Position numbers and translations under genes: made by a program
Shown here: piece by piece, positions 1-64,000 of the stretch
Layout of the letters: each line of letters begins with the position of its first letter
How positions within the stretch are numbered: the first letter of the stretch is position 1
Source of the DNA: Salana multivorans
GTDB lineage: Bacteria > Actinomycetota > Actinomycetes > Actinomycetales > Beutenbergiaceae
DNA: 64,000 bases
Reading direction: 5' to 3'
Assembly: GCF_003751805.1 (NCBI RefSeq)
Contig: NZ_RKHQ01000001.1
Span: forward strand, 1,550,001 to 1,614,000
The notes under the pieces: generated by a model
What the model was told of the DNA's origin: nothing
Database searches by the model: none
The model's input: only the letters and a program-made list of their open reading frames with translations

Positions 1-1014
1 AGGTACACGGCGCCGGAGCGCCGCGAGGTCGACATGGTGTTCCAGTTCGAGCACGTCGGCCTCGACCACGGCCCGCTCGGCAAGTTCGACCCGAAGCCGC
101 TCCACCTGCCCGACCTCAAGCGCAACTTCGCGCGCTGGCAGAAGGGCCTCGCGAAGGTCGGCGGCTGGAACTCGCTCTACTGGAACAACCACGACCAGCC
201 GCGCGTCCTCTCCCGCTGGGGCGACGACTCCGCCGAGCACCGCGTGGCCTCGGCCAAGACGCTCGGCACGGTCCTGCACCTGCACCGCGGCACGCCGTAC
301 GTGTACCAGGGCGAGGAGATCGGGATGCCGAACGCCGGCTTCACCTCGCTCGACTCCTACCGCGACCTGGAGTCGCTCAACTTCGTCGCCGACGCGGCGC
401 GGATGGGCATGACGGACGACGCGCTCATCGCCGGGCTCGCCGCCACCTCGCGGGACAACGCCCGGACGCCGGTCGCGTGGGACTCCTCGCCGAACGCGGG
501 CTTCACCACCGGCACCCCGTGGATCGGGCTGACCCCGGGCTGGGAGTCCGTCAACGTCGCGGCCCAGGCCGGCGACCCCGGCTCGGTCCTCGCCCACTAC
601 CGACGCCTCGTCGCGCTCCGCAAGGGGCGCGCGGGTCGCGAGGGGCTGGTCGCCGACATCGTCATCGACGGCGACTTCGAGCTGCTCGCCCCCGACCACG
701 AGCGGCTCTGGGCGTTCGTGCGGACGCTGCCCGTCGCCGAGGGCGACGCGGACGCCGACGGCGGGGCCGGCGAGGTCGCGGGACGCTCCGTCCTGCTGGT
801 CGCGAACCTCTCGTCGCAGCCGCTCGACGTCGACCTCGCCGCCGAGCTGGGCGAGGGTCTCGCCGGACGCGTGCGTGCGGCGTTCGCCGCGCGGGACGAG
901 GACGACGCGACGGTCGGTCCGGTGGTCGTCGCGTCCCACGCGGTGGCGGGCGTGCCTGACCGGGACGGTCGCCTCGCGCTGCGTCCCTGGGAGTCGGTCG
1001 CCTGGCTCGTCTAG
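1..1014 (+). CDS. GH13 alpha-glucosidase, 5' end outside window
   Basis: C-terminal 337 residues of a glycoside hydrolase family 13 enzyme that releases glucose from malto- or isomalto-oligosaccharides in the cytoplasm. The frame is already open at base 1, so the start and the catalytic Asp and Glu of the barrel lie beyond the left edge. Visible marks are WNNHDQPR at visible residues 61-68 (conserved region IV with the transition-state Asp), then GTPYVYQGEEIGM and RTPVAWD, and a final beta domain after the HYRRLVALRK helix. An Asp/Gly/Ala-rich insert sits in that last domain. A LacI regulator lies 4 kb downstream but nothing ties it to this gene. Exact substrate (maltose, isomaltose or sucrose) cannot be read from this part. 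Confidence 0.93.
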   Translation, partial: RYTAPERREVDMVFQFEHVGLDHGPLGKFDPKPLHLPDLKRNFARWQKGLAKVGGWNSLYWNNHDQPRVLSRWGDDSAEHRVASAKTLGTVLHLHRGTPYVYQGEEIGMPNAGFTSLDSYRDLESLNFVADAARMGMTDDALIAGLAATSRDNARTPVAWDSSPNAGFTTGTPWIGLTPGWESVNVAAQAGDPGSVLAHYRRLVALRKGRAGREGLVADIVIDGDFELLAPDHERLWAFVRTLPVAEGDADADGGAGEVAGRSVLLVANLSSQPLDVDLAAELGEGLAGRVRAAFAARDEDDATVGPVVVASHAVAGVPDRDGRLALRPWESVAWLV

Positions 1015-1019
1015 GCCCC

Positions 1020-1039
1020 CGGCGCACCCTCTGGCGCCG
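1020..1039 (+). terminator. Short hairpin after alpha-glucosidase
   Basis: Six-base G+C arms (1020-1025 and 1034-1039) around an 8-base loop, 5 bases after the stop codon. There is no T tract, as is common in high-GC actinobacteria. Confidence 0.4.
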
Positions 1040-1053
1040 CGGGCGACGCGCGT

Positions 1054-1059
1054 TATGCT
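1054..1059 (+). promoter_or_regulatory. Candidate -10 box TATGCT for MT0933-like gene
   Basis: TATGCT lies 86 bases before the ATG at 1146. This would give a leader of about 80 bases holding a small GACCC/GGGTC hairpin (1075-1087). No clear -35 box is seen. Confidence 0.35.
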
Positions 1060-1145
1060 CGCGGTGGATCGTGCGACCCGACGGGTCCAGGGCCTCTCGC
1101 AGGGGGCGGCCCGCGCATCGTGGCACGACCGGATCGGAGGCCAGC

Positions 1146-1325
1146 ATGGGCATCGACGACATCATCAACAAGGCCAAGGACGCTCTCGGTGGCGAGGAGG
1201 GTGTCGAGGAGAAGATCGAGCAGGCGCGCGAGTTCATCAAGGACAAGACGCCTGACAACATCGACGCCCTCGTCGACAAGGCCGCCGACGCCGCGCACAG
1301 CGCGGTCGACACCGACGGCAAGTGA
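1146..1325 (+). CDS. MT0933/Rv0909-like small protein (putative antitoxin family)
   Basis: Charged 59-residue protein starting MGIDDIINKAKDALGG, rich in Lys, Asp, Glu and Ala and predicted helical. This is the pattern of the MT0933_antitox family (PF14013), common in actinobacteria. The start is the ATG preceded by GGAGG at 1137-1141, which is better than upstream in-frame codons in non-conserved sequence. In mycobacteria the family is called an antitoxin because of a linked toxin gene, but no toxin-like gene flanks it here (alpha-glucosidase before, an opposite-strand membrane protein after). It stands alone between two terminators, so a stress or cell-envelope role is as likely. Function unproven. 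Confidence 0.8.
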   Translation: MGIDDIINKAKDALGGEEGVEEKIEQAREFIKDKTPDNIDALVDKAADAAHSAVDTDGK

Positions 1326-1353
1326 GCCGGAGCGCTCCACACAGCTAGTCCGC

Positions 1354-1394
1354 GACGGCGGGCACCCACCCCTCGGGATCGGGTGCCCGCCGTC
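1354..1394. terminator. Strong bidirectional hairpin terminator
   Basis: Perfect 14-base arms at 1354-1367 and 1381-1394 with a 13-base loop, between the convergent MT0933-like gene and the PQQ-like gene. No T tract. It could stop transcription in both directions. Confidence 0.75.
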
Positions 1395-1400
1395 GCCGCG

Positions 1401-1451
1401 TCCGGGGGCGTCCGGGGGCGGCCGGGTCCGCCGGCCGCCGGCCGCCGGCCG
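1401..1451. repeat. Short tandem repeats (2 x 10 bp, 3 x 7 bp)
   Basis: TCCGGGGGCG occurs twice in tandem (1401-1420), then CCGGCCG three times (1431-1451), in the non-coding gap between the terminator and the end of the opposite-strand gene. They look like slippage products. No coding role. Confidence 0.8.
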
Positions 1452-1465
1452 ACGGCCACCAGCCG

Positions 1466-2791
1466 CTAGCCGACGTCGACGACCAGACCCCCGCCGCTCG
1501 GCGCGAGCGTCGTGAGCAGGTCGGGGGACAGGCCGAGCACCGTCGGGCGACCCGTGCCGTCCGCGTCGCCGTCGAGCGCGACGGGGACGTCGCGCACCGA
1601 CCCGGTCGCGACGTCGAGGACGCGCAGTGCCGGGGCCGGTTCGGTCACCGGCACGACGAGGGCGGCGCCCGCGCCCCCCGCCTCCCCGAGCGGGCTCGCG
1701 TCCCCGACCCGGATGCCGGCCGACGGCGCCGTCCACCGGGTCGCCCCGTCGGCGAGCGAGACGGCCGTGACGGCGCCCGCGTCGTCCGACAGCAGGAGGA
1801 GGTCGCCGGCGACCGCCGCCGAGGACGGCGCCCGCGTCAGCTCGAACGACCCCGTGACGTGACCGTCGCGCACCACCTGGACGAGCGTCCGGGCGATGAC
1901 GACGGTCGGTGCCGGCTCCCCGGCCACCTCGGCCCCGGCCAGCGGCAGCCCGGTGACCGCCAGGACCGGCGACCCGGCCGGCAGGTCGTCGGGAAGCGCG
2001 ACCGGTGCGCAGCCGATCATCTTCCCGGTGTCGAGGTCGAGCGTCACGACCTCGGCGTCGTGGTCGTGCCAGACGACCGCCACGACGTCGACGCCGTCGT
2101 ACCCGGCGTAGCTCGCGTCACGCCACGCCCAGGTCCGCGGCGGCTCGACGGGGTCCGCGAGCTGGTCGCCCGGCGACTCGTCGGAGGCCTCGTCGGCGCC
2201 GTCGACGGACGCGAGCAGCCGGGGGTGCACGACGACCGTCGTCGCCGGGTCGGCGGTGCGCAGCGAGCCCGTCGCCGCGACGACGGCGTGCCCAGCCGGC
2301 GAGGCGTCCGCGACGCTCGCGTCGAGCGCGGCGACGACCGGGCCGACGGTGACGCCGAGCTCGGCGAGGGCCGAGACCAGCCCGGGCGGCGGGCCGGCCA
2401 CGCTCGCCGGGTCGAGGATCGGGACGACCGGGTCGTCGTGGACGATGCCGAGCCGGTCGAGGCGTTCGAAGCCGGAGCCGCAGGTGAGGTCGTCTGCCCG
2501 GTGCGCGAACCAGCCGGCGACGGCGGCGCGTCCGCCCGGCGTCGCCGCGACGACGCCGAGCACCAGGACGAGACCCGCCCCGACCGCCAGCGGCCACCGC
2601 CGCGCCGCCGGGTGCGCCGGTGGCGTCGTCCCCGGGCCGTCCGGTACGTCCGGGCCGTCCGCCGCGAGCCGTCGCGCGCGGTTGCGCTCGAGCGTCCGAC
2701 GGCCCCGCGCCGCGCGCATCGCCTCGCGCGACGGCCCGCTCGCGCGCCCGCGCGACGGCCCGGGGGACGGGCCGGGCGACGGGGTGCTCAT
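1466..2791 (-). CDS. Membrane-anchored PQQ-like beta-propeller protein
   Basis: 441 residues. A disordered, Arg/Pro-rich cytoplasmic N-terminus (about 1-60) is followed by one membrane helix (about 64-82, WPLAVGAGLVLVLGVVAAT). An extracellular domain then carries repeated short beta motifs such as VVTLDLDTGKMIGC, VTAVSLADGATRW and LRVLDVATGSVRD, the signature of PQQ-like or quinoprotein-type beta-propellers. No enzymatic residues are recognisable, so it probably binds ligand or scaffolds. The ATG at 2791 has a -10-like TACGCT 7 bases upstream and no ribosome site, so it is likely leaderless. Similar architectures occur at 48703 and 52354. It is divergent from the epimerase across only 19 bases. 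Confidence 0.75.
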   Translation of the reverse strand: MSTPSPGPSPGPSRGRASGPSREAMRAARGRRTLERNRARRLAADGPDVPDGPGTTPPAHPAARRWPLAVGAGLVLVLGVVAATPGGRAAVAGWFAHRADDLTCGSGFERLDRLGIVHDDPVVPILDPASVAGPPPGLVSALAELGVTVGPVVAALDASVADASPAGHAVVAATGSLRTADPATTVVVHPRLLASVDGADEASDESPGDQLADPVEPPRTWAWRDASYAGYDGVDVVAVVWHDHDAEVVTLDLDTGKMIGCAPVALPDDLPAGSPVLAVTGLPLAGAEVAGEPAPTVVIARTLVQVVRDGHVTGSFELTRAPSSAAVAGDLLLLSDDAGAVTAVSLADGATRWTAPSAGIRVGDASPLGEAGGAGAALVVPVTEPAPALRVLDVATGSVRDVPVALDGDADGTGRPTVLGLSPDLLTTLAPSGGGLVVDVG

Positions 2792-2797
2792 GCCGCG

Positions 2798-2804
2798 TAG
2801 CGTA
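2798..2804. promoter_or_regulatory. Overlapping divergent -10 boxes
   Basis: TAGCGT on the + strand (2798-2803) ends 7 bases before the GTG at 2811. TACGCT on the - strand (2804 down to 2799) ends 7 bases before the ATG at 2791. One 7-base core would serve two leaderless genes. Confidence 0.6.
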
Positions 2805-2810
2805 GGGCGT

Positions 2811-3803
2811 GTGAGCGCACTGCGAGTCCTCTTCCTCGGCGGCACCGGCACGATCTCCTCGGCGGTCTCCCCGCTCGCGGTGGCCAGCGGCATCGACCTG
2901 ACCCTCGTCACCCGCGGCCAGTCATCGCGGCACGCGATCCCCGAGGGCGCCCACCACCTCCAGGCCGACGTGCGCGACCCCCGCGCGCTGCGCGAGGCGC
3001 TCGGCGGGCGGGAGTGGGACGTCGTCGTCGACTGGCTCGCCTTCCACCCCGACAACGTCCGCGACGACCTCGAGACGTTCGACGGCCGCACGGGCCAGCT
3101 CGTCGTCATCAGCTCGGCGTCCGCGTACGAGACGCCGCCGCGGCGGGTGCCCGTGACGGAGTCGACGCCGCTGCGCAACCCGTTCTGGGAGTACTCGCGG
3201 AACAAGATCGCCGTCGAGGACGTGCTCGTCCAGGCCTACCGCGAGCGCGGCTTCCCGATGACGATCGTGCGCCCCTCCCACACCTACGACCGCACGAAGC
3301 CGCCGTTCAGCGAGGGCTGGACGCTCGTCGAGCGGCTGCGCCGCGGCGCCGAGGTCGTCGTCCACGGGGACGGGACGTCGCTGTGGACGCTCACGCACCA
3401 CGAGGACTTCGCGCGCGGGTTCGTCCCGCTGCTGGGCAGCTCGCGGGCGATCGGCGAGGCCGTCCACATCACGTCCGACGACGTGCTGTCCTGGAACCAG
3501 ATCGTCGGCGTCCTCGCCGATGCCGCCGGTGCGCCGGAGCCCCGGATCGTCCACGTGCCGTCGGACGCGATCCACGCCGTCGACGAGCGCTGGGGCGAGA
3601 GCCTGCTCGGCGACAAGGCGCACTCGATGATCTTCGACAACGCCAAGCTCCGCTCGCTCGTGCCCGGCTACCGCGCCACCATCCCGTTCGAGCTGGGTGC
3701 CCGCGAGATGCTCGCCTGGTACGACGCGGACCCTGCGCGTCGCGTCGTCGACCCGGTCTGGGAGGCGCGCCTCGACTCGCTCGTCGAGCGGTTCCGGGTC
3801 TAG
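2811..3803 (+). CDS. NAD-dependent epimerase/dehydratase (extended SDR)
   Basis: 330 residues, Rossmann fold. The N-terminal LFLGGTGTISS is the glycine-rich NAD(P)-binding loop (about 7-17). YSRNKIAVED (about 129-138) holds the Tyr-x-x-x-Lys catalytic pair of extended short-chain dehydrogenases, and HHEDFARGFVPLL resembles sugar-nucleotide epimerases and bacterial RNA-binding-like SDRs. It probably oxidises or epimerises a sugar or sugar nucleotide in the cytosol; the substrate is unknown. The GTG start is chosen because translation upstream is not conserved in type and a -10 box lies 7 bases before it. Glycerate kinase follows after 13 bases, so the two are likely co-transcribed. Confidence 0.85.
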   Translation: MSALRVLFLGGTGTISSAVSPLAVASGIDLTLVTRGQSSRHAIPEGAHHLQADVRDPRALREALGGREWDVVVDWLAFHPDNVRDDLETFDGRTGQLVVISSASAYETPPRRVPVTESTPLRNPFWEYSRNKIAVEDVLVQAYRERGFPMTIVRPSHTYDRTKPPFSEGWTLVERLRRGAEVVVHGDGTSLWTLTHHEDFARGFVPLLGSSRAIGEAVHITSDDVLSWNQIVGVLADAAGAPEPRIVHVPSDAIHAVDERWGESLLGDKAHSMIFDNAKLRSLVPGYRATIPFELGAREMLAWYDADPARRVVDPVWEARLDSLVERFRV

Positions 3804-3816
3804 CGGCGCCCGCGCC

Positions 3817-4944
3817 ATGAGGGTCGTCTGCGCGCCCGACTCGTTCAAGGAGTCGATGACGGCGGCCGAGGCCGCGGCCGCGATGGCCCGCGGCGTGCGC
3901 CGGGCGCTGGCTCGCGCGGTCGCGGACCTCGACGTCAGGACCGTGCCGATGGCGGACGGCGGCGAGGGCACGACCGAGGCCGTCGTGGACGCGCGCGGCG
4001 GCCGCCTCGTCCCGGCGCGGGTGCGCGACGCGCTGGGCCGCCCGGCCGTCGGCGTCCTCGGCCTCGTGGACGACCTCGCCGTGATCGAGGTGGCCTCGGC
4101 GGTGGGGCTCGGCGTGATCGCCCCCGCCGACCGGGACCCGCTGCGCGCCTCGTCGCACGGTGTCGGCGACCTCGTCCGGGCGGCGCTCGACGCCGGTGTC
4201 GCCCGCCTCCTCGTCGGGCTCGGCGGCTCGGCGACCAACGACGGCGGCGCGGGCATGGTCGCCGCCCTCGGCGGTGTGCTGCGCGACGCGACCGGCCGCG
4301 CGGTGCCGGCCAGCCCGGACCACCTGGCCGGTGTCGCCGCGCTCGACCTGTCCGGGCTGGACCCGCGGCTCGCCGACGTCGAGATCACGCTCGCCTGCGA
4401 CGTGACGAACCGCCTGCTCGGCCCGTCCGGCGCCACCGCCGTCTTCGGTCCGCAGAAGGGCGTGCGCGCCGGCGACGTCGCGCTGCTCGACGCGGCGCTG
4501 GCGACCTGGGCCGACGCGCTGGAGGCGGCGACCGGCCGCGCCGTCCGGACGCTGCCGGGCTCCGGAGCCGCCGGTGGTCTCGGCGCCGCGTTCCTCGCCC
4601 TCGGCGCGGCCCGGCGGCCCGGGGTCGAGGTCGTGGCGGAGGCGGTCGGGCTGGCGGCGGCGGTGGCCGGCGCCGACCTCGTGCTCACGGGCGAGGGCGC
4701 GATCGACGAGCAGACGCTCGCCGGGAAGACGCCCGCGGGTGTCGCGGCGCTCGCGCTCCGGCACGGCGTCCCGGTGCTCGCGTTCGCGGGGCGCGTCGGA
4801 CCGGGCGCCGACCTGCTGCTGGAGCGCGGCGTCGCCCGCGTCGTCGGGATCACGCCCGACGGGACACCGCCAGCCGTCGCGCTTCGCGAGGGCCCGGGGA
4901 ACCTCGAGCGCGCCGTCGCGGCGGCGCTCGCCGACCGGGCCTAG
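3817..4944 (+). CDS. Glycerate kinase (type 1, GlxK/GarK family)
   Basis: 375 residues, the normal length for family PF02595, which phosphorylates D-glycerate with ATP to feed glyoxylate or sugar-acid breakdown into glycolysis. Hallmarks are the start MRVVCAPDSFKESMTA, PMADGGEGTTEA (about 47-58), LLVGLGGSATNDGGAGM and LTGEGAIDEQTLAGKTP near the C-terminus. It follows the epimerase by 13 bases without a visible ribosome site. Its stop codon overlaps that of the convergent LacI gene in the palindrome CTAG (4941-4944). The regulator next door may act on this pair, which is an inference from position only. Confidence 0.95.
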   Translation: MRVVCAPDSFKESMTAAEAAAAMARGVRRALARAVADLDVRTVPMADGGEGTTEAVVDARGGRLVPARVRDALGRPAVGVLGLVDDLAVIEVASAVGLGVIAPADRDPLRASSHGVGDLVRAALDAGVARLLVGLGGSATNDGGAGMVAALGGVLRDATGRAVPASPDHLAGVAALDLSGLDPRLADVEITLACDVTNRLLGPSGATAVFGPQKGVRAGDVALLDAALATWADALEAATGRAVRTLPGSGAAGGLGAAFLALGAARRPGVEVVAEAVGLAAAVAGADLVLTGEGAIDEQTLAGKTPAGVAALALRHGVPVLAFAGRVGPGADLLLERGVARVVGITPDGTPPAVALREGPGNLERAVAAALADRA

Positions 4945-5963
4945 GACTCGGCCGGCGGGGCCGCGACGGAGCCGCGGTCGGTGAGCTGCGGGGGAAGGAG
5001 CCGAACGTCGGCGGGGGTGTCGTCGTCCGCGCCGCCGGCCAGGCGCTCCATGAGCATGCCGACGGCCAGCCGCCCGATCAGCTCGCCGGGCAGGTCGATG
5101 CCGGTGGTCGGCACGGCGTGGGAGCTGGCCACGTCCTGCGGGCCGACGGAGATGAGCGAGACGTCGCGCGGGATGCGCAGGCCGCGTCGGTCCAGGTGCG
5201 AGACCACGTGCTCCAGCGCCAGCTCGTTGTGCACGACGATCCCCGTGACGTCCGGGTGCCGCGCGAGCAGGGCGTCGACCGCGCGGACGGCGCCGGCCGA
5301 CGTGCTCTCCATGGCGATCTCGACGTGGGCGACGCCGGCCTCCTCGGCCCCGCGCGCGAACCCGGTGCGCATCCGCTCCGCGTACGACGCGTGCCGGGCC
5401 AGCACCTCCTGCGGTGCGCCGAGCAGCGCGACGCAGCCGTGGCCGTGCTCGACGAGCGTGCGCGCCGCGAGCCCGCCCGCCCGCTCGAAGTCGAGGTCGA
5501 TGCAGCTCAGCCCCGTCGGGTCGTTCGGCAGACCGATCAGGACGACCGGGGCCGGCAGCTCGCGCAGCGTCGCGAGCCGGGAGTCCTCGGACTCGATGTC
5601 CATGACGACGAGCCCGTCGATCATCGCCGAGCGCGTGACGCGGGCGAGGTGGGAGTCGTCGCCGTGCGTCACGAGCAGGACGTCGTAGCTGCGCTCGTGC
5701 GCCTCGGCCGTGATGCCGGCGACGAACTGCATGATGACGCTGAGGTCGACCCCGGGCCGGAGCGGTGCCATCAGCCCGAGCACGTTCGTCTGCGCCATCG
5801 CGAGCGCGCGCGCCGAGGCCTGCGGGCTGTAGCCGAGCACCTCGACCGCGCGCTCGATCCGCTCCCGGGTCTTCTCCGAGATGGGGCGCTTGCCGGACAG
5901 GGCGTAGCTCACCGTCGAGAGGGAGACGCCCGCCTCGCGTGCGACGTCGGCGATCGTGACCAC
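4941..5963 (-). CDS. LacI-family transcriptional regulator
   Basis: 340 residues. Residues 1-50 hold the LacI helix-turn-helix and hinge (VTIADVAREAGVSLSTVSYALSG, split by the first turn, then ISEKTRERI), followed by the periplasmic-binding-protein-like sugar domain ending near RGSVAAPPAES. Start set at GTG 5963, with GGAAGGGGG about 6 bases upstream. A longer frame adds only an atypical MRDCGAAS segment. A GAGACT -10-like box (5999-6004, read on the - strand) would give a leader of about 30 bases. A 13-base dyad, CTCGC-acc-GCGAG at 6002-6014, overlaps it and could be an autoregulatory operator. The effector is unknown, probably a sugar or sugar acid. Confidence 0.93.
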   Translation of the reverse strand: MVTIADVAREAGVSLSTVSYALSGKRPISEKTRERIERAVEVLGYSPQASARALAMAQTNVLGLMAPLRPGVDLSVIMQFVAGITAEAHERSYDVLLVTHGDDSHLARVTRSAMIDGLVVMDIESEDSRLATLRELPAPVVLIGLPNDPTGLSCIDLDFERAGGLAARTLVEHGHGCVALLGAPQEVLARHASYAERMRTGFARGAEEAGVAHVEIAMESTSAGAVRAVDALLARHPDVTGIVVHNELALEHVVSHLDRRGLRIPRDVSLISVGPQDVASSHAVPTTGIDLPGELIGRLAVGMLMERLAGGADDDTPADVRLLPPQLTDRGSVAAPPAES

Positions 5964-5998
5964 GCGTGCCCCCTTCCCTCGACGTGATGCGGCACCAC

Positions 5999-6014
5999 AG
6001 TCTCGCACCGCGAG
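5999..6014 (-). promoter_or_regulatory. LacI-gene promoter with overlapping dyad
   Basis: A GAGACT hexamer (5999-6004, complement) is overlapped by the inverted repeat CTCGC/GCGAG (6002-6014). This position suits autorepression. It is not the classical LacI-family operator consensus, so treat it as a candidate. Confidence 0.3.
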
Positions 6015-6023
6015 TCGGACCGG

Positions 6024-9000
6024 TCAGACCTCGGCGAGGGCCTTGCGGATCCGTTTGGCCGAGACCGTCTCGCGCGTGCCGAGCTGCTGCGCGAACAGCG
6101 ACACCCGCAGCTCCTCGAGCTGCCACCGCGCCTGGGCGACCCGCGCGCGCCGGACGGGGGAGAGCGACGGCGCGTCGACCGCGTCGATCTCGCCGGCGAG
6201 CTGCTCGACCTCCCAGGCGAGCGTCGCGTCCCGGCTCGGGTTCGCCGCGGCCTTCTCGACGCGGGAGGCGTCCGCTCGCAGGTACCGCACGAGGTCGCGC
6301 AGCCGCTCCGGCGGGGTTCGCGCCACGAACCCCGGGTAGACCAGCGACGCGGCGTGCTCGCGCACCTCCTGGAGCGTCCGGAGCAGGGCCATCGACGTCG
6401 TGCGCTTGACCAGCGCCTCCAGCTCGCGGAACGCGACCAGGGCCTCGACGACGCGGGCGACCACTCCGTAGACCGCGTCCTCCAGGTGGTCGCGCACGTC
6501 GGAGCGGACGGTCCGGTAGGCGACGTCGCCGCGGACCGCCGCGAGATCGACGCCGGCCGTGAGCTGGGCGATCGCCGCGGCCTGGACGTCGCGGACGAGG
6601 TCGGCGGTGCTGCGGTACGGGCTGGCGGCGAGCGTCAGCGCCTCGCGGCCGGTCCAGCGCGAGGTCACGCGCCCCTCGGTCAGCGCCAGCTCCGCGAGGA
6701 GCAGCTCCCGCACGCCGGCCGCGTGCGAGGCGTCGGCCTGCTCGGCGTCGGCCAGGACCCGCAGCGCGACCGTCGGCTCGCCTCCCGGCCCGTCGCCGCG
6801 CCGCTCGACAACCAGCGCCGGATACCCCGTGACCTCGAGCCCGCCGGTCACGGTCGACACCTCGCGCGGGATGCTGCGCCCGGTGAGGTCGGCCCAGGTC
6901 GCCACCCGGTCGAGCTCCACGGCCTCGTTGGTGGTGAGGCCGCCGGCCCGCGGCGGACCCGGGCGTCCCGGGGCGGACTCCGCGGAGGCCGCCCTCGCGT
7001 CCGTCGGGCCCGCGTCGGTGCGCGCGTCGCGCAGCGCCCGGCGCACGGCCGACTGCACCGCCGCCTGGGACTGCGCGGCGAGCCGGCGCTGGAGGTAGGC
7101 CAGGTCCGCCGACTCCCCGAGGACCGCCCCGCGCTCGCCGAGCACCCGGAACGTCATCCGCAGGTGCGACGGCAGCCGGTCGGGGACGTCGTCGAACGCC
7201 GCCCGGTCGACCACGACCCCGCGGACCTCGCGCAGCGCCGCCGCGAACGCGTCGACGAACGACGGGGCGCCCTCCGGGGCCGGCGCGACCTCCGACCAGG
7301 CCGGCAGGTGGGCGAGGGCGGCGCGGGCCGTGTCCGGGGCCGGGACGAGCTGGACCCTGACCTGCTTGGGCAGCGCCCGGATCGTGGCCGTCGCCAGCTC
7401 GGGCAGCAGCTCGGGGACCAGCCAGTCGAACCCGTCGGGCCGCAGCCGCGGCAGGACGGCGAGGGGCACGTGCACGGTGACGCCGTCCGCGTCCTGGCCC
7501 GGCGTGAACTGGTAGGTCAGCGGCAGCTCGACCTCCCCGCCGCCGACGAGCGACTGGCGCCACAGGGCCGGCAGCCCCGACTGGTCGACCTCGGCGTGGC
7601 CGGGCACGAGCAGGTCGAGGTCGTAGGTGAGCAGGTCCGGCGTCGCGCGCCGGGCGTCCTTCCACCAGGCGTCGAACGCGCGCGCGGTCGTGACGTGCTC
7701 CGGCAGACGCTCGTCGAAGAAGTCGACGAGCGTCTCCTCGTCGGCCAGCAGGTCGAGGCGACGCGTGCGCTCGGCCAGCTCGGCCGCGTCGGCCCGCAGC
7801 TCGCGGTTGCGCGCGGCGAACCGGTGGTGCGTCGTCCACGCCTCCTCGACCAGCGCGTGCCGGATGAACATCTCGCGCGCCAGCTCGGGCTCGACGCGCG
7901 CGTAGGGCACGATCCGGTCGGCGACGATCGGGACGCCGAACAGCGTCACCTTCTCGTGGCACATCGCGGCGCCCTGCTTGCTCGACCAGTACGGCTCGGA
8001 GAACGTGCGCTTCACCAGGTGCGGCGCGAGCTTCTCCGCCCACTCGGGCTCGATGCGCGCGTTCTGCCGTCCGAAGAGGCGCGAGGTCTCCACCAGCTCC
8101 GCCGCCATGACGAAGGCCGGCGGCTTGCGCGCGATGCTCGACCCCGGCCACGGGACGAACCGCGCCCCGCGTGCGCCGGCGTACTCGCGGCGCCGCTCGT
8201 CCCAGCTCCCGACGTGGGACAGGAGGCCGGACAGCACCGCCTGGTGGATGCCGTCGGCGTCCATCCGCCGCCGGCGCACGACGCCCGCCTCCGCCGTCCC
8301 GTCGAGGTGACGCGCCCCCCGGCCCCGGATGCCGGCGGCCGCGGCGAGCTGTCGGAGCTGGGCGTGGACGTCCTGCCACTCCCGGACGCGGAGGAAGTGG
8401 AGGTACTCCCGCCGGCACGTCCGCCGGAACGCGCTCGAGCCCATGACCGACTGCTGGTCCTGCAGGTAGTCCCACAGCACGACGAGCGCGAGCAGGTCGG
8501 AGCCGGGCACGACGAACCGGCGGTGCGCCTCGTCGGCCTGCTGCTGCGCGTCGAGCGGGCGCTCGCGGACGTCCTGCGCCGACAGCGCCGAGACGATGAC
8601 CATGACCTCGTCGACGACGCCGAGCCGGTCGGCCTCGATGAGCATGCGGCCCAGCCGCGGGTCGATCGGGAGCTGGGCCAGGACGCGTCCGGTCCGGGTC
8701 AGCCTGACCTCGCCGCCTCGCGCGTCCGACCCGTCCGCGTCGTCGTCGATCGCGCCGAGCTCGGTGAGCAGGGTGACACCGTCGCGGATGGCCCGCAGCT
8801 CGGGCGGCTCGACGAACGGGAAGTCCTCCATCCGTCCCAGCCCGAGCGCGGCCATCTGCAGGATGACGCTCGCGAGCGAGGTGCGCAGGATCTCCGGCTC
8901 GGTGAACTCGGGACGGCGCTCGAAGTCGTTCTCGGAGTAGAGCCGGATCGCGATGCCGTCGGCGACGCGGCCCGAGCGGCCGGAGCGCTGGTTCGCGCTC

Positions 9001-10304
9001 GCCTGGCTCACCGGCTCGATCGGCAGCCGCTGGACCTTCGTGCGGTGGGAGTAGCGCGAGACGCGCGCGTAGCCCGTGTCGACGACGTAGTGGATGCCCG
9101 GGACGGTGAGCGAGGCCTCGGCGACGTTCGTCGAGAGCACGACCCGCCGGTACCGGTGCGACTCGAAGACGCGGTGCTGCTCCGCCGCCGACAGCCGGGC
9201 GTACAGCGGGAGCACCTCGACGGCGCCGGGGGTCGTGCTGGTCTCGCCCGGGTGGGTGAACCGTGGGCCGAGGTGCTCGCGCAGGGCGTCCGCCGCGTCG
9301 CGGATCTCCCGCTCACCGGAGCAGAACACGAGGATGTCGCCCGGGCCCTCGCGCACGAGCTCGTCGACGGCGAGGCAGATCGCGGTCGGCTGGTCGACGT
9401 CCTCCTCCGGCGCCGCGGCGGGGGCCGGCTTCGCCCGGCCGGCGGGCGCGGGGGAAGCCGGAGCGGGGCCGGCGCCGTCGTCGTCGGCCTCCGCGTCCGT
9501 CAGCTGGTCGGCGACGAGCGGGCGGTAGCGGATCTCGACCGGGTAGGTGCGCCCGGAGACCTCGATGATCGGCGCGGGCTCGCCCGAGTCGCTGCCGTCC
9601 GGGACGGCGAGGCCGTCGGGGCCGAGGCGGAAGTGGCCGGCGAACCGCTCGGTGTCGATGGTCGCCGAGGTGATGACGACCTTGAGGTCGGGGCGGCGTG
9701 GCAGGAGCCGGCGGAGGTAGCCGAGGATGAAGTCGATGTTGAGCGACCGCTCGTGGGCCTCGTCGACGATGATCGTGTCGTACTGGCGCAGCTCGGGGTC
9801 GCGCTGGATCTCGGCGAGCAGGATGCCGTCCGTCATGACCTTGACGAGGCTGGTCGCGCTGACCCGGTCGGTGAACCGGACCTGGTAGCCGACGGCCTGG
9901 CCCAGCTCGACGCCCAGCTCCTCGGCGATCCGGTCCGCGACCGCGCGGGCGGCGATCCGGCGCGGCTGGGTGTGACCGATCGTCCCCGCGACGCCCCGGC
10001 CGAGCTCGAGCGCGATCTTCGGGAGCTGGGTGGTCTTGCCCGACCCGGTCTCGCCGGCCACGACGACGACCTGGTGCGAGGCGAGGGCGGCGGCGATGTC
10101 GTCGCGGCGGTCGCTGACGGGCAGGTCGGGGTAGCTGATCCGGAGCGCGTCGCGGGTGGCCTGCCGGGCCTCGACCTGCTCGGGGGTGAGCTGCTTGGGC
10201 CCGCGGGGCTTGTGCTGGTCGCCGCGCCGGGGGCCCCGACCGGGCCGACCGGAGCCGCGACGGCCGCGGGCGCGGCGTGGCTCGGGTGGGCGCTCGTCGG
10301 ACAT
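6024..10304 (-). CDS. hrpA: ATP-dependent RNA helicase HrpA
   Basis: 1426 residues, a DEAH-box helicase of HrpA length. A basic, Gly/Arg-rich N-terminus (1-50) is followed by Walker A GETGSGKTTQ (about 84-93), DEAH at 181-184, the SAT motif in VITSATIDTERF and motif VI QRSGRSGRV. After these come the helicase-associated and OB-fold regions and the long HrpA-specific C-terminal domain. It unwinds RNA and helps rescue stalled ribosomes in other bacteria. An Ala/Pro/Asp-rich insert lies between the two RecA domains. Start at ATG 10304: a GAGAAT box lies 8 bases upstream, so it is near-leaderless. The upstream extension is not HrpA-like. Confidence 0.96.
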   Translation of the reverse strand: MSDERPPEPRRARGRRGSGRPGRGPRRGDQHKPRGPKQLTPEQVEARQATRDALRISYPDLPVSDRRDDIAAALASHQVVVVAGETGSGKTTQLPKIALELGRGVAGTIGHTQPRRIAARAVADRIAEELGVELGQAVGYQVRFTDRVSATSLVKVMTDGILLAEIQRDPELRQYDTIIVDEAHERSLNIDFILGYLRRLLPRRPDLKVVITSATIDTERFAGHFRLGPDGLAVPDGSDSGEPAPIIEVSGRTYPVEIRYRPLVADQLTDAEADDDGAGPAPASPAPAGRAKPAPAAAPEEDVDQPTAICLAVDELVREGPGDILVFCSGEREIRDAADALREHLGPRFTHPGETSTTPGAVEVLPLYARLSAAEQHRVFESHRYRRVVLSTNVAEASLTVPGIHYVVDTGYARVSRYSHRTKVQRLPIEPVSQASANQRSGRSGRVADGIAIRLYSENDFERRPEFTEPEILRTSLASVILQMAALGLGRMEDFPFVEPPELRAIRDGVTLLTELGAIDDDADGSDARGGEVRLTRTGRVLAQLPIDPRLGRMLIEADRLGVVDEVMVIVSALSAQDVRERPLDAQQQADEAHRRFVVPGSDLLALVVLWDYLQDQQSVMGSSAFRRTCRREYLHFLRVREWQDVHAQLRQLAAAAGIRGRGARHLDGTAEAGVVRRRRMDADGIHQAVLSGLLSHVGSWDERRREYAGARGARFVPWPGSSIARKPPAFVMAAELVETSRLFGRQNARIEPEWAEKLAPHLVKRTFSEPYWSSKQGAAMCHEKVTLFGVPIVADRIVPYARVEPELAREMFIRHALVEEAWTTHHRFAARNRELRADAAELAERTRRLDLLADEETLVDFFDERLPEHVTTARAFDAWWKDARRATPDLLTYDLDLLVPGHAEVDQSGLPALWRQSLVGGGEVELPLTYQFTPGQDADGVTVHVPLAVLPRLRPDGFDWLVPELLPELATATIRALPKQVRVQLVPAPDTARAALAHLPAWSEVAPAPEGAPSFVDAFAAALREVRGVVVDRAAFDDVPDRLPSHLRMTFRVLGERGAVLGESADLAYLQRRLAAQSQAAVQSAVRRALRDARTDAGPTDARAASAESAPGRPGPPRAGGLTTNEAVELDRVATWADLTGRSIPREVSTVTGGLEVTGYPALVVERRGDGPGGEPTVALRVLADAEQADASHAAGVRELLLAELALTEGRVTSRWTGREALTLAASPYRSTADLVRDVQAAAIAQLTAGVDLAAVRGDVAYRTVRSDVRDHLEDAVYGVVARVVEALVAFRELEALVKRTTSMALLRTLQEVREHAASLVYPGFVARTPPERLRDLVRYLRADASRVEKAAANPSRDATLAWEVEQLAGEIDAVDAPSLSPVRRARVAQARWQLEELRVSLFAQQLGTRETVSAKRIRKALAEV

Positions 10305-10816
10305 CGCCGACCATTCTCCCAGGGTCGCGCGGCGGGAGGTCCAGCTCTTTCCGGGGTCGGACCGGTGGGCTCGGTCCGGGCGGTGGTCGCAGCGGTCACG
10401 GGGGCCGAGCCGGGACGAGGCGGGACGAGGCGAACCGGGCCGTGCCAGGGCTGAGGGCACCCGCGACGAGAGATGCATCGCGTGCGTCGGATCGTGATGG
10501 TGGCGCCTGCGGCATCGTCGCAGGTTGGCGACCCGTGGGGGTCGTCGAGGAAGCGACGTGGACGAATCGGGCCCGCGCTGGACGCCTCCCTGGCGTCCGG
10601 GCGCGTGCGCGGCGGGTGCGACCGCGCTCGTCGGGGAGCCGGGGCCGCGGTGGGTGACGTTCGTGTACGACGCGTCTCCTCCACGCGTCTCCGCTGGTCA
10701 CGGCCCTGCCCGCTCGCGAGAGACGCGACGCGTACGACGCGTCTTGGACGGACGGTGCTTGCGAGGCTCGGCCGTCCGGGCCGCCGAGCAGCGCCTCCCC
10801 TGGGAGACTGGTCGGC
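10305..10816. other. Non-coding gap with repeated ACGCGTC elements
   Basis: No convincing gene in 512 bases. GTACGACGCGTCT occurs at 10665-10677 and 10732-10744. Between the copies, CGCGTCTC (10684-10691) and GAGACGCG (10720-10727) form an inverted repeat with a 28-base loop. The cluster ends about 70 bases before the aldo-keto reductase promoter and could bind a regulator. Confidence 0.45.
10804..10809 (+). promoter_or_regulatory. Leaderless -10 box GAGACT
   Basis: Ends 7 bases before ATG 10817 of the aldo-keto reductase, which has no ribosome site. The same hexamer and spacing occur at the Rsm22 gene (56217). Confidence 0.5.
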
Positions 10817-11644
10817 ATGCTGCCCGACACCCCCGGCTCCGCGCTCCTCAACGACGGCACCGCCCTCCAGCTCATCGGGCTCGGCCTGTACAAGGTGGAG
10901 CCGTCCGACACGGAGCGGGTGGTGCTCGACGCCCTCGACGTCGGCTACCGCCTCATCGACGGCGCGGCCTTCTACGGAAACGAGCGCGAGGTCGGCGATG
11001 CCGTGCGCGAGTCGGGGCTGCGTGGGGAGCTGCGCGTGACGAGCAAGGCGTGGGGCGACCCCGTCATGTCCTACGACGAGACGCTGCGCGAGTTCGACGC
11101 CACCGAGCGCGACCTCGGCTTCTCGCCGGACGTCTACCTCATCCACTGGCCCCGCGCGTCGCGCAACGAGTACGTCAACGTGTGGCGCGCGCTGATCCGC
11201 CTGCGCGAGGAGGGCCGCGTCCGCACCATCGGCGTCTGCAGCTTCGGCGAGACCGAGCTGACCCGGCTCATCGACGAGACCGGCGTCGTGCCGGCGCTCA
11301 ACCAGGTCGAGTCGCACCCGTGGCTGCCGCAGCACGGGCTGCGCGAGTTCCACGACGCCCACGGCATCCTCACCCAGGCGTGGAGCCCGCTCGGTCGCGG
11401 CCGCCTCATGGACGACCCGGTGCTCCTGCGGATCGCGGCCGAGCACGGCGTGAGCGTGCCGCAGGTCGTGCTGCGCTGGCACCTGCAGCTCGGCGGCGCG
11501 GCCGTCCCCAAGTCGACGCACCGCGAGCGCCTGGCCCAGAACATCGACCTCGAGGGCTTCGCGCTCACCGGCGAGGACATGGCGGCGATCGCCGGGCTGG
11601 AGACGGGGCGGCGCACGGGAACGAACCCCGCGGACCGTCAGTAG
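10817..11644 (+). CDS. Aldo/keto reductase (AKR5-like)
   Basis: 275 residues, an NADPH-dependent reductase of the 2,5-diketo-gluconate reductase type (AKR5C-like). The catalytic tetrad is visible: Asp and Tyr in DGAAFYGNE (about 54-62), Lys in VTSKAW and His in LIHWP. The phosphate-binding end is VPKSTHRERLAQN. It reduces small aldehydes or ketones in the cytosol; the substrate cannot be told from sequence. Start at ATG 10817, with GAGACT 7 bases upstream. It is monocistronic, and the CopD-CtaG gene downstream has its own promoter. Confidence 0.93.
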   Translation: MLPDTPGSALLNDGTALQLIGLGLYKVEPSDTERVVLDALDVGYRLIDGAAFYGNEREVGDAVRESGLRGELRVTSKAWGDPVMSYDETLREFDATERDLGFSPDVYLIHWPRASRNEYVNVWRALIRLREEGRVRTIGVCSFGETELTRLIDETGVVPALNQVESHPWLPQHGLREFHDAHGILTQAWSPLGRGRLMDDPVLLRIAAEHGVSVPQVVLRWHLQLGGAAVPKSTHRERLAQNIDLEGFALTGEDMAAIAGLETGRRTGTNPADRQ

Positions 11645-11681
11645 GCCCGCCGGCACGCCGGCCGCGGGCGCGCGCCGGAAC

Positions 11682-11687
11682 TAGGGT
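11682..11687 (+). promoter_or_regulatory. Leaderless -10 box TAGGGT
   Basis: Ends 6 bases before GTG 11694 of the CopD-CtaG gene. No Shine-Dalgarno sequence is present. Confidence 0.6.
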
Positions 11688-11693
11688 GATGAG

Positions 11694-13838
11694 GTGACTC
11701 GAACGGCCGTCGACACCCGTCCCGGGGCCGTCCGCGCCGACGGCCCGCCGCGGTGGATCGCGACCCCGGTCGGCCGGTGGCGGATCCTCGCGGCGTCGGC
11801 CGTCGTGGGCGTCGTCGCGCTCGTCGTCGCGATCGCGCTGACGGGGGCCGCGACCCCGACGCTGCTCGCGGACCCCGGCCCCCTCGTGCGCTGGGGTCTG
11901 CCCGTCGTCGACCTCGTCGTCGAGCTCGCCGCCGCCACGACCGTCGGCGCCCTCGTCCTGTGCGCGGTGATCCTGCCACCCCCGCCGCCGGACGCCCCGC
12001 CGTCAGGGCGCCCGGCCCGGGTCCGTCCCGTCGGTGCCGCGTGGCGGCTGAGCCAGCGGATCGCCGCGGCGGCCGGGGTGGTGTGGACGCTCGCGCTCGC
12101 GGTGCAGCTCGTCCTCACCTACGCGCGGGTGTCCGGCCGGCCGATCGGCGGGCCGACCTTCGGCGAGGAGATCTCCGTCTTCCTCGGCCAGATCGAGCTG
12201 GGCCGGCTCCTCCTGACGGGACTCGTGCTGACGGCGCTCGTCGCGCTCCTCGCGGTGGCGGTCGGCGGGACGCTGAGCGCCACGTTCGCGGTGGTCCTCG
12301 CGATGGTGGCGCTCGCCCCGGTCGCCTCGACCGGGCACGCGTCGGGCGCGGCGAACCACGAGGTGGCCGTGAGCAGCCTGTGGCTCCACCTCGCCGGGGT
12401 GACGCTGTGGATCGGCGGGCTCGCAATCCTCGTCGCGGTCGCCGGGGCCCTCGGGCGGGACCTGCGTCCGGCGGCCGCGCGCTACTCGAGCCTGGCGATC
12501 TGGGCGTACGCGCTGGTCGCGGTCTCGGGCGTCGCGAACGCCGCCATCCGGCTGGGCGGCCTCGACGGGCTCGCGACCCCGTATGGCCGTCTCGTGCTGG
12601 CGAAGGCCGCCGCGACGCTCGCGCTCGGGGTCGCCGGCTGGTGGCACCGGCGACGGACCATCCCGCGCCTCACGCAGGGACGGACGGCAGCGTTCTGGCG
12701 GCTCGTGGTCGGCGAGGTCCTCCTGGCCGGTGGGGTGATGGGCCTCGCCGTCGCGCTGTCCTCGACGGCGCCGCCCGTCCCGGACACTCCCCTCGTCGAC
12801 GTCCCGCCCGCTGAGTGGATCACCGGCTACCCCGTGCCCGACCACGGACCGAGCGGCCTCGACTGGTTCACCACCTGGCGCCCCGACCTGCTCGTGCTGA
12901 TCGGGGTGGTGAGCGCGCTCGTCGTCGTCCTCACCTGGTACCGCCGGCTGCGGGCGCGCGGGGACCACTGGCCGGTGCTGCGCGTCGTCAGCCTCGCCGT
13001 CGGCCTCCTCCTCATCGCGTGGGTGAGCAGCGGCGGGCCGGCGCTGTACGGGCACCTGCTGTTCAGCGCGCACATGGTCCAGCACATGGTGCTCGTCATG
13101 CTCGCGCCGATCTTCCTGGTGCTCGGGGCTCCGGTGACGCTGGCCGTCCGGGCGCTTCCCGCACGCGACGACGGCTCCCGCGGCCCGCGCGAGCTCCTGC
13201 TCGGGCTCGTCCACTCGCGCTGGGCCGGCTTCTTCGCCAACCCGGTCGTGGCCGCCGTCAACATCGTCGGCAGCATGATCCTCTTCTACTACACCCCGCT
13301 CCTGCTGCTCGCCCTCACCAACCACTGGGTGCACCTGTGGATGATCGTGCACTTCACGCTGGCCGGGTACATGTTCGTCAACGTGCTCATCGGGATCGAC
13401 CCCGGGCCGAGGCGCCCCGGGTACCCGCTCCGGCTCCTCCTGCTCTTCGCGACGATGGCGTTCCACGCGTTCTTCGGGCTCGCGCTCATGGAGGGGACGC
13501 AGCTGCTCGCGGCACCCTGGTACGGCGCGCTCGGTCTGCCGTGGGGCGTCGACGCGCTGGCGGACCAGAAGCTCGGTGGCGGGTTCACCTGGGGGTTCGG
13601 GGAGGTCCCGTCGCTGCTGCTCGCGATCGCGCTCGGGACGGCGTGGATCCGCGACGACGACCGCACGGCCCGCCGGCTCGACCGCAAGGCCGACCGCGAC
13701 GGGGACGCCGACCTCGCCGCCTACAACGCGATGCTCGCCGCGCGGTCCGGTCCCGGTGGGGGAGCGCCCGGTGAAGACGTGTCCGACGGGGCGACGCCGG
13801 ACGCGAGCGCGGCCCACCGGGCAACGCCCGACGCGTGA
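11694..13838 (+). CDS. CopD-CtaG fusion membrane protein (copper / cytochrome oxidase assembly)
   Basis: 714 residues with many membrane helices. The N-terminal half (about 30-360) matches copper-resistance CopD: it includes the conserved His region STGHASGAANHEVAVSSLWLHL (interrupted here only for naming) and LWIGGLAILV. The C-terminal half (about 400-660) is the caa3-type oxidase assembly factor CtaG, with HMVQHMVLVMLAPIFLVLGAP, FHAFFGLALM and related His-rich motifs. Such fusions in actinobacteria deliver copper to the cytochrome c oxidase in the membrane. The tail after residue 670 is polar. GTG start with TAGGGT 6 bases upstream. No oxidase genes are nearby. Confidence 0.9.
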   Translation: MTRTAVDTRPGAVRADGPPRWIATPVGRWRILAASAVVGVVALVVAIALTGAATPTLLADPGPLVRWGLPVVDLVVELAAATTVGALVLCAVILPPPPPDAPPSGRPARVRPVGAAWRLSQRIAAAAGVVWTLALAVQLVLTYARVSGRPIGGPTFGEEISVFLGQIELGRLLLTGLVLTALVALLAVAVGGTLSATFAVVLAMVALAPVASTGHASGAANHEVAVSSLWLHLAGVTLWIGGLAILVAVAGALGRDLRPAAARYSSLAIWAYALVAVSGVANAAIRLGGLDGLATPYGRLVLAKAAATLALGVAGWWHRRRTIPRLTQGRTAAFWRLVVGEVLLAGGVMGLAVALSSTAPPVPDTPLVDVPPAEWITGYPVPDHGPSGLDWFTTWRPDLLVLIGVVSALVVVLTWYRRLRARGDHWPVLRVVSLAVGLLLIAWVSSGGPALYGHLLFSAHMVQHMVLVMLAPIFLVLGAPVTLAVRALPARDDGSRGPRELLLGLVHSRWAGFFANPVVAAVNIVGSMILFYYTPLLLLALTNHWVHLWMIVHFTLAGYMFVNVLIGIDPGPRRPGYPLRLLLLFATMAFHAFFGLALMEGTQLLAAPWYGALGLPWGVDALADQKLGGGFTWGFGEVPSLLLAIALGTAWIRDDDRTARRLDRKADRDGDADLAAYNAMLAARSGPGGGAPGEDVSDGATPDASAAHRATPDA

Positions 13839-13870
13839 CGTTCGGTCCGGTCGCGCCGTCGGGAGTGCGG

Positions 13871-13876
13871 CAGACT
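13871..13876 (+). promoter_or_regulatory. Leaderless -10 box CAGACT
   Basis: Ends 6 bases before GTG 13883 of apt. Confidence 0.45.
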
Positions 13877-13882
13877 CGGGTC

Positions 13883-14413
13883 GTGACCATCGACGGAATC
13901 GCCGCGCTCATCCAGGACGTCCCCGACTTCCCCAAGCCGGGGGTGACGTTCAAGGACATCACGCCCGTCCTCGCGCGTCCGGACGCGTTCCAGGCGGTCG
14001 TCGACGCGATGGTGGCCTCGGCCCCGGAGGGGATCGACGTCGTCTGCGGGATGGAGGCGCGCGGATTCATCTTCGGCGCCCCCGTCGCGCTGGCGCTGGG
14101 CGCCTCGTTCGTCCCGGTCCGCAAGTCGGGCAAGCTGCCCCGGGACACCGTCGAGAGCACGTACGACCTCGAGTACGGAACGCAGACCCTCGCCGTCCAC
14201 ACCGACGCGATCCGCGCTGGCGACCGGGTGCTCATCGTCGACGACGTCCTGGCCACGGGCGGCACGGTCGCCGCGACGGCTGACCTCGTCCACCGGCTCG
14301 GCGGCTCGCTCGTCGCCGTGACCGTGCTCATGGAGCTCGCGTTCCTCGCCCCGCGCGAGCGGCTGGAGTGGCGCGACGTCGACCTCATCACGTCGCTCAT
14401 CACCTACGACTGA
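13883..14413 (+). CDS. apt: Adenine phosphoribosyltransferase
   Basis: 176 residues, the usual APT length. Converts adenine and PRPP to AMP in purine salvage. Diagnostic features are FPKPGVTFKDITPVL near the N-terminus, GMEARGFIFG, FVPVRKSGKLP (flexible loop) and the PRPP loop VLIVDDVLATGGT (about 118-130). The GTG start is preceded by CAGACT 6 bases away, which favours it over an upstream in-frame ATG at 13835 that would lengthen the protein by 16 non-conserved residues. An 11-base tandem duplication covers its stop codon (14408-14429). Confidence 0.97.
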   Translation: MTIDGIAALIQDVPDFPKPGVTFKDITPVLARPDAFQAVVDAMVASAPEGIDVVCGMEARGFIFGAPVALALGASFVPVRKSGKLPRDTVESTYDLEYGTQTLAVHTDAIRAGDRVLIVDDVLATGGTVAATADLVHRLGGSLVAVTVLMELAFLAPRERLEWRDVDLITSLITYD

Positions 14414-14429
14414 CCGGCGACTGACCGGC
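14408..14429 (+). repeat. 11-bp tandem duplication over the apt stop codon
   Basis: GACTGACCGGC is repeated perfectly in tandem at 14408-14418 and 14419-14429. The first copy carries the apt TGA. The second is non-coding. Confidence 0.85.
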
Positions 14430-14498
14430 GCAGGGGCTGCCCCGGTCGCACCCGGCGCCGGACCGCCGCCGACCGCCCCGGACGACCACCAGACCACC

Positions 14499-14528
14499 GA
14501 GACCCCCGCGTCGAGATGCGGGGGTCTC
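14499..14528 (+). terminator. apt terminator
   Basis: Perfect 11-base arms (14499-14509 and 14518-14528) with an 8-base loop, about 85 bases after the apt stop. G+C-rich with no T tract. Confidence 0.75.
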
Positions 14529-14639
14529 GTCGTCGTGGTATCAGCCCGCAGACCGCCCGAGCGCGCCTCGAAGCATCCCTGCCCCGCGACGGGCTCCCGC
14601 GATGCCTCTCGGGCGACGCCAGTAGCCCCGGAACTCCCG

Positions 14640-14830
14640 ATCGAAACGTCGTCGTTCGGCGATGAGATCCCCTCCAAAAATGGCAAAGAGGCGCCGTGAA
14701 AAAAAGTTGCGAGCCGATTTGGGAAAGATGAAGGTGTGTGCTCAGATTCGGGTGATTCACCCACCCTTTCACCCACCCCAGGTCACACGCAGGTCTCAGG
14801 GGTGGTTTTACGGGGTTCTCGTTGACTGGG
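14640..14830. promoter_or_regulatory. A+T-rich upstream region with dyad, before the giant gene
   Basis: Composition drops to about 47-63% G+C (14701-14820) in a genome of about 74%. It holds A5 and A8 runs and a 13-base dyad, GGGTGA-t-TCACCC (14750-14762). It lies 60-85 bases upstream of the candidate promoter for the surface protein, so it is probably a regulator or curvature region. No gene is supported here; a 63-codon frame at 14662 has no homolog-like features. Confidence 0.45.
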
Positions 14831-14851
14831 CTCTGAGGGCCCTCGGATGCT
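14822..14851 (+). promoter_or_regulatory. Candidate sigma-70-type promoter of giant gene
   Basis: TTGACT (14822-14827) and GATGCT (14846-14851) are separated by 18 bases. This would give a leader of about 90 bases ending in a ribosome site at 14936-14942. It is the best -35 box in the window. Confidence 0.5.
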
Positions 14852-14946
14852 GAGCGCAGCGTCCTTGGGGGAGGACGGCGACGGGGGACTCTGACCGGCC
14901 TGTCGACGGCCTTGGCGCGGCATCACGTCGTTGCTGAGGGAGAATC

Positions 14947-17900
14947 ATGAGACACGCCACATCGGCCCCATCCCTGCGTTCGCGCATCGGAGCGCGTCCC
15001 CATCGATGGGTCTCGATACTGACGACGGCGGCACTCATCCTCGGCGCCGCGCCCGTCGTGACGGCCCTGAGCCTGCTGGGTGCGCCCGCGCCCGCCGAGG
15101 CCGCGACCATCACGGTCTCGGCCCCGCAGGCGCGGATGGACACCCACTACGGGTGGACGGGGGCGACCGGGTCGTCGAACGCCGCGAACGGTGACCGGTA
15201 CCGCTTCGGCTCGGCTCCGACCAGCACGACCACCGGCTTCATCAGCAACACCGGCGGCTTCGCCGGGAACGGGAGCAACGGCGGCTTCGGCGGGACCTCG
15301 CCCTACTACGCCGACGGCAACACCGCGTGGGTGTCCAACGGCACGACCGCGTGGACGGCGCACGGCTACGACAACAACCCCTCCGCCTCCGAGACCCGCC
15401 TCCACCTGAGCGACCAGAGCGCCATCGGCTTCGAGCCGGCGAGCCTCACGCAGGTCGAGACCGGCCAGATCTTCAACCTCGGCCGGATGGTCCACAGCAA
15501 CAACCCGGTGACCGTCACGAACGACTGGTTCCAGGGCGACCTCGACATCCGGTTCATGGGTGCCGACATGTCCTACCGGTGGCGGATGAACGAGACGCCC
15601 AACAACTGCTCCGGCGCGAACTGCTCCGACGACCTCACGGACTTCCTCAACCAGGTGAGCAACCAGACCGTGACCAGCGGCGGTCTCACCTACACCCTGG
15701 TCGTCCGCGGGTTCACGGCGCCCAACTCGGGCAGCACCGGGTGTCAGGCCAACCCGACCACGGTCAACCCGATCAACCAGTTCCGCACCGTCGAGGGCAC
15801 CCGGACCTACGGGTGCCTCTACGCGTCCCTCGAGCAGGTCCGCCAGGTCACGGTCAAGAAGGTCGTCGCCTCGCCCTACGGCACCGCGCCCAACCAGAGC
15901 TTCGCCTTCACCAGCACCTCGACCCTCGCCGGTTCGCCCTGGTCGGCCCCCGGCACCGCGAGCCTGACGAGCAACGGCACGTTCACCCGCGCCTACAACT
16001 CCGGCGAGCAGATCACCATCTCCGAGGGCGCGCAGAGCGCTCCGTGGTCGTTCACGAGCCTGAGCTGCGTCGACGGCACGGGCGCCGCGATCGGCACGGT
16101 CAGCGGCCAGACGGTCACGATCCCGAGGGGATCGACGGCGAGCAGCGCCGCCGCGGCCCCGATCACCTGCACCTACACGAACACGTACACGCCCCGGGCG
16201 ACGCTGACCCTGGTGAAGAACGTGACCGCGACCGGCCAGCCCACCCCGCAGGCCGTCCCGGCCGACTGGACGCTGCGGGCGCAGGGTCAGGGCACCATCT
16301 CCAGCCAGTCCATCTCCGGCCCGGGCAACTCGGCCGCCGTGACGAGCCAGAGCGTCATCGCCGGCACCTACGTGCTCAGCGAGACGCCGAACAACCCCGC
16401 CAACACCGGCGGCTACGTCCAGGACGGTGACTGGATCTGCACCGCCGGCACCGTCAGCACGACGGGCGGCGTCACGAGCGTGACGCTCAGCCACGGCCAG
16501 AGCGCCACCTGCACCGTCAAGAACAAGTACCAGACCGGCTCGCTCAGCCTGACCAAGACGGTCACGGGCGGCGGGTACACCGGCGGCACGACGAAGGGCT
16601 TCGACGTCCAGTACAGCTGCGTCGCCGACGGCCGGACGGTCAGCGGCACGCGCACCCTGTTCCCGGCCGGCGCCAACGGCACCGCCGGCTCCGCGGTGGT
16701 CGTCACGAACCTCCCGGCCGGCGCCACCTGCACGGTCACCGAGACGCCGCCGACCGGCGGGCTCGTCAACTCCTCGTGGGTCTGGGCGACGGCCGCCTTC
16801 AACCCCAACCCGGCCGTCGTCGTGATTCCGGCGGGCGGCACGGCCTCGGTCAACGTCACCAACCCGACGTCGCAGAACCTGGGCTCCTTCACGGTGAACA
16901 AGGTCGTCTCGCCGCGGGCCGACGTCCCGGCGGCCGGCTACACCGGCGGCAACACCCGCCAGTTCCCCTACAGCTACGTCTGCACGATCGGCGGCGTCGA
17001 GACCAAGTCCGGCAGCGGCACGTTCTCGATCGGCACGCCGATCACCGTCACCGGCGTCCCGGCCACCTCGGTCTGCGTCGTGACGGAGGGCGCGCTGTCG
17101 ACGGCGGGCGGCGACTTCGCCGACGGCTCCTACGCCTGGGACGGCAGCTCGGGCGCGGTCACCCTCGACCCGATCCCGGTCAACGGCTCCCGGACCGGCA
17201 CGATCACGAACTACGTCAAGCGGGTCTACCAGAACCTGACGCTCACGAAGACGGTCCAGGGCGGCGGCTACATCGGCACGGGTGAGCCGTTCTCGGTCGT
17301 CGTCACCTGCGGCCAGGGCGCGAGCGAGGTCACCCGCACGGTCAGCCTCGCCTCCGGCGGCTCGAAGACCGTCCAGGTCCCGGCCGGCGTCGCCTGCACG
17401 GTGGTCGAGCAGACCCCGGCCGACACCCTGCTCGAGGACGCGTACTCCTGGCAGGCTCCGACGTACACCGGCCTCACGTCCGGCGTCGTGACCGTCCCCG
17501 TCGGGCAGTCCCGCACGGTCGGCGTCACCAACACGTCGTTCATCGACAAGGGCCGGATCTCCGTCACCAAGGACATCGCGCACTACGCCGGGGCGGTCGC
17601 GAACGGCACGACGTTCGCCGTCCAGGTCGCCTGCGGCACCTCGCCGGCGATCCCCGTGACCCTCACCTGGACCGGTGGCGCCTCGGACACCTGGACCTCG
17701 GACCTGCTCCCCGTCGGCACGCAGTGCACCGTGACGGAGAGCAACCCGAGCGGTGGGCTGGTCGACGCGAGCTACGCGTGGACGCCCGCCCCCGCCGCCC
17801 AGCAGGTCGCAGTCCCGCAGAGCACCCAGCCGACGCTCGTCACCGTGACGAACGACATCACCCGCGTCCGGGCCCCGTTCACCATCCAGAAGGTCGTGAA

Positions 17901-20900
17901 CAAGCCCGCCGGCGCTCCCACCACCGGTGGCTTCTCCGGCACGTACTCCTGCGTGTACGGCGAGGACGGCCCGGTGACCGGCACGTGGACCGCGCCCGCC
18001 GGCGGCGGCGCCGCGACCCTCTCGCCGGCCGCCAACGTCCTGCTCGGCTCGGTCTGCACCGCGGTCGAGACGACGCCGACCAACCCGACCGACCCGGCCT
18101 ACACCTGGACGGTGCAGCAGCCGGGCAGCACGCCCGTCACGACGACGGCCGGCGGCACCGCGACGGTGACGAACACGCTCAACCACGGCACGGGATCGTT
18201 CTCGGTCGCCAAGAGCGTGACCGGCGGCGCGGCCGGCACGGCGTTCGCCGACGACAGCTTCGGCTTCTCCTACGTCTGCACCCCGCAGACCGGTGAGCCG
18301 ATCTCGGGCAGCCTCGCCTTCAAGGCCGGCCAGTCCCAGTCGGTCGCCGACATCCCGAACGGCAGCACCTGCGTCGTCAAGGAGACCTCGACGCCCGACC
18401 CGATCGACCCCTACCGCTGGGACGGCGTGACGTTCGCCGGCGCCGGGGGCAGCGCCTCCGACGGCGGGTGGAGCTTCACGACGCCAACCGACGGCGCCAG
18501 CGTCACGGTCACCGCGACCAACGCGATCTCCAAGCGCTTCGGCAGCGTCGCGGTCGCCAAGCAGGTCACGGGCGAGACGGCCGGCTTCACCGGCGGCTCG
18601 ACGGCCATGTTCCCGGTGGTGCTCGTCTGCGACGGCGTCACCTACGGCCCCGAGACCATCGCCAACGGCGGCTCGACCACCTTCTCCGGCATCCCGCTCG
18701 GCGCGAGCTGCGCGGCGAGCGAGCTCGCCTTCTCGGGTGGCCTGGCGAACGGCTCGTTCGCCTGGGAGCTGGCCGTGATCGGTGACGACGTCACCGTGAC
18801 GACGGAGAACGGGTCCTCCGGGACCATCGCGGTGAAGAACCCGATCCGGCGCGTCTACGCCCCGGTCCAGCTCACCAAGGACCTCCAGGTCGGCGACCTC
18901 GTCGACGTCGTCGACCCGACGACGCAGTTCGACGGCGAGTGGACCTGCGTCTACACGGGCGCCGGCGGCACCACGAGCGTCACCGGCACCTGGGCCGGCA
19001 CCGACGCGACGGTGAACGACGGCGGGTCCGCCCAGACCCTCACCCGCGGCGGCACGTCCGCCACGACGACCGACGTCCTCGTCGGCTCCGTCTGCACGCC
19101 GACCGAGTCGACGCTCGGCGCTCCCTCCACCGACCCTTCCTACGCCTGGGACGACGCGACCCTGACGCCCGCCACCGTGACGGGCGACGGGATCGCGACG
19201 ATGACGGTGGTCAACACGCTGCGTCGCGACACGGGCGACGTCGTCGTCAAGAAGGTGCTCACGGGCGAGGTCGCGGGCGTCACGTCCGGCACGACGTTCC
19301 CCGTCAACGCGATCTGCCGGTTCGGCGACCTCGCGGAGACCTTCACCGGGAGCCAGAACCTGACCGCCGGCGGTGACTTCGTCACCCTGATCTCCGGGGT
19401 TCCCGGCGGCTGGACGTGCGAGATCACCGAGGGTGCCGCGACCAACCCCGACGGACCGGCCCTGCGGGACGCGTCCTTCGCCTGGGGCGACACCACGATC
19501 GAGCCCTCCTCGGTCACGGTCGCGGTCGGTCGGAGCCAGCAGGTCGTGGTGACCAACGACGTCGAGCGGGTGCTCGGCCGGTTCGGCATCGCCAAGACGC
19601 TGCGCGAGGGGACGCCGGAGCCCTCCGACGCCACCTTCTCCGGTGCGTACCTGTGCACCTACGACGCCGACACGACGTTCACGGGCACCTGGTCCGTCGA
19701 CGGGACGGGCGCCGCGACCCTCACGCCGGTCACGCCGGCGGGCGTGACGTCGTTCCCGCTCGGCACGACGTGCACCGTCACGTCCGAGGACGAGCTGGGC
19801 ACGAACGAGTTCCTGCCCGACACGTCGTGGGCGTGGGACGCGCCGGACCTCGGCGAGGAGGTGACGGTCGCCGCCGGCGTCACGCCGACGATCACCGTGA
19901 CCAACGCCGCGCACCGCGTGTTCACCGACCTGTCGGTCACGAAGGTCTACGCGGGCGACGCAGCGGCCCTCGCCGACGACGCCACCGTCACCGGGGCCTG
20001 GGCCTGCTACTACCCGGCCGACTCCGACACGCGGGTGGCGGGCGGCACGTGGTCGCTGCCGGCCTCCGGCGGGACCGTGACGCTGGCGACGGCCGACCCG
20101 GCCGACGACGGCGACGACGTCCCCGCCGAGTCCCGGTGCACCGTCACCGAGGACACCCTGTCCGACGACCTGCTCGTCAACTCCTCGTGGGCGTGGGCCA
20201 CCCCGGCCTACGAGCCGGCCGCGACCGGCGGCGCGAGCGGCGAGGTCACGACGGCGGTCGACGAGACGGCCGACGTGACGGTGACGAACGACACCAGCCG
20301 TGTGCTCGGCGCGTTCACCATCGTCAAGCAGGTCCAGCGCGACACGCGCTCGCAGACCGTCACGCTCGACGCCGGCCTCGGCTACTCCGGGACCTGGACC
20401 TGCGAGCTCGGCGACGAGAGCTGGAACGGCACCTGGGGGCCGATCCCCGACGGCGGTTCCGTCGTGGCCAGCGACATCCCGCTGGGCGCCACGTGCACCG
20501 TCGCCGAGGGCGAGCGCATCGCCCCGGTGGCCAGCGACGTGTCGGTCCAGTGGCTCCCGTGGTCCGCGAACGAGGTCGTCGTCGAGTCCGTCGACCAGCG
20601 GCCCGTCTCGAGGGTCACCAACCCGCTCGTGCGGCTCGCGGGTGCGTTCACGGTCTCCAAGACCGTGAGCCAGCCGGACGGCGGCTACGTCGCCGACAGC
20701 ACGTTCGACTTCGAGTGGCGGTGCACGGCCGACAACGGGGACCTCTACCCCGCGGACGGCCCGGGCTCCTTCACGCTCGCGGACGGCGGGACGTTCAGCG
20801 CTCCGGACGGCATCCCCGTCTCGAGCGAGTGCACCGTGACCGAGGTGGGTCTGCCCGACCCGTCGCACACGTCCTACACGTGGAGCACCTCGGCGCAGCT

Positions 20901-23900
20901 CACCGAGAACGGTGTCGTGGCCGACCCGACGGACGGCGCGAGCACGACCTTCGAGCTCGGTGACGTCGCGACCGACGTCACGCTCGCCGCGTTCACCAAC
21001 ACGCTGACGCAGCACACCGGGACGTTCACGGTGAGCAAGTCCATCGTCTCCGCCGGCGACGAGGTCCTGCCCGACGTCGACGGCCTCTCCTTCGACGTCA
21101 CCGCGTCGTGGACCGACCTCGCCGGGGACGCGCAGTCCGAGATCCTCACGATCCCGGGCGACGGCACGCCGGTCTCCGGCCCGACCCTCCCGATCGACAC
21201 GGAGGTGACGCTCGCGGAGACCTCGGTCGACACGGCGCCTGCCGGGTGGCGGTGGACCGGGACGCCGACGTTCACGATCGGCGGCGAGACCGCTGACACG
21301 TTCGTGGTCGCCGAGGAGACGGCGGCCGAGGCCGTCGTCACCAACACCCTCGAGCGGGAGAAGGGCACGTTCACGGTCGGCAAGGTCGTGAGCAACCCCG
21401 ACGGCGTCGGCAACCTGCCGGGCAGCTACAGCCTCTGGTACAGCATCGACGGCGCCGAGCCGGTCGAGGTGCCGCTGGCGGCCGGGGCGACCTCCGCCGC
21501 GATCACCGTCCCGACGCTGGTCGACGTGACCGTCTGGGAGACCGCGCCCGGCGCGGTGCCCGGCGGCTCGTGGGGCACGCCGACCTGGACGCTCGACGGG
21601 GTGTCGACCACCCCGGCGGAGGACGGCAGCGTCACCTTCCAGGTGCCGGCCGACACCGGCGTCGCCGCGGTCGTGACCAACCCGATCCGGTCCGTCCCGG
21701 TCGACGTCGACAAGACCTACGTCTCCTCCTCGCTCGACGCCGACGGCGTCTGGACGGTCGTCTACGACGTCGACGTGACGAACGGCCACGAGAGCGACAC
21801 GGCCCTCTACTCCCTGGTCGACACGCTCGAGTTCGGTGACGGCATCACGGTCACCGGCGCGTCGTGGACGGGCCCGGGCGACGAGGACGGCGGTGCGTTC
21901 GCCGACGGCGCGACCAGCGCGACGCTGGCGACCGACCGGCAGCTCGCCGCGGGTGGCCTCGACTCCTACGTCGTCACCGTGACGGCGACGATCGACCCGG
22001 CCGCCTGGACGTCGCAGGACAGCCAGCTCGAGTGCACCCGGACCGAGGAGGGTCGCGTCGGCGGGTTCCTCAACCGGGCGACGGTGAGCTGGCCCGGCGG
22101 CTCGGACGACGGCGAGGACTGCGGGACGCCGACGCTGCCGACGATCGAGAAGGAGTTCGTCTCCGCGACCCAGTCGACGACGGACGCGACGAGGTGGACC
22201 GTCGCCTACACGGTGACGGTGACCGGCGGCGACCAGGACACGGTGTACGACCTGGCCGACGTCCCGGGCTTCCCGGCCGGCGTCACGCTGGGCACCGGAA
22301 CCGCGCAGCTCCTGCCCGACGGTCCCGTCGTCACCATCGCGGGTGACGGGACGATCGCGACGGACGTGGCGCTCGCGGCCGGCGAGGTCCACACCTACCG
22401 GGTGCTCTGGCCGGTGACGATCGTGCGCGACCCGGCGCCCGGCCTCGCCGAGTGCGGCGAGGTGCCGACGCAGGGCCACGGCTTCTTCAACGAGGCGGCC
22501 ATCACGGTCGGCGGCGTCGTGATCGACGACACCGACTGCGGCCCGATCGACGAGCTGGTCGTCCCGAGCGTCACCAAGACGGCGACGAGCACGACCGAGG
22601 GCGAGGACGGGGTCTGGACGGTGACGTACGACGTCACGGTCACGCTCCCGACCGACGAGGAGACTAACCCCAAGGGTCTCGCGGCGGCCTACGACCTCGT
22701 CGACACGCTCGACTTCGGCGACGGCATCGACATCGAGTCGGCGGAGTGGACCGGCCCGGGCGACGCGGCGGGTGAGTTCGAGGGCGGCAGCGCCACCCTC
22801 GCGACCGGTGTGACGATCACGCCGGGCGACACCCCGCACGTCTACCAGGTGACGGTGCGCGCCACCGTCCCGGCGTCGGTGTTCGACGCGGGTCTCGACC
22901 GGTGCGTCGGCGGCGAGGGCGAGGGCGGCTCCGGCTTCCTCAACACGGTCCAGCTGTCCTCGGGCGGCGTCGACGTGGAGAAGGAGGCGTGCTCGGAGCC
23001 GAAGGCCCCGACCATCCAGAAGACCGGCCAGCAGGCCGTCGAGCACGAGGACGGGTCCTGGACGATCTCCTACCTGGTGACGGTCTCGCACGAGGGTGAG
23101 CCCGGCGGCGAGGGCGAGGCGGGCGACCCCGACGTCGTGTTCACGCTGAAGGACAGCCCGGTGACCCTGCCGACCGGCGTCACGCTCGTCCCCGGCACCT
23201 GGCACGCGGCGGCCGAGTCCGACGACGCGCCCGCCGTGGTGGACGCCGACCGACCGGCCTCGGGTGACTGGACGATCGCGACCGGGTCGCTGAAGCCGGG
23301 GCAGAGCTACACCTACCGGGTGAGCGCCGACGTCACGGTCGCACCCGTCGCCACGGGCAGCGACCCGTACGAGCTCGGCGAGTGCCCGGACGTCGAGGGC
23401 GGCGGCGGGATCGTCCTGCGCAACGTGGGGATCGTCGGGTCGGGCGCCTACGAGGCGGACGACGACGGCTGCACGACCGTGCTCCCGCCGCAGGCGTGGG
23501 CCCTGGCCAAGACCTCGGACCCGGCCTCCGGCTCCACGGTCCTGCCGGGCGCCACCGTGACGTACACGCTCACGGCGACCAACACGGGTCAGCGACCCGT
23601 CGTGGGCGCCGTGGCGCTGGACGACCTCACGGGCGTGCTCGACCACGCCGAGCTGACCCAGCCGCTCCCGGCCGGTCTCACGCTCGACGGCTCGACGCTC
23701 ACGTGGACCGTTCCGGACCTGCCCATCGGGGAGTCGGCCGCGGTCAGCTACACGGTGACGGTGGCGAAGGACGCGATCGGTGTCACGCTGGTCAACGTCG
23801 CGACCCCGGGGACGGGCGGCGAGTGCATCGAGAGCTGCACGACCGACCACCCGACGCCGCGGTGGACGATCAGCAAGACGTCCGACCCCGTCTCGGGCAG

Positions 23901-24348
23901 CACCGTGACGAAGGGCCGCACGATCACCTACACGCTGACGGCGACGAACGTCTCCGACGCCGTGGTCTCCGGGGCGAAGGGCGTCGACGACCTCTCCGGC
24001 GTCCTGCCCCACGCCACCCTCGGCACCCTGCCGAGCGGGGTGACGGTGTCCGGCTCGACGCTCACCTGGTCGATCCCGGACCTGGCGCCGGGTGAGTCCG
24101 CGACGGTCAGCTACAAGGTGACGGTCGGCTCGGTGACGAAGACGACGACGCTCAAGAACGTCGTCGCCCCGGTCGGTCCCGGTGGCGAGTGCTCCGGCAC
24201 CTGCACCACCACGCACACGATCAACCCGCCGCCCACGCCGTTCATCCCGGCGCTCGGCTCCAGCGGGATGCTCGGGCTGCTCGGGCTGGCCCTGCTCCTG
24301 CTCGCGGCAGGCGCGACCATGGTGCTCCGCCCGAGGCGGCAGCACTGA
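14947..24348 (+). CDS. Giant secreted DUF5979-repeat surface protein
   Basis: 3133 residues. Residues 1-52 are a signal peptide (twin-arginine absent, cut likely after PAEA). A unique domain spans about 53-300. Two CnaB-like units (to 529) precede 15 DUF5979-type units of about 115 residues (530-2248). Four further beta modules with the VVYDVDVT or VTYDVTVT pattern (2249-2850) and two DUF11-like modules starting WALAKTSDP and WTISKTSDP (2851 on) follow. The end is a hydrophobic helix with an RPRRQH tail. Each DUF5979 unit keeps an early Lys, a Glu in a CTVTE-like turn and a final Asn, as in isopeptide-forming folds, and 13 of 15 also keep two Cys. No LPXTG is seen. ATG 14947 follows GAGGGAG. 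Likely a long cell-wall or membrane-anchored fibre for adhesion; the role is inferred. Confidence 0.9.
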   Translation: MRHATSAPSLRSRIGARPHRWVSILTTAALILGAAPVVTALSLLGAPAPAEAATITVSAPQARMDTHYGWTGATGSSNAANGDRYRFGSAPTSTTTGFISNTGGFAGNGSNGGFGGTSPYYADGNTAWVSNGTTAWTAHGYDNNPSASETRLHLSDQSAIGFEPASLTQVETGQIFNLGRMVHSNNPVTVTNDWFQGDLDIRFMGADMSYRWRMNETPNNCSGANCSDDLTDFLNQVSNQTVTSGGLTYTLVVRGFTAPNSGSTGCQANPTTVNPINQFRTVEGTRTYGCLYASLEQVRQVTVKKVVASPYGTAPNQSFAFTSTSTLAGSPWSAPGTASLTSNGTFTRAYNSGEQITISEGAQSAPWSFTSLSCVDGTGAAIGTVSGQTVTIPRGSTASSAAAAPITCTYTNTYTPRATLTLVKNVTATGQPTPQAVPADWTLRAQGQGTISSQSISGPGNSAAVTSQSVIAGTYVLSETPNNPANTGGYVQDGDWICTAGTVSTTGGVTSVTLSHGQSATCTVKNKYQTGSLSLTKTVTGGGYTGGTTKGFDVQYSCVADGRTVSGTRTLFPAGANGTAGSAVVVTNLPAGATCTVTETPPTGGLVNSSWVWATAAFNPNPAVVVIPAGGTASVNVTNPTSQNLGSFTVNKVVSPRADVPAAGYTGGNTRQFPYSYVCTIGGVETKSGSGTFSIGTPITVTGVPATSVCVVTEGALSTAGGDFADGSYAWDGSSGAVTLDPIPVNGSRTGTITNYVKRVYQNLTLTKTVQGGGYIGTGEPFSVVVTCGQGASEVTRTVSLASGGSKTVQVPAGVACTVVEQTPADTLLEDAYSWQAPTYTGLTSGVVTVPVGQSRTVGVTNTSFIDKGRISVTKDIAHYAGAVANGTTFAVQVACGTSPAIPVTLTWTGGASDTWTSDLLPVGTQCTVTESNPSGGLVDASYAWTPAPAAQQVAVPQSTQPTLVTVTNDITRVRAPFTIQKVVNKPAGAPTTGGFSGTYSCVYGEDGPVTGTWTAPAGGGAATLSPAANVLLGSVCTAVETTPTNPTDPAYTWTVQQPGSTPVTTTAGGTATVTNTLNHGTGSFSVAKSVTGGAAGTAFADDSFGFSYVCTPQTGEPISGSLAFKAGQSQSVADIPNGSTCVVKETSTPDPIDPYRWDGVTFAGAGGSASDGGWSFTTPTDGASVTVTATNAISKRFGSVAVAKQVTGETAGFTGGSTAMFPVVLVCDGVTYGPETIANGGSTTFSGIPLGASCAASELAFSGGLANGSFAWELAVIGDDVTVTTENGSSGTIAVKNPIRRVYAPVQLTKDLQVGDLVDVVDPTTQFDGEWTCVYTGAGGTTSVTGTWAGTDATVNDGGSAQTLTRGGTSATTTDVLVGSVCTPTESTLGAPSTDPSYAWDDATLTPATVTGDGIATMTVVNTLRRDTGDVVVKKVLTGEVAGVTSGTTFPVNAICRFGDLAETFTGSQNLTAGGDFVTLISGVPGGWTCEITEGAATNPDGPALRDASFAWGDTTIEPSSVTVAVGRSQQVVVTNDVERVLGRFGIAKTLREGTPEPSDATFSGAYLCTYDADTTFTGTWSVDGTGAATLTPVTPAGVTSFPLGTTCTVTSEDELGTNEFLPDTSWAWDAPDLGEEVTVAAGVTPTITVTNAAHRVFTDLSVTKVYAGDAAALADDATVTGAWACYYPADSDTRVAGGTWSLPASGGTVTLATADPADDGDDVPAESRCTVTEDTLSDDLLVNSSWAWATPAYEPAATGGASGEVTTAVDETADVTVTNDTSRVLGAFTIVKQVQRDTRSQTVTLDAGLGYSGTWTCELGDESWNGTWGPIPDGGSVVASDIPLGATCTVAEGERIAPVASDVSVQWLPWSANEVVVESVDQRPVSRVTNPLVRLAGAFTVSKTVSQPDGGYVADSTFDFEWRCTADNGDLYPADGPGSFTLADGGTFSAPDGIPVSSECTVTEVGLPDPSHTSYTWSTSAQLTENGVVADPTDGASTTFELGDVATDVTLAAFTNTLTQHTGTFTVSKSIVSAGDEVLPDVDGLSFDVTASWTDLAGDAQSEILTIPGDGTPVSGPTLPIDTEVTLAETSVDTAPAGWRWTGTPTFTIGGETADTFVVAEETAAEAVVTNTLEREKGTFTVGKVVSNPDGVGNLPGSYSLWYSIDGAEPVEVPLAAGATSAAITVPTLVDVTVWETAPGAVPGGSWGTPTWTLDGVSTTPAEDGSVTFQVPADTGVAAVVTNPIRSVPVDVDKTYVSSSLDADGVWTVVYDVDVTNGHESDTALYSLVDTLEFGDGITVTGASWTGPGDEDGGAFADGATSATLATDRQLAAGGLDSYVVTVTATIDPAAWTSQDSQLECTRTEEGRVGGFLNRATVSWPGGSDDGEDCGTPTLPTIEKEFVSATQSTTDATRWTVAYTVTVTGGDQDTVYDLADVPGFPAGVTLGTGTAQLLPDGPVVTIAGDGTIATDVALAAGEVHTYRVLWPVTIVRDPAPGLAECGEVPTQGHGFFNEAAITVGGVVIDDTDCGPIDELVVPSVTKTATSTTEGEDGVWTVTYDVTVTLPTDEETNPKGLAAAYDLVDTLDFGDGIDIESAEWTGPGDAAGEFEGGSATLATGVTITPGDTPHVYQVTVRATVPASVFDAGLDRCVGGEGEGGSGFLNTVQLSSGGVDVEKEACSEPKAPTIQKTGQQAVEHEDGSWTISYLVTVSHEGEPGGEGEAGDPDVVFTLKDSPVTLPTGVTLVPGTWHAAAESDDAPAVVDADRPASGDWTIATGSLKPGQSYTYRVSADVTVAPVATGSDPYELGECPDVEGGGGIVLRNVGIVGSGAYEADDDGCTTVLPPQAWALAKTSDPASGSTVLPGATVTYTLTATNTGQRPVVGAVALDDLTGVLDHAELTQPLPAGLTLDGSTLTWTVPDLPIGESAAVSYTVTVAKDAIGVTLVNVATPGTGGECIESCTTDHPTPRWTISKTSDPVSGSTVTKGRTITYTLTATNVSDAVVSGAKGVDDLSGVLPHATLGTLPSGVTVSGSTLTWSIPDLAPGESATVSYKVTVGSVTKTTTLKNVVAPVGPGGECSGTCTTTHTINPPPTPFIPALGSSGMLGLLGLALLLLAAGATMVLRPRRQH

Positions 24349-24369
24349 GGTCGTGACGGCCACGAGGTC

Positions 24370-24398
24370 CGGACCGGGCGGCTGAGCCGCCCGGTCCG
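24370..24398 (+). terminator. Hairpin 1 of cluster, after giant gene
   Basis: A 13-base perfect stem (24370-24382 with 24386-24398) and a 3-base loop TGA, 22 bases after the stop of the giant gene. The most likely main terminator. Confidence 0.75.
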
Positions 24399-24427
24399 CC
24401 GGGCCCGTCGGCCGAGCTGGTGGGGCA

Positions 24428-24651
24428 GCGCTCGGGGGAGCGCGCGCCACGGGTCGTAGTCCCCCCTGACGACCCATCCTCGACCGGCCCCCCACGCCGG
24501 TCGAGGAAGCTCGGCCGGCGGCCCCGTCTCACGAGGCGGGGTTCTCTGGGGTTCGCGGCCCGTTCGGGCCGGGACCCCGGCGCACCGCCCCGTCGCGGTC
24601 AGGCGACGGGGCGGTGGGCTGGGCGGCGGTGGGGTTGCCGCCGCCCAGCCC
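24428..24651. repeat. Tandem hairpin cluster (hairpins 2-7)
   Basis: Six further inverted repeats: 24428-24443 (6-base arms), 24451-24475 (7), 24478-24506 (11, perfect), 24522-24541 (8, one wobble pair, followed by TTCTCT), 24584-24615 (13, perfect) and 24616-24651 (14, perfect, 8-base loop). They fill the gap between convergent genes and share no common sequence. The last two serve the opposite-strand DUF2993 gene best. No gene lies here. Confidence 0.7.
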
Positions 24652-24705
24652 AGGGGGGCCGATGGCCGATGGCCGGTGGTTCGGGGGGCGGGCGTTGCCG
24701 AGCGG

Positions 24706-25587
24706 TCAGCCCAGCGGGAGCTGGACCTGCGATCCGGACAGCCGGACGCGAACGCCCCCGTCGATCATCTCCAGGTCGTCCAGCGAGACGCCGGCCGGCA
24801 GCGCGTCGAGCGGGACGGACAGCTCGCCGAGCATCTCCAGCAGCCGGTCGCCCAGCCCGAACGGGATGTCCTTCGGGGCGATGACGACGCCGGCCAGGCG
24901 GACGGTCGCGACGTCGAGGTCGATCGCCCGCTCCGCCGCCGACGGCACCAGGTCGACCCCGATCGTGACCAGGCCCAGGTCCGCGTCCACCGCGACGCGC
25001 CCGCCGTCGACCGTGACCGTCAGCGCCTCGGCGACGTCGCTCAGGTCGCGCTCGGCGAGCTCGCGGTCGAGCAGCGTCTGGAGCGTGGCCGTCGGGATGA
25101 CCGCCTCCGCCTCGACGCTCGTGATCGTGCCCGTGGTGCTCGTCGGCACGCCGTGCGCCCGACCCGTGACGTCGGTGAGCAGGAGCCCGTCGACCGTGAG
25201 GCTCGCGGCGCGCAGGTCGACGTCGTCGAGCGATCCGGACGCGACCTGGGTGAGGAACGGGAAGCCGTGGAGCGTGACGTCGACCTCGCGCGCGCCGAGC
25301 TCCTGCGTCACCAGCGACTCGGCCTTGCTGGTCGCCCAGGCGAGCGTCGCGCGGTCCGCGCCGATCGCCAGCGTGAGGAGCACGACGATGCTCACCACGA
25401 CGGCGAGGACCGTGCGGCCGCGCCGGTGGCCACGGGGTGCGCGCTGGCCGGTGCGGGTGTCGGTGGAGCGTCCGGGCGAGGGGTCGACGGACCGCCCGGG
25501 CGAGCGGCCGGTGGAGCGCCCGGGCGACGGGTGGCCGGGGAGCTCGTCGAACGGGATGGCGCGGGTGGGGTCGTCGGAGGAGGTCAC
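24706..25587 (-). CDS. DUF2993 / LmeA-family phospholipid-binding protein
   Basis: 293 residues. A Pro/Gly/Arg/Ser-rich cytoplasmic N-terminus with repeats of the type SPGRSTGRSPGRS (about 20-45) leads to one membrane helix (about 58-77, TVLAVVVSIVVLLTLAIG). The extracytoplasmic domain carries the DUF2993 pattern: VTLHGFPFLTQVASGSLDDVDL (positions about 103-124), then strand-rich repeats ending DIPFGLGDRLLEMLG. The family includes mycobacterial LmeA, which binds phospholipid and supports envelope lipoglycan synthesis. The GTG start overlaps the ybaK stop in GTGA (25584-25587), so it is translationally coupled to ybaK. Confidence 0.87.
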   Translation of the reverse strand: MTSSDDPTRAIPFDELPGHPSPGRSTGRSPGRSVDPSPGRSTDTRTGQRAPRGHRRGRTVLAVVVSIVVLLTLAIGADRATLAWATSKAESLVTQELGAREVDVTLHGFPFLTQVASGSLDDVDLRAASLTVDGLLLTDVTGRAHGVPTSTTGTITSVEAEAVIPTATLQTLLDRELAERDLSDVAEALTVTVDGGRVAVDADLGLVTIGVDLVPSAAERAIDLDVATVRLAGVVIAPKDIPFGLGDRLLEMLGELSVPLDALPAGVSLDDLEMIDGGVRVRLSGSQVQLPLG

Positions 25588-26186
25588 GGGGCTCCGATCT
25601 CGGCGTACTCGCCGCCGGTGAGCGTGAGGAGGTCGTCGGGCGCCAGCTCGACGCTGAACCCGCGCCGCCCGCCCGAGACGAGGATCGTCGGGGCGAGGAC
25701 GGCGGACAGGTCGAGGAAGGTGCGGTGTCGCGTCCGCTGGCCGAGCGGCGAGATCCCGCCGACGACGTAGCCGGTGCGCCGCTGCGCGAGCGCGGCGTCG
25801 GCCATCGCGGCCCGCTTGCCGCCGGCCGCCGCGGCGAGCGCCTTGAGGTCGAGGCTGCCCGAGCTCGGCACGACGGCGACCACGAGCTCGCCGTCGACCT
25901 CCGCGAGGAGCGTCTTGAACAGCCGCTCCGGGGCGACGCCGAGCTTGACCGCGGCCTCGCTGCCGAAGCTCGTGGCGCGGGGGTCGTGCGCGTAGGTGTG
26001 CGCGACGAACGGGACGCCGGCCGCCGTGAGCGCGAGGGTCGCCGGGGTCGCGGCGCCGTGGTCGGCCCTCCGGCGGTGCGTCGTGCCCTGCGGGTCGGCC
26101 GTCTGTCGGTCGGCCGTCTGCTGGGCGGCCGTCTGCTGGACGCGCGCGACCGTGCGCGTTGTCCCGTCCGCACCGCTGCTGCTCAC
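25584..26186 (-). CDS. ybaK: Cys-tRNA(Pro)/(Cys) deacylase YbaK
   Basis: 200 residues, of which about 50-200 are the YbaK/EbsC domain that removes mischarged Cys from tRNA(Pro). Marks are LFKTLLAEVDGELVVAVVPS with the essential Lys (about 92), the conserved GYVVGGISPLG (about 139-149) and the end VELAPDDLLTLTGGEYAEI. The first 45 residues are unusual: a Gln/Thr/Ala/Asp-rich stretch (QQTAAQQTADRQTADPQ) encoded by imperfect DNA repeats of GGCCGTCTG on the + strand. The GTG start is supported by TAGCCT 6 bases upstream, so this extension appears to be translated. First gene of a two-gene operon with the DUF2993 protein. Confidence 0.93.
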   Translation of the reverse strand: MSSSGADGTTRTVARVQQTAAQQTADRQTADPQGTTHRRRADHGAATPATLALTAAGVPFVAHTYAHDPRATSFGSEAAVKLGVAPERLFKTLLAEVDGELVVAVVPSSGSLDLKALAAAAGGKRAAMADAALAQRRTGYVVGGISPLGQRTRHRTFLDLSAVLAPTILVSGGRRGFSVELAPDDLLTLTGGEYAEIGAP

Positions 26187-26192
26187 GCTGCC

Positions 26193-26198
26193 AGGCTA
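26193..26198 (-). promoter_or_regulatory. Leaderless -10 box TAGCCT
   Basis: On the - strand, ends 6 bases before GTG 26186 of ybaK. Confidence 0.55.
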
Positions 26199-26219
26199 GT
26201 GGCCGACAATGGGGGCACC

Positions 26220-27479
26220 ATGGCCGTCCAGCTCGCCCCCGGCACCCGCATCGGGCTCGTCTGTCTGCACACCGATCCCTACGCGGCGCCCGGCTCGGGC
26301 GACGTCGGCGGGATGAACGTCGTCGTGCGGCAGACGGCCGCGGCGATGGCGCGGCTCGGTGCGGAGCTGGACGTCGGCGTCGAGGTGGTGACGCGCCTCG
26401 CCGACGCGGCTGCTCCGCGGCGCGAGGTGATCGACGGCGTGACCGTCCATCGGCTCGCCGTCGGACCGGCGCGCGCCGTGCCGAAGGGGGAGCACGAGGC
26501 GTTCGTCGCGGAGTTCGGCGAGCGGCTGGCGGAGCTCGGACCCTTCGACGTCGTGCACTCCCAGCACTGGTTCTCCGGGGCCGCGGCGCTCCCGGTGGCC
26601 CGGGACTGGGGCGTCCCGCACCTGCAGTCGTTCCACTCGATCGCCGCGCCCGTCGGGGAGTCGCTCGCGCACGGTGAGCGCCCGGAGTCGCCGGGACGGC
26701 TCGCGGGCGAGGCGATGCTCGCGCGGGGGAGCGACGGGATCATCGCCGTCAGCCACGCCGAGCAGGCGACCGCGGTCGCGCGGCTCGGCGCGGATCCGTC
26801 GCGGGTCCTGGTGGTCCACCCCGGGGTCGACGCGGAGCTGTTCCGACCGCGGCACGCGGACGAGTGCGGGGCTGTGGACGAGGGCGGGGGTAGGGATCGG
26901 CCGCGGCTGCTGATCGCGGCTCGGCTCGAGCCGCTGAAGGGTGTCGACCTGGCGATCGAGGCGCTGGCCGAGCTGCGGGAGCTCGCGGCGTGGCCGGCCG
27001 GGGGCAGGCGACCGGTCCTGCGCGTGGCGGGCGGCGCGACGGCCGACGAGGCGTTCGTCGACTCGCTCGTCGAGCTGGCGCGCCGGCTGGGGGTGGCCGA
27101 CGACGTCGAGCTGCTCGGTCCGCGCAACCGCGTCGAGCTGGCGGAGGAGATGCGGGCGGCGACGCTGGTGCTCGTGCCGTCGCACTTCGAGACGTACGGT
27201 CTGGTCGCGCTGGAGGCGTCCGCCAGCGGGGTGCCGGTCCTGGCGAGCGATGCCGGCGGGCTGCGCGAGTCGGTCATCGACGGTGAGACGGGGGTGCTGC
27301 TGGCCACCCGGTCGCCGCGGGCGTGGGCGGAGGCCGTGGGAGGGCTGCTCGCGGATCGTGAGCTGCGTGAGCAGCTCGGCGCGGCGGGCCGGAGGCTCGC
27401 GCTCGGTCGGAGCTGGACCGGGGCCGCGCGGTTGACCCTCGCGGCCTACGCCGAGGCGATCGCCCCCGCCCCTCGCTGA
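26220..27479 (+). CDS. MshA-like family 4 glycosyltransferase
   Basis: 419 residues, GT-B fold. HTDPYAAPGSGDVGGMN (about 17-33) is close to the donor loop of MshA, which transfers GlcNAc to inositol phosphate in mycothiol synthesis. The C-terminal FETYGLVALEASASGVPV holds the E-x7-E motif of GT4 enzymes, with HPGVDAELF just before. MshA itself usually has GGMNVYV where this has GGMNVVV, and no other mycothiol gene is nearby. An MshA ortholog or a related sucrose-synthase-like enzyme are both possible. ATG 26220 is preceded by GGGGG at a ribosome-site distance and by GACAAT 9 bases upstream. Divergent from ybaK across 33 bases. Confidence 0.85.
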   Translation: MAVQLAPGTRIGLVCLHTDPYAAPGSGDVGGMNVVVRQTAAAMARLGAELDVGVEVVTRLADAAAPRREVIDGVTVHRLAVGPARAVPKGEHEAFVAEFGERLAELGPFDVVHSQHWFSGAAALPVARDWGVPHLQSFHSIAAPVGESLAHGERPESPGRLAGEAMLARGSDGIIAVSHAEQATAVARLGADPSRVLVVHPGVDAELFRPRHADECGAVDEGGGRDRPRLLIAARLEPLKGVDLAIEALAELRELAAWPAGGRRPVLRVAGGATADEAFVDSLVELARRLGVADDVELLGPRNRVELAEEMRAATLVLVPSHFETYGLVALEASASGVPVLASDAGGLRESVIDGETGVLLATRSPRAWAEAVGGLLADRELREQLGAAGRRLALGRSWTGAARLTLAAYAEAIAPAPR

Positions 27480-27502
27480 GCGCACGTCGCTGGTTGGGCG
27501 AC

Positions 27503-27519
27503 CGGCCGCGGGACGGCCG
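27503..27519. terminator. Weak hairpin between convergent genes
   Basis: CGGCCG arms (27503-27508 and 27514-27519) around a 5-base loop, between the glycosyltransferase and the SNF2 helicase. Low specificity in such G+C-rich DNA. Confidence 0.3.
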
Positions 27520-27548
27520 ACAGGGCTGACCGGCGGGCGGGGTGGACG

Positions 27549-30500
27549 TCAGGCGAGCAGCCCGCGCAGGTCCTCCGCGCTGAGCTTTCCCGCGCCGCGG
27601 CGTGCGCCCTGACCCGTGCTCCGGCCCGCGCCGGGCCTGACGTCGTCGCCGGTCTCGTCCAGGACCCCGGCGACCAGCGCCCGCTTCGCCTCCTGCAACG
27701 CCATCACGCGCTCCTCGATCGTGTCGGACGACACGAGGCGGTAGACCATGACCGGTCGCTCCTGGCCGATCCGGTGCGCGCGGTCGACAGCCTGCGCCTC
27801 GGCCGCCGGGTTCCACCACGGGTCGGCGAGGATCGCGTAGTCGGCCATCGTGAGGTTGAGCCCGACCCCGCCCGCCTTGAGGCTGATGAGGAACACCGGG
27901 TCGTCGCCCTCCGCGAAGCCTCGGATGACGTCGGCCCGCCGGGTAGTCGCCCCGTCGAGGTAGGCGTAGCCGAGCCCCGCCTCGTCCAGGCGCGCGCCGA
28001 TCATCCGCAGGTACCGGGTGAACTGGCTGAACACGAGCACGCGGTGTCCCTCGGCCGCCGCCTCCTCCAGGAGCGGCAGCAGCACGTCGAGCTTGGAGGA
28101 GGGGACGTCGTCCGCCTGGTCGTCGACCAGGGAGGCGTCGATGGCGAGCTGACGCAACCGGGTGAGCGCCGCCAGGACCTCGACGCGGTTGCCCTCGAGG
28201 TCGTCGGCCAGCCGGAGGATGCGGCGCCGCTCGCGCTGGAGGTGACGGTCGTACAGCCGCCGGTGCGCCGGCGCGAGGTCGACGTGCAGCACCTGTTCCT
28301 GCTTGGGCGGGAGGTCCCGCGCGACCTGCTCCTTGGTCCGGCGCAGCAGGAACGGCCGGATCCGCCGACGCAGCCGGGCCAGCAGCGACCTCGCGTCCGG
28401 CGACTCCCGCTCGATCGGCCGCCGGTACACCTCGGCGAACTGCTGCGGGCTGCCGAGCAGGCCGGGCGCCGTCAGGGTGAACATCGCCCACAGCTCGGAG
28501 AGGTCGTTCTCCATCGGCGTGCCGGTGATCGCGAACGTGACGGGCGCGCCCAGCCGACGGGCGCTCGCGAACGCCTTCGACGTGTAGTTCTTCACGTTCT
28601 GCGCCTCGTCCAGCACGACCCCCGCGAGGTCGAGCGCGGCGTACTCCTCGGCCTCCAGCCGCAGCAGCGCGTACGACGTCACGAGGACGTCGACGTCCGC
28701 GGCCAGCTCGGCCAGCGTCTCCTCGCGGCGGGCCCCCGTCGAGCTGACGACGGCGACGCGCAGCCCCGGCGTGAACCGTTCCGACTCGGCGGCCCAGTTG
28801 GGCACGACGGACGTCGGCGCGACGACGAGCCAGGGCCCGCGCGGTCTCGCCGGCCCGGCCGGCGACGCGGCCGCACCCTCCCCGCGGGCGTCGTCGTCCC
28901 GGCCGGCCGGCGCGCCGGGGTCGGTGCGCTCGTCGAGGATCATCGCGAGCGTCTGGACGGTCTTGCCCAGGCCCATGTCGTCGGCGAGGACGCCGCCCAG
29001 CCCCGCTCGGCGCAGCGTCGCCAGCCACTCGTAGCCCTCGCGCTGGTAGGGCCGCAGCGTGGCGGCGAGGCCCGCGGGCACGGGTGGCGGGGGCTCCGGC
29101 TCGCGCTCGCCGTCCGCGTGGTCCGCGCCGCCCGCGGCCGGGCCGAGCGCCCGACGCCGGACCGCCTGCAGCCACGCGTGCTCGGCCTCCTGCACCACGC
29201 CGAGCGCCAGCAGCTCCTCCCACCACGAGGAGTTGATCCGCGGCACGCGCAGCGCGGCGCGCCGCCCGTCGGCCAGCGCCCGCGACTCCGCGATGAGCTG
29301 CCGGAGCTGCTCGAGCTCCGGGACGTCGAGGGAGACGTAGCTGCCGTCGGGAAGGAACAGCGTGCTCTGCCGCGTCCCGAGTGCGGCGATCACCTGGCCG
29401 ATCGGCACCTGGTGACCGGCCACCTCCATCATGACCTCGAGCTCGAACCAGTCCCGGCTCTCGCGCGCGACGGCGATCGTGACGCTCGGGGCGCCGCCGG
29501 ACCGGTAGCTGGGCAGGTCGTCGTGGTGGATCACGACGCCCGCGTCCGTCAGCGCGGGCAGGAGCTCGAGGAGCCGGACGACCGCCATCCCGGTGACGGT
29601 GGCCTCGGGCAGCAGCGCGGGCGTGCCGCGGCGACCCTCGGGCACCAGCAGGAGCTCCGGCAGGCCGCCGGTCGCCGCGTCCTGCGCCGCGGTGGTCGGC
29701 TGCGGCTCGGTGCTCGGCCCGACGGTGGTGCTCGGCCGGGCGCCGGTCCGGTCCGGCCCGGCCGCGTCGTCGGCGTCCTCGTCCGAGCCGGCGAGCACCG
29801 CGCACACCCGCGCCAGCACGTCGGCCTCGGCGGCACCGTCCCGCCCCGACTCCGGCGCGAACCGGGGCTGCGCGACCACGGGGAGCCAGGTCTCGGCCGG
29901 TGCCTCGTCATCCTGCCCGTAGACCCAGCCCCAGCCGAGCACCGCCCGGGGCGGCGTCGCGGGATCGCCCCGCTCGGTCAGCCGCACCCCGAGGTGCAGC
30001 GTCGGCGTCGGCGGCGGGGGTGGCTCGTACGACCCGTCCGGCGAGCGCCAGCCGTGCGCCGCGAGCCGCGGGGCGAACTCGCGCTCGAACTCCTCGCGCT
30101 CGTGCGCCGGCACGCGCACGGCGCCGCCCTCGTGCAGCGCGGCCCAGGTCTGGCTCGCCGGCTGGTCGAGCGCCGCCAGGTGCGTGCCGCGCTCGTCCAC
30201 CCACACCAGGCCGTGCGGCGGATCGCCCACGAGCACCGACGTGCTCATCTCACCCGCCGCCGGGTGCTCCAGCGCCGCGTGGAGGGTGAGGTCGGCGTCG
30301 TCGTCCTCCATCACCGCGAGGTCGGCCCGTCCCGGTCGCGTCTCGAGGACGACGCCCGGGACGTCCTGCCGCGCCCCCTGCCCGACCGCGCGCGCGTCGA
30401 CGAGCTGCACGCCGCTCGCCACGACCTCGCGCAGCGCCGGCCACAGCTCCGCGAGCGCCACCTGGTCGAGCTCGAGGACGTTCGGGTCGGCGTGGTAGCG

Positions 30501-31115
30501 GTCCTCGACCGTCGTGAGCCGGCGCAGCCGCTCGAGGGCGGTGAGCTGGGCGCGGTCTGCACCGGGCAGGTGACCGGACCGGATCGTCGACCACGTGACG
30601 CCCGACTGGACCCAGCGGGTGCGCTTGCCCGAGCGGACCGGTCGGGCCGTGACCCGGCCGGTGGCGAACCCGTACCCGAGCCGACCCCCCTGCCCGGGCG
30701 GCGTCACCTGGATCGCGAGGGCCAGCTCGACCTCGGCCGGCTCGGCCGTCGGCAGCGCCCGCTGGAGCACCGCGCGCCACTGCGGCCCGGCGCGACCGCC
30801 CGTCGGCCCGCCGGCGTCGCGAGCGATGGAGTCCTCCTCGAGCGCCGTCAGGAGGAGGGCGACCGCGTGCTTGCAGTCCATCCGCACGGGGCACGAGCAG
30901 ACGCCGTCGAACTCCTGCAGCACGTCGTTGCGACTCATCGTGAAGTAGACGTTGGCCTGGTAGACGGTGCCGCCGCTGCCCCGGCAGACCCCGGCGACCC
31001 AGCCCTCGACCGGGTCGTACTCCGTCACGGTCGCGCGGTGCTCCTGGGCGTACGCCAGCCCACGCTGGTAGGACCCGGGTCCGACCAGTCCGAGGAGCTC
31101 GATGAGTTGGCGCAC
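27549..31115 (-). CDS. SWIM zinc-finger / SNF2-family helicase
   Basis: 1188 residues. The N-terminal SWIM zinc finger has Cys73, Cys75, Cys81 and His83 (CSCPVRMDCKH). A long bacterial SNF2-associated region follows, and the C-terminal half is a SNF2 ATPase: DDMGLGKTVQTLAMI (about 711-725), DEAQNVKN (about 833-840), and a second RecA domain with VLVFSQFTRYLRM, SLKAGGVGLNLT and DRAHRIGQERPV. The family translocates on double-stranded DNA and acts in repair or nucleoprotein remodelling; the bacterial role is poorly known. Inserts rich in Ala/Asp/Gly separate blocks. GTG 31115 has TACCCT 6 bases upstream. Confidence 0.95.
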   Translation of the reverse strand: MRQLIELLGLVGPGSYQRGLAYAQEHRATVTEYDPVEGWVAGVCRGSGGTVYQANVYFTMSRNDVLQEFDGVCSCPVRMDCKHAVALLLTALEEDSIARDAGGPTGGRAGPQWRAVLQRALPTAEPAEVELALAIQVTPPGQGGRLGYGFATGRVTARPVRSGKRTRWVQSGVTWSTIRSGHLPGADRAQLTALERLRRLTTVEDRYHADPNVLELDQVALAELWPALREVVASGVQLVDARAVGQGARQDVPGVVLETRPGRADLAVMEDDDADLTLHAALEHPAAGEMSTSVLVGDPPHGLVWVDERGTHLAALDQPASQTWAALHEGGAVRVPAHEREEFEREFAPRLAAHGWRSPDGSYEPPPPPTPTLHLGVRLTERGDPATPPRAVLGWGWVYGQDDEAPAETWLPVVAQPRFAPESGRDGAAEADVLARVCAVLAGSDEDADDAAGPDRTGARPSTTVGPSTEPQPTTAAQDAATGGLPELLLVPEGRRGTPALLPEATVTGMAVVRLLELLPALTDAGVVIHHDDLPSYRSGGAPSVTIAVARESRDWFELEVMMEVAGHQVPIGQVIAALGTRQSTLFLPDGSYVSLDVPELEQLRQLIAESRALADGRRAALRVPRINSSWWEELLALGVVQEAEHAWLQAVRRRALGPAAGGADHADGEREPEPPPPVPAGLAATLRPYQREGYEWLATLRRAGLGGVLADDMGLGKTVQTLAMILDERTDPGAPAGRDDDARGEGAAASPAGPARPRGPWLVVAPTSVVPNWAAESERFTPGLRVAVVSSTGARREETLAELAADVDVLVTSYALLRLEAEEYAALDLAGVVLDEAQNVKNYTSKAFASARRLGAPVTFAITGTPMENDLSELWAMFTLTAPGLLGSPQQFAEVYRRPIERESPDARSLLARLRRRIRPFLLRRTKEQVARDLPPKQEQVLHVDLAPAHRRLYDRHLQRERRRILRLADDLEGNRVEVLAALTRLRQLAIDASLVDDQADDVPSSKLDVLLPLLEEAAAEGHRVLVFSQFTRYLRMIGARLDEAGLGYAYLDGATTRRADVIRGFAEGDDPVFLISLKAGGVGLNLTMADYAILADPWWNPAAEAQAVDRAHRIGQERPVMVYRLVSSDTIEERVMALQEAKRALVAGVLDETGDDVRPGAGRSTGQGARRGAGKLSAEDLRGLLA

Positions 31116-31121
31116 GGTTCG

Positions 31122-31127
31122 AGGGTA
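31122..31127 (-). promoter_or_regulatory. Leaderless -10 box TACCCT
   Basis: On the - strand, ends 6 bases before GTG 31115 of the SNF2 gene. Confidence 0.55.
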
Positions 31128-31202
31128 GGCGGCCCGACCGACATCGACCGGTCGTCCACAGGCGTCCGTCCACAGGCCGTCCGCGAGGCGCGCGGCCGCG
31201 GT

Positions 31203-31208
31203 TACGGT
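31203..31208 (+). promoter_or_regulatory. Leaderless -10 box TACGGT
   Basis: Ends 6 bases before ATG 31215 of the PAP2 gene. Divergent from the SNF2 promoter 76 bases away. Confidence 0.6.
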
Positions 31209-31214
31209 GGCTCC

Positions 31215-31994
31215 ATGTCGTCCTCCTCACCACCTCCCGGCGCCCTCGCCGCGCCCGCCGACGTGCCATCGCCCGCGGCGTCGGAGCCGCCCGTGACGGC
31301 ACCGGTGTCGCCGACGGCTCCCAGCGCTCCCAGCGCTCCGGTCGGGTCGGTCCGTCGGGTTGCCGGCACGGCGGGCGCCGTCCTCCTGGCGCTCGCGGTG
31401 CTGCTCGGGCTCCAGCTCCGGCTGCACGACGGCGCGCCCGTCGCGCTCGACCTCGGGGCGTCGACGTGGGCGGCCTCGGTGCGGGCGGCCGCCCCGTGGA
31501 CGGAGACCGTCGCGCTGTGGCTGAACTGGGTCGGGGGCGGCTTCGTCGCCATCTGGGTCGTGCCGGCCGCGATCCTCGTCGGTCTCCTGCTCGCCCGCCG
31601 GTGGCGCGGGGCCGTCACGACCGCCGTCGCGCTGATCGTCAGCGCCGGGGCGGTTCAGCTCGTCAAGAACTCGTTCGACCGGGTCCGACCCGAGACCACG
31701 CTCGTGACGAGCGACCACGGCTCCTTCCCGTCCGGCCACACGGCGAACGCGGCGACGCTCGCGGTCCTCGCGGTCGTGCTCGTCCCGCCGGCCTGGCGCC
31801 GGTGGACGGCGCTCGTCGGGGCGCTGTGGGTCGTGGTGATGGCGACCAGTCGGCTGATCCTGTCCATCCACTGGGCCACGGACCTCGTCGGCGGGGCGTT
31901 CGCTGGGCTGGGGGCGGCCCTCGTCGTCGTCGCCCTCCTGCCGGCGGGCCGACGGATCCGGCTGCCCCCGCCCGGCTCTCCCGGCGGTCGATGA
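31215..31994 (+). CDS. PAP2-family membrane phosphatase
   Basis: 259 residues. An Ala/Pro/Ser-rich N-terminus (1-50) is followed by about five membrane helices. The three phosphatase motifs are intact: KNSFDRVRP (motif 1, Lys and Arg-Pro), FPSGHT (motif 2 with the catalytic His) and SRLILSIHWATD (motif 3 with His nucleophile and Asp). The active site faces outside. Members dephosphorylate undecaprenyl diphosphate, phosphatidate or similar lipids. With no neighbours in lipid metabolism the substrate stays open. ATG start, TACGGT 6 bases upstream. Confidence 0.93.
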   Translation: MSSSSPPPGALAAPADVPSPAASEPPVTAPVSPTAPSAPSAPVGSVRRVAGTAGAVLLALAVLLGLQLRLHDGAPVALDLGASTWAASVRAAAPWTETVALWLNWVGGGFVAIWVVPAAILVGLLLARRWRGAVTTAVALIVSAGAVQLVKNSFDRVRPETTLVTSDHGSFPSGHTANAATLAVLAVVLVPPAWRRWTALVGALWVVVMATSRLILSIHWATDLVGGAFAGLGAALVVVALLPAGRRIRLPPPGSPGGR

Positions 31995-31998
31995 CGGC

Positions 31999-32033
31999 CG
32001 GCGGTGCGGTGGCCGATGACCACGGCACCGCCG
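31999..32033. terminator. Bidirectional terminator, PAP2 / DUF4352 genes
   Basis: 14-base arms (31999-32012 and 32020-32033) with one mismatch and a 7-base loop, between the convergent stop codons at 31994 and 32055. Confidence 0.65.
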
Positions 32034-32054
32034 ACCGCCGGGCGGCCGCGGCGG

Positions 32055-32975
32055 TCAGCTCGTGGCGACGAAGACCGGGTCGACGAACATGCCAGGGGAG
32101 ACCCGCAGGACGCCGCCGCCGTCGGCGGGGACCTGGAGCACGACGTTCCCGGTGTCGGTGCCGCCCTGGAACAGCTCGGCCATGCCGAACATCGGGTCGG
32201 GCGCGACCGCCATCGAGTCGGCCCGCGTGACGACCTCGCCGGTCGCCGTCACGTAGTCGACGCCGACCATGAGCGAGGTGCTCGAGTCAGCTCCGGTGTA
32301 CGTCGCGGAGACGCCGACGACCGCGTAGACCATCCCGTCGGCCGGTGGCTCGTTGAACTGGTTGGCGGCCAGCACGGCCTCGGTGGCGTCGAGCTCGAAC
32401 GACGTGATCGTCACGTCCCACTCCGAGCCCGACACGACGGACCCGAGCGGCGCCGGGTTCTCGCGCGTCCCGACCTCGGCGGCCGGCGCGTCGTCGCCCC
32501 CCGCCCCGTCGCCGTCCTCGGAGCCCGCCTCGTCGCCGCTCTCCTCCCCGTCCGGCGACGCGGGCGCGTCCGACTCGTGCGACGTCTCCGCCGGGGAGAC
32601 GGAGGAGTCCGTGCCGCCGAGCGCGTCGTCGACCGCCGCGCTCACGACGACGAGGAACACGATCGTCGCGATGATCGTGCCGACGATCGACAGGACGATC
32701 GCCCAGGTCCCCGGCTTCTTCGACCCCTTCTGGAACAGGCTCACGACGCCGAGGACGAACCCGACCGGCAGGAGCACCCAGCCGACGATGAGCGCGCCGG
32801 GGATGCACGCGAAGACCAGGCCGACGATCGCCGCGACGAGTGCGATCCGACCGATCGTGCTGCGGGCAGGGGTCGGGGCCGGTTCGGGCTGACGCGTCGG
32901 CGGCCCGCCGGGCGGCGGCGTCAGGGGCGGCGTGAGGGGATGGTCGGGTCCGCTGGGGGGAGGCTGCGCCGTCAT
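32055..32975 (-). CDS. DUF4352 membrane protein
   Basis: 306 residues. A Pro-rich N-terminus (1-40) is followed by three hydrophobic segments (about 44-62, 65-83 and 95-117). Then comes an acidic Ser/Asp/Glu/Gly linker (about 125-165) and a C-terminal immunoglobulin-like domain typical of DUF4352/telomeric-repeat-factor-like secreted modules (VGTRENPAPLGS, WDVTITSFELDATEAVLAAN, YAVVGVSATYTG). The domain faces outside; ligand unknown. Start at ATG 32975, chosen for GAGGAG 7 bases upstream and because the N-terminus then begins MTAQPPPS. The gene for a histidine kinase runs divergently. Confidence 0.8.
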   Translation of the reverse strand: MTAQPPPSGPDHPLTPPLTPPPGGPPTRQPEPAPTPARSTIGRIALVAAIVGLVFACIPGALIVGWVLLPVGFVLGVVSLFQKGSKKPGTWAIVLSIVGTIIATIVFLVVVSAAVDDALGGTDSSVSPAETSHESDAPASPDGEESGDEAGSEDGDGAGGDDAPAAEVGTRENPAPLGSVVSGSEWDVTITSFELDATEAVLAANQFNEPPADGMVYAVVGVSATYTGADSSTSLMVGVDYVTATGEVVTRADSMAVAPDPMFGMAELFQGGTDTGNVVLQVPADGGGVLRVSPGMFVDPVFVATS

Positions 32976-33126
32976 CGCGGGGCTCCTCGTCTTCTCGGTG
33001 TGGCCCCGGCCGGTCGGCCGGGCTGTGACGTCCTCGAGCCTCCCGGCGGATCGCCGCCCGGCGCCTCCCTCGACCGGCTGGAGCGCGCTGCCCGGTCGGG
33101 GGAGGCAGAGGGTCGGTCCGCGCTCA

Positions 33127-33132
33127 TAGGGT
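33127..33132 (+). promoter_or_regulatory. Leaderless -10 box TAGGGT
   Basis: Ends 6 bases before ATG 33139 of the histidine kinase gene. Likely drives kinase and regulator together. Confidence 0.6.
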
Positions 33133-33138
33133 TCCGGC

Positions 33139-34470
33139 ATGACGATGAACCAGCCGGGGCCGGGGCTCGTCGCCGTCCCCTCCGGCGCGCGCGACGTGAT
33201 CCCACCGTCGCCGGTGCGCCGAGTGCTGAGCGTGGCGGGGACGGTCGCGGCGGTCGTGCTGGTCGGCTTCCTCGGACTGTCGTTCGCGGTCGTCCCCGCA
33301 CCGCCGACCGACGGAGATCTCCCGCCCCTCCTGCTCTGGCACATGACGGGCGCCGCGGCGGCGGTCGGGGCCGCCGTCGCGATGGTGTGGCGCTCGTCCC
33401 GTCCCGTCCCGGTGCTGCTGGCCACGGCGGCGGCCACCCTCGTCCTGCCGATCGGGCCGCTGGCCCCCGTCGTCGCGCTGCCCTGGGTCCTCGCGCGCGG
33501 CTCGCGCCGGACGATCGCGTGGGCGATCCCGCTCACCGGCGTTGCCGTGGCGGTCGCGCTCGGCTACGACGCGGTGCGTCCCGGGGACTCGGCGCTGCTC
33601 GCGCTGAACGACGAGGCGGGGGCTCCGGTCACCCCGTCCGCCGTCGCTTACGCCGTCATCGGGGTCCTGCTCCTGGGCGGTGCGGTGCTCGCGGGTCTCT
33701 GGCGGCGCTCGCTCGCCGCGGTCGGCGTCGCGCAGGACGTCGCGCAGGAGGCGGTGCAGCACTCCGTCGAGCTGCGGCGGGAGCTGACCCGCCAGGAGGA
33801 GCGCGAGCACATCGCGCGCGAGATGCACGACACCGTCGCGCACCACCTCTCGCTGCTGTCGCTGCACGCCGCCGCGCTCGAGGTGACGTCGCAGGACCCG
33901 CTCGTCCCGGACGCCGCGCGGTCGATGCGCTCCTCTGCGCACCAGGCGCTGGAGGAGATGCGCGGGCTCATCACGTCGCTGCGGGACTCCGCCGACGGCG
34001 GCTACACCGGCGCACCGCCGACGCTGGCCGACCTCGGCCGGCTCGTGGCCGACGCGCGGGCGGCCGGGGTGGAGATCGCGGCCTCGATCGACGTCCCAGC
34101 CCCCGGCGCCGGCGTCCCCGAGGTGCCCGTCGCCGTGACGCGGGCGGTCTACCGGATCGTCCAGGAGTCGCTCACGAACGCGCTCAAGCACGCGTCGGGC
34201 TCGGGGGTGAGCGTGCAGGTCGAGGCGGCGCCGGGCCGCGGGGTCAGCGTCGCGGTGGTGAGCTGGTTGCCCGTCGACCGGGGGGCGCGCGACGCCGGGG
34301 TCGACGATGCCTCGCGCCTCGCCTCGCGGCCGTCGCTCGGAGCCGGGGCTGGTGCCGGGATCGTCGGCATGCGCGAGCGCGCGACGGCGCTCGGCGGCTC
34401 GCTGGCCGCGGGTCGTCACGCCGACCTATGGGTCGTCCGCGCCTGGCTGCCCTGGCGGATCGATGGCTGA
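33139..34470 (+). CDS. Sensor histidine kinase (NarL/DesK type, HisKA_3)
   Basis: 443 residues. The N-terminal region has about six membrane helices (about 25-190) with short loops, so the sensor is within the membrane. HisKA_3 dimerisation motif EREHIAREMHDTVAHH carries the phospho-acceptor His230. The ATPase domain shows the N box IVQESLTNALKHA and a G box GAGAGIVGMRERA, with about 30 extra residues between them. It phosphorylates the response regulator encoded immediately downstream (8-base overlap, ATGGCTGA). The signal is unknown. Family members often sense envelope stress, antibiotics or lipid state. Confidence 0.95.
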   Translation: MTMNQPGPGLVAVPSGARDVIPPSPVRRVLSVAGTVAAVVLVGFLGLSFAVVPAPPTDGDLPPLLLWHMTGAAAAVGAAVAMVWRSSRPVPVLLATAAATLVLPIGPLAPVVALPWVLARGSRRTIAWAIPLTGVAVAVALGYDAVRPGDSALLALNDEAGAPVTPSAVAYAVIGVLLLGGAVLAGLWRRSLAAVGVAQDVAQEAVQHSVELRRELTRQEEREHIAREMHDTVAHHLSLLSLHAAALEVTSQDPLVPDAARSMRSSAHQALEEMRGLITSLRDSADGGYTGAPPTLADLGRLVADARAAGVEIAASIDVPAPGAGVPEVPVAVTRAVYRIVQESLTNALKHASGSGVSVQVEAAPGRGVSVAVVSWLPVDRGARDAGVDDASRLASRPSLGAGAGAGIVGMRERATALGGSLAAGRHADLWVVRAWLPWRIDG

Positions 34471-35152
34471 GGACGCAGGACCGGCGCGCGGGCCGGTGGC
34501 GCCGACCCGCGTCGTGATCGTCGACGACGACGCCCTCGTGCGCACGCTCCTCACCCGCATCCTCGGCGCGGCCGGCATCGAGGTGGTCGGTGAGGCGGAC
34601 GACGGCGACGGGGCGGTCGAGGCGGTTCGCGTGCACCACCCGGACGTCGTGCTCATGGACCTGCGGATGGCTCGGCTGAACGGGATCGAGGCGACCCGCC
34701 TCGTCCGCGAGCTGCCCGGGGCGCCCGGCGTCATCGCGCTCACGTCGTTCGACGCTCCGACGGCCGTGCTCCACGCCGTCGCGGCCGGCGTCGCCGGGTT
34801 CCTGGCCAAGGACGCGGCGCCGGAGGAGATCGTCGAGGCCGTGCGACAGGTGGCCTCGGGCGCCGGGGCGCTCTCGCCGCGGGCCGCCCGCGTCGTGCTC
34901 GGGTCGATCCAGGACTCGACCCACGAGGTCGTGCGACGCGAGGCGGCCGCCCGGCTGCGCGGGCTGTCGCAGCGCGAGTGGGACGTCGCGACGGCGCTGA
35001 CCGAGGGCCTGTCGAACCCGGACATCGCCCGGCGCCTGTTCGTCAGCGAGGCGACCGTGAAGACCCACATCCAGAGCGCCTGCCTCAAGGCGGGCGTCGA
35101 GGGCCGGGTCCAGCTCGCGGTCCTGTGCGCCCGCGCGGGCGTCGGCGTCTAG
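34463..35152 (+). CDS. NarL/LuxR-family response regulator
   Basis: 229 residues. Receiver domain 15-130: acidic pocket VIVDDDALVR, phospho-acceptor Asp66 in VVLMDLRM, Thr in ALTSFDA and Lys in FLAKDA. C-terminal LuxR helix-turn-helix about 160-220: LSQREWDVATALTEGLSNPD and RLFVSEATVKTHI. Start ATG 34463 overlaps the kinase stop by 8 bases, giving translational coupling. The targets are not evident; the gene does not visibly control neighbours. Its stop codon sits in the loop of the terminator at 35125-35178. Confidence 0.96.
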   Translation: MAEDAGPARGPVAPTRVVIVDDDALVRTLLTRILGAAGIEVVGEADDGDGAVEAVRVHHPDVVLMDLRMARLNGIEATRLVRELPGAPGVIALTSFDAPTAVLHAVAAGVAGFLAKDAAPEEIVEAVRQVASGAGALSPRAARVVLGSIQDSTHEVVRREAAARLRGLSQREWDVATALTEGLSNPDIARRLFVSEATVKTHIQSACLKAGVEGRVQLAVLCARAGVGV

Positions 35153-35178
35153 GTCGAGCCCGACGCCCGCGCGGGCAC
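35125..35178. terminator. Terminator enclosing the regulator stop codon
   Basis: 15-base perfect arms (35131-35145 and 35160-35174), extended by 4 pairs after a 2-base bulge, with a 14-base loop that contains the TAG stop of the response regulator. It also serves the convergent aldo-keto reductase gene ending at 35186. Confidence 0.75.
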
Positions 35179-35185
35179 CGGCGCG

Positions 35186-36220
35186 CTAGACGGCGAGCGC
35201 CTCCTCGACGGCGGCGAGCTGCTCGGCCGTCAGCTCGGGGGCCGTCGCCGCGGTCACGGTGTCGCGGAGCTGCGCGGCCGACGAGGCGCCGACCAGCGCC
35301 GACGTCACGCCGCCGGGACGGAGGATCCAGGTGATCGCGAGCTGCGCGATCGTCTGCCCGCGCTCCTTCGCGGTCGGCGCCAGCGCCCGGACCTTCGCGA
35401 GCCGCTCCGGCGTGATGTTGCGCTCGGAGAAGTACCGTCCGTCGTGCCCGGCGCGCGAGTCGGCCGGGATCCCGTCGAGGTAGCGGTCGGTGAGCAGCCC
35501 CTGCTCCAGCGGGGAGAACGCGATCGAGCCGATGCCCTCCTCCTCCAGGACGCGCAGCAGCGAGCGGGAGTCGGTCGAGTCGTGCGCGCCGGGCTCCTCG
35601 ATCCAGCGGTCGAGCATCGAGTAGCGCGGCTGGTGGATGGTCAGCGGCGTGCCCAGCTCGCGCATGATTCGCGCGGCCTCCGCCGTGTCCTGCGCGTTGT
35701 AGCTCGAGATGCCGACGTAGAGCGCCTTGCCCGAGCGGACGATCTGGTCGAGCGCGCGCATCGTCTCGTCGATCGGAGTCTCCGGGTCGCGCCGGTGGGA
35801 GTAGAAGATGTCGACGTACTCCAGGCCCATCCGCGCGAGCGACTGGTCGAGCGAGGAGACGAGGTACTTGCGCGAGGAGCCGTCGCCGTACGGACCGGGC
35901 CACATGTCGTAGCCGGCCTTGGAGGAGATGAGGAGCTCGTCGCGGAACGGCCGCCAGTCGGCGGCGAGGTGGCGTCCGAAGCTCTCCTCGGCCGCGCCGT
36001 ACGGCGGGCCGTAGTTGTTCGCGAGGTCGAAGTGCGTGACGCCGAGGTCGAAGGCCGTGCGGAGGATGTCGCGCTGGGTGCGGCGGTCGGCGTCGTCGCC
36101 GAAGTTGTGCCACAGGCCGAGGCTCACGCGGGGGAGCTTGAGCCCGCTCGCGCCCGAGCGGGCGTACGGCATGTGGTCGTAGCGGTCGGGGGCCGGGGTG
36201 TACCGGGGGAAGTTGTCCAC
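35186..36220 (-). CDS. Aldo/keto reductase, YghZ-like (L-glyceraldehyde 3-phosphate reductase)
   Basis: 344 residues, the AKR14 (YghZ/Gpr) type. SGLKLPRVSLGLWHNFGDD near the N-terminus, catalytic Asp/Tyr in FDLANNYGPP (about 68-77), Lys in LISSKAGYDMWPGPYGD and His in YSHR. Detoxifies methylglyoxal and reduces L-glyceraldehyde 3-phosphate with NADPH in E. coli. GTG at 36220 is preferred: TAGGGT ends 7 bases upstream, whereas a GTG two codons earlier (36226) would leave only one base after the -10 box. The difference is two residues (VN). Confidence 0.93.
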   Translation of the reverse strand: MDNFPRYTPAPDRYDHMPYARSGASGLKLPRVSLGLWHNFGDDADRRTQRDILRTAFDLGVTHFDLANNYGPPYGAAEESFGRHLAADWRPFRDELLISSKAGYDMWPGPYGDGSSRKYLVSSLDQSLARMGLEYVDIFYSHRRDPETPIDETMRALDQIVRSGKALYVGISSYNAQDTAEAARIMRELGTPLTIHQPRYSMLDRWIEEPGAHDSTDSRSLLRVLEEEGIGSIAFSPLEQGLLTDRYLDGIPADSRAGHDGRYFSERNITPERLAKVRALAPTAKERGQTIAQLAITWILRPGGVTSALVGASSAAQLRDTVTAATAPELTAEQLAAVEEALAV

Positions 36221-36227
36221 GTTCACA

Positions 36228-36233
36228 ACCCTA
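36228..36233 (-). promoter_or_regulatory. Leaderless -10 box TAGGGT
   Basis: On the - strand, ends 7 bases before GTG 36220 of the YghZ-like reductase. Confidence 0.5.
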
Positions 36234-36363
36234 GGCCGCCCGCCGCCGACGCGGCTGCCCGCACGGCCGTGCCCGCCGGTCGTCGGACCTCGCCGGGATC
36301 CCCCGTGATCTCCCCGGACCCAGCCCGGCCCTCGCCCCCTGTCCCCGCGGGGGGCCTGCCGCG

Positions 36364-36369
36364 TACCGT
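36364..36369 (+). promoter_or_regulatory. Leaderless -10 box TACCGT
   Basis: Ends 6 bases before ATG 36376 of the DUF4203 gene. Confidence 0.6.
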
Positions 36370-36375
36370 TGGGCC

Positions 36376-37047
36376 ATGGATCTCGCCGCCGACGTCCTCG
36401 CCACGTCCGTCGTCGCCATCGTCGTCGGCCTCGTGCTGACGTTCTTCGGCTACGCCGTGCTCCGGTTCGCGATCGCGCTCTACGGCGCGCTGCTCGGATT
36501 CGTCCTCGGGGCCGCGCTGATGGGCTCGATCACCGGCACGGGCTTCCTCGCGACCACCGCCGTCTGGATCACCGCGATCGTCGGCGCGCTGATCCTCGGC
36601 ACGCTGGCGTTCGCGTTCTACCAGGTCGCCGTGCTCGTCGTCCTCGCGGTCATGGGGTTCGCGCTCGGCGTCGGTCTCGTCCAGGTGTTCTGGGGCGGCG
36701 CGCCGGACTGGCTGCTGTGGGTGGTCGGCATCGGGCTCGCGCTCGTGCTCGTCGTCATCGGCATGATCGGCGACCTGCCGGCGGTCCTTCTCATCGTCGT
36801 CACGTCGTTCGCGGGCGCCGAGGCGGCGGTCGCCGGCGTCATGGTCCTGGCGGGCGTCATCGACCTGGCGCAGCTCGAGGAGGCGGGCAGCGCGGCCGCC
36901 CTCGACCACGGCGTCCTGTGGTCGCTCGTCACGCTCGCGCTCGCCGTCGTCGGCATCGTCGTCCAGCTCGGGGCGTGGAGTGCCCGCCGGGCGCGGCTGG
37001 CCCGCGAGACCGCGGTCGGCGGCGCGGCCGCGGACCGCGCGTCCTAG
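36376..37047 (+). CDS. DUF4203 (TMEM198-like) multi-pass membrane protein
   Basis: 223 residues, almost entirely hydrophobic, with about seven predicted membrane helices and Gly/Ala-rich packing motifs such as GALLGFVLGAALMG and GFALGVGLVQVFWGG. This is the DUF4203 pattern found singly in many actinobacteria; no activity is known. A short basic tail (about 200-223) ends the protein. ATG with TACCGT 6 bases upstream. It converges with the glutaredoxin gene, whose stop lies 9 bases away, leaving no room for a separate terminator. Confidence 0.8.
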   Translation: MDLAADVLATSVVAIVVGLVLTFFGYAVLRFAIALYGALLGFVLGAALMGSITGTGFLATTAVWITAIVGALILGTLAFAFYQVAVLVVLAVMGFALGVGLVQVFWGGAPDWLLWVVGIGLALVLVVIGMIGDLPAVLLIVVTSFAGAEAAVAGVMVLAGVIDLAQLEEAGSAAALDHGVLWSLVTLALAVVGIVVQLGAWSARRARLARETAVGGAAADRAS

Positions 37048-37056
37048 CCGCCGGGC

Positions 37057-37377
37057 TCAGTCCCAGAAGCGGATCCCGAGCTCGCCGAGCCTGGCCGCGA
37101 CGTCCGCGTTGCTCGGCTCCACCTGGTGGCTGCCGTCGGAGTAGACGACGACGGGGATGTTCGTCCGCCCCGAGATGGCCCGCGCCTCCTCGGCCCGCTC
37201 GGGCTCGGCGACGAGGTCGACCCAGGTGAACGGGACGTCGAGCGCCCGGAGCTGGGCCTTGGTGCGGCGGCAGTCCCCGCACCAGTCGGCACCGTAGACG
37301 AGGACGCTGCCGTCCGGCGGCGGCGTGGTCGGCGGCGTGGTGGGTGAGGTGTCGGGGGAGGGCGTGGGCTCGGTCAT
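37057..37377 (-). CDS. Glutaredoxin-like protein (CGDC active site)
   Basis: 106 residues. A disordered Thr/Pro/Ser N-terminus of about 22 residues is followed by a compact thioredoxin fold: VLVYGADWCGDCRRTK with the redox pair Cys-Gly-Asp-Cys (about 34-37), IPVVVYSDGSHQVEPS (cis-Pro turn) and a final helix. Such proteins in actinobacteria act with mycothiol (mycoredoxins) or as NrdH-like donors. CGDC differs from Mrx1 CGYC. Start ATG 37377, with GACAAT 6 bases upstream. Cytosolic; partner unknown. Confidence 0.88.
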   Translation of the reverse strand: MTEPTPSPDTSPTTPPTTPPPDGSVLVYGADWCGDCRRTKAQLRALDVPFTWVDLVAEPERAEEARAISGRTNIPVVVYSDGSHQVEPSNADVAARLGELGIRFWD

Positions 37378-37383
37378 CCCGTC

Positions 37384-37389
37384 ATTGTC
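37384..37389 (-). promoter_or_regulatory. Leaderless -10 box GACAAT
   Basis: On the - strand, ends 6 bases before ATG 37377 of the glutaredoxin gene. Confidence 0.45.
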
Positions 37390-37459
37390 CGCCCCGCCCG
37401 GGACGGTCCCGTCGACGTGGGCTCGGTCACCACTCCGTGACCTCGCGACCGCGGCGCGG

Positions 37460-37465
37460 CATGCT
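37460..37465 (+). promoter_or_regulatory. Leaderless -10 box CATGCT
   Basis: Ends 6 bases before ATG 37472 of the DCC protein gene. Confidence 0.45.
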
Positions 37466-37471
37466 GGGGGC

Positions 37472-37897
37472 ATGAGCGCACGGGCCGGAGTCGTCGTCAT
37501 CGATGGGTACTGCGGCGTCTGCGCCCGCAGCGCCGACCTCCTCGTGCGCCTCGACCGTCGCGCGCACCTCACGATCGTCCCCTCCCAGGAGCTCGGCGCC
37601 CTCGACCGGTACGGGCTGACTCCGGGGCAGGTCGCCGCCTCGGTCTGGTTCCTGCCGCGCCCGGCCGACGGCGGGCGCGGCGGCGGTCGGACCGCCCGTC
37701 CGGTCGGCGGTGCCCGCGCGGTCGGCGCCGCGCTCGACACGGCCCTCGGCATCCGCCTGTTCGAGCCGATCGCCGGGGCGCCGCTGCTCGGCCGGGTGAT
37801 CGAGCGCGGGTACCGGTGGGTCGCGGCCAACCGGCGCCGTCTCCCGGGCGCGACCCCCTGGTGTCATCGCGTCGACACCTGCGCCGAGCCGGCCTAG
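37472..37897 (+). CDS. DCC-family thiol-disulfide oxidoreductase-like (DUF393)
   Basis: 141 residues. The DUF393 signature DGYCGVC (about 11-17) places Asp-x-x-Cys-x-x-Cys after the first strand, as in a thioredoxin-like fold. RAVGAALDTALG and a YRWVAANRRRLPG segment follow, as in the family. An insert of Gly/Arg residues (PADGGRGGGRTARPVGG region, about 68-84) is unusual. The two nearby redox proteins (this and glutaredoxin) are divergent with separate promoters, not an operon. Activity predicted, substrate unknown. Confidence 0.85.
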   Translation: MSARAGVVVIDGYCGVCARSADLLVRLDRRAHLTIVPSQELGALDRYGLTPGQVAASVWFLPRPADGGRGGGRTARPVGGARAVGAALDTALGIRLFEPIAGAPLLGRVIERGYRWVAANRRRLPGATPWCHRVDTCAEPA

Positions 37898-37937
37898 TCC
37901 GGGACGGAAGGCCCCACCGGCCAGCTCCCGACGGCGG

Positions 37938-37943
37938 TACGGT
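37938..37943 (+). promoter_or_regulatory. -10 box TACGGT of first universal stress gene
   Basis: TACGGTCG lies 41 bases before ATG 37985. The leader contains AAGGAGG. The same TACGGTCG core occurs before the second stress gene (39015) and before 52354. Confidence 0.5.
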
Positions 37944-37984
37944 CGAGGTGAGACCGACGGAGCGAACCCAAGGAGGGGATCGAC

Positions 37985-38842
37985 ATGTCCGAGTCCGCAC
38001 CCACCGCATCGGTGAGCACCATCCTCGTCGGGGTCGACGGGGGAGTCCCCGCGTGCCGCGCGCTCGAGTGGGCGCTGCGACGGGCGAGTCACACGGGTGC
38101 GCTGGTCCGCGCCGTGTGGGTCGACGAGGAGCGGGGCCACTCCGACGAGCCCGTCACGGCCAAGGCACTCGCCTATCAGCTCGAGCGCGCCGCCGCCGCG
38201 GCGGGCCTGACGCCGGCGTCGACCCCGACGGTCGAGCAGGAGCTCGTCAGCGGCGACGTCGTCGACGAGCTGCGCCGCCGCGCGAGCGAGGCCGACCTCC
38301 TCGTCATCGGGACGAACTTCCACCACGGCGTCATCGGGTGGTTCAGGGGCACCCGCGCCCTCACCCTCGCCGCGGACGCCTCGGTGCCCGTCGTGGTCGT
38401 GCCGGACGTCGAGCTCGACGGCCGCGCGGACGTCGTCGTCGGCGTCGATGCCGCCGGTCACGCCGACCAGGCCGTGCTGTGGGCGGCCGCCGAGGCCGCG
38501 GCCAGCGGGCAGACCCTCGTCCTCCTGCAGGCGACGCCGCTCATGGTCGGCTCGGTCCCCGCCTACGTCGAGGTCGGGAACCTGCACACGGAGCTGGTCG
38601 AGGAGGCGCGCGAGGCGGTCGACCGGCTCGCCACCGAGCTGACGGAGCACGAGCCGGGGCTGCGCGTGCGCGGCAACGTGACGACGGAGTGGCCCGTCCA
38701 GGCGCTCTCGCAGGCCGGCCGGACCGCGTCGCTCGTGGTCGTCGGCAGCCGCGGGCTCGGTGCGATCCGACGGTTCGTCCAGGGCTCGGTCAGCTCCGAG
38801 GTCGTCCTCAGCCTCACCGGCCCGGTCGCGATCGTCCGGTAG
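37985..38842 (+). CDS. Tandem-domain universal stress protein
   Basis: 285 residues with two UspA domains (about 10-142 and 146-285). Both begin with the TILVGVDG or DVVVGVDA strand. Domain 2 has the ATP-binding motif GSRGLGAIRRFVQGSVS (G-x2-G-x9-G-S), intact; domain 1 has only the degenerate GTNFHHGVIGWFRGTRA, so only one ATP site is expected. Actinobacterial Usp proteins of this form are induced in hypoxia, stationary phase or starvation. ATG with AAGGAGG 8 bases upstream. Followed after 200 bases by a close paralog, probably a local duplication. Confidence 0.94.
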   Translation: MSESAPTASVSTILVGVDGGVPACRALEWALRRASHTGALVRAVWVDEERGHSDEPVTAKALAYQLERAAAAAGLTPASTPTVEQELVSGDVVDELRRRASEADLLVIGTNFHHGVIGWFRGTRALTLAADASVPVVVVPDVELDGRADVVVGVDAAGHADQAVLWAAAEAAASGQTLVLLQATPLMVGSVPAYVEVGNLHTELVEEAREAVDRLATELTEHEPGLRVRGNVTTEWPVQALSQAGRTASLVVVGSRGLGAIRRFVQGSVSSEVVLSLTGPVAIVR

Positions 38843-39014
38843 CCGGCCGGGGTCGCCGGCAGCTCCGGCCGACCCGTCCGGTCGCCGCCGGTCGCCGCAG
38901 CCGACGCCGCGCTCGGGACGTCGGCCGGCACCCCCGAGCGTCCGCGGCGTCACCGGTCGCCCGCCGGACACCTCCCGGCAAGCGCGCCGTCACGCTCCGG
39001 CCAGGTCCGCCGGG

Positions 39015-39020
39015 TACGGT
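39015..39020 (+). promoter_or_regulatory. -10 box TACGGT of second universal stress gene
   Basis: Lies 22 bases before ATG 39043. The leader holds the ribosome site GGAAGGGG. Confidence 0.5.
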
Positions 39021-39042
39021 CGGAGCCGACGGAAGGGGCATC

Positions 39043-39981
39043 ATGACGGATCCGACCGCGACCCCCGCGAGCACCGCCGACGCGCCGGCCACCGTGGCGA
39101 CCGCCGGGACGATCCTCGTGGGCGTCGACGCCGAGACCCCGAGCCTGCGCGCGCTCGAGTGGGCACTGCGGCGCGCGGCCCGAACCGGCGCGCGCGTCGT
39201 CGCCGCGTGGACGGTCACGTCGCACGAGAGCGACGACGACGCCGAGCGCGCCCTGACCGAGCGGCTCCGCGAGGCGCGCGTCGCGGTCGAGGCGCTCGAC
39301 GCCGCCGACCCCGGGCCGCGACCGGACCGCCCGGACACCGACGACCCGGACGCTCCCGCCCGGCCCGCGCTGGAGGCCGAGCTGCTGCACGGCGACGTCG
39401 TCGGCTCGCTCCTCGCTCGCGCCGCGACCGCCGACCTGCTCGTCATCGGCACGAACTACACGCCGAGCGTCGTCGGCCGCCTCCGCGGCACCCGGGCGCT
39501 CAAGCTGGCGGACGACGCGCCCGTCCCCGTCGTCATCGTCCCCGACGTCGAGCTGGGCGGGCGCCGCGGCATCGTCGTCGGCGTCGACGGGACGGACAAG
39601 GACGCGCCGGCGGTGCCGTGGGCGGCGGCGGAGGCCGCGGCGAGCGGCGACGAGCTGGTGCTCCTCAACGCGGCCGCGCTGCCGGTTGGCGCCGTTCCCG
39701 CCTACGCCGACGCCGACGAGGTGCAGGACGCGGTGGTCGCCGCCGCGCGGGACACCGTCAACGCGATCGCCGCTCGCGTGCGCGAGGCGCACCCGGACCT
39801 GGAGATCACCGGCCGGATCACGTCGGAGCTGCCGGTGGTTGCGCTCTCCGAGGCGGGTGCGACGGCGTCGCTCGTTGTCGTGGGCAGCCGCGGTCTCGGG
39901 GTGCTGAGGCGGTTCCTCCAGGGGTCGGTCAGCGCGGAGGTCGTGCTCACGCTCGCCGGCCCGGTGGCGATCGTCAGCTGA
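39043..39981 (+). CDS. Tandem-domain universal stress protein (paralog)
   Basis: 312 residues, two UspA domains as in its upstream neighbour, with an added Thr/Ala-rich N-terminus and an acidic Asp/Pro insert (about 85-105). Domain 2 keeps the full ATP motif GSRGLGVLRRFLQGSVS, while domain 1 has the degenerate GTNYTPSVVGRLRGTRA. The shared lines VVGVDGTDKD, PWAAAEAAASG and the end GPVAIVS show it arose by duplication of the first gene. ATG with ribosome site. Its stop overlaps the convergent DUF488 gene by 8 bases (39974-39981). Confidence 0.94.
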   Translation: MTDPTATPASTADAPATVATAGTILVGVDAETPSLRALEWALRRAARTGARVVAAWTVTSHESDDDAERALTERLREARVAVEALDAADPGPRPDRPDTDDPDAPARPALEAELLHGDVVGSLLARAATADLLVIGTNYTPSVVGRLRGTRALKLADDAPVPVVIVPDVELGGRRGIVVGVDGTDKDAPAVPWAAAEAAASGDELVLLNAAALPVGAVPAYADADEVQDAVVAAARDTVNAIAARVREAHPDLEITGRITSELPVVALSEAGATASLVVVGSRGLGVLRRFLQGSVSAEVVLTLAGPVAIVS

Positions 39982-40351
39982 CCCCCGGCACGGGCTCGTC
40001 GAGCACGACCGACCGGAGCACGACGGCCTCGTTGTGCTCGGTGTCGCGGGCCGCGTAGAGAAGCGTGACGACGGGGTGGTCGACCGCGGCCGAGCGCAGC
40101 GTGGCGAGGGCCTCGCGGTGGTCGTCGTCCCTGAGCTCGGCCTCGTACTCGCTGACGAACGTCGGCCACGTCGCGGGGTCGTGGTGCCAGCGCTCGCGCA
40201 GGTCGCTGCTCGGGGCGACGTCCTTGAGCCACAGGTCGAGCGCGGCGCGCTCGTGGCTGATGCCGCGCGGCCAGAGACGGTCGACCAGGATGCGGTAGCC
40301 GTCGTCGGGCCCGGCGGGCGCGTAGATGCGCTCGAGCCTGATCTCTCCCAC
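39974..40351 (-). CDS. DUF488 (YeaO-like) protein
   Basis: 125 residues, the usual length. Conserved YRILVDRLWPRGISHE (about 19-34), LKDVAPSSDLRERWHHDP and LLYAARDTEHNEAVVL, as in the DUF488 family of unknown function. The arginine- and tryptophan-rich core suggests nucleotide or RNA contact in some proposals, but no activity is established. GTG start with TACGGT exactly 6 bases upstream. It precedes the mrp operon by transcription direction only; a separate promoter is present. Confidence 0.9.
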   Translation of the reverse strand: MGEIRLERIYAPAGPDDGYRILVDRLWPRGISHERAALDLWLKDVAPSSDLRERWHHDPATWPTFVSEYEAELRDDDHREALATLRSAAVDHPVVTLLYAARDTEHNEAVVLRSVVLDEPVPGVS

Positions 40352-40357
40352 TCCTCG

Positions 40358-40363
40358 ACCGTA
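40358..40363 (-). promoter_or_regulatory. Leaderless -10 box TACGGT
   Basis: On the - strand, ends 6 bases before GTG 40351 of the DUF488 gene. Confidence 0.6.
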
Positions 40364-40383
40364 CGCCGTCCCCGCGCGGCGGG

Positions 40384-40866
40384 CTAGGAGTCGCGGACGG
40401 TCTCGTCGTCGGCCCGGCGGACCGCCTCGTCCTCGTTGGCGCGACGCACGGCCTCCGCCTCGAGCTCGGCGTCGCGGGCCTCGCGCTCGGCGTTGATCGC
40501 GTCGAGGTCGACGGTCAGCTCGTCGATCCGGAGCAGGTCCTCGCGGACGCGGCGCGTCCGGTACCCGGCGCGACCCACCATGTGGGCCGAGACGGGCGCC
40601 GTGAAGAGCTGGAACATGACGACCAGCAGCAGCGTCCAGATGACGTTCCCGGTCCGGATCTCGAGCGCGAGCGCGGTCATGAGCATCGCGAGGCCGAGGG
40701 ACTGGGGCTTGGTCGCCGCGTGCATCCGGGCGAGCAGGTCGGGGAACCGGGCGATGCCGATGCCGGCGACCATGACGAGGAACGAGCCGGCCAGGAACAG
40801 GATGGCGGCGACGGTGTCGAGCACGTGCGCGAGCGTCGAGCCCGGCACGATGGCGAAGGCGTCCAT
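40384..40866 (-). CDS. mrpG: Na+/H+ antiporter subunit MrpG (MnhG)
   Basis: 160 residues. Three membrane helices (about 14-110), with FPDLLARMHAATKPQSLG and a long VWTLLLVVMFQLFTAPVSAHMVGRA segment (kept under its parts), are typical of MnhG/PhaG. A charged cytoplasmic tail of Glu/Arg/Asp repeats (about 112-160) is longer than in most relatives. Last gene of the mrp operon; its ATG overlaps the mrpF stop by one base (TGATG). Part of the Mrp complex, which exchanges cytoplasmic Na+ (or K+) for protons across the membrane. Confidence 0.95.
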   Translation of the reverse strand: MDAFAIVPGSTLAHVLDTVAAILFLAGSFLVMVAGIGIARFPDLLARMHAATKPQSLGLAMLMTALALEIRTGNVIWTLLLVVMFQLFTAPVSAHMVGRAGYRTRRVREDLLRIDELTVDLDAINAEREARDAELEAEAVRRANEDEAVRRADDETVRDS

Positions 40867-41342
40867 CAGGTCCCCCCGTCCCGGCGGCGCAGCGTTCGTT
40901 CGCGCGAGACCTCCCGCGCCGGCCGCACCCCGTCGCGCGTGCCGCGCGCGTCGGCCGGTCGGCCGGTCGGCCGCGAGCCGGCGCGGTCGGGATGCTCGCG
41001 CGCGGCCTCGTCCTCCTCCTCGCGACGTCGCTGCTCCTCGAGCGCGCGCGCCTCCTCGCGGGTGAGGATGCGGCGCTCGTCGTCGGACTCCTGCGCCGCG
41101 AACCGCGCGATCGTCACCGATCCGATGAACCCGACGAGCGCGAGCACGACGAGCACGGGCACGAGGTCGGTCCGCTTCGTGTGCGCCGACACCAGCGCGA
41201 CGGTCGCCAGGACCGCGGCGGTCACGACGTCGAGCGCGACGACCCGGTCGAGCATGCTCGGGCCGCGCTCGACTCGGAAGAACGCGAACGCCGCGCCGAC
41301 CGCGACGAAGACGCCGCAGATCGCCAGGACCACGATGCTCAT
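40866..41342 (-). CDS. mrpF: Na+/H+ antiporter subunit MrpF (MnhF)
   Basis: 158 residues. The first 85 form three membrane helices in MnhF style (FFRVERGPSMLDRVVALDVV, then VLVVLALVGFIGSVTIARF). The rest is an unusual charged extension rich in Glu/Arg (about 90-158), which is absent from most MrpF proteins of about 90 residues. ATG 41342 overlaps the mrpE stop in ATGA. Subunit of the Mrp antiporter complex in the cytoplasmic membrane. Confidence 0.93.
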   Translation of the reverse strand: MSIVVLAICGVFVAVGAAFAFFRVERGPSMLDRVVALDVVTAAVLATVALVSAHTKRTDLVPVLVVLALVGFIGSVTIARFAAQESDDERRILTREEARALEEQRRREEEDEAAREHPDRAGSRPTGRPADARGTRDGVRPAREVSRERTLRRRDGGT

Positions 41343-42016
41343 GAGGGCACCTGCCCCGCCTCGTCGGACGCCCGGGACACGCCGCCCGTCGGCCCGCCCC
41401 ACCAGCGCCGCGGCGGCAGCCCGGCCTCGGCGATCTCCTCGGGCGAGCCGAGCGCGTACAGCACGATGGTCTCCTGCTCGTAGACGGCGGCGCGGGCCGC
41501 GGCGAGGGCGGCCTCGTCCGGCAGGTCGAAGACGTGGAGGTAGAGGGTCGACGTCGCGCGGTGCGCCTCCACCACGATCGACCCGGGGACGAGCGAGCAC
41601 AGGTCGGCCGTGAGCGTCAGGTAGAGGTCGTTGTGCGAGCGCAGCGGCACGCGGATCACCCCGCCGTGCGGGATCCTGCCGAAGCTGAGCGCCATCCGCG
41701 CCACGTAGATGCTCGCGACGAGGATGTCCCAGGCCAGCCGGCCGAGCAGCCGCAGCGACCCGAGCGCCGAGACCCGTCCGGCGAACGGGATCCGCGGCAT
41801 CGGGAACACCCACGACACGACGAACGCCACGACCACGCCCCCGAGCAGGTTCGCCCACGTCAGGTCGCCCCACAGCAGGATCCACACGAGCGTGAGCCAG
41901 ATCGTCGCCGAGACCGACGGCCGGCGCCGTGGCGCGGATGCCGGCTGTGCCGCGGGCGGGAGCTGGTCGACGGCGATGCGGTGCGCCCCGTCGACGACGT
42001 GGCCCTTCGCGGTCAC
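41339..42016 (-). CDS. mrpE: Na+/H+ antiporter subunit MrpE (MnhE)
   Basis: 225 residues. A hydrophilic N-terminus (1-35) precedes membrane helices (about 36-90) with the MnhE lines LWGDLTWANLLGGVVVAFVV and FPMPRIPFAGR. The PF01899 core then continues with LAWDILVASIYVARMAL, LTADLCSLVPGSIVVE and LYLHVFDLPD. The tail is poorly conserved. GTG 42016 overlaps the mrpD stop in GTGA. Required for assembly of the Mrp complex in other bacteria. Confidence 0.95.
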   Translation of the reverse strand: MTAKGHVVDGAHRIAVDQLPPAAQPASAPRRRPSVSATIWLTLVWILLWGDLTWANLLGGVVVAFVVSWVFPMPRIPFAGRVSALGSLRLLGRLAWDILVASIYVARMALSFGRIPHGGVIRVPLRSHNDLYLTLTADLCSLVPGSIVVEAHRATSTLYLHVFDLPDEAALAAARAAVYEQETIVLYALGSPEEIAEAGLPPRRWWGGPTGGVSRASDEAGQVPS

Positions 42017-43644
42017 GAGTCCTCACCCCCCGTGCCCGCCGTGCCCGCATCGTCAGCGGTGCCGTCGGCCGAGTCGGACGCGTCGGCGGAGTCGGAGGCG
42101 TCGGCCGAGTCGCCGTCGGACACCCCGTCCCCGCGGTCCCCGTTGACGAGCACCGAGGAGATGTACGGCGAGCGGGCCGTGAGATCGGCCGCGGCGCTCT
42201 CGGCGTAGGCGTAGAGCGGGCCGGCGAACACCGTGATCGAGACGGAGACCGCGACGATCGACGTGGCGGCGGCGAACATCGAGCGCGGCGTCCGCACCTC
42301 GGGCAGGGGCTCCGGCGCGGGCTGCCAGAACGCCTTGTTCCACGCCTTGACGATGGCGTAGAGCGTGAGCAGCGACGTCACGAGACCCGCGGCCACCACG
42401 GCGTAGGCGAGCGGCGTCGCCCGGTCGATGCCCGCCTGGAGCAGGCCGACCTTCCCGAGGAAGCCGGACAGCGGCGGGATGCCGGACAGGTTGAGCGCCG
42501 GGACGAAGAACACGATCGCCAGCGCCGGCGAGAGCTTCGCGAGCGACCCGAGCCGGTCGAGCGACGTCGTCCCGCCGCGCTGCTCGACGAGCCCCGCGAC
42601 GAGGAACAGCGCCGTCTGGACGGTGATGTGGTGGGCGACGTAGAAGATCGTCGCCGCGAGCCCCACGTCCGAGGCGAGCGCGATCCCGAACAGCATGTAG
42701 CCGATGTGGCTGACGAGGGTGAACGACAGCAGACGTTTCAGGTCGTCCTGCGCGACGGCGCCGAGGATCCCGACGAGCATCGTGAGGATGGCAAGGACGA
42801 GCAGGACGTCGTCGAGCCGGCCGCCGGGGAAGAGCAGCATCTGGGTCCGGATGATCGCGTAGATCCCGACCTTCGTCAGGAGCCCGGCGAACACGGCGGT
42901 CACGGGCGCGGGCGCGGTCGGGTAGGAGTCCGGCAGCCAGGCCGACAGCGGGAAGATGGCGGCCTTGATCCCGAACCCGAGCAGCAGCATGGTCTGGAGC
43001 ACGAGCTGCGTCGTCGGGTCGACGGCCGGCAGGCGCTCGGCGAGCTGGGCCAGCGTGAGCGTGCCGGTCGCGCCGTAGATGAGCGCGATCGCGACGAGGA
43101 AGATGACCGAGCTCAGCAGCGAGACGATGACGTAGATCGTGCCCGACCGGATCCGCTCGCGCGTGCCGCCGAGCGTGATGAGGACGAAGCTCGCCCCGAG
43201 CACGATCTCGAACGCGACGTAGATGTTGAACAGGTCGCCGGAGATGAACGCGTCCGCCACCCCGGCGGCCAGCACGAGGTAGGTCGGGTGGAACACCGAG
43301 ATGGGGGCCTTCTCGTCGGTGTTCGCCTCGTCGCTCGCGCCCTGGGCGATCGAGTACGCGAGCACGCCGAGCAGCACGATGCTGGACACGAGCAGCATGA
43401 GCGCGGCCAGCCGGTCGACCACGAGCGCGATCCCGACCGGGGCCGACCACTCGCCGACGTTGACGACGAGCGGGCCGCCGTCCGCCTGGAACAGCAGCGC
43501 GATCGCGACGCCGAGCACGATGGTGAGCGCGGACACCGAGATGACGGCCTGCAGCCGCGGCCGACGCGCGAACGTGAGCGCGAGGCCGGCGGCGACGAGC
43601 GGGACGACGACGGGCAGCGGCACGAGCCAGAGGGACTGGGTCAT
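42013..43644 (-). CDS. mrpD: Na+/H+ antiporter subunit MrpD (MnhD)
   Basis: 543 residues, about 14 membrane helices. The proton-translocating family domain (Proton_antipo_M, about 130-420) resembles complex I subunits: FNIYVAFEIVLGASFVL with the key Glu, FGIKAAIFPLSAWLPDSY with the key Lys, and LFLVAGLVEQRGG. It forms a proton channel of the antiporter. The C-terminus is an acidic repeat tail of Ser/Asp/Ala (about 500-540, DSADASDSADASDSADG). ATG 43644 overlaps the mrpC stop in ATGA. Confidence 0.96.
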   Translation of the reverse strand: MTQSLWLVPLPVVVPLVAAGLALTFARRPRLQAVISVSALTIVLGVAIALLFQADGGPLVVNVGEWSAPVGIALVVDRLAALMLLVSSIVLLGVLAYSIAQGASDEANTDEKAPISVFHPTYLVLAAGVADAFISGDLFNIYVAFEIVLGASFVLITLGGTRERIRSGTIYVIVSLLSSVIFLVAIALIYGATGTLTLAQLAERLPAVDPTTQLVLQTMLLLGFGIKAAIFPLSAWLPDSYPTAPAPVTAVFAGLLTKVGIYAIIRTQMLLFPGGRLDDVLLVLAILTMLVGILGAVAQDDLKRLLSFTLVSHIGYMLFGIALASDVGLAATIFYVAHHITVQTALFLVAGLVEQRGGTTSLDRLGSLAKLSPALAIVFFVPALNLSGIPPLSGFLGKVGLLQAGIDRATPLAYAVVAAGLVTSLLTLYAIVKAWNKAFWQPAPEPLPEVRTPRSMFAAATSIVAVSVSITVFAGPLYAYAESAAADLTARSPYISSVLVNGDRGDGVSDGDSADASDSADASDSADGTADDAGTAGTGGEDS

Positions 43645-44153
43645 CGCTCGCCCCCCTCGTCCGTCGTGTCCCGAGCTGGTGTCGTCGGGAGGTCGTCGTC
43701 CTCGGTCTCGTCGCGGACCTGCGCGGCCTCGAGGGCGGCGTTGCGCCGGCCCTCCTCGTCCGAGCGCAGGTCCAGCTCGCCGCGCTCGGCGCGACGGGCG
43801 ATGCGGCGGTCCTCGACGTCGTCCTGGATCTCGTCGTGACCCGTGAGCTGCCAGGAGCGGTAGGCCATCGCGAGGATGAAGGCGGTGAAACCCAGCGTGA
43901 TGACGATGGCCGTCAGCACGAGCGCCTGCGGGAGCGGGTCGCTCATCGGTTCGTCGGACGACCCGATGAGCGGGGGTGCGCCGGCCGCGCCGCCCATGAC
44001 GAGGATGAGCAGGTTGACGCCGTTGCCGATGAGGGCGATCCCGATGAGCACGCGGGTGAGGCTGCGCTCGAGCAGCAGGTAGACCCCCGTCGCGACGAGC
44101 GCGCCGACGACGATGACGAGCACGAGCGACGGTGTGTGGTCGGTGACGATCAC
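43641..44153 (-). CDS. mrpC: Na+/H+ antiporter subunit MrpC (MnhC, NuoK-like)
   Basis: 170 residues. Three helices in the first 110 residues resemble Nuo[32 protein letters not shown] and [20 protein letters not shown]. The charged C-terminal 60 residues ([15 protein letters not shown] and following) exceed the usual length of about 115. GTG 44153 overlaps the mrpA stop in GTGA (44150-44153). Membrane subunit of the Mrp antiporter. Confidence 0.95.
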
Positions 44154-47100
44154 GATGCGCCTCCCTCGGTCGTCGGTGGTGTCGGTGCGGTGGAGCCGGA
44201 GCCGGGTGTGCCGGCCGACGGCGCCGGTTCCGTCGGTGGCGTCCCGCGACCGGGCCGGATGCTGACGCCGGCGCCCACCTCGGCGCCGATCCCTGCACCG
44301 CCGGCCGCGACGCCCGCGCCGACCGGCCGCCGCGGCTCGTCGTGCCCGATCTCGGGCCGCGCGGTGCCGGCGGCCTCGGCCTGCCGGTCGAGCTCGGCGC
44401 CGAGCGTGCGCAGCACGTCGAGCACGAGCCCGATGACGACGAGGTAGACGCCGATGTCGAAGAACAGCGTCGTGACGAACTTGACGTGCCCCAGCGGTCC
44501 GGCGTCGAACTGGACGACCGCGGACTGGAGCACGGTGCCGCCGAACAGGAGCGGGACGACGCCGGCGCCGGCCGAGAGGAACAGACCCAGCCCCATGAGC
44601 ACACCGGCGTTGACCGGCGCGGCCTCGCCGAGCTCGTACCGGCCCCCGGCGAGGTAGCGCAGCGTGAGCGCGATGCCGGCCACGAGCCCGCCGGCGAAGC
44701 CGCCGCCCGGGGCGTTGTGGCCCGAGAACAGCAGGAAGATCGAGAACACGATCATCGTGTGGAACAGCAGCCGCGTCGCGATCTCGAGGATGACGCTGCG
44801 GCGCTGGGGCGCGAGCGTCGCCGCCGCCGAGATCCAGCGCTGGTTGCGCAGCGCCGTGCTCGCCTGCCGCGTCATCCGGGTGACCCAGTGCTCGGTCATC
44901 GCGTCGGAGCTGGCCGGCGCCTCGTTGAACGCGGCGTGGCCCGCGTCGTCGCGGACGGGGTTGACGACGGGGGCGCCGGCTCCGGCGCCGACCACGTCGG
45001 CGTCGCGCGTCCCCTCGGCCGGCCGGTGGGCGGCGGCGCGCTCGGGCGCCCCGGCGCGCTGGAGGGTGACGAGGGTCGGGCCGCCGGCGGCGCCGTCGGT
45101 CCACACGGCGACGGGGCCGGCGTCGGCCGCGCGCTCGACGCGCGCCGTCCGCACCCGGAGGAAGACGAGCGAGGCGACGCCGGTCGCCGCGACGAGGAGC
45201 ACGGAGATCTCGCCCATCGTGTCCCAGGCGCGGATGTCGACGAGCGTCACGTTGACGATGTTCTTGCCGTACCCGTAGTCGTAGGCCTCCTGCGGGAAGT
45301 ACGTCGAGACCGGCTGCTCGACGCGGGCGGAGATCGCGAGGATCGCGACGAGGCTCACGAGCGTCCCGACCGCCAGACCCAGCCCGGCGCGCAGCCAGCG
45401 GCTCTCGGTGAGGGGCCGGTTGGAGAAGTACGCGGGCAGGCGGCGCAGCACGAGGACGAACACCACGAGCGTGATGGTCTCGACCAGCACCTGGGTCAGC
45501 GCGAGGTCGGGAGCCCCCTGCAGCTCGTACAGCAGGGCGACGCCGTACCCGGAGATGCCGAGCAGGAGGACGGCCTTGAGCCGGCGGCGGGACCTGGCGG
45601 CCGCGATGCCGGCGGCGACGACGAACGCGCCGACGACGGCCTGCACGGGGGAGTCCCACAGGCGGACGGGGCCGAACGCCGGGCCAGCGGCACCGCCGGC
45701 GGTCTGCGCGGCCTCCCCGGAGATCCAGGCCCAGGACACGAAGACGGTCGTCGTGACGAGCACGATCGCGACGTAGAACGGGATCGAACCGCGCTGCACC
45801 AGGGAGGTCGTGTACCCGGCGAACCGGTCGAGCCGGCGCATGAAGTGGCGGTACGCCTCGTCGGCGGAGACGCCGAGACCCGCGTGGCGCTGCACCCACG
45901 ACGAGCGCCCGCCCAGCCAGAACAGCGCGATGCCGGCCACCAGCACGACGCCGGTCAGCAGGAGCGGCACGCCGAACCCGCCCCACAGCACGAGGTGGCC
46001 CGCCGTGCCCTCCGGGTACCGGTCGGCGTGGGGCAGGAGCAGCCGCTCGCCGAGCCACGGCACGAGCCCGACCGCGAGGCCGCCGAGCGCCAGCACGACG
46101 GGCGAGACGTACATCTGCCAGGCCTCGCGGTCGACCTCGGTGTCCGACAGGCCGTCCTTGTCCGAGAAGGCGCCCCACCAGAACCGCAGCCCGTAGGCGA
46201 CGGTGAGGATCGAGCCGATCACGAGGACCGCCAGCAGCCAGCCGGCCGAGGACGACCCGTGGCCCCCGGCGTGGAGGAGCGACTCGAGCGCTGCCTCCTT
46301 CGCCACGTACCCGGCGAACGGCGGCAGGCCGATCATCGACGCGATGGCGAGCGCGGCCACGACCGACAGGGTCGGCATCGAGCGGCGCAGGCCGGAGAGC
46401 TGATGGATGTCGCGGGTGCCGGTGGCGGCGTCGACGATCCCGACGATGAGGAACAGCGACGCCTTGAACAGCGCGTGCGCGCCGAGCATCGCGATCCCGG
46501 CCAGCGCGACCCCGCGGTCCGGCTGGCCGACGAGCATGACGAGCAGGCCGAGCTGCGAGACCGTCCCGTAAGCGAGGACGAGCTTGAGGTCCCACTGCCG
46601 CAGGGCGCGCCAGCCGCCGAGCAGCATGGTGACGCAGGCGAGGACGAGGAGCGGGACCTGCCACGCGTCCCACGTCGCGAACCCCGGCGCGAGGCGCGCG
46701 ACGAGGTAGACGCCGGCCTTCACCATCGCGGCCGCGTGCAGGTAGGCGCTCACCGGCGTCGGCGCGGCCATCGCGGCCGGCAGCCAGAAGTGGAAGGGGA
46801 CGAGCGCCGACTTGCTGATCGCCCCGACGAGCACGCAGACGATCGCGACACCGCTGAGGGTCGTCAGCTCCGGCGGCGACGTCGTCAGCTCGTGGAACGA
46901 GTACGACCCGCCGGGGATCTGCCCGAGCACGATGATGCCGCCGAGCATCACGAGGCCGCCGAACGTGGTGACGATGATCGCCTCCATCGCGGCCCGGCGG
47001 GAGACCTTGCGGTCGAAGTAGTGCCCGATGAGCAGGTAGGAGAAGACGGTCGTCAGCTCCCAGAACAGGTAGAGCATGAGGGTGTTGTCGGTCGCGACGA

Positions 47101-47464
47101 GGCCGAGCATGGCCCCGGCGAACGCGACGAACACACCGGCGAACCGACCCTTGCCCGTCGAGGACGCGGCGAAGTACCAGGAGCAGTACAGGAGGACCAG
47201 CGCCCCGACGCCCCCGACGATGAGGAGCATGAACCAGGAGAGCGTGTCGATCCGGAAGACGATGTCGAGATCGAGGCCCGGAACCCAGGACCAGCGCTGC
47301 TCGACCACCTCGCCCGAGGTGATCCGGGAGGTGAGCGTGAGGGCGTAGACCGCGGCGCTCGCGGGGGCGAGCGCGAGGACCGCGAAGACCCGCCGTCCCC
47401 ACTGGCGCATGGCGAGCGGGCTCACGATGGCGGCCACGCCATGCAGCAGCAGGATCTGGATCAA
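44150..47464 (-). CDS. mrpA: Na+/H+ antiporter subunit MrpA fused to MrpB
   Basis: About 1104 residues. The NuoL-like core (about 1-750) has [38 protein letters not shown] (key Glu), [16 protein letters not shown] (key Lys) and [15 protein letters not shown]. The MrpB-type domain (about 880-1020) has [20 protein letters not shown] and [19 protein letters not shown], so no separate mrpB exists. TTG 47464 (MIQILLLHG) is the preferred start: the -10 box TAGAAT (47504-47509) touches a GTG at 47503, which therefore cannot follow the transcript start. First gene of a six-gene operon A(B)CDEFG. Start uncertain. Confidence 0.92.
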
Positions 47465-47503
47465 GGGATGGTCCCGTCGTCGGTTGCGGTGGCGGGCGAT
47501 CAC

Positions 47504-47509
47504 ATTCTA
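47504..47509 (-). promoter_or_regulatory. -10 box TAGAAT of the mrp operon
   Basis: On the - strand, near-consensus TAGAAT, 39 bases before the TTG at 47464. Transcription would begin about 47496-47498, giving a leader of about 30 bases. No convincing -35 box. Confidence 0.55.
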
Positions 47510-47725
47510 CGGAACGTCACGGGCGCTCGCCGGAGGCTGTGGACATCCGGACGGGTCCGCGGGCCGCCGGACGGCCGCCGGGCCTCGCCGGGTCGTCCCT
47601 CATCGGTCCGCCTACTCTCAAGGCGCGGCCAACGGGGTGTCAGCGCTGGCCTTTCGTGGCACCATGGGCGAGCCAAGGTCGGCGTCCCCTCCCCCTGCGG
47701 CGCCGACCGGGAGAGGTGGTGTCAG

Positions 47726-48631
47726 ATGGTCAACGTCCTCATCGTCCACGGTCGCAGCCGACCCCTGTTCGGCCCCGTGGAGATGCGCGAGCAGTGGCTC
47801 GTCGCGCTCGACAGCGCGTTCGCCGGAGCCGAGCTCACCCCGCCGTTCACGGACGAGGAGGTGAAGCTGCCCTGGTACGGCGACGCGCTCACGCACCTCG
47901 TCGGCGGCGTGACCCGCGGCGAGGCCGAGCGCGTCTCCCTCAGCGGTGACCTGCCGCACGACGAGCGGGCCTTCGTCCTCGCCGTCGTCGAGCAGGTGGC
48001 CGAGGCCTACCGGTTCACCCAGGAGCAGCTCGACGCCGTCGCCGAGCCCGCCGACGAGCGCGCGCCCCGCGGCTCCTGGGGATACGTGCGCAACGTGCTC
48101 GGCGCCGTCGACCGGTTCGTCCCGGGGATGAGCGGCGCGACGGTGGCGTTCGTCGCGCGCGAGTGCTTCGGCTACCTGACGGATGCGCGGCTGCGCCAGA
48201 CGATCGACGACGGCGTCGCCAGCGTGCTCGACGCCGGCGGTCCGTCGGTCGTGCTCGGGCACTCGCTCGGCGCCGTCATCGCCTACCACGTGCTGCGGGC
48301 CCACCCCTCGGCCGCGTCGTGGGACGTGCCGCTGTTCGTCACGATGGGCGCGCCGCTGGCGTGGCGCCCGGTCGCGCGGGCGCTCGCCCGGCTCGAGACG
48401 CCGCGCGTGCCCGCGTGCGTCGGGACCTGGGTCAACGCGCGCGACCCGCTCGACGCCGTCGCCATCGGTGGCCGGCTGGTCGGCGCGTTCCTCCCCGGCG
48501 GCCCCGGGCTGCCCGAGGTGCTGGAGGAGGACGGGATCGTCAACCCGGACGACGGCCGGCACGCCGTCGAGTACTACCTCGCCGACCCGCTCGTCGCGAC
48601 GCGCATCGACGAGGTGCTCGCCGCGGGCTGA
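47726..48631 (+). CDS. Alpha/beta-hydrolase-like protein
   Basis: 301 residues. VNVLIVHGRSRP at the start and VVLGHSLGAVIAYHVL (about 175-190) show an alpha/beta-hydrolase fold, with Ser180 as nucleophile in G-H-S-L-G. The acid and His candidates near VNARDPLDAVAIGG and NPDDGRHAVEYY fit the order Ser-Asp-His. No close family known to me; an esterase, lipase or PGAP1-like regulator is possible. ATG 47726 follows GGGAGAGG at 8 bases. It is divergent from mrp across 222 bases and is followed by the PQQ-like gene. Confidence 0.8.
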   Translation: MVNVLIVHGRSRPLFGPVEMREQWLVALDSAFAGAELTPPFTDEEVKLPWYGDALTHLVGGVTRGEAERVSLSGDLPHDERAFVLAVVEQVAEAYRFTQEQLDAVAEPADERAPRGSWGYVRNVLGAVDRFVPGMSGATVAFVARECFGYLTDARLRQTIDDGVASVLDAGGPSVVLGHSLGAVIAYHVLRAHPSAASWDVPLFVTMGAPLAWRPVARALARLETPRVPACVGTWVNARDPLDAVAIGGRLVGAFLPGGPGLPEVLEEDGIVNPDDGRHAVEYYLADPLVATRIDEVLAAG

Positions 48632-48690
48632 GCCCTTGCGGGCCGTCGCGGGCGGCCGGGCCCAGGGCCCCTGCGCCGGCCGCGGCCGTC

Positions 48691-48696
48691 TACGAT
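48691..48696 (+). promoter_or_regulatory. Leaderless -10 box TACGAT
   Basis: Ends 6 bases before ATG 48703 of the PQQ-like membrane protein. Confidence 0.6.
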
Positions 48697-48702
48697 CGCA
48701 CG

Positions 48703-50580
48703 ATGGGCTGGCGGCAGTGGGGGATCGGCAAGCGCAGCTCCCGTCGCGGCGATCCGACCGGCTCGCCCGGTGCCCGGGAGATCTCCGACTGGCTCGAGAG
48801 CTCCTCGCCCGCCGTCGAGGGTGACGACGAGCCCAACCCCTATCTGCCGCCCGGCACCCCGCCGACGTGGGCGGAGGCGTCCGACGAGGCGCTGCTCGGG
48901 GCCGGATCGCGGGGGTCGAAGCGTCGGCGTCGCGGCAAGCGGAACCCGGAGCCGTCGGGGACCGACGGCGGACGCGGCGCGTCGAAGCGCCGCGCGCGAG
49001 GGGCGAGCGGAGGGGCGGGGGCGAGCTCGTCCGCGCCGCGGCCGACGCCCGCGTCGTCACGCCCGTCGACGTCGTCCCCGACGGCCGCGGCGAGCGGCCC
49101 CGCGACGGCCCGACGGAGGCCGACGTCCGGGTACCTCGTCGTCGTCGCCCTCGTCCTCGCGCTCATCGGCGGCGGCATCTGGTTCGCCAACCGCGACCGT
49201 CCGCCGGGCGACCTCGGCGGCCCGGCGGTGCCGAACGCCGACCCGACCCGCGCGGAGCTGGTCGACCTCGACCCGGTCTGGGAGGCGTATCCGAGCGACG
49301 TCGTCTACGGCGGGATCGGCGGCGGGTCCTACGACACGTCGCCGTTCGTCGTGACGCCGGAGACCGTCGTCGTGCGCCGCGGCGAGGACCTGTTCGAGGA
49401 CTCCGAGGCCTATGCGCTGATGGCGCTGTGGCGCGAGGACGGCAACATCGCGTGGGAGCTGGAGCTCGACGGCGTGATCTGCGCCACCGAGCTCCTGCAC
49501 GTCTCGGGCGCCGTCGCGCACGCGTCCGAGGCGGAGGAGGTGGTCGTGTGCGCGGGCAACCGGCCGGCCGACGCCGCGACGGACGGCGCCCCCGCGGGCG
49601 AGCGGCTCCTGTTCCTCAACCCGACGACGGGCCGGATCGGCCTCGACCAGGAGCTCGACGCGCCCCCGGCGAGCATCGCGACGGCCACGCAGGGTCTCGT
49701 GGTCCAGGACCGGCTCGCGCTCCCCGGCACCGCGGGTGCCCCCGCCGCGGGCGAGGGGGCCGTGCTCGGGCTGCACTGGTTCGACGCGACGGGCCGCGAG
49801 CTCTGGGCGGCCGACGCGGTCGAGGTGAGCGGTGAGCTGGCCGACCGGTTCGTCCCCGACGACCCCGATCCCGACGACCCAGAGCCGAAGCTCTACAAGA
49901 CCGAGTGGACCAGGTACGGCGACGCGCTGCTCGTCGCGATGAGCTGGAACGCCCTCGTGCTCGACGCCGCCGGCCCGCACGTCCTGCTCGACGACGGCGA
50001 CCGCGAGCTGACCTGCGGCACGCTCGCGCCTGCTGGTCCGTCGCTCGTGTGTGCCGACGGGTGGCGGGCGACGCAGGTCGTCGCCGACCCCGCGACGGGC
50101 GACTGGCGCGAGGGATGGGTCTCGGAGGTCGGCGCCGTCGGTGCGGAGCGGCTGCTCGCGCCGCTCCTGCTGGGGGAGGACTCCGAGGACGACGTCACCG
50201 CCGTCATGACGCTCGACCCGGCGACCGGGGCGGCCGGCGCCGAGCTGGCCCGGCTGCGCGGCTACTACATCCGGCTCCACGGGACCCGCGAGGTCCCGGT
50301 GCTGCGCGGGAGCGACGCCCTCGTCGTCCTGGCTCCCGACGGCGGCTCGGCGCTCTGGCGCCGCGGCTTCGACAGCGACTACGGCGGGCTCGGGCTCTTC
50401 GTGGCCGGCGACCGCGTCGTGCTGCCCGACTACTCCCCGTCGCCGCGGCAGGACGTCGTGCTGGACGCGGCCGACGGACACGAGGTCGCGCGCATCACCG
50501 AGGGCACGCTCTGGCCGGTCGAGGGTCGTCAGGTCCTCTCGCTCGCCTACGACGGGGTGCGTCTCGTCGAGCTGCCCTGA
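48703..50580 (+). CDS. Membrane-anchored PQQ-like beta-propeller protein
   Basis: 625 residues. A long, basic then Ser/Pro/Ala-rich cytoplasmic part (1-140) is followed by one membrane helix (about 146-166, YLVVVALVLALIGGGIWFA) and a large external domain. The repeated blade motifs LMALWREDGNIAWELELDG, LLFLNPTTGRIGLDQEL, LVLAPDGGSALWRRGFD and LDAADGHEVARIT mark PQQ-like propeller blades. Same plan as the genes at 1466 and 52354. Function unknown, possibly scaffold or sensor in the envelope. Leaderless: TACGAT 6 bases before the ATG. Confidence 0.75.
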   Translation: MGWRQWGIGKRSSRRGDPTGSPGAREISDWLESSSPAVEGDDEPNPYLPPGTPPTWAEASDEALLGAGSRGSKRRRRGKRNPEPSGTDGGRGASKRRARGASGGAGASSSAPRPTPASSRPSTSSPTAAASGPATARRRPTSGYLVVVALVLALIGGGIWFANRDRPPGDLGGPAVPNADPTRAELVDLDPVWEAYPSDVVYGGIGGGSYDTSPFVVTPETVVVRRGEDLFEDSEAYALMALWREDGNIAWELELDGVICATELLHVSGAVAHASEAEEVVVCAGNRPADAATDGAPAGERLLFLNPTTGRIGLDQELDAPPASIATATQGLVVQDRLALPGTAGAPAAGEGAVLGLHWFDATGRELWAADAVEVSGELADRFVPDDPDPDDPEPKLYKTEWTRYGDALLVAMSWNALVLDAAGPHVLLDDGDRELTCGTLAPAGPSLVCADGWRATQVVADPATGDWREGWVSEVGAVGAERLLAPLLLGEDSEDDVTAVMTLDPATGAAGAELARLRGYYIRLHGTREVPVLRGSDALVVLAPDGGSALWRRGFDSDYGGLGLFVAGDRVVLPDYSPSPRQDVVLDAADGHEVARITEGTLWPVEGRQVLSLAYDGVRLVELP

Positions 50581-50593
50581 GCTGGATCAGCTC
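50579..50593 (+). terminator. Small hairpin at PQQ-like gene stop
   Basis: GAGCTG-gat-CAGCTC (6-base arms, 3-base loop) begins in the TGA stop codon. The opposite-strand gene ends 13 bases later, so this small hairpin would have to serve both. Confidence 0.4.
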
Positions 50594-50605
50594 CCCCGAG
50601 GTGGA

Positions 50606-51670
50606 TCAGGCGAGGTCGGTCGGGTCGAGCAGGAGCTCGTCCTCGTCGACCAGCTCACCCCCGGCGGCGGCGTGGAGCGCGCGGGCCGCCTCGGAGATCG
50701 CGGCGCGCGCGTGCTCGCGCGTCTCGAGCGCCGCCGCCGTCTCGCCGGGCAGTCGGCCGGCCGCCGCCGCCCGCACCGCGGGGTCGGCGAGCCACTGCAA
50801 CCGGTAGGCGATGACGCCGCCGCCCGTCCAGGCGCAGTCGGCGAGCGCCGCCGGGATCACCTCGGCCGCCTCGACGTGGAGCGTGACGCTCGACGGGGTC
50901 GCGGTCGGGACCGGCCAGTCCGCCCCGTACCCGTCGAGGCCGGCGGCCGCCGCCTCCTCGACGCCGCGCAGCAGGACGAGACCGGGCAGGTGCGGCTCGA
51001 GGATCGCCGCGGTGGCGGCGGGCTCGAGCCAGGTGGGGGAGTAGAGCGTGATGTCGACGGCGCTGGCCGGGTCGGGCTCGACGACGACGCCCTCGCTCGT
51101 GCGCAGCCCGCCGGCGAGGCGTCGGGCGCAGGCCGCGAGGACGTCGAGCACCTGACGCTCGAGCCCGGTCGGGTGGTGGTCGCCGAACGCGTCGAGCAGG
51201 TCGCCGTAGCCGTCGGGCAGCCGCGGGACGGCGCCCGACCGCTCCGCGCCCACGTCGACGACGAAGGCCGTGCTCGCCCAGGGTGGAAGGCCGAGGTCGG
51301 CCCGGTTGACGATGTCAACGCGCCAGGGGCCGGTCAGGGTCGCGCGCTCCAGCGTGCCGTCGGGCAGGGTCGGGACGGCGTGCCCCGCCGCGAGGATCTC
51401 GGCGTGCTCGGCCGCGAGCAGGTCGAGCACGCCCGGCAGCCCCGGGGGGCCGTCGGTCGGGGCGGGCCGCCACGTGGCGCCGACGACGCTGGAGCCCACG
51501 AGCGCGTCGAGGTCGCTCCACGTCACGTCGTCGTCGAGCAGGAGGAGGTGGTGACCCCCGGCCGCGGTGCGGGTGAGCCGCGGCCACGCCGGTCCGCCGG
51601 GCGACCGGTCGGTCGGCTCGCCCGGCTCCGTCGACCCGGACGGCCCGGACGCCGGGAGCGGTCCGGTCAC
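50606..51670 (-). CDS. Unrecognised protein coupled to dcd
   Basis: 354 residues, soluble, Ala/Asp/Glu/Leu-rich, no signal peptide or membrane helix. I do not recognise a family. Features: an N-terminal [22 protein letters not shown] segment (about 36-57), an acidic C-terminus ([16 protein letters not shown]), and regular segments of about 50 residues with Trp and Pro ([35 protein letters not shown]). GTG 51670 overlaps the dcd stop in GTGA, so it is translated with dcd. A nucleotide-related role would be guilt by association only. Stands out as conserved-looking but unassigned. Confidence 0.7.
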
Positions 51671-52245
51671 GGCACCTGCGTGCGGTGGAAGTCGACGTGC
51701 GAGCGGCTCGCCGTCGGGCCGCGCTGGCCCTGGTAGCGCGAGCCCGTCGCGCCCGAGCCGTAGGGGCGCTCGGCGGCGGAGGACAGGCGGAAGAAGCAGA
51801 GCTGACCGATCTTCATCCCGGGCCAGAGCGTGATCGGCAGCGTCGCGACGTTCGACAGCTCCAGCGTCACGTGCCCCGTGAAGCCCGGGTCGATGAAGCC
51901 GGCCGTCGAGTGCGTCAGGAGGCCGAGGCGGCCGAGCGACGACTTGCCCTCGAGGCGCGCCGCGACGTCGTCGGGGAGCGTCACGAGCTCGTGGGTCGCG
52001 CCGAGCACGAACTCCCCGGGGTGCAGGACGAACGGCTCGTCCGGCCCGACCTCGACGAGGCGGGTCAGGTCGCTCTGGTCCTGCGCCGGGTCGATGACCG
52101 GGTACTTGTGGTTGTCGAACAGCCGGAAGAACCGGTCGAGCCGCACGTCGACGGAGCTGGGCTGGACCATCGCCGGGTCGTAGGGGTCGAGGGCCACCCG
52201 GCCGGACTCGATCTCGGCGCGGATGTCGTGGTCGGAGAGCAGCAC
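51667..52245 (-). CDS. dcd: dCTP deaminase
   Basis: 192 residues, typical length. Deaminates dCTP (and in actinobacteria often also hydrolyses dUTP to dUMP) for thymidylate synthesis. Signature lines are [16 protein letters not shown] at the start, [37 protein letters not shown], and [20 protein letters not shown] with the catalytic Glu. GTG start with TACCGT 6 bases upstream, so leaderless. Followed by the uncharacterised 354-residue gene with a 4-base overlap. Confidence 0.97.
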
Positions 52246-52251
52246 GGGTCA

Positions 52252-52257
52252 ACGGTA
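52252..52257 (-). promoter_or_regulatory. Leaderless -10 box TACCGT
   Basis: On the - strand, ends 6 bases before GTG 52245 of dcd. Confidence 0.6.
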
Positions 52258-52318
52258 GTGGGGCCCGGCTGCGGGCACCACGGGTTCGCGGGTGTCGAGC
52301 CATCGCGGCCCGATGAGG

Positions 52319-52324
52319 TACGGT
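52319..52324 (+). promoter_or_regulatory. -10 box TACGGT of PQQ-like gene
   Basis: TACGGTCG lies 29 bases before ATG 52354; the leader holds GAGGGGGAG. Same core as at the two universal stress genes. Confidence 0.5.
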
Positions 52325-52353
52325 CGAACGTTCTTCTCGAGAGGGGGAGCGGG

Positions 52354-54147
52354 ATGACGGAGCCGCGCGACGAGACGCCGGGGGGTGGCAGCGACCCCCT
52401 GTACTGGTGGGACCAGGCCGCCCTCGACCCTGCCCCGGACGCCGACCCGCCCGGGCCAACCCCCGTGTTCCCGGCCGGCGCAGCGCCGCTCGCGCCGAGC
52501 GCTCCGTCGTCGCCGGTGAGTCCGACGCCGCCTCCCGCGACCCCACCGCTTCCCGCGTCGCCGGGCCCCGCCGCCCCGTCGTCGGTCCCCTCGTGGGGGA
52601 CGCCGGGGCCGGCCCCGAGGACGGGTGCGCCCACGCCCTCCTCCCGCCCGTCGTCGAGCGCCCCCCGATCGATGTCGACGGCGACGTCGACGGCCGGGAC
52701 GACGACCGGCTACGCGACGACGTCCAAGCCGCGGAGCGGCAAGCCCGGTGTCGGCTTCTACGTCGGGATGGCGGTCGTCGCGATGCTGTTCATCGGCGGC
52801 ATGGTGCGGGGCTGCGGCAGCGACTCGACGACCGTCGTCGACCCGGACCCCGCGCCGACCTACAGCCAGGACCGGGACGCGACGCGACCGACGGCGGACC
52901 AGCTCCTCGACCCCGTCCCCCTCGAGCCGTCGTGGACGACCGACCTCGACGGAGCCATCCGCTACGCGCTGGACGGCTCGACCGAGTGGAAGCCGCAGAT
53001 CATTCTCGGCGAGAGCACCTGGGTCGTGGGCATCGGCGAGTACGACACCCCGGTCGACACGCTCGTCGGGCTCGACGCCGCGACGGGCGAGCAGGTCTGG
53101 TCGGCCACGCTCGAGGGCGCCGTGTGCGCCGACGAGGACGGGTTCGAGCAGATCCTCTGCCTCGACGCGCCCGGTGGCCTCGGGCCGCAGGGCGGGCGGA
53201 GCACCGCGATGTCGCTCGTCGCCGTCGGGATGGACGACGGCGTCACCGAGTCCCACGACGTCGATCTCGGGTCCGTCCGCTCGGTCCACCGGACCGACGA
53301 GGGGCTCCTCGTCTACTCCGACTCCACGCAGGGGGCCGACGCGATGATGAGCCTCGTCTCGCCGACGGGCGAGGTGCTGTGGTCGACGCCGGTGCTGGCC
53401 GGCGACGAGCCGACGACCCTGAGCGAGAGCGAGGTCACCTCCTTCTCCTGGCTCGAGCTGGCGGACTCGGCGGTCGCGCTCACGACCACGAGCGCCTTCG
53501 TGTCGGTCGACCCGGCGACGGGGCCGGTCGCGCCGCCGGTCTCGTGCCCGCTCCTGGCCAGCGACGGGCAGGCGCTCTACTGCCGGTCGTACTACCCGGA
53601 CCAGGGCGTGGTCAGCTACGACTCGCGGGCCGAGCAGCGCTGGCTGGCGACGGGCCTCGAGCTCGTCTACCCCTACAGCTCGACGCCGTCGCCGGTCGTC
53701 GTCGGCGACGGGAACGAGTACCCCGCCGACGAGACCCTGGCGATGGACTGGTCGACGGGCTCCGTCACGGGGACCGGGGTGGAGCTGCTCGCGTCCGACG
53801 ACGACCCGGACTCCTGGTACTGGTCCTCCGGCTCGCCCGGCCGGCCCGTGCTGGTCGAGACGTGGTACGACCCGTCGCTGATGCGGCTGACGGCGCTCGA
53901 CGACGAGGGGCGGCCGCTCTGGTCGCTGGTGGGCGACGGATACCCCGCCATGCCGCCCGTCGTCACCCTGTCCGACGGACGCGAGGTCGTCCTCGTCCAG
54001 ATCGCCGGCGATCTCGCGGCGATCGACTGGAACACCGGGGAGCAGATCGCCGTGTACGACGACGGCGGGTACGGGACGATCGAGCAGGGACCGTCCGGCG
54101 TCGCGCAGGTGCAGTACGCGAGCGTGTCGCGGCTCGAGCTCGGGTAG
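52354..54147 (+). CDS. Membrane-anchored PQQ-like beta-propeller protein
   Basis: 597 residues. The Pro/Ala/Ser/Thr-rich cytoplasmic N-terminus (1-125) precedes one membrane helix (about 134-152, GFYVGMAVVAMLFIGGMV). An external domain of propeller-like strands follows: LVGLDAATGEQVWSATLEG, MSLVSPTGEVLWSTPV, LTALDDEGRPLWSLV and AIDWNTGEQIAVY. Third protein of this plan in the window. The ATG has a GAGGGGGAG ribosome site, with TACGGT upstream. Some actinobacterial relatives carry similar domains in membrane complexes, but the role here is unknown. Confidence 0.77.
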   Translation: MTEPRDETPGGGSDPLYWWDQAALDPAPDADPPGPTPVFPAGAAPLAPSAPSSPVSPTPPPATPPLPASPGPAAPSSVPSWGTPGPAPRTGAPTPSSRPSSSAPRSMSTATSTAGTTTGYATTSKPRSGKPGVGFYVGMAVVAMLFIGGMVRGCGSDSTTVVDPDPAPTYSQDRDATRPTADQLLDPVPLEPSWTTDLDGAIRYALDGSTEWKPQIILGESTWVVGIGEYDTPVDTLVGLDAATGEQVWSATLEGAVCADEDGFEQILCLDAPGGLGPQGGRSTAMSLVAVGMDDGVTESHDVDLGSVRSVHRTDEGLLVYSDSTQGADAMMSLVSPTGEVLWSTPVLAGDEPTTLSESEVTSFSWLELADSAVALTTTSAFVSVDPATGPVAPPVSCPLLASDGQALYCRSYYPDQGVVSYDSRAEQRWLATGLELVYPYSSTPSPVVVGDGNEYPADETLAMDWSTGSVTGTGVELLASDDDPDSWYWSSGSPGRPVLVETWYDPSLMRLTALDDEGRPLWSLVGDGYPAMPPVVTLSDGREVVLVQIAGDLAAIDWNTGEQIAVYDDGGYGTIEQGPSGVAQVQYASVSRLELG

Positions 54148-54180
54148 GATGGTCTCCGGCGTCGCCCCGAGCGGCGCCGC

Positions 54181-54251
54181 GCGGGTGTAGTTCAATGGTA
54201 GAACTTCAGCTTCCCAAGCTGACAGCGCGGGTTCGATTCCCGTCACCCGCT
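54181..54251 (+). tRNA. tRNA-Gly (anticodon CCC)
   Basis: 71 bases. The 7-base acceptor arms GCGGGTG and CACCCGC pair (54181-54187 and 54244-54250), discriminator T54251. The D-arm is GTTCAATGGTAGAAC. The anticodon stem TCAGC/GCTGA has loop TTCCCAA, so anticodon CCC reads GGG. The T arm is GCGGG-TTCGATT-CCCGT. CCA is not encoded. A -10-like TAGGAT lies about 36 bases upstream, in the end of the PQQ-like gene. Confidence 0.97.
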
Positions 54252-54277
54252 CCGCACGACGGCTCCTGACGTCGTCG

Positions 54278-54319
54278 ACGCCCGGTCCCCGTCGTGGGGC
54301 CGGGCGTTTCGTTCTTTCC
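54278..54319 (+). terminator. Intrinsic terminator of tRNA-Gly
   Basis: Arms 54278-54290 and 54296-54307 (8 plus 4 pairs, one bulged T), 5-base loop, followed by TTCGTTCTTTCC. It is the one terminator in the window with a T-rich tail. Confidence 0.85.
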
Positions 54320-54358
54320 GGCCGCTTCGCGGCGCTCCGGCCCGTCGTCCCGGGGCGC

Positions 54359-55153
54359 TCAGGCGAAGGAGCGCCAGAGGAGCCAGCCGGCGAGCGCGGT
54401 CGCGGCCGCGATGACGACGAGCTGCGTCCCCACCCAGAACCATCCGGGCCAGCCGGTCTGACGGGCGAGCTCCGCCGGGTCGCTGCCGCGCGGGGACGGC
54501 GCGACCGCCGCCCAGTGCCGCCAGGCGCCGAGCACGAGGACCGCCGCCACGACGAGGACCACCGTCACCGACCGCGCGTCCGAGCGCCACCACCACAGCG
54601 CGCCGGCGGCCAGGCCGACCAGCAGGGTGACGCCGGCCGTCGTCCACGACCGCACGAACGGCAGCGTGACGACGCAGCCGAGCGCGACCAGCAGGAGCAG
54701 CAGCGGCGCCCAGCCCGCGAGCGCCACCCAGACGAGCCCGGCGCCGACCAGCGCCGGCATCGGGTAGCCGGCCCACGTCGTGAGGGCGAGCCCCGGCCCG
54801 CGTCGCTTCCCGACGGTGACGGCGTGTCCCGACATGTCGCCGCGGACGACGAAGCCGGTGAACCGGCGACCGACCAGGACGCCGACCACCGCGTGCCCCA
54901 GCTCGTGCACGAGCGTGACGCCGATCCGGACGAGCCGCCACAGCGGCGGGACCGCCACGAGCGCGACGCCGAGCGCCACCGGCAGCCACAGCACCCACGC
55001 GGGCGCGGCGCCGTCGGGGCAGAACGTGTCACCGCTCAGCCGGGCTCCGGCGCACCAGCCGCTCGCCGGCCCGTCGGCGTCCGGTGCCGTGCGCTCGACG
55101 ACGGCCCGCCACCACGCGGCGTCCGCCCAGGGCAGCCACGCTAGAGCTCCCAC
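54359..55153 (-). CDS. M50-family membrane metallopeptidase-like
   Basis: 264 residues, about six membrane helices. TLVHELGHAVVGVLVGRRF (about 81-99) carries His-Glu-x-x-His of M50B zinc peptidases; GDMSGHAVTVGKRRGP follows as in PF13398. The third zinc ligand Asp is not obvious. Related actinobacterial proteins are multi-pass and of unknown substrate, possibly cleaving membrane proteins (site-2 protease-like). GTG 55153 overlaps the Rsm22 stop by 13 bases, so it is in an operon with Rsm22. Confidence 0.85.
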   Translation of the reverse strand: MGALAWLPWADAAWWRAVVERTAPDADGPASGWCAGARLSGDTFCPDGAAPAWVLWLPVALGVALVAVPPLWRLVRIGVTLVHELGHAVVGVLVGRRFTGFVVRGDMSGHAVTVGKRRGPGLALTTWAGYPMPALVGAGLVWVALAGWAPLLLLLVALGCVVTLPFVRSWTTAGVTLLVGLAAGALWWWRSDARSVTVVLVVAAVLVLGAWRHWAAVAPSPRGSDPAELARQTGWPGWFWVGTQLVVIAAATALAGWLLWRSFA

Positions 55154-56217
55154 GCCTCACCCCACTCGATCTTCCGGGCCGCGCGGAAGGCGTCCCGGTC
55201 GCGCTTGGTCACGGTCACCTGCTCGATCCCACCGTCCGGCGCGCACAGCTCCAGCCGGATGTGCCCCGGCCGCGTCTCGGGGTGGCGCAGCACCCGACCG
55301 GCCGGTCGCGCGATGGCCGGGCCGCTGGTCGGGGCCAGCGCCGCGACCCAGCTGAACTTCTCGTCCTCGAACCCGCGCTCGCCGCCCTTGGCCGCGCGGT
55401 GCTCCCGGGTGCGTGGCAGCCGGACGGCCGCGTGGCACCAGTCGCCCTCGCGCGCCGCGACCGGGCACGCCTCCTCGTGCGGGCACGGCGCGGCCACCCG
55501 CCAGCCTCGGCGCAGCAGCTCGGCGCGCACCTCGAGCACGCGCCGGAACCCCGCCGGCGTCCCCGGCTCGATCACGACGACGGCCTCCCGCGCCCCGGCC
55601 GTCAGTCGGTCGACGAGCGCGCGACGGGCTGCGTCGTCGATCTCGGACAGGACGTAGCCGGCCACCGCGAGGTCCGCCCGTCGGTCCGGTCCGGCGGCGT
55701 CGTCGGTGTCGTCGGCGGGGACGGCCGCGCCGGCCCCGGGGTCGGCGCGGCCGACCCGGCGCGGGCCGATCGAGGCGAGGGTCGTGGTGACGTCGAGGTC
55801 GGTGGCCGCGAGGACCTCGCGGGCGACCGCGAGGGCTGGCGCCGAGTAGTCCTCGAGCGTCGCGGCGTCGAGGGAGTCCCAGGTGGCCCACGCGGCGGCC
55901 GTCGCGGCCCCCGTCCCTGCCCCGACGTCGAGCAGCGTCCGCGGGGCCAGCCCCGGCACGGCGCGGGCGAGCTCCTCGAAGGCGAACCGAGCCGCCGCGA
56001 ACGTCGCGGGCAGCCGCGTGAGGGCGTACGCGCTCGCGTCACCGGCGTCGGCGATGATCGGCGACGCGGCCGGCCGGTCCGCCCGGTACCGCTCCGACAG
56101 CCGCCGCGCCGAGGCCTCCGTGCCGCGGGTGTCCGCGGGGGCGCCGGGCCGGCGGGAGGACCGCAGCCGTGCGAGCCGGTCCGCGAGCTCGGCGGGGAGC
56201 TGGATGGTCACGGGCAC
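55141..56217 (-). CDS. Rsm22-family ribosomal small-subunit methyltransferase-like
   Basis: 358 residues. LLDVGAGTGAATAA (about 93-106) is the S-adenosylmethionine loop, and DLAVAGYVLSEID is motif IV-like. PCPHEEACPVA and WCHAAVRLPR give the Cys cluster typical of Rsm22/METTL17, where four ligands hold an iron-sulphur cluster. The family matures or assembles the ribosomal small subunit in mitochondria; the bacterial role is little studied. GTG 56217 is chosen with GAGACT 7 bases upstream over the in-frame GTG at 56211 and longer options. Confidence 0.88.
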   Translation of the reverse strand: MPVTIQLPAELADRLARLRSSRRPGAPADTRGTEASARRLSERYRADRPAASPIIADAGDASAYALTRLPATFAAARFAFEELARAVPGLAPRTLLDVGAGTGAATAAAWATWDSLDAATLEDYSAPALAVAREVLAATDLDVTTTLASIGPRRVGRADPGAGAAVPADDTDDAAGPDRRADLAVAGYVLSEIDDAARRALVDRLTAGAREAVVVIEPGTPAGFRRVLEVRAELLRRGWRVAAPCPHEEACPVAAREGDWCHAAVRLPRTREHRAAKGGERGFEDEKFSWVAALAPTSGPAIARPAGRVLRHPETRPGHIRLELCAPDGGIEQVTVTKRDRDAFRAARKIEWGEAWEL

Positions 56218-56224
56218 GGGCAGC

Positions 56225-56230
56225 AGTCTC
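56225..56230 (-). promoter_or_regulatory. Leaderless -10 box GAGACT
   Basis: On the - strand, ends 7 bases before GTG 56217 of the Rsm22 gene. Confidence 0.45.
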
Positions 56231-56310
56231 TCACCGCGGTGCGTGCCGCGGGCGGCGCGCCGAGTGCCGGGTGCGCGATGCCGGTGGCGGCCGGCCCCGC
56301 GCCGACGCGG

Positions 56311-56316
56311 GAGAAT
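56311..56316 (+). promoter_or_regulatory. Leaderless -10 box GAGAAT
   Basis: Ends 7 bases before GTG 56324 of the MFS gene. An ATG at 56315 overlaps the box and cannot follow it. Confidence 0.45.
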
Positions 56317-56323
56317 GGCGGTC

Positions 56324-57691
56324 GTGCCTCTCTCCCCCGCCAGCGGCTCGCTCGCCTCGCGCGCGGTCCCGGCGATCCTGCGTCGTCCCGGCGCCGGCGG
56401 CATCCTCGCGATGATCGCGCTCTCGCTCGCGCTGCGGGCGCCGCTCAACGCCGTCCCGCCGGTCGCCGGCGAGCTGGGCGAGGCGCTCGGCGTCTCGGCG
56501 GGCGCGGTCGGCCTGCTCACGTCGATCCCCGTCCTCTGCTTCGGTCTCGTGACGCCAGCGTCGTCCCTGCTCCTGCGCGCGCTCGGCCTGCGCGTCTCGG
56601 GCGCCGCCTGTCTCATCGGCGTCGTCACCGGGTCGGTGCTGCGATCCGGCGGCTCGTTCGCGCTCGCGCTCGTCGGGACGTTCCTCATCGGCGCCTCGCT
56701 CTCGATCGGGAACCTTGTGGTGCCGGTGCTGATCGGACGCGTGTACCCGATGCGCGCGGCCGCTCTCATGGGTGTCTACAGCTCGGTGATGAACCTGGGC
56801 TCGACGCTCGCGACCGCCCTCACCGCGACGCTGGCCGTCCTCCTCGGGTGGCAGCTCGCGATCGCCTCGTGGGGTGTGCTGATCGGCGGCGTCGCGCTGC
56901 TCGGCTGGCTCCTCCTGCTGCCCGACGCGGCCGTGCACGGCGCGCAGCCCCCGCCCGGGACGGCGGCGCGGCCGGCCCGCGGCGGGTTCGCGCGGACGCT
57001 GCGCAGCCCGGTGGCCTGGCTGCTCGCGGCCGCCTTCGCGGCGCAGGCGATGAGCTGGTACGCGATCACGGCGTGGCTGCCCTCCGCGCTGGAGGAGATG
57101 CTCGGGATGAGCACGCAGGCCGCGGGGCTCGGCGCGTCGGCGTTCCAGGTCTCCGGGATCGTCGGGCCGATCCTCGTCCCGGCGTTCCTCGCCGCGTCCC
57201 GGCGACGGTCCGGCCCGGCGACCGGGACCGGCCGGCCCCGGTCGCAGCGCGACGAGGCGGTGCTCGTCCTCGCGCTCGTGGCGTGCTGGGCCGCCATGCC
57301 GCTCGGGATGCTGCTCGCGCCGGGGTGGTGGCTCGTGTGGGCGCTCGTCGCCGGCGTCGGACAGGGCGGGTTCTTCACGACGATCTTCCTGCTCGCCGTG
57401 CGGCGCACCGGCAGCGACGACGAGAACCGCCGCACCGCGACGCTCGTCCAGACCTTCGGCTACCTCGCGGCGGCGTCGGCCCCCGTGCTCGTCGGCGCGG
57501 TGCACGAGCGCGTGGCCGGCTGGACCGTCCTGTTCGGGATGGTCGGCGTGCTCGTCGTCGTCATGGGGATCGGCGCGCTCGGCGCGGCGCTGCGGCCGAT
57601 GACGGCGCACGTCGACGCGGCCGGGGTGACCGGCGACGGGGTGACCGGCGACGGGGAGGACGGGGGACGCGATGCACGACGTGACGGGTGA
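56324..57691 (+). CDS. MFS transporter, CynX/NimT-like
   Basis: 455 residues, about 12 membrane helices. LRAPLNAVPPVAGELGEALGV and TSIPVLCFGLVTPASS near the N-terminus and GRVYPMRAAALMGVYSSVMNLGS are marks of the CynX/NimT anion carrier group (cyanate, 2-nitroimidazole). The inner-loop insert RRRSGPATGTGRPRSQRDE is polar. Its C-terminus, of VTGDGVTGDGEDGGRDARR type, is unusual. Substrate unknown. GTG 56324 has GAGAAT 7 bases upstream. The ComB-like gene overlaps by 20 bases (57672-57691), so they are coupled. Confidence 0.9.
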   Translation: MPLSPASGSLASRAVPAILRRPGAGGILAMIALSLALRAPLNAVPPVAGELGEALGVSAGAVGLLTSIPVLCFGLVTPASSLLLRALGLRVSGAACLIGVVTGSVLRSGGSFALALVGTFLIGASLSIGNLVVPVLIGRVYPMRAAALMGVYSSVMNLGSTLATALTATLAVLLGWQLAIASWGVLIGGVALLGWLLLLPDAAVHGAQPPPGTAARPARGGFARTLRSPVAWLLAAAFAAQAMSWYAITAWLPSALEEMLGMSTQAAGLGASAFQVSGIVGPILVPAFLAASRRRSGPATGTGRPRSQRDEAVLVLALVACWAAMPLGMLLAPGWWLVWALVAGVGQGGFFTTIFLLAVRRTGSDDENRRTATLVQTFGYLAAASAPVLVGAVHERVAGWTVLFGMVGVLVVVMGIGALGAALRPMTAHVDAAGVTGDGVTGDGEDGGRDARRDG

Positions 57692-58256
57692 CGGGGCTTT
57701 CGCGCAGGCGAGCTACCAGGTCCGGTTCGACTGGGGTCGCGCGGGGCTGCGGCGGCTCGCGCCGTGCGACGTCGTGGTCGTCGTCGACGTCCTGGGCGAG
57801 GCGGAGGACGCCGCGCGCGAGGTCGTCACCGGTCTGGTGCCGCCCGACGTGCTCATGCTGCGCGGGGGTCTGCGGAACGCCGCGGCCGTCGCCCGCGCCT
57901 GCCTGGACGAGCAGGCCCGCCGCGGCGGACGGACGTCGATCGGCGTCGTGGCCGTCGGGGGCGAGACCCGGGGCGAGGCGCGCGACGACGCGGGCGAGGC
58001 GCGGTTCGCGGTCGAGGACCTGCTCGGCGCCGGTGCCGTGATCGCGGCGCTGACGGACCTGGGGATCGACCACAGCTCGCCCGAGGCGGCCGTCGCGTGC
58101 GAGGGGTTCCTCGGGCTCCGTCGCGCGCTCGGGCACCTGCTGATCTCCAGCGGGTCCGGCCGGGCCATCGTCGCGGCCGACCCGGCGGCGCTCGCGGACG
58201 TGCACGACGCGGCGCGGCTCGACGCCGACGACGACCCGCGGCCGCTGCGGGGCTGA
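57672..58256 (+). CDS. ComB-like 2-phosphosulfolactate phosphatase
   Basis: 194 residues, slightly shorter than usual (about 230). VVVVVDVLGEAEDAAREVVTG (about 35-55), LMLRGGLRNAAAVARACLD, VVAVGGETRG and AVEDLLGAGAVIAAL follow the order of the ComB family, which removes phosphate from 2-phosphosulfolactate in coenzyme M synthesis. Actinobacteria do not make coenzyme M, so the substrate here is probably another phosphorylated acid. ATG overlaps the MFS gene end by 20 bases. Followed by the PfkB gene, which has its own promoter. Confidence 0.8.
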   Translation: MHDVTGDGAFAQASYQVRFDWGRAGLRRLAPCDVVVVVDVLGEAEDAAREVVTGLVPPDVLMLRGGLRNAAAVARACLDEQARRGGRTSIGVVAVGGETRGEARDDAGEARFAVEDLLGAGAVIAALTDLGIDHSSPEAAVACEGFLGLRRALGHLLISSGSGRAIVAADPAALADVHDAARLDADDDPRPLRG

Positions 58257-58296
58257 GCCGACGCGGAGCGGCTGACGCGGGGCTGAGCCGACGCGG
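58247..58296 (+). repeat. 20-bp direct repeat over the ComB stop codon
   Basis: GCGGGGCTGAGCCGACGCGG occurs at 58247-58266 and 58277-58296, period 30. The first copy carries the stop of the ComB-like gene. Non-coding second copy. Confidence 0.85.
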
Positions 58297-58326
58297 GACC
58301 GACCGACGCGGGCGGCTCGCTGCGGG

Positions 58327-58332
58327 CAGGAT
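58327..58332 (+). promoter_or_regulatory. Leaderless -10 box CAGGAT
   Basis: Ends 6 bases before ATG 58339 of the PfkB kinase gene. Confidence 0.45.
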
Positions 58333-58338
58333 GGCGTC

Positions 58339-59292
58339 ATGACGAACGTCTCGGGCCTCCCGCGCGGTGTGTTCCTCGGCCTCGCGACGCTCGACGTGCT
58401 CCAGTACGTCGAGCACCCGCCGGGGCCGAACGAGAAGGCGACGTCGTTCGAGCACGCGCTCGCGGCGGGCGGTCCCGCGACCAACGCCGCCGTGACCTTC
58501 GCCGCGCTCGGCGGCCGGGCGGTGCTGGTCACCGCGCTCGCCACCGATCCGTCCGGCGACCTCGTGCGGGCGGAGCTGGCGTCCCGCGGGGTCGAGGTGG
58601 TGGAGCTGGCGCCGTCGCCGCGCGTCACGCCGGTGTCGTCGATCACGGTCGCGACGGCCACCGGGGAGCGGTCGATCGTCGGATCGGACGCGGCGGGCGC
58701 GCCACCCGTCGCGGTCGACGACGACGCGCTCCGCCGGCTGCTCGCCGAGGCCGAGGTGCTCCTGCTGGACGGGCACTACGGCGATGCCGCGGTCGAGGCC
58801 GCCCGGCTGGCGAACGACCTGGCCGTCCCGGTGGTGCTCGACGTCGGGCGGTGGAAGCCGGCCTTCGACGCGCTCGTCGGTCTCGCCGACCACGTCGTGT
58901 GCTCGGAGGCCGTGCGACCGCCCGGGTTCGAGGGGACCGACCATGCCGCGTCCATCCGGCGGCTGGCCGAGCTCGGGGCCGGTCACGTGGTGGTGACCCG
59001 CGGCGGTGGCGAGGTCCTCGTCCGCTCGTCGGGCGCCGTGGAGACGGTCGAGGTGCCGGTCCCGCGCGTCGTCGCGGTCGACACGCTCGGCGCGGGCGAC
59101 GCGTTCCACGGGGCGTACGCGCACGCGGTGGCCTCGGCCGGGAGGGCGACGGACGGGTCGGAGCCGGCGGCGTCGGGCGCGTCGATGTCCGACGAGCTGC
59201 CGCGCCGGGCCGCCGCGTTCGCGGCCGGGATCGCGGCGACCCGCGTGCAGCACCGCGGCCCGCGGGCCTGGCTGGCGCACCTGACCGGCTGA
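58339..59292 (+). CDS. PfkB-family sugar kinase
   Basis: 317 residues, ribokinase-like. The N-terminal GLATLDVLQY and AAGGPATNAAVTFAALGG (about 47-64) form the substrate site of PfkB kinases. VVAVDTLGAGDAFHGAYAHA (about 244-263) has the catalytic Asp and anion hole, PfkB signature 2. Likely phosphorylates a sugar or nucleoside in the cytosol; the exact substrate is not deducible. ATG with CAGGAT 6 bases upstream. It converges with map. Confidence 0.93.
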   Translation: MTNVSGLPRGVFLGLATLDVLQYVEHPPGPNEKATSFEHALAAGGPATNAAVTFAALGGRAVLVTALATDPSGDLVRAELASRGVEVVELAPSPRVTPVSSITVATATGERSIVGSDAAGAPPVAVDDDALRRLLAEAEVLLLDGHYGDAAVEAARLANDLAVPVVLDVGRWKPAFDALVGLADHVVCSEAVRPPGFEGTDHAASIRRLAELGAGHVVVTRGGGEVLVRSSGAVETVEVPVPRVVAVDTLGAGDAFHGAYAHAVASAGRATDGSEPAASGASMSDELPRRAAAFAAGIAATRVQHRGPRAWLAHLTG

Positions 59293-59310
59293 CACCGGCG
59301 GCTCGCCGGG

Positions 59311-59484
59311 TCAGTCCTCCGGCGAGGGCGCGGGGGCCTCTACGGTGTTCACCGGGTCGGGGTCGGCGGACGGCTCGTCCGTCGGGTCGTCGGTGGGGTC
59401 GGGCGTCGGCGCGGGGGACGGCGTCGGATCCGGCGTCTCCTCGGGCGGGCTGGGCGTGGGTGTCGGGGTCGGACCGGCCGCGTC
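59311..59484 (-). other. Out-of-frame Pro/Thr/Asp/Glu-rich reading frame after map
   Basis: Directly after the map stop (TGA, 59483-59485), the +1 frame (codons from 59481 back to 59311) encodes 56 residues of Pro, Thr, Asp, Glu and Ser, e.g. PTPTPTPSPPEETPDPTP, then stops. Nearly all third positions are G or C, as in real genes here, while the other two frames give Arg-rich or mixed text. It has no start codon of its own. A +1 shift at GAC-TGA-C would join it to Map. Coding status unproven. Confidence 0.35.
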
Positions 59485-60250
59485 AGTCGCGCGCGGTGAG
59501 GACCAGCGGCCCGTCGGGCGTGATCGCCACGGTGTGCTCGGAGTGCGCGCCGCGCGAGCCGTCGATGGAGCGCAGCGTCCACCCGTCGTCGTCGGTGAAG
59601 ATCTCGTCCGTGGTCTCGAGGAACCACGGCTCGATCGCGATGACGAGGCCGGGCTTGAGCTTGAGGCCGCGGCCGCGGCGCCCGTCGTTGGGCACGTGGG
59701 GCTCGCCGTGCATCGTGCGGCCGACGCCGTGCCCGCCGAAGTCGAGGTTGACCAGCAGGCCGTACTCGTGCGCGACCTCGCCGATCGCCCAGGAGATGTC
59801 GCCCAGCTTGTTGCCGACGCGCGCCGCCTCGATGCCGGCCGCCAGGGCGACCTCCGTCGCCTCGATGAGGCGACGGTCCTGCGGCCGCTCGGTCCCGACG
59901 ATGACGGACAGCGCCGAGTCGCACACCCAGCCCTCGAGCTCGGCGGCGAAGTCGACCGAGAGCAGGTCGCCGTCCTGGAGCACGTAGTCGAAGGGCAGGC
60001 CGTGGAGCACCGCGTCGTTGACGCTCGTGCACAGCACCTTCCCGAACGGCATGGCGCCGAAGCTCGGGTGGTAGTCGATGTAGCAGGAGGTGGCGCCCGC
60101 GTCGCGGATCATCCGGTGCGCCAGCTCGTCGAGCTCGAGGAGGTTGACGCCGACCGCCGCCTTCTCCTTCAGCGCCTCGAGGACGGACGCCACGAACCGC
60201 CCGGCGGGACGCATCTGCTGGACTTCTGCGGGGGTCTTGAGCTCGATCAC
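59483..60250 (-). CDS. map: Methionine aminopeptidase type I
   Basis: 255 residues. Removes the N-terminal Met of new proteins. The five metal ligands are visible in order: Asp in LLSVDFAAEL, Asp in GWVCDSALSV, His in GHGVGRTMHGEP, Glu in VIAIEPWF and Glu in AHSEHTVAIT. The N-terminal IELKTPAEVQQMRPAGRFV is standard. GTG 60250 has TAGGCT exactly 6 bases upstream. The annotated stop TGA-C is followed by an open Pro/Thr-rich +1 frame; see the finding. Not in a ribosomal operon, as map often is, so it may be a second copy. Confidence 0.96.
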   Translation of the reverse strand: MIELKTPAEVQQMRPAGRFVASVLEALKEKAAVGVNLLELDELAHRMIRDAGATSCYIDYHPSFGAMPFGKVLCTSVNDAVLHGLPFDYVLQDGDLLSVDFAAELEGWVCDSALSVIVGTERPQDRRLIEATEVALAAGIEAARVGNKLGDISWAIGEVAHEYGLLVNLDFGGHGVGRTMHGEPHVPNDGRRGRGLKLKPGLVIAIEPWFLETTDEIFTDDDGWTLRSIDGSRGAHSEHTVAITPDGPLVLTARD

Positions 60251-60256
60251 CCCGCC

Positions 60257-60262
60257 AGCCTA
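60257..60262 (-). promoter_or_regulatory. Leaderless -10 box TAGGCT
   Basis: On the - strand, ends 6 bases before GTG 60250 of map. Confidence 0.6.
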
Positions 60263-60309
60263 CGGCTGCGGCCGTCCGGAACGCCCGCCCTGTGGACGAC
60301 CGCGCTCAT

Positions 60310-60315
60310 TACGCT
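60310..60315 (+). promoter_or_regulatory. Leaderless -10 box TACGCT
   Basis: Ends 6 bases before ATG 60322 of the Nudix gene. It is divergent from map's TAGGCT, 48 bases away. Confidence 0.6.
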
Positions 60316-60321
60316 CGACCC

Positions 60322-60816
60322 ATGGCCCTCGTCGTCGCCGCAGCGATCCTGGACGATCTCGTCCACCCCACCCGCCTGCTGGCGGCCCGCCGGAGCGCGC
60401 CCAAGACGCTCGCGGGCGCGTGGGAGTTCCCGGGTGGCAAGGTCGAGCCGGGGGAGCTGCCGGCGGTGGCGCTGCGCCGGGAGCTCGTGGAGGAGCTCGG
60501 CGTCGAGGTCGCGCTCGGCTCGCTGGTCGCCGGTCCGGGGATCGACGACGCGGAGGGTCGCGGCGTGCTGAGCGACCTCGCCGGGCTGGGCGGGGAGGAC
60601 GCCGACGCGGCCCACCTCACCTGGCCGATCCACCAGGGGCACGTGATGCTCGTCTGGTTGGCCGTGCTGGAGCCCGGCTCGGGGGAGCCGCGACCGCTGC
60701 AGGACCACGACGAGCTGCGCTGGCTGCCCATCGGGGAGTGGCTGAGCGTGCCGTGGCTGCCGGCGGACCTGCCGATCGTCGAGGCCGTCGCGCGCGACCT
60801 CCGGGTCACGATTTGA
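60322..60816 (+). CDS. MutT-type Nudix hydrolase
   Basis: 164 residues. The Nudix box GGKVEPGELPAVALRREL is followed by VEELGVEV (about 37-62), with all key Gly, Arg, Glu residues. The N-terminal VVAAAILDDLVHPTRLLAAR and DELRWLPIGEWLSVPWLP near the end fit MutT/NudG-like (8-oxo-)dGTP or dCTP diphosphatases that clean the nucleotide pool. Start ATG with TACGCT 6 bases upstream. It ends at TGA (60814-60816), 12 bases before the hairpin at 60828-60856. Confidence 0.92.
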   Translation: MALVVAAAILDDLVHPTRLLAARRSAPKTLAGAWEFPGGKVEPGELPAVALRRELVEELGVEVALGSLVAGPGIDDAEGRGVLSDLAGLGGEDADAAHLTWPIHQGHVMLVWLAVLEPGSGEPRPLQDHDELRWLPIGEWLSVPWLPADLPIVEAVARDLRVTI

Positions 60817-60827
60817 TCACGATGTGA

Positions 60828-60856
60828 GCAAAGCGTCCATGATTCGGACGCTTTGC
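60828..60856. terminator. Perfect 11-bp dyad between mutT-like gene and gluB
   Basis: GCAAAGCGTCC and GGACGCTTTGC (60828-60838 and 60846-60856) around a 7-base loop, 12 bases after the Nudix stop and about 33 bases upstream of the gluB -10 box. Most simply a terminator, though it lacks a T tract. The A/T in the arms and its position also suit an operator for the transporter. Confidence 0.55.
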
Positions 60857-60888
60857 GCCCTCCGTCCGTTCGTGTCGGTGGTCGCGGT

Positions 60889-60894
60889 TAGCCT
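60889..60894 (+). promoter_or_regulatory. -10 box TAGCCT of gluB
   Basis: TAGCCT lies 29 bases before ATG 60924, with AAGGAGG at 60912-60918 as the ribosome site. The leader is short. Confidence 0.45.
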
Positions 60895-60923
60895 CGACGA
60901 ACTGACCAACCAAGGAGGCTGCC

Positions 60924-61937
60924 ATGAAGGCGACCCGAATCGTCGCGGCTGGTGCCGCGGCTCTTGTTGCGCTCGGTCTGGCTGCGTGCGGCCCCGAGAG
61001 CACCCCGCCCGACACGTCGACCGACGCCACCGCCGGTGGCGACGGGACGACCAGCGCGTCGACCGACTCGGGCTCCGGTGAGGGCACCGGAGTCGTCGGG
61101 GGCGCGCTCGACGTCGCCGCGTACGACGAGATCATCGCGAAGGGACCCGTCGCGGACGACGCGGCGGTCGCCGCGTCCGAGTGGGCCAGCGCCATCAAGG
61201 CCGAGGGCAAGCTCCGCGTCGGCGGCACCGAGACCTCGAACCTGTTCTCGCTGCTCGACCCGTCGACGAAGACCGTGCGCGGCTTCGACGCCGGCCTGTC
61301 CCAGCTGCTGGCGCAGTACATCCTCGGCGAGCCGACGACGGAGCTGACCCAGGTCTCCGTCGACACGCGCGAGGAGCTGATCGTCAACGGTGACGTCGAC
61401 ACGACGATCGCCACCTACTCGATCACGCCGGAGCGTGCCGAGCGGATCGACTTCGCCGGCCCGTACTACGGCTCGCAGGCCGCGATCCTCGTGAAGGCGG
61501 ACAACACGGACATCACCTCGCTGGCCGACCTGGCCGGCAAGACGGTCGCGACGCAGGCCGGCTCCACGGGTGAGACCCTGCTCGAGACCGAGGCGCCCGA
61601 CGCCGACGTCCTCGCGCTGCCCGACCACGCGCAGGCGCTCGAGTCGGTCGTGAACGGGAACGCCGACGCGTACGTCATCGACCAGACGCTCCTGCTCAAC
61701 GCGGTCCTGCAGCAGGAGGGCGCCGTCAAGATCGTCGGCGAGCCGTTCGGCCCGGTCGACCTCTACGGGATCGGCGTGCTCAAGGGCTCGGACGCCACCG
61801 AGTTCGTCAACACGTTCCTGCAGCAGATCATCGACGACGGCCTCTGGGCCGAGCTGTGGACCGTGACGATCGGCGACCGCACCGGCGTCACCGAGGTCCC
61901 GGCCCCGCCGACGGTCGGCGAGACCGGCCTGTCCTGA
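60924..61937 (+). CDS. gluB: Glutamate ABC transporter binding lipoprotein GluB
   Basis: 337 residues. Lipobox ALGLAAC with Cys22 (lipoprotein anchoring outside), a Thr/Ser/Gly-rich spacer (23-60), then the solute-binding fold: KLRVGGTETSNLFSLLDPST, TKTVRGFDAGLSQLLAQYI, ATYSITPERAERIDFAGPYY and TVATQAGSTGETL, like corynebacterial GluB for glutamate. ATG with AAGGAGG 5 bases upstream. In the usual gluABCD order the ATPase gene gluA comes first, but here the Nudix gene takes its place. Followed by gluC after 154 bases and a hairpin. Confidence 0.93.
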   Translation: MKATRIVAAGAAALVALGLAACGPESTPPDTSTDATAGGDGTTSASTDSGSGEGTGVVGGALDVAAYDEIIAKGPVADDAAVAASEWASAIKAEGKLRVGGTETSNLFSLLDPSTKTVRGFDAGLSQLLAQYILGEPTTELTQVSVDTREELIVNGDVDTTIATYSITPERAERIDFAGPYYGSQAAILVKADNTDITSLADLAGKTVATQAGSTGETLLETEAPDADVLALPDHAQALESVVNGNADAYVIDQTLLLNAVLQQEGAVKIVGEPFGPVDLYGIGVLKGSDATEFVNTFLQQIIDDGLWAELWTVTIGDRTGVTEVPAPPTVGETGLS

Positions 61938-61941
61938 TCGA

Positions 61942-61956
61942 CCCCGGTCGCCGGGG
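61942..61956 (+). terminator. Attenuating hairpin between gluB and gluC
   Basis: CCCCGG-tcg-CCGGGG, 6-base arms, 4 bases after the gluB stop. Could lower permease expression relative to the binding protein, a common arrangement. Small and common in G+C-rich DNA. Confidence 0.4.
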
Positions 61957-62091
61957 CCTGTCCGACTCCCGGTCGGGTCCCGCGACCGAGCCGCCGTCGC
62001 CGTCGTCGTCGATCGTTCGAGAGAATGACGACGGCGGCGGCGTCGCGGCCGTCCCGCGGACCTCGACGACCTCACGACGGAGGGAGGGCAG

Positions 62092-62739
62092 ATGGAGATC
62101 CTGTTCGGCGAGTACGGCGGGCTGCTCCTGCGGGGGACGCTGCTGAGTCTCCAGCTCGCCCTCATCGGTTTCCTCGGGGCGATGGTGCTCGGCACGATCC
62201 TGGCGATGTTCCGGGTCTCCCCGATCCCGCCCCTGCGCGCGTTCGGCGGGCTCTACGTCGAGTTCTTCCGCAACGTGCCGATGGTGACGCTCATGATCCT
62301 CGTCGTGTACGGCCTCCCGTACGCGGGGGTCAACCTCGGCCAGTTCTGGTCGGTCATCGCCGCGATCATCACGGTCGGCGCGGCGTTCGCGTGCGAGACG
62401 ATCCGGACCGGGATCAACGCGGTCTCCGCCGGCCAGGTCGAGGCCGCACGCGCGATCGGTCTCACGTTCTGGGGCATCTCCAAGGAGCTGGTCGTGCCGC
62501 AGGCGGTGCGCTCCGTCATCAGCCCGCTCGTGACGCTCTTCATCGGGATCCTGCTCTCCTCCTCCCTCGCGGCCGTCGTCGGGATGCGCGAGCTGACCGC
62601 CACCGCCGGGTACATCAACAACAAGGCGGCGCTCGGGCTGCTCACCTTCGGCGTCATCGCCGTCATCTACATGGTGATCTCGCTCGTCGCCGCGGGGATC
62701 GGCATCCTGCTCGAGCGCCGGTTCCGGGTGCTGCGATGA
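62092..62739 (+). CDS. gluC: Glutamate ABC transporter permease GluC
   Basis: 215 residues. Amino-acid permease of the polar amino-acid ABC type with about five helices. FRNVPMVTLMILVVYGLPYAG and AIGLTFWGISKELVVPQAVR (EAA-like loop, cytoplasmic contact with the ATPase) are visible, with a GQVEAARAIG motif. ATG 62092 follows GGAGGGAGG at 5 bases. Forms the channel with GluD, whose gene follows 13 bases later. Confidence 0.94.
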   Translation: MEILFGEYGGLLLRGTLLSLQLALIGFLGAMVLGTILAMFRVSPIPPLRAFGGLYVEFFRNVPMVTLMILVVYGLPYAGVNLGQFWSVIAAIITVGAAFACETIRTGINAVSAGQVEAARAIGLTFWGISKELVVPQAVRSVISPLVTLFIGILLSSSLAAVVGMRELTATAGYINNKAALGLLTFGVIAVIYMVISLVAAGIGILLERRFRVLR

Positions 62740-62752
62740 CGGGGGCCGAGCG

Positions 62753-63604
62753 ATGAGCGCGCACGCGCTGTTCGACGCGCCGGGGCCGCGGGGTCGGCTG
62801 ACCATCCGCGTCGTCACCGGCCTCTCGGTGCTGCTCGCGGCCGGGCTGGCCGCCCTCGTCTACTGGCAGCTCTACCGGACCGGCCAGCTCGCGCCGTCGA
62901 AGTGGCGCCCGTTCGCCATGCCGGGGACGATCGAGTACCTGCTCGACGGCCTGCGCGGCACCGCCGTCGCGGCCCTCGGCTCTGCCGTGCTGGCGCTGCC
63001 GGCCGGGCTGCTGCTCGCGCTCGGCCGCGTCTCCCGGCACCGCTGGCTGAGCTGGCCGTCCATCGCGTTCATCGAGGGCTTCCGGGCCGTGCCCGTCCTG
63101 CTCGTCATCTACGCGTTCATGTTCGCGCTGCCGCAGTACGGCATCAACCTCTCGCACTACTGGAAGCTCGTCACGCCGATCACGCTGTGCGCGGCCGCCG
63201 TGCTCGCCGAGGTGTTCCGCGCCGGGATGCTCGCCGTGCCGCGCGGGCAGAGCGAGGCGGCGCTCGCGCTCGGGCTGCGCGAGGGGGCGGTCAAGCGGAT
63301 CGTCGTGCTCCCGCAGGCGCTGCGCATGGTCGTGCCGGCGCTCGTCGCCCAGGCCGTCGTGGTCGTCAAGGACACCGCGTTCGGCTACGTCGTCTCCTAC
63401 CCCGAGCTCATGCAGTCCGGGAAGGTGCTGGTCGCCAACACGAACAACCTCGTGCAGACCTACCTCGTCATCACGGCCATCTACGTCGTGGTCAACGTGC
63501 TCATCTCGCTCCTCGCGCAGCGCCTGGAGATGTGGCTCAACCGGCGCGGCGGCCGCGGATCGACGTCGATCCTGGCGAAGGCCCGCCGCTCGACGATCCA
63601 GTAG
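62753..63604 (+). CDS. gluD: Glutamate ABC transporter permease GluD
   Basis: 283 residues, partner permease of GluC. Five or more helices, FRAVPVLLVIYAFMFALPQYG (RA-V-P as in family), the cytoplasmic EAA-type loop PRGQSEAALALGLREGAVK and IVVLPQALRMVVPALVAQ. The C-terminal basic segment (RRGGRGSTSILAKARRSTIQ) is unusual. ATG 62753 overlaps nothing; GGGGCCGAG precedes it. Last gene before the right-edge repeats, and no gluA has appeared. Confidence 0.94.
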   Translation: MSAHALFDAPGPRGRLTIRVVTGLSVLLAAGLAALVYWQLYRTGQLAPSKWRPFAMPGTIEYLLDGLRGTAVAALGSAVLALPAGLLLALGRVSRHRWLSWPSIAFIEGFRAVPVLLVIYAFMFALPQYGINLSHYWKLVTPITLCAAAVLAEVFRAGMLAVPRGQSEAALALGLREGAVKRIVVLPQALRMVVPALVAQAVVVVKDTAFGYVVSYPELMQSGKVLVANTNNLVQTYLVITAIYVVVNVLISLLAQRLEMWLNRRGGRGSTSILAKARRSTIQ

Positions 63605-63644
63605 CCCCGAGCCCGGCCGGGCGCAGCGTGGCCCTCGCGACGAC

Positions 63645-64000
63645 GGTGTCCACCGTGGAGCCGGGTGCTTAGCCGGATCCGGTTGGTAGGTGGCCACGGC
63701 GCGAGCGGTGTCCACCGTGGGGCCGGGTGCGCGGCCGGATCCGGTTGGCCGGGGGCCACGGCGCGAGCGGTGTCCACGGGTGCGCGGTGTCCACCGTGGA
63801 GCCGGGCGCGCGGTCAGTCCCGGTTGGTGGGTGGCCATGGCGCGAGCGGTGTCCACCGTGGGGCCGGGTGCCGTGCCCGAGCCGGTTGGTCGGTGGCCAC
63901 GGCGGGAGCGGTGTCCACGGTGGAGCCGAGTGCTCGGCGGATCCGGCTGGTAGGTGGCCACGGCTGTGGGCTGCGTCCGCCGGTGCGCGGTGTCCACCGT
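63645..64000. repeat. Minisatellite: 62-63 bp units, some with 17-bp extra
   Basis: Six imperfect units starting GTGTCCACCGTGG at 63645, 63708, 63787, 63849, 63911 and 63990, spacing 63, 79, 62, 62 and 79. The 79-base steps contain an extra 16-17 bases. Each unit carries TCCAC-n-GTGGA, a GGATCCGG-type core (CCGGATCCGG in some) and GTGGCCAC, i.e. three palindromes. Spacing is not a multiple of three, so no protein repeat. It continues past the window edge. No spacers, so not CRISPR. Confidence 0.85.

Follow-up and report, generated by a model that had tools for sequence, protein, structure and literature searches.

Tandem DUF5979 domains with predicted isopeptide and disulfide bonds in a giant putative surface protein of Salana multivorans

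Described domains with both bonds and the fold of unit 6

The closest described system is a giant adhesin of Mobiluncus mulieris, whose domain 47I (5u5o, 5u6f) was shown by mass spectrometry and X-ray crystallography to carry both an isopeptide bond and a disulfide (Young et al. 2023, PMC10619420). As described there, the adhesin is a single chain with dozens of Ig-like domains, and in 47I, a DUF5979 domain, the isopeptide bond links Lys and Asn of the first and last strands; the disulfide, only partly formed in the crystals, is termed a high-energy, potentially reactive staple. A second study counts DUF5979 among the CnaB-like isopeptide families (Costa et al. 2025, PMC12617251); its reference structure for the family, 4BUG, is a CnaB-like domain of the pilus-presented adhesin Cpa of Streptococcus pyogenes, with the Lys, Glu and Asn. 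Accounts of the Actinomyces FimP and FimA and Corynebacterium SpaA and SpaD shaft pilins likewise describe actinobacterial CnaB domains with an isopeptide bond and a disulfide, and in FimA the second Cys immediately precedes the catalytic Glu.

We analysed a stretch of 64,000 nucleotides of Salana multivorans DNA (the window), which encodes a giant protein with 15 tandem DUF5979 units (aa 531–2249, window 16537–21693). A search of the whole protein sequence against solved structures returned nothing up to an E-value of 1, and a homologous structure was reached only through a profile of the 15 units. We modelled unit 6 alone from 15 input sequences (pLDDT 90.3, pTM 0.82). Both Foldseek and VIA-align gave 5u5o/5u6f, a DUF5979 domain by Pfam (57.3 bits), as its best solved match (VIA-align Z 13.1, rmsd 2.3–2.5 across 104 residues, with positions 1..110 of the model aligned to 169..288 of the chain); further solved matches were pilus proteins, at Z 10.8 and below, and the Cpa domain scored 9.8. 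The unit 6 model has the prealbumin/CnaB β-sandwich fold, and its strands 2–8, 22–30, 59–66 and 103–109 bear or adjoin K7, C29, C60 with E64, and N110, respectively. N110 lands on the bonding Asn6955 in the structure alignment and K7 on Lys6842 in the sequence alignment. In units 1–13 Cys occupies the two columns that form the solved 47I disulfide, and in units 14 and 15 it does not. The second Cys of 47I comes four residues ahead of the Glu, as in unit 6.

Our main reading, with a probability of roughly 0.87, is that the protein is a surface stalk of CnaB-fold DUF5979 units with a Lys–Asn isopeptide bond throughout and a disulfide in units 1–13. The residues, their behaviour across the family and the fold match of unit 6 were computed here, and we infer the formation of both bonds from the solved homolog. 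The double lock predicted in these units is very likely and is already known in kind from 47I, and the stalk appears to be a fresh example of the DUF5979 domain with both bonds. The remaining architecture differs. Whereas the Mobiluncus adhesin is described as having an LPxTG motif and, besides its isopeptide domains, ester-bond domains and one predicted to be a thioester domain, the Salana protein has SpaA_4, SpaA_2, CnaA-like and DUF7927 domains, an N-terminal choice-of-anchor K match and no LPxTG. FimP, FimA, SpaA and SpaD are short sortase-polymerised pilins in which one or two domains have the disulfide, unlike the single chain of tandem units found here.

Architecture of the Salana protein

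The features of the protein are collected in Table 1. They describe a very long single-chain stalk of about two dozen small domains, most of them apparently with both an isopeptide bond and a disulfide, predicted to lie at the cell surface; the architecture would suit a fibrillar adhesin.

Table 1. Features of the giant protein (window positions; aa, residues of the protein)
Feature	Position	Strand	Remarks
Giant surface protein ORF	14947..24348	+	3,133 aa; codon-position G+C 0.61/0.58/0.97
Probable signal peptide, aa 1–52	14947..15102	+	Basic start, hydrophobic stretch, ...AEAA; read from sequence only
N-terminal domain, aa 53–299	15103..15843	+	Choice-of-anchor K match aa 118–264, E 1.5e-15; 4 Cys
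SpaA_4 prealbumin-like domain, aa 300–417	15844..16197	+	E 3.6e-12; Cys 374, Cys 408
SpaA_2 prealbumin-like domain, aa 418–530	16198..16536	+	E 5.8e-18; Cys 498, Cys 522
DUF5979 unit 1	16537..16881	+	Two Cys; Pfam, own-genome profile search
DUF5979 unit 2	16882..17229	+	Two Cys; Pfam, own-genome profile search
DUF5979 unit 3	17230..17550	+	Two Cys; Pfam, own-genome profile search
DUF5979 unit 4	17551..17871	+	Two Cys; Pfam, own-genome profile search
DUF5979 unit 5	17872..18192	+	Two Cys; Pfam, own-genome profile search
DUF5979 unit 6	18193..18540	+	Two Cys; K7, C29, C60, E64, N110; structure model made
DUF5979 unit 7	18541..18858	+	Two Cys; Pfam, own-genome profile search
DUF5979 unit 8	18859..19233	+	Two Cys; Pfam, own-genome profile search
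DUF5979 unit 9	19234..19575	+	Two Cys; Pfam, own-genome profile search
DUF5979 unit 10	19576..19923	+	Two Cys; CTVTSE, Glu shifted +1 residue, likewise in Miniimonas ortholog
DUF5979 unit 11	19924..20307	+	Two Cys; Pfam, own-genome profile search
DUF5979 unit 12	20308..20640	+	Two Cys; Pfam, own-genome profile search
DUF5979 unit 13	20641..21018	+	Two Cys; Pfam, own-genome profile search
DUF5979 unit 14	21019..21363	+	Zero Cys; K, E, N retained; no counterpart in ortholog
DUF5979 unit 15	21364..21693	+	Zero Cys; K, E, N retained; under Pfam cut-off; no counterpart in ortholog
Four CnaA-like domains	21694..23490	+	aa 2250–2394, 2395–2537, 2538–2686, 2687–2848
Two DUF7927 domains, aa 2849–2970 and 2971–3093	23491..24225	+	E 1.8e-32, two stretches; CxxxC pair each
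C-terminal tail	24226..24348	+	IPALG, then hydrophobic stretch, RPRRQH, stop

Pfam detected DUF5979 over the whole protein with an E-value of 6.8e-144. The own-genome search gave 15 DUF5979 matches in this ORF, 14 of which passed the 25-bit cut-off of the Pfam family (PF19407); unit 15, at 21.6–21.7 bits, failed it. The initial annotation had placed 15 such units at 16534–21693, which is right, position 16534 falling in codon 530. It had also assigned Lys, Glu and Asn to all of them. The aligned Lys and the closing Asn are indeed present in 15/15 units, but the Glu is at its aligned place in 14/15, that of unit 10 coming one residue later. Its count of two Cys in each of units 1–13 was exact (13/13), and the two lie 27–49 residues apart. 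As the other units are only 22–40% identical to unit 6, and the two Cys columns are very tightly associated across the family (phi 0.992; see below), the recurrence of these residues exceeds chance. A DNA-level tandem-repeat search of positions 14000–24000 found no array within units 1–15, and thus the units look old and diverged rather than recently copied.

The Cys residues of the whole protein, overlooked in that annotation, number 46 and can be sorted into 23 pairs within domains; every Ig-like domain apart from DUF5979 units 14 and 15 would have one pair, and the N-terminal domain two. All four CnaA-like domains (three of them recognised by inspection) share an early Lys, an Asp and an Asn further on, and a single pair of Cys, and the third of them is matched by NCBIfam RrgB_K2N_iso_D2 (E 5e-07). 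Residues 53–299 lack any Pfam match, the NCBIfam match there being choice_anch_K; a structure model of this domain from two input sequences reached a pLDDT of 44.6. At the other end, no LPXTG motif precedes the C-terminal hydrophobic stretch and NCBIfam LPXTG_anchor gave no match at E up to 1; the IPALG of the tail takes the place of LPGTG in the Miniimonas arenae ortholog. Sortases cleave after Thr, and the genome encodes two, of class E and class C. A long antisense ORF (14923–24495) was considered as a gene and is read as a probable by-product of the gene's third codon positions, 97% of which are G or C.

Conservation of the cysteine pair and the Lys–Glu–Asn triad

To follow these residues through the family we assembled 538 DUF5979 domains from 87 ORFs, mostly of relatives, after removing 7 short hits and 15 duplicates from 560. 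The sample was non-random, comprising 82 hand-picked regions around strong matches plus L019 and L020. At the thresholds used, DUF5979 matches occurred in 17/39 relatives, 7/296 genomes of the phylum and 67/297 genomes of the order, with the own genome included each time. Both Cys were present in 468 domains (one of them scored so after an alignment shift was corrected), neither in 70, and a single one in none. This all-or-none outcome was unchanged when Cys was masked in the search profile. Among the 62 pairs of conserved columns tested in the 538 domains, the pair ranking second to the two Cys columns had a phi of 0.30. Every unit was Cys-paired in 61 of the 87 ORFs, and 10 mixed paired and pairless units, in ORFs picked for strong matches. 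These results, together with the solved DUF5979 domain that has both bonds, give good support to the earlier assignment of a CnaB-type isopeptide and an intra-domain disulfide. The pairing as a whole reflects few independent events: the pair changes state about 4–5 times on poorly resolved trees (97 and 98 columns; 86/206 and 208/535 inner branches open), and only one change is forced by well supported branches. Three of the 70 pairless domains also have Cys elsewhere, two of those having two.

One could argue that the isopeptides form and that the Cys pairs are not structural, serving instead as metal-binding or redox-reactive thiols, in line with the partial occupancy and the reactive staple described for the 47I disulfide. 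Just two Cys 27–49 residues apart would, however, make a poor metal site, and neither a His nor a third Cys is found among the columns conserved above 60%. Mass spectrometry detected the disulfide of the homolog. The Salana protein, moreover, is probably exported, and its genome has VKOR. We consider such metal-binding or reactive Cys pairs very unlikely. The genome also has four Thioredoxin_4 matches, which say little because such matches are common in control genomes (9/14).

The triad was conserved better than the Cys pair. Lys occupied its column in 526/531 domains and Glu was present in 530/538; of 436 domains, 432 had Asn and three had Asp. CnaB2 forms Lys–Asp bonds. For 95 further domains Asn was assigned by extension with a loose pattern, to be taken as a hint, and 7 yielded no Asn. 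A competing view holds that some or many units never complete the isopeptide, the triad being an ancestral relic. Precedents are the N-domain of FimP, which has every residue and lacks the bond in its crystal, and one bond of SpaD that forms slowly; the shifted Glu of unit 10 could be taken the same way. Against this stand the better conservation of the triad than of the Cys pair and the retention of both Lys and Glu in 70/70 pairless domains. In addition, the four domains without Glu at both of its places also lacked Lys, the two being replaced by Asn and Gln in three and by Ala and Ser in one, while the Cys pair was kept. We therefore regard incomplete bonding on this scale as quite unlikely.

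Units 14 and 15 and the proposed roles of the two bonds

The initial annotation had units 14 and 15 losing both Cys together and took this co-loss to imply a disulfide. Their lack of Cys and their retained triad are borne out, and the disulfide is supported on other grounds; the argument itself is weak, since the two units form one adjacent block, and an ancestral Cys pair in them is unsupported. The sole relative of the protein found was a Miniimonas arenae ortholog (L134, the same contig as L035), detected by scanning genome contigs with a two-row alignment; a single-protein scan of the contigs found none. The ortholog was compared unit by unit, as whole-protein BLAST returned C-terminal domains only. 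It has in common the N-terminal domain, both SpaA domains (SpaA_4 and SpaA_2) and, in equal order, 13 Cys-bearing units that pair one-to-one with units 1–13 (46–71% identity). It differs in lacking units 14–15 and the CnaA-like block and in having seven DUF7927-type domains (by inspection) and an LPGTG signal.

Loss of both Cys in place through mutation would fit the position of units 14 and 15 directly after 13 consecutive Cys-bearing units and their retained triad, as well as the ORFs of mixed composition. The best match of unit 14 in other ORFs is also a Cys-bearing domain, and neither tree places the two units firmly. The unit-by-unit comparison nevertheless gave no standout match to them in the ortholog. 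Moreover, when the 14 best matches were taken for each unit, pairless domains numbered 12 for unit 15 and 8 for unit 14, as against none for units 13 and 4. Because the two units are absent from the ortholog and lean to pairless domains, in-place co-loss is unsupported, and we judge it possible but rather improbable. We lean towards an extra adjacent block related to pairless domains, as judged from sequence comparison.

In the mechanism we propose, the N-terminal choice-of-anchor K type domain would be held out on 23 consecutive Ig-like domains. The first-strand Lys and last-strand Asn of each unit would react spontaneously, assisted by the Glu, and in units 1–13 a disulfide would tie strand 2 to strand 5, on which the Glu also lies. 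Isopeptide formation entails a loss of 17 Da and disulfide formation a change of 2 Da. Since both Cys fall between the Lys and the Asn in sequence, the disulfide would be off the load path if the isopeptide forms: by the topology, pulling force would enter at the first strand, cross the isopeptide and leave by the last strand. The proposal that the fibre is locked twice per domain would then hold for the presence of both locks, but the disulfide, inside the isopeptide-shielded stretch, would be no second load-bearing lock. It may steady the fold before and after isopeptide formation and resist local opening and proteases; in relatives without Lys and Glu it would be the sole remaining covalent lock. 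More speculatively, and in our view doubtfully, the two locks could be separate modules, the isopeptide bearing load and the disulfide aiding fold closure in a shielded loop and being gained or lost only whole, with the disulfide-keeping domains that lack Lys and Glu acting as stretchable fuses limited by the disulfide.

The frequency of all-paired ORFs, in a set picked for strong matches, suggests that the type of stalk domain with two cross-links, known from one vaginal bacterium, occurs commonly across a large family of related actinobacteria. The pairless domains with an intact triad, the four Cys-paired ones without Lys and Glu, and those with both provide a natural test set in which the roles of the two bonds are separable.

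Probable double-lock residues in the DUF5979 units

The proposed double-lock features of the stalk protein, namely the Lys-Glu-Asn triads and the Cys pairs of its tandem DUF5979 units, are real and well explained, and they are of a kind already known. DUF5979 has been listed as an isopeptide family, and disulfides were reported in 41.3% of Actinomycetota isopeptide domains (Costa et al. 2025, PMC12617251); the disulfide-rich families named in the consulted portion of that study are SpaA_2, SpaA_3, SpaA_4 and DUF7933, without DUF5979. Our literature search on DUF5979 (PF19407) found nothing else, and the family-wide case for a DUF5979 disulfide presented below is fuller than any in the literature searched.

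Features of the stalk protein gene and its surroundings
Feature	Position	Strand	Remarks
Upstream neighbours			adenine phosphoribosyltransferase; CopD/CtaG-like membrane protein (annotated)
Antisense open frame	14923-24495	-	3,190 codons, spanning the whole stalk gene
Surface stalk protein ORF	14947-24348	+	3,133 aa
N-terminus			probable signal peptide, read from sequence
Next domain			N-terminal domain with choice-of-anchor K match
Following domains			SpaA_4, then SpaA_2
DUF5979 units 1-15	16537-21693	+	aa 531-2249
CnaA-like domains			four; one with RrgB_K2N_iso_D2 match, other three by inspection
DUF7927 domains			two
C-terminus	24226-24348	+	hydrophobic tail with RPRRQH
Downstream neighbours			LmeA-like lipid-binding protein; SNF2 helicase (annotated)

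An AlphaFold2 model of unit 6, obtained with the 15 window units as input (pLDDT 90.3, pTM 0.82), had 5u5o (E 1.4e-5) and 5u6f (E 4.8e-5) as its top solved matches in Foldseek. VIA-align superposed the model on these two entries with a Z of 13.1 (rmsd 2.5 and 2.3, 104 residues), the next best being pilus proteins at Z 10.8 and below, and a profile search of solved chains ranked the same chain first (E 5.7e-4). Both entries represent domain 47I of the 7,651-residue Mobiluncus mulieris adhesin (Young et al. 2023, PMC10619420); the 47I fragment scored 57.3 bits against the DUF5979 profile. The initial annotation had proposed structure prediction of one unit as a test of Lys-Asn distance and Cys geometry; the model of unit 6 bears on the fold, with an isopeptide domain as its best solved match.

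Mass spectrometry of 47I is reported to have identified an isopeptide bond, Lys6842-Asn6955, and a disulfide printed as Cys6887-Cys6895, which joins strands 2 and 5 and has partial occupancy in the crystals (PMC10619420). One offset maps Lys175, Cys228, Glu232 and Asp245 of the chain to the published Lys6842, Cys6895, Glu6899 and Asp6912. The printed Cys6887 is probably a misprint for Cys6867, since the chain's own sequence has Glu at 6887 and the fragment's only other Cys is 6867. The Cys6867 column is that of the first Cys in the window units, and the VIA-align range places model residue 110 on chain residue 288, which is Asn6955 by the same offset. Therefore, the window residues coincide with the bonding residues of 47I.

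The triad had been described as present in all 15 units. In our alignment this held for the Lys and the closing Asn (15/15 each); the Glu occupied its aligned place in 14, unit 10 (CTVTSE) having it shifted by +1 residue, a shift that recurs in the matching unit of the Miniimonas arenae ortholog. Direct counting bore out the described distribution of Cys: exactly two in each of units 1-13, spaced 27-49 residues apart, with the second Cys four residues ahead of the Glu (five in unit 10), and zero in units 14 and 15. The 46 Cys of the whole stalk protein can be written as pairs (two in the N-terminal domain and one each in SpaA_4, SpaA_2, units 1-13, the four CnaA-like and the two DUF7927 domains), and they may be bonded in these within-domain pairs. 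The unit region contains 27 Lys in 1,719 residues, 15 of them triad Lys; this scarcity is no special feature, because Lys makes up even less (0.9%) of the window's remaining predicted ORFs, some of which are doubtful. All 15 window units share a Trp between the Glu and the closing Asn; this Trp is absent from the columns conserved at >60% across the wider family.

Origin of units 14 and 15

The Miniimonas arenae ortholog has exactly 13 DUF5979 units, directly followed, by inspection, by DUF7927-type domains. Units 1-13 of the window protein are each closest to their in-order counterpart (46-71% identity vs 23-46% to the others), and the best identity to any ortholog unit is 39% for unit 14 and 38% for unit 15. 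Among the best 14 matches in other ORFs, domains without the Cys pair numbered 12 for unit 15, eight for unit 14 (whose top match has the pair) and none for units 13 and 4, against a background of 68/523 domains outside the window. The absence of Cys from units 14 and 15 had been taken as co-loss; the comparisons do not show a loss in place, the ortholog lacking these units altogether and their nearest matches being enriched in pair-less domains. From these sequence comparisons, the two-unit block was probably gained in the window's lineage from pair-less stock, or lost in the ortholog's.

Cys pair and triad across the family

DUF5979 domains were cut from the ORFs of relatives with a profile seeded with those of the window; 560 matches, minus seven short ones and 15 duplicates, gave 538 distinct domains in 87 ORFs. 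Both Cys were present in 467 and neither in 70, the one apparent exception (locus L130) having two Cys in a shifted alignment. Masking Cys in the profile gave 463 with both, three shifted with two Cys and 71 with neither (n=537); a loose threshold gave 465, three and 75, respectively (n=543). The pair-less domains included 67 with no Cys whatsoever, one with a single Cys (L050) and two (L020, L081) with two closely spaced Cys outside the paired columns. The phi of the two Cys columns was 0.992, the runner-up among the 62 conserved column pairs compared being 0.30. The Fisher p for the first 209 domains, 1.8e-38, overstates the evidence because the Cys state changes only ~4 (209 domains) or ~5 times (538 domains) on trees built without the Cys columns, a single change being also compatible. 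The weight of the evidence rests on the absence of half-paired domains, none of which was found among the 538 despite large divergence. Two domains have a third Cys besides the pair; in L096 and L098 a third Cys lies near the last strand (VCAPVDV). A 1,025-aa paralog in the same genome (L050) has six DUF5979 domains, all without the pair.

The isopeptide residues and the Cys pair are lost separately. Lys and Glu are kept in all 70 pair-less domains. In four domains that carry the Cys pair, both Lys and Glu are gone: Asn and Gln stand in their places in L048, L078 and L095, and Ala and Ser in L076. The five other departures from the triad are alignment or spacing effects: the Glu lies one residue later in window unit 10, its ortholog unit, L080, L130 and a fifth domain aligned with a gap, and the seemingly missing Lys of L131 sits just ahead of the aligned stretch. 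In three domains the closing residue is Asp rather than Asn. A Lys-Asp isopeptide bond can form in place of Lys-Asn, and by analogy these three could form one.

Mechanics, oxidation and anchoring

In Spy0128, an isopeptide joining the first and last strands is reported to make the protein inextensible to 800 pN (PMC8382745). If the DUF5979 units have a like topology, force would bypass the loop holding both Cys, and the disulfide would therefore be no second lock in the force line. The proposal of a fibre locked twice per domain is well supported by homolog 47I as regards the two bonds, but the disulfide would, from a Spy0128-like topology, lie outside the force line; it may instead serve folding, Glu placement and local stability. 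Oxidative folding is reported to matter in actinobacteria (PMC9974433), and the genome (3.89 Mb, two contigs) is equipped to make disulfides in exported proteins, encoding VKOR and four matches to Thioredoxin_4, a common family.

The ortholog ends in LPGTG, with 24 residues before its first Arg; the corresponding end of the window protein is IPALG with 23. Sortase cuts at the Thr of LPXTG-type motifs; the Leu of IPALG occupies the place of the ortholog's Thr. LGSSG, overlapping IPALG, resembles the LGSTG of paralog L053. The genome has one class E and one class C sortase, and none of the annotated neighbours on either side of the stalk ORF shows a link to surface assembly. A SpaH/EbpB-type major pilin adjoins a class C sortase away from the stalk locus (L086, G000:C1 around 2022300). 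The window has a G+C content of 74.6%, and the antisense frame most likely reflects base composition, the third codon positions being very rich in G+C.
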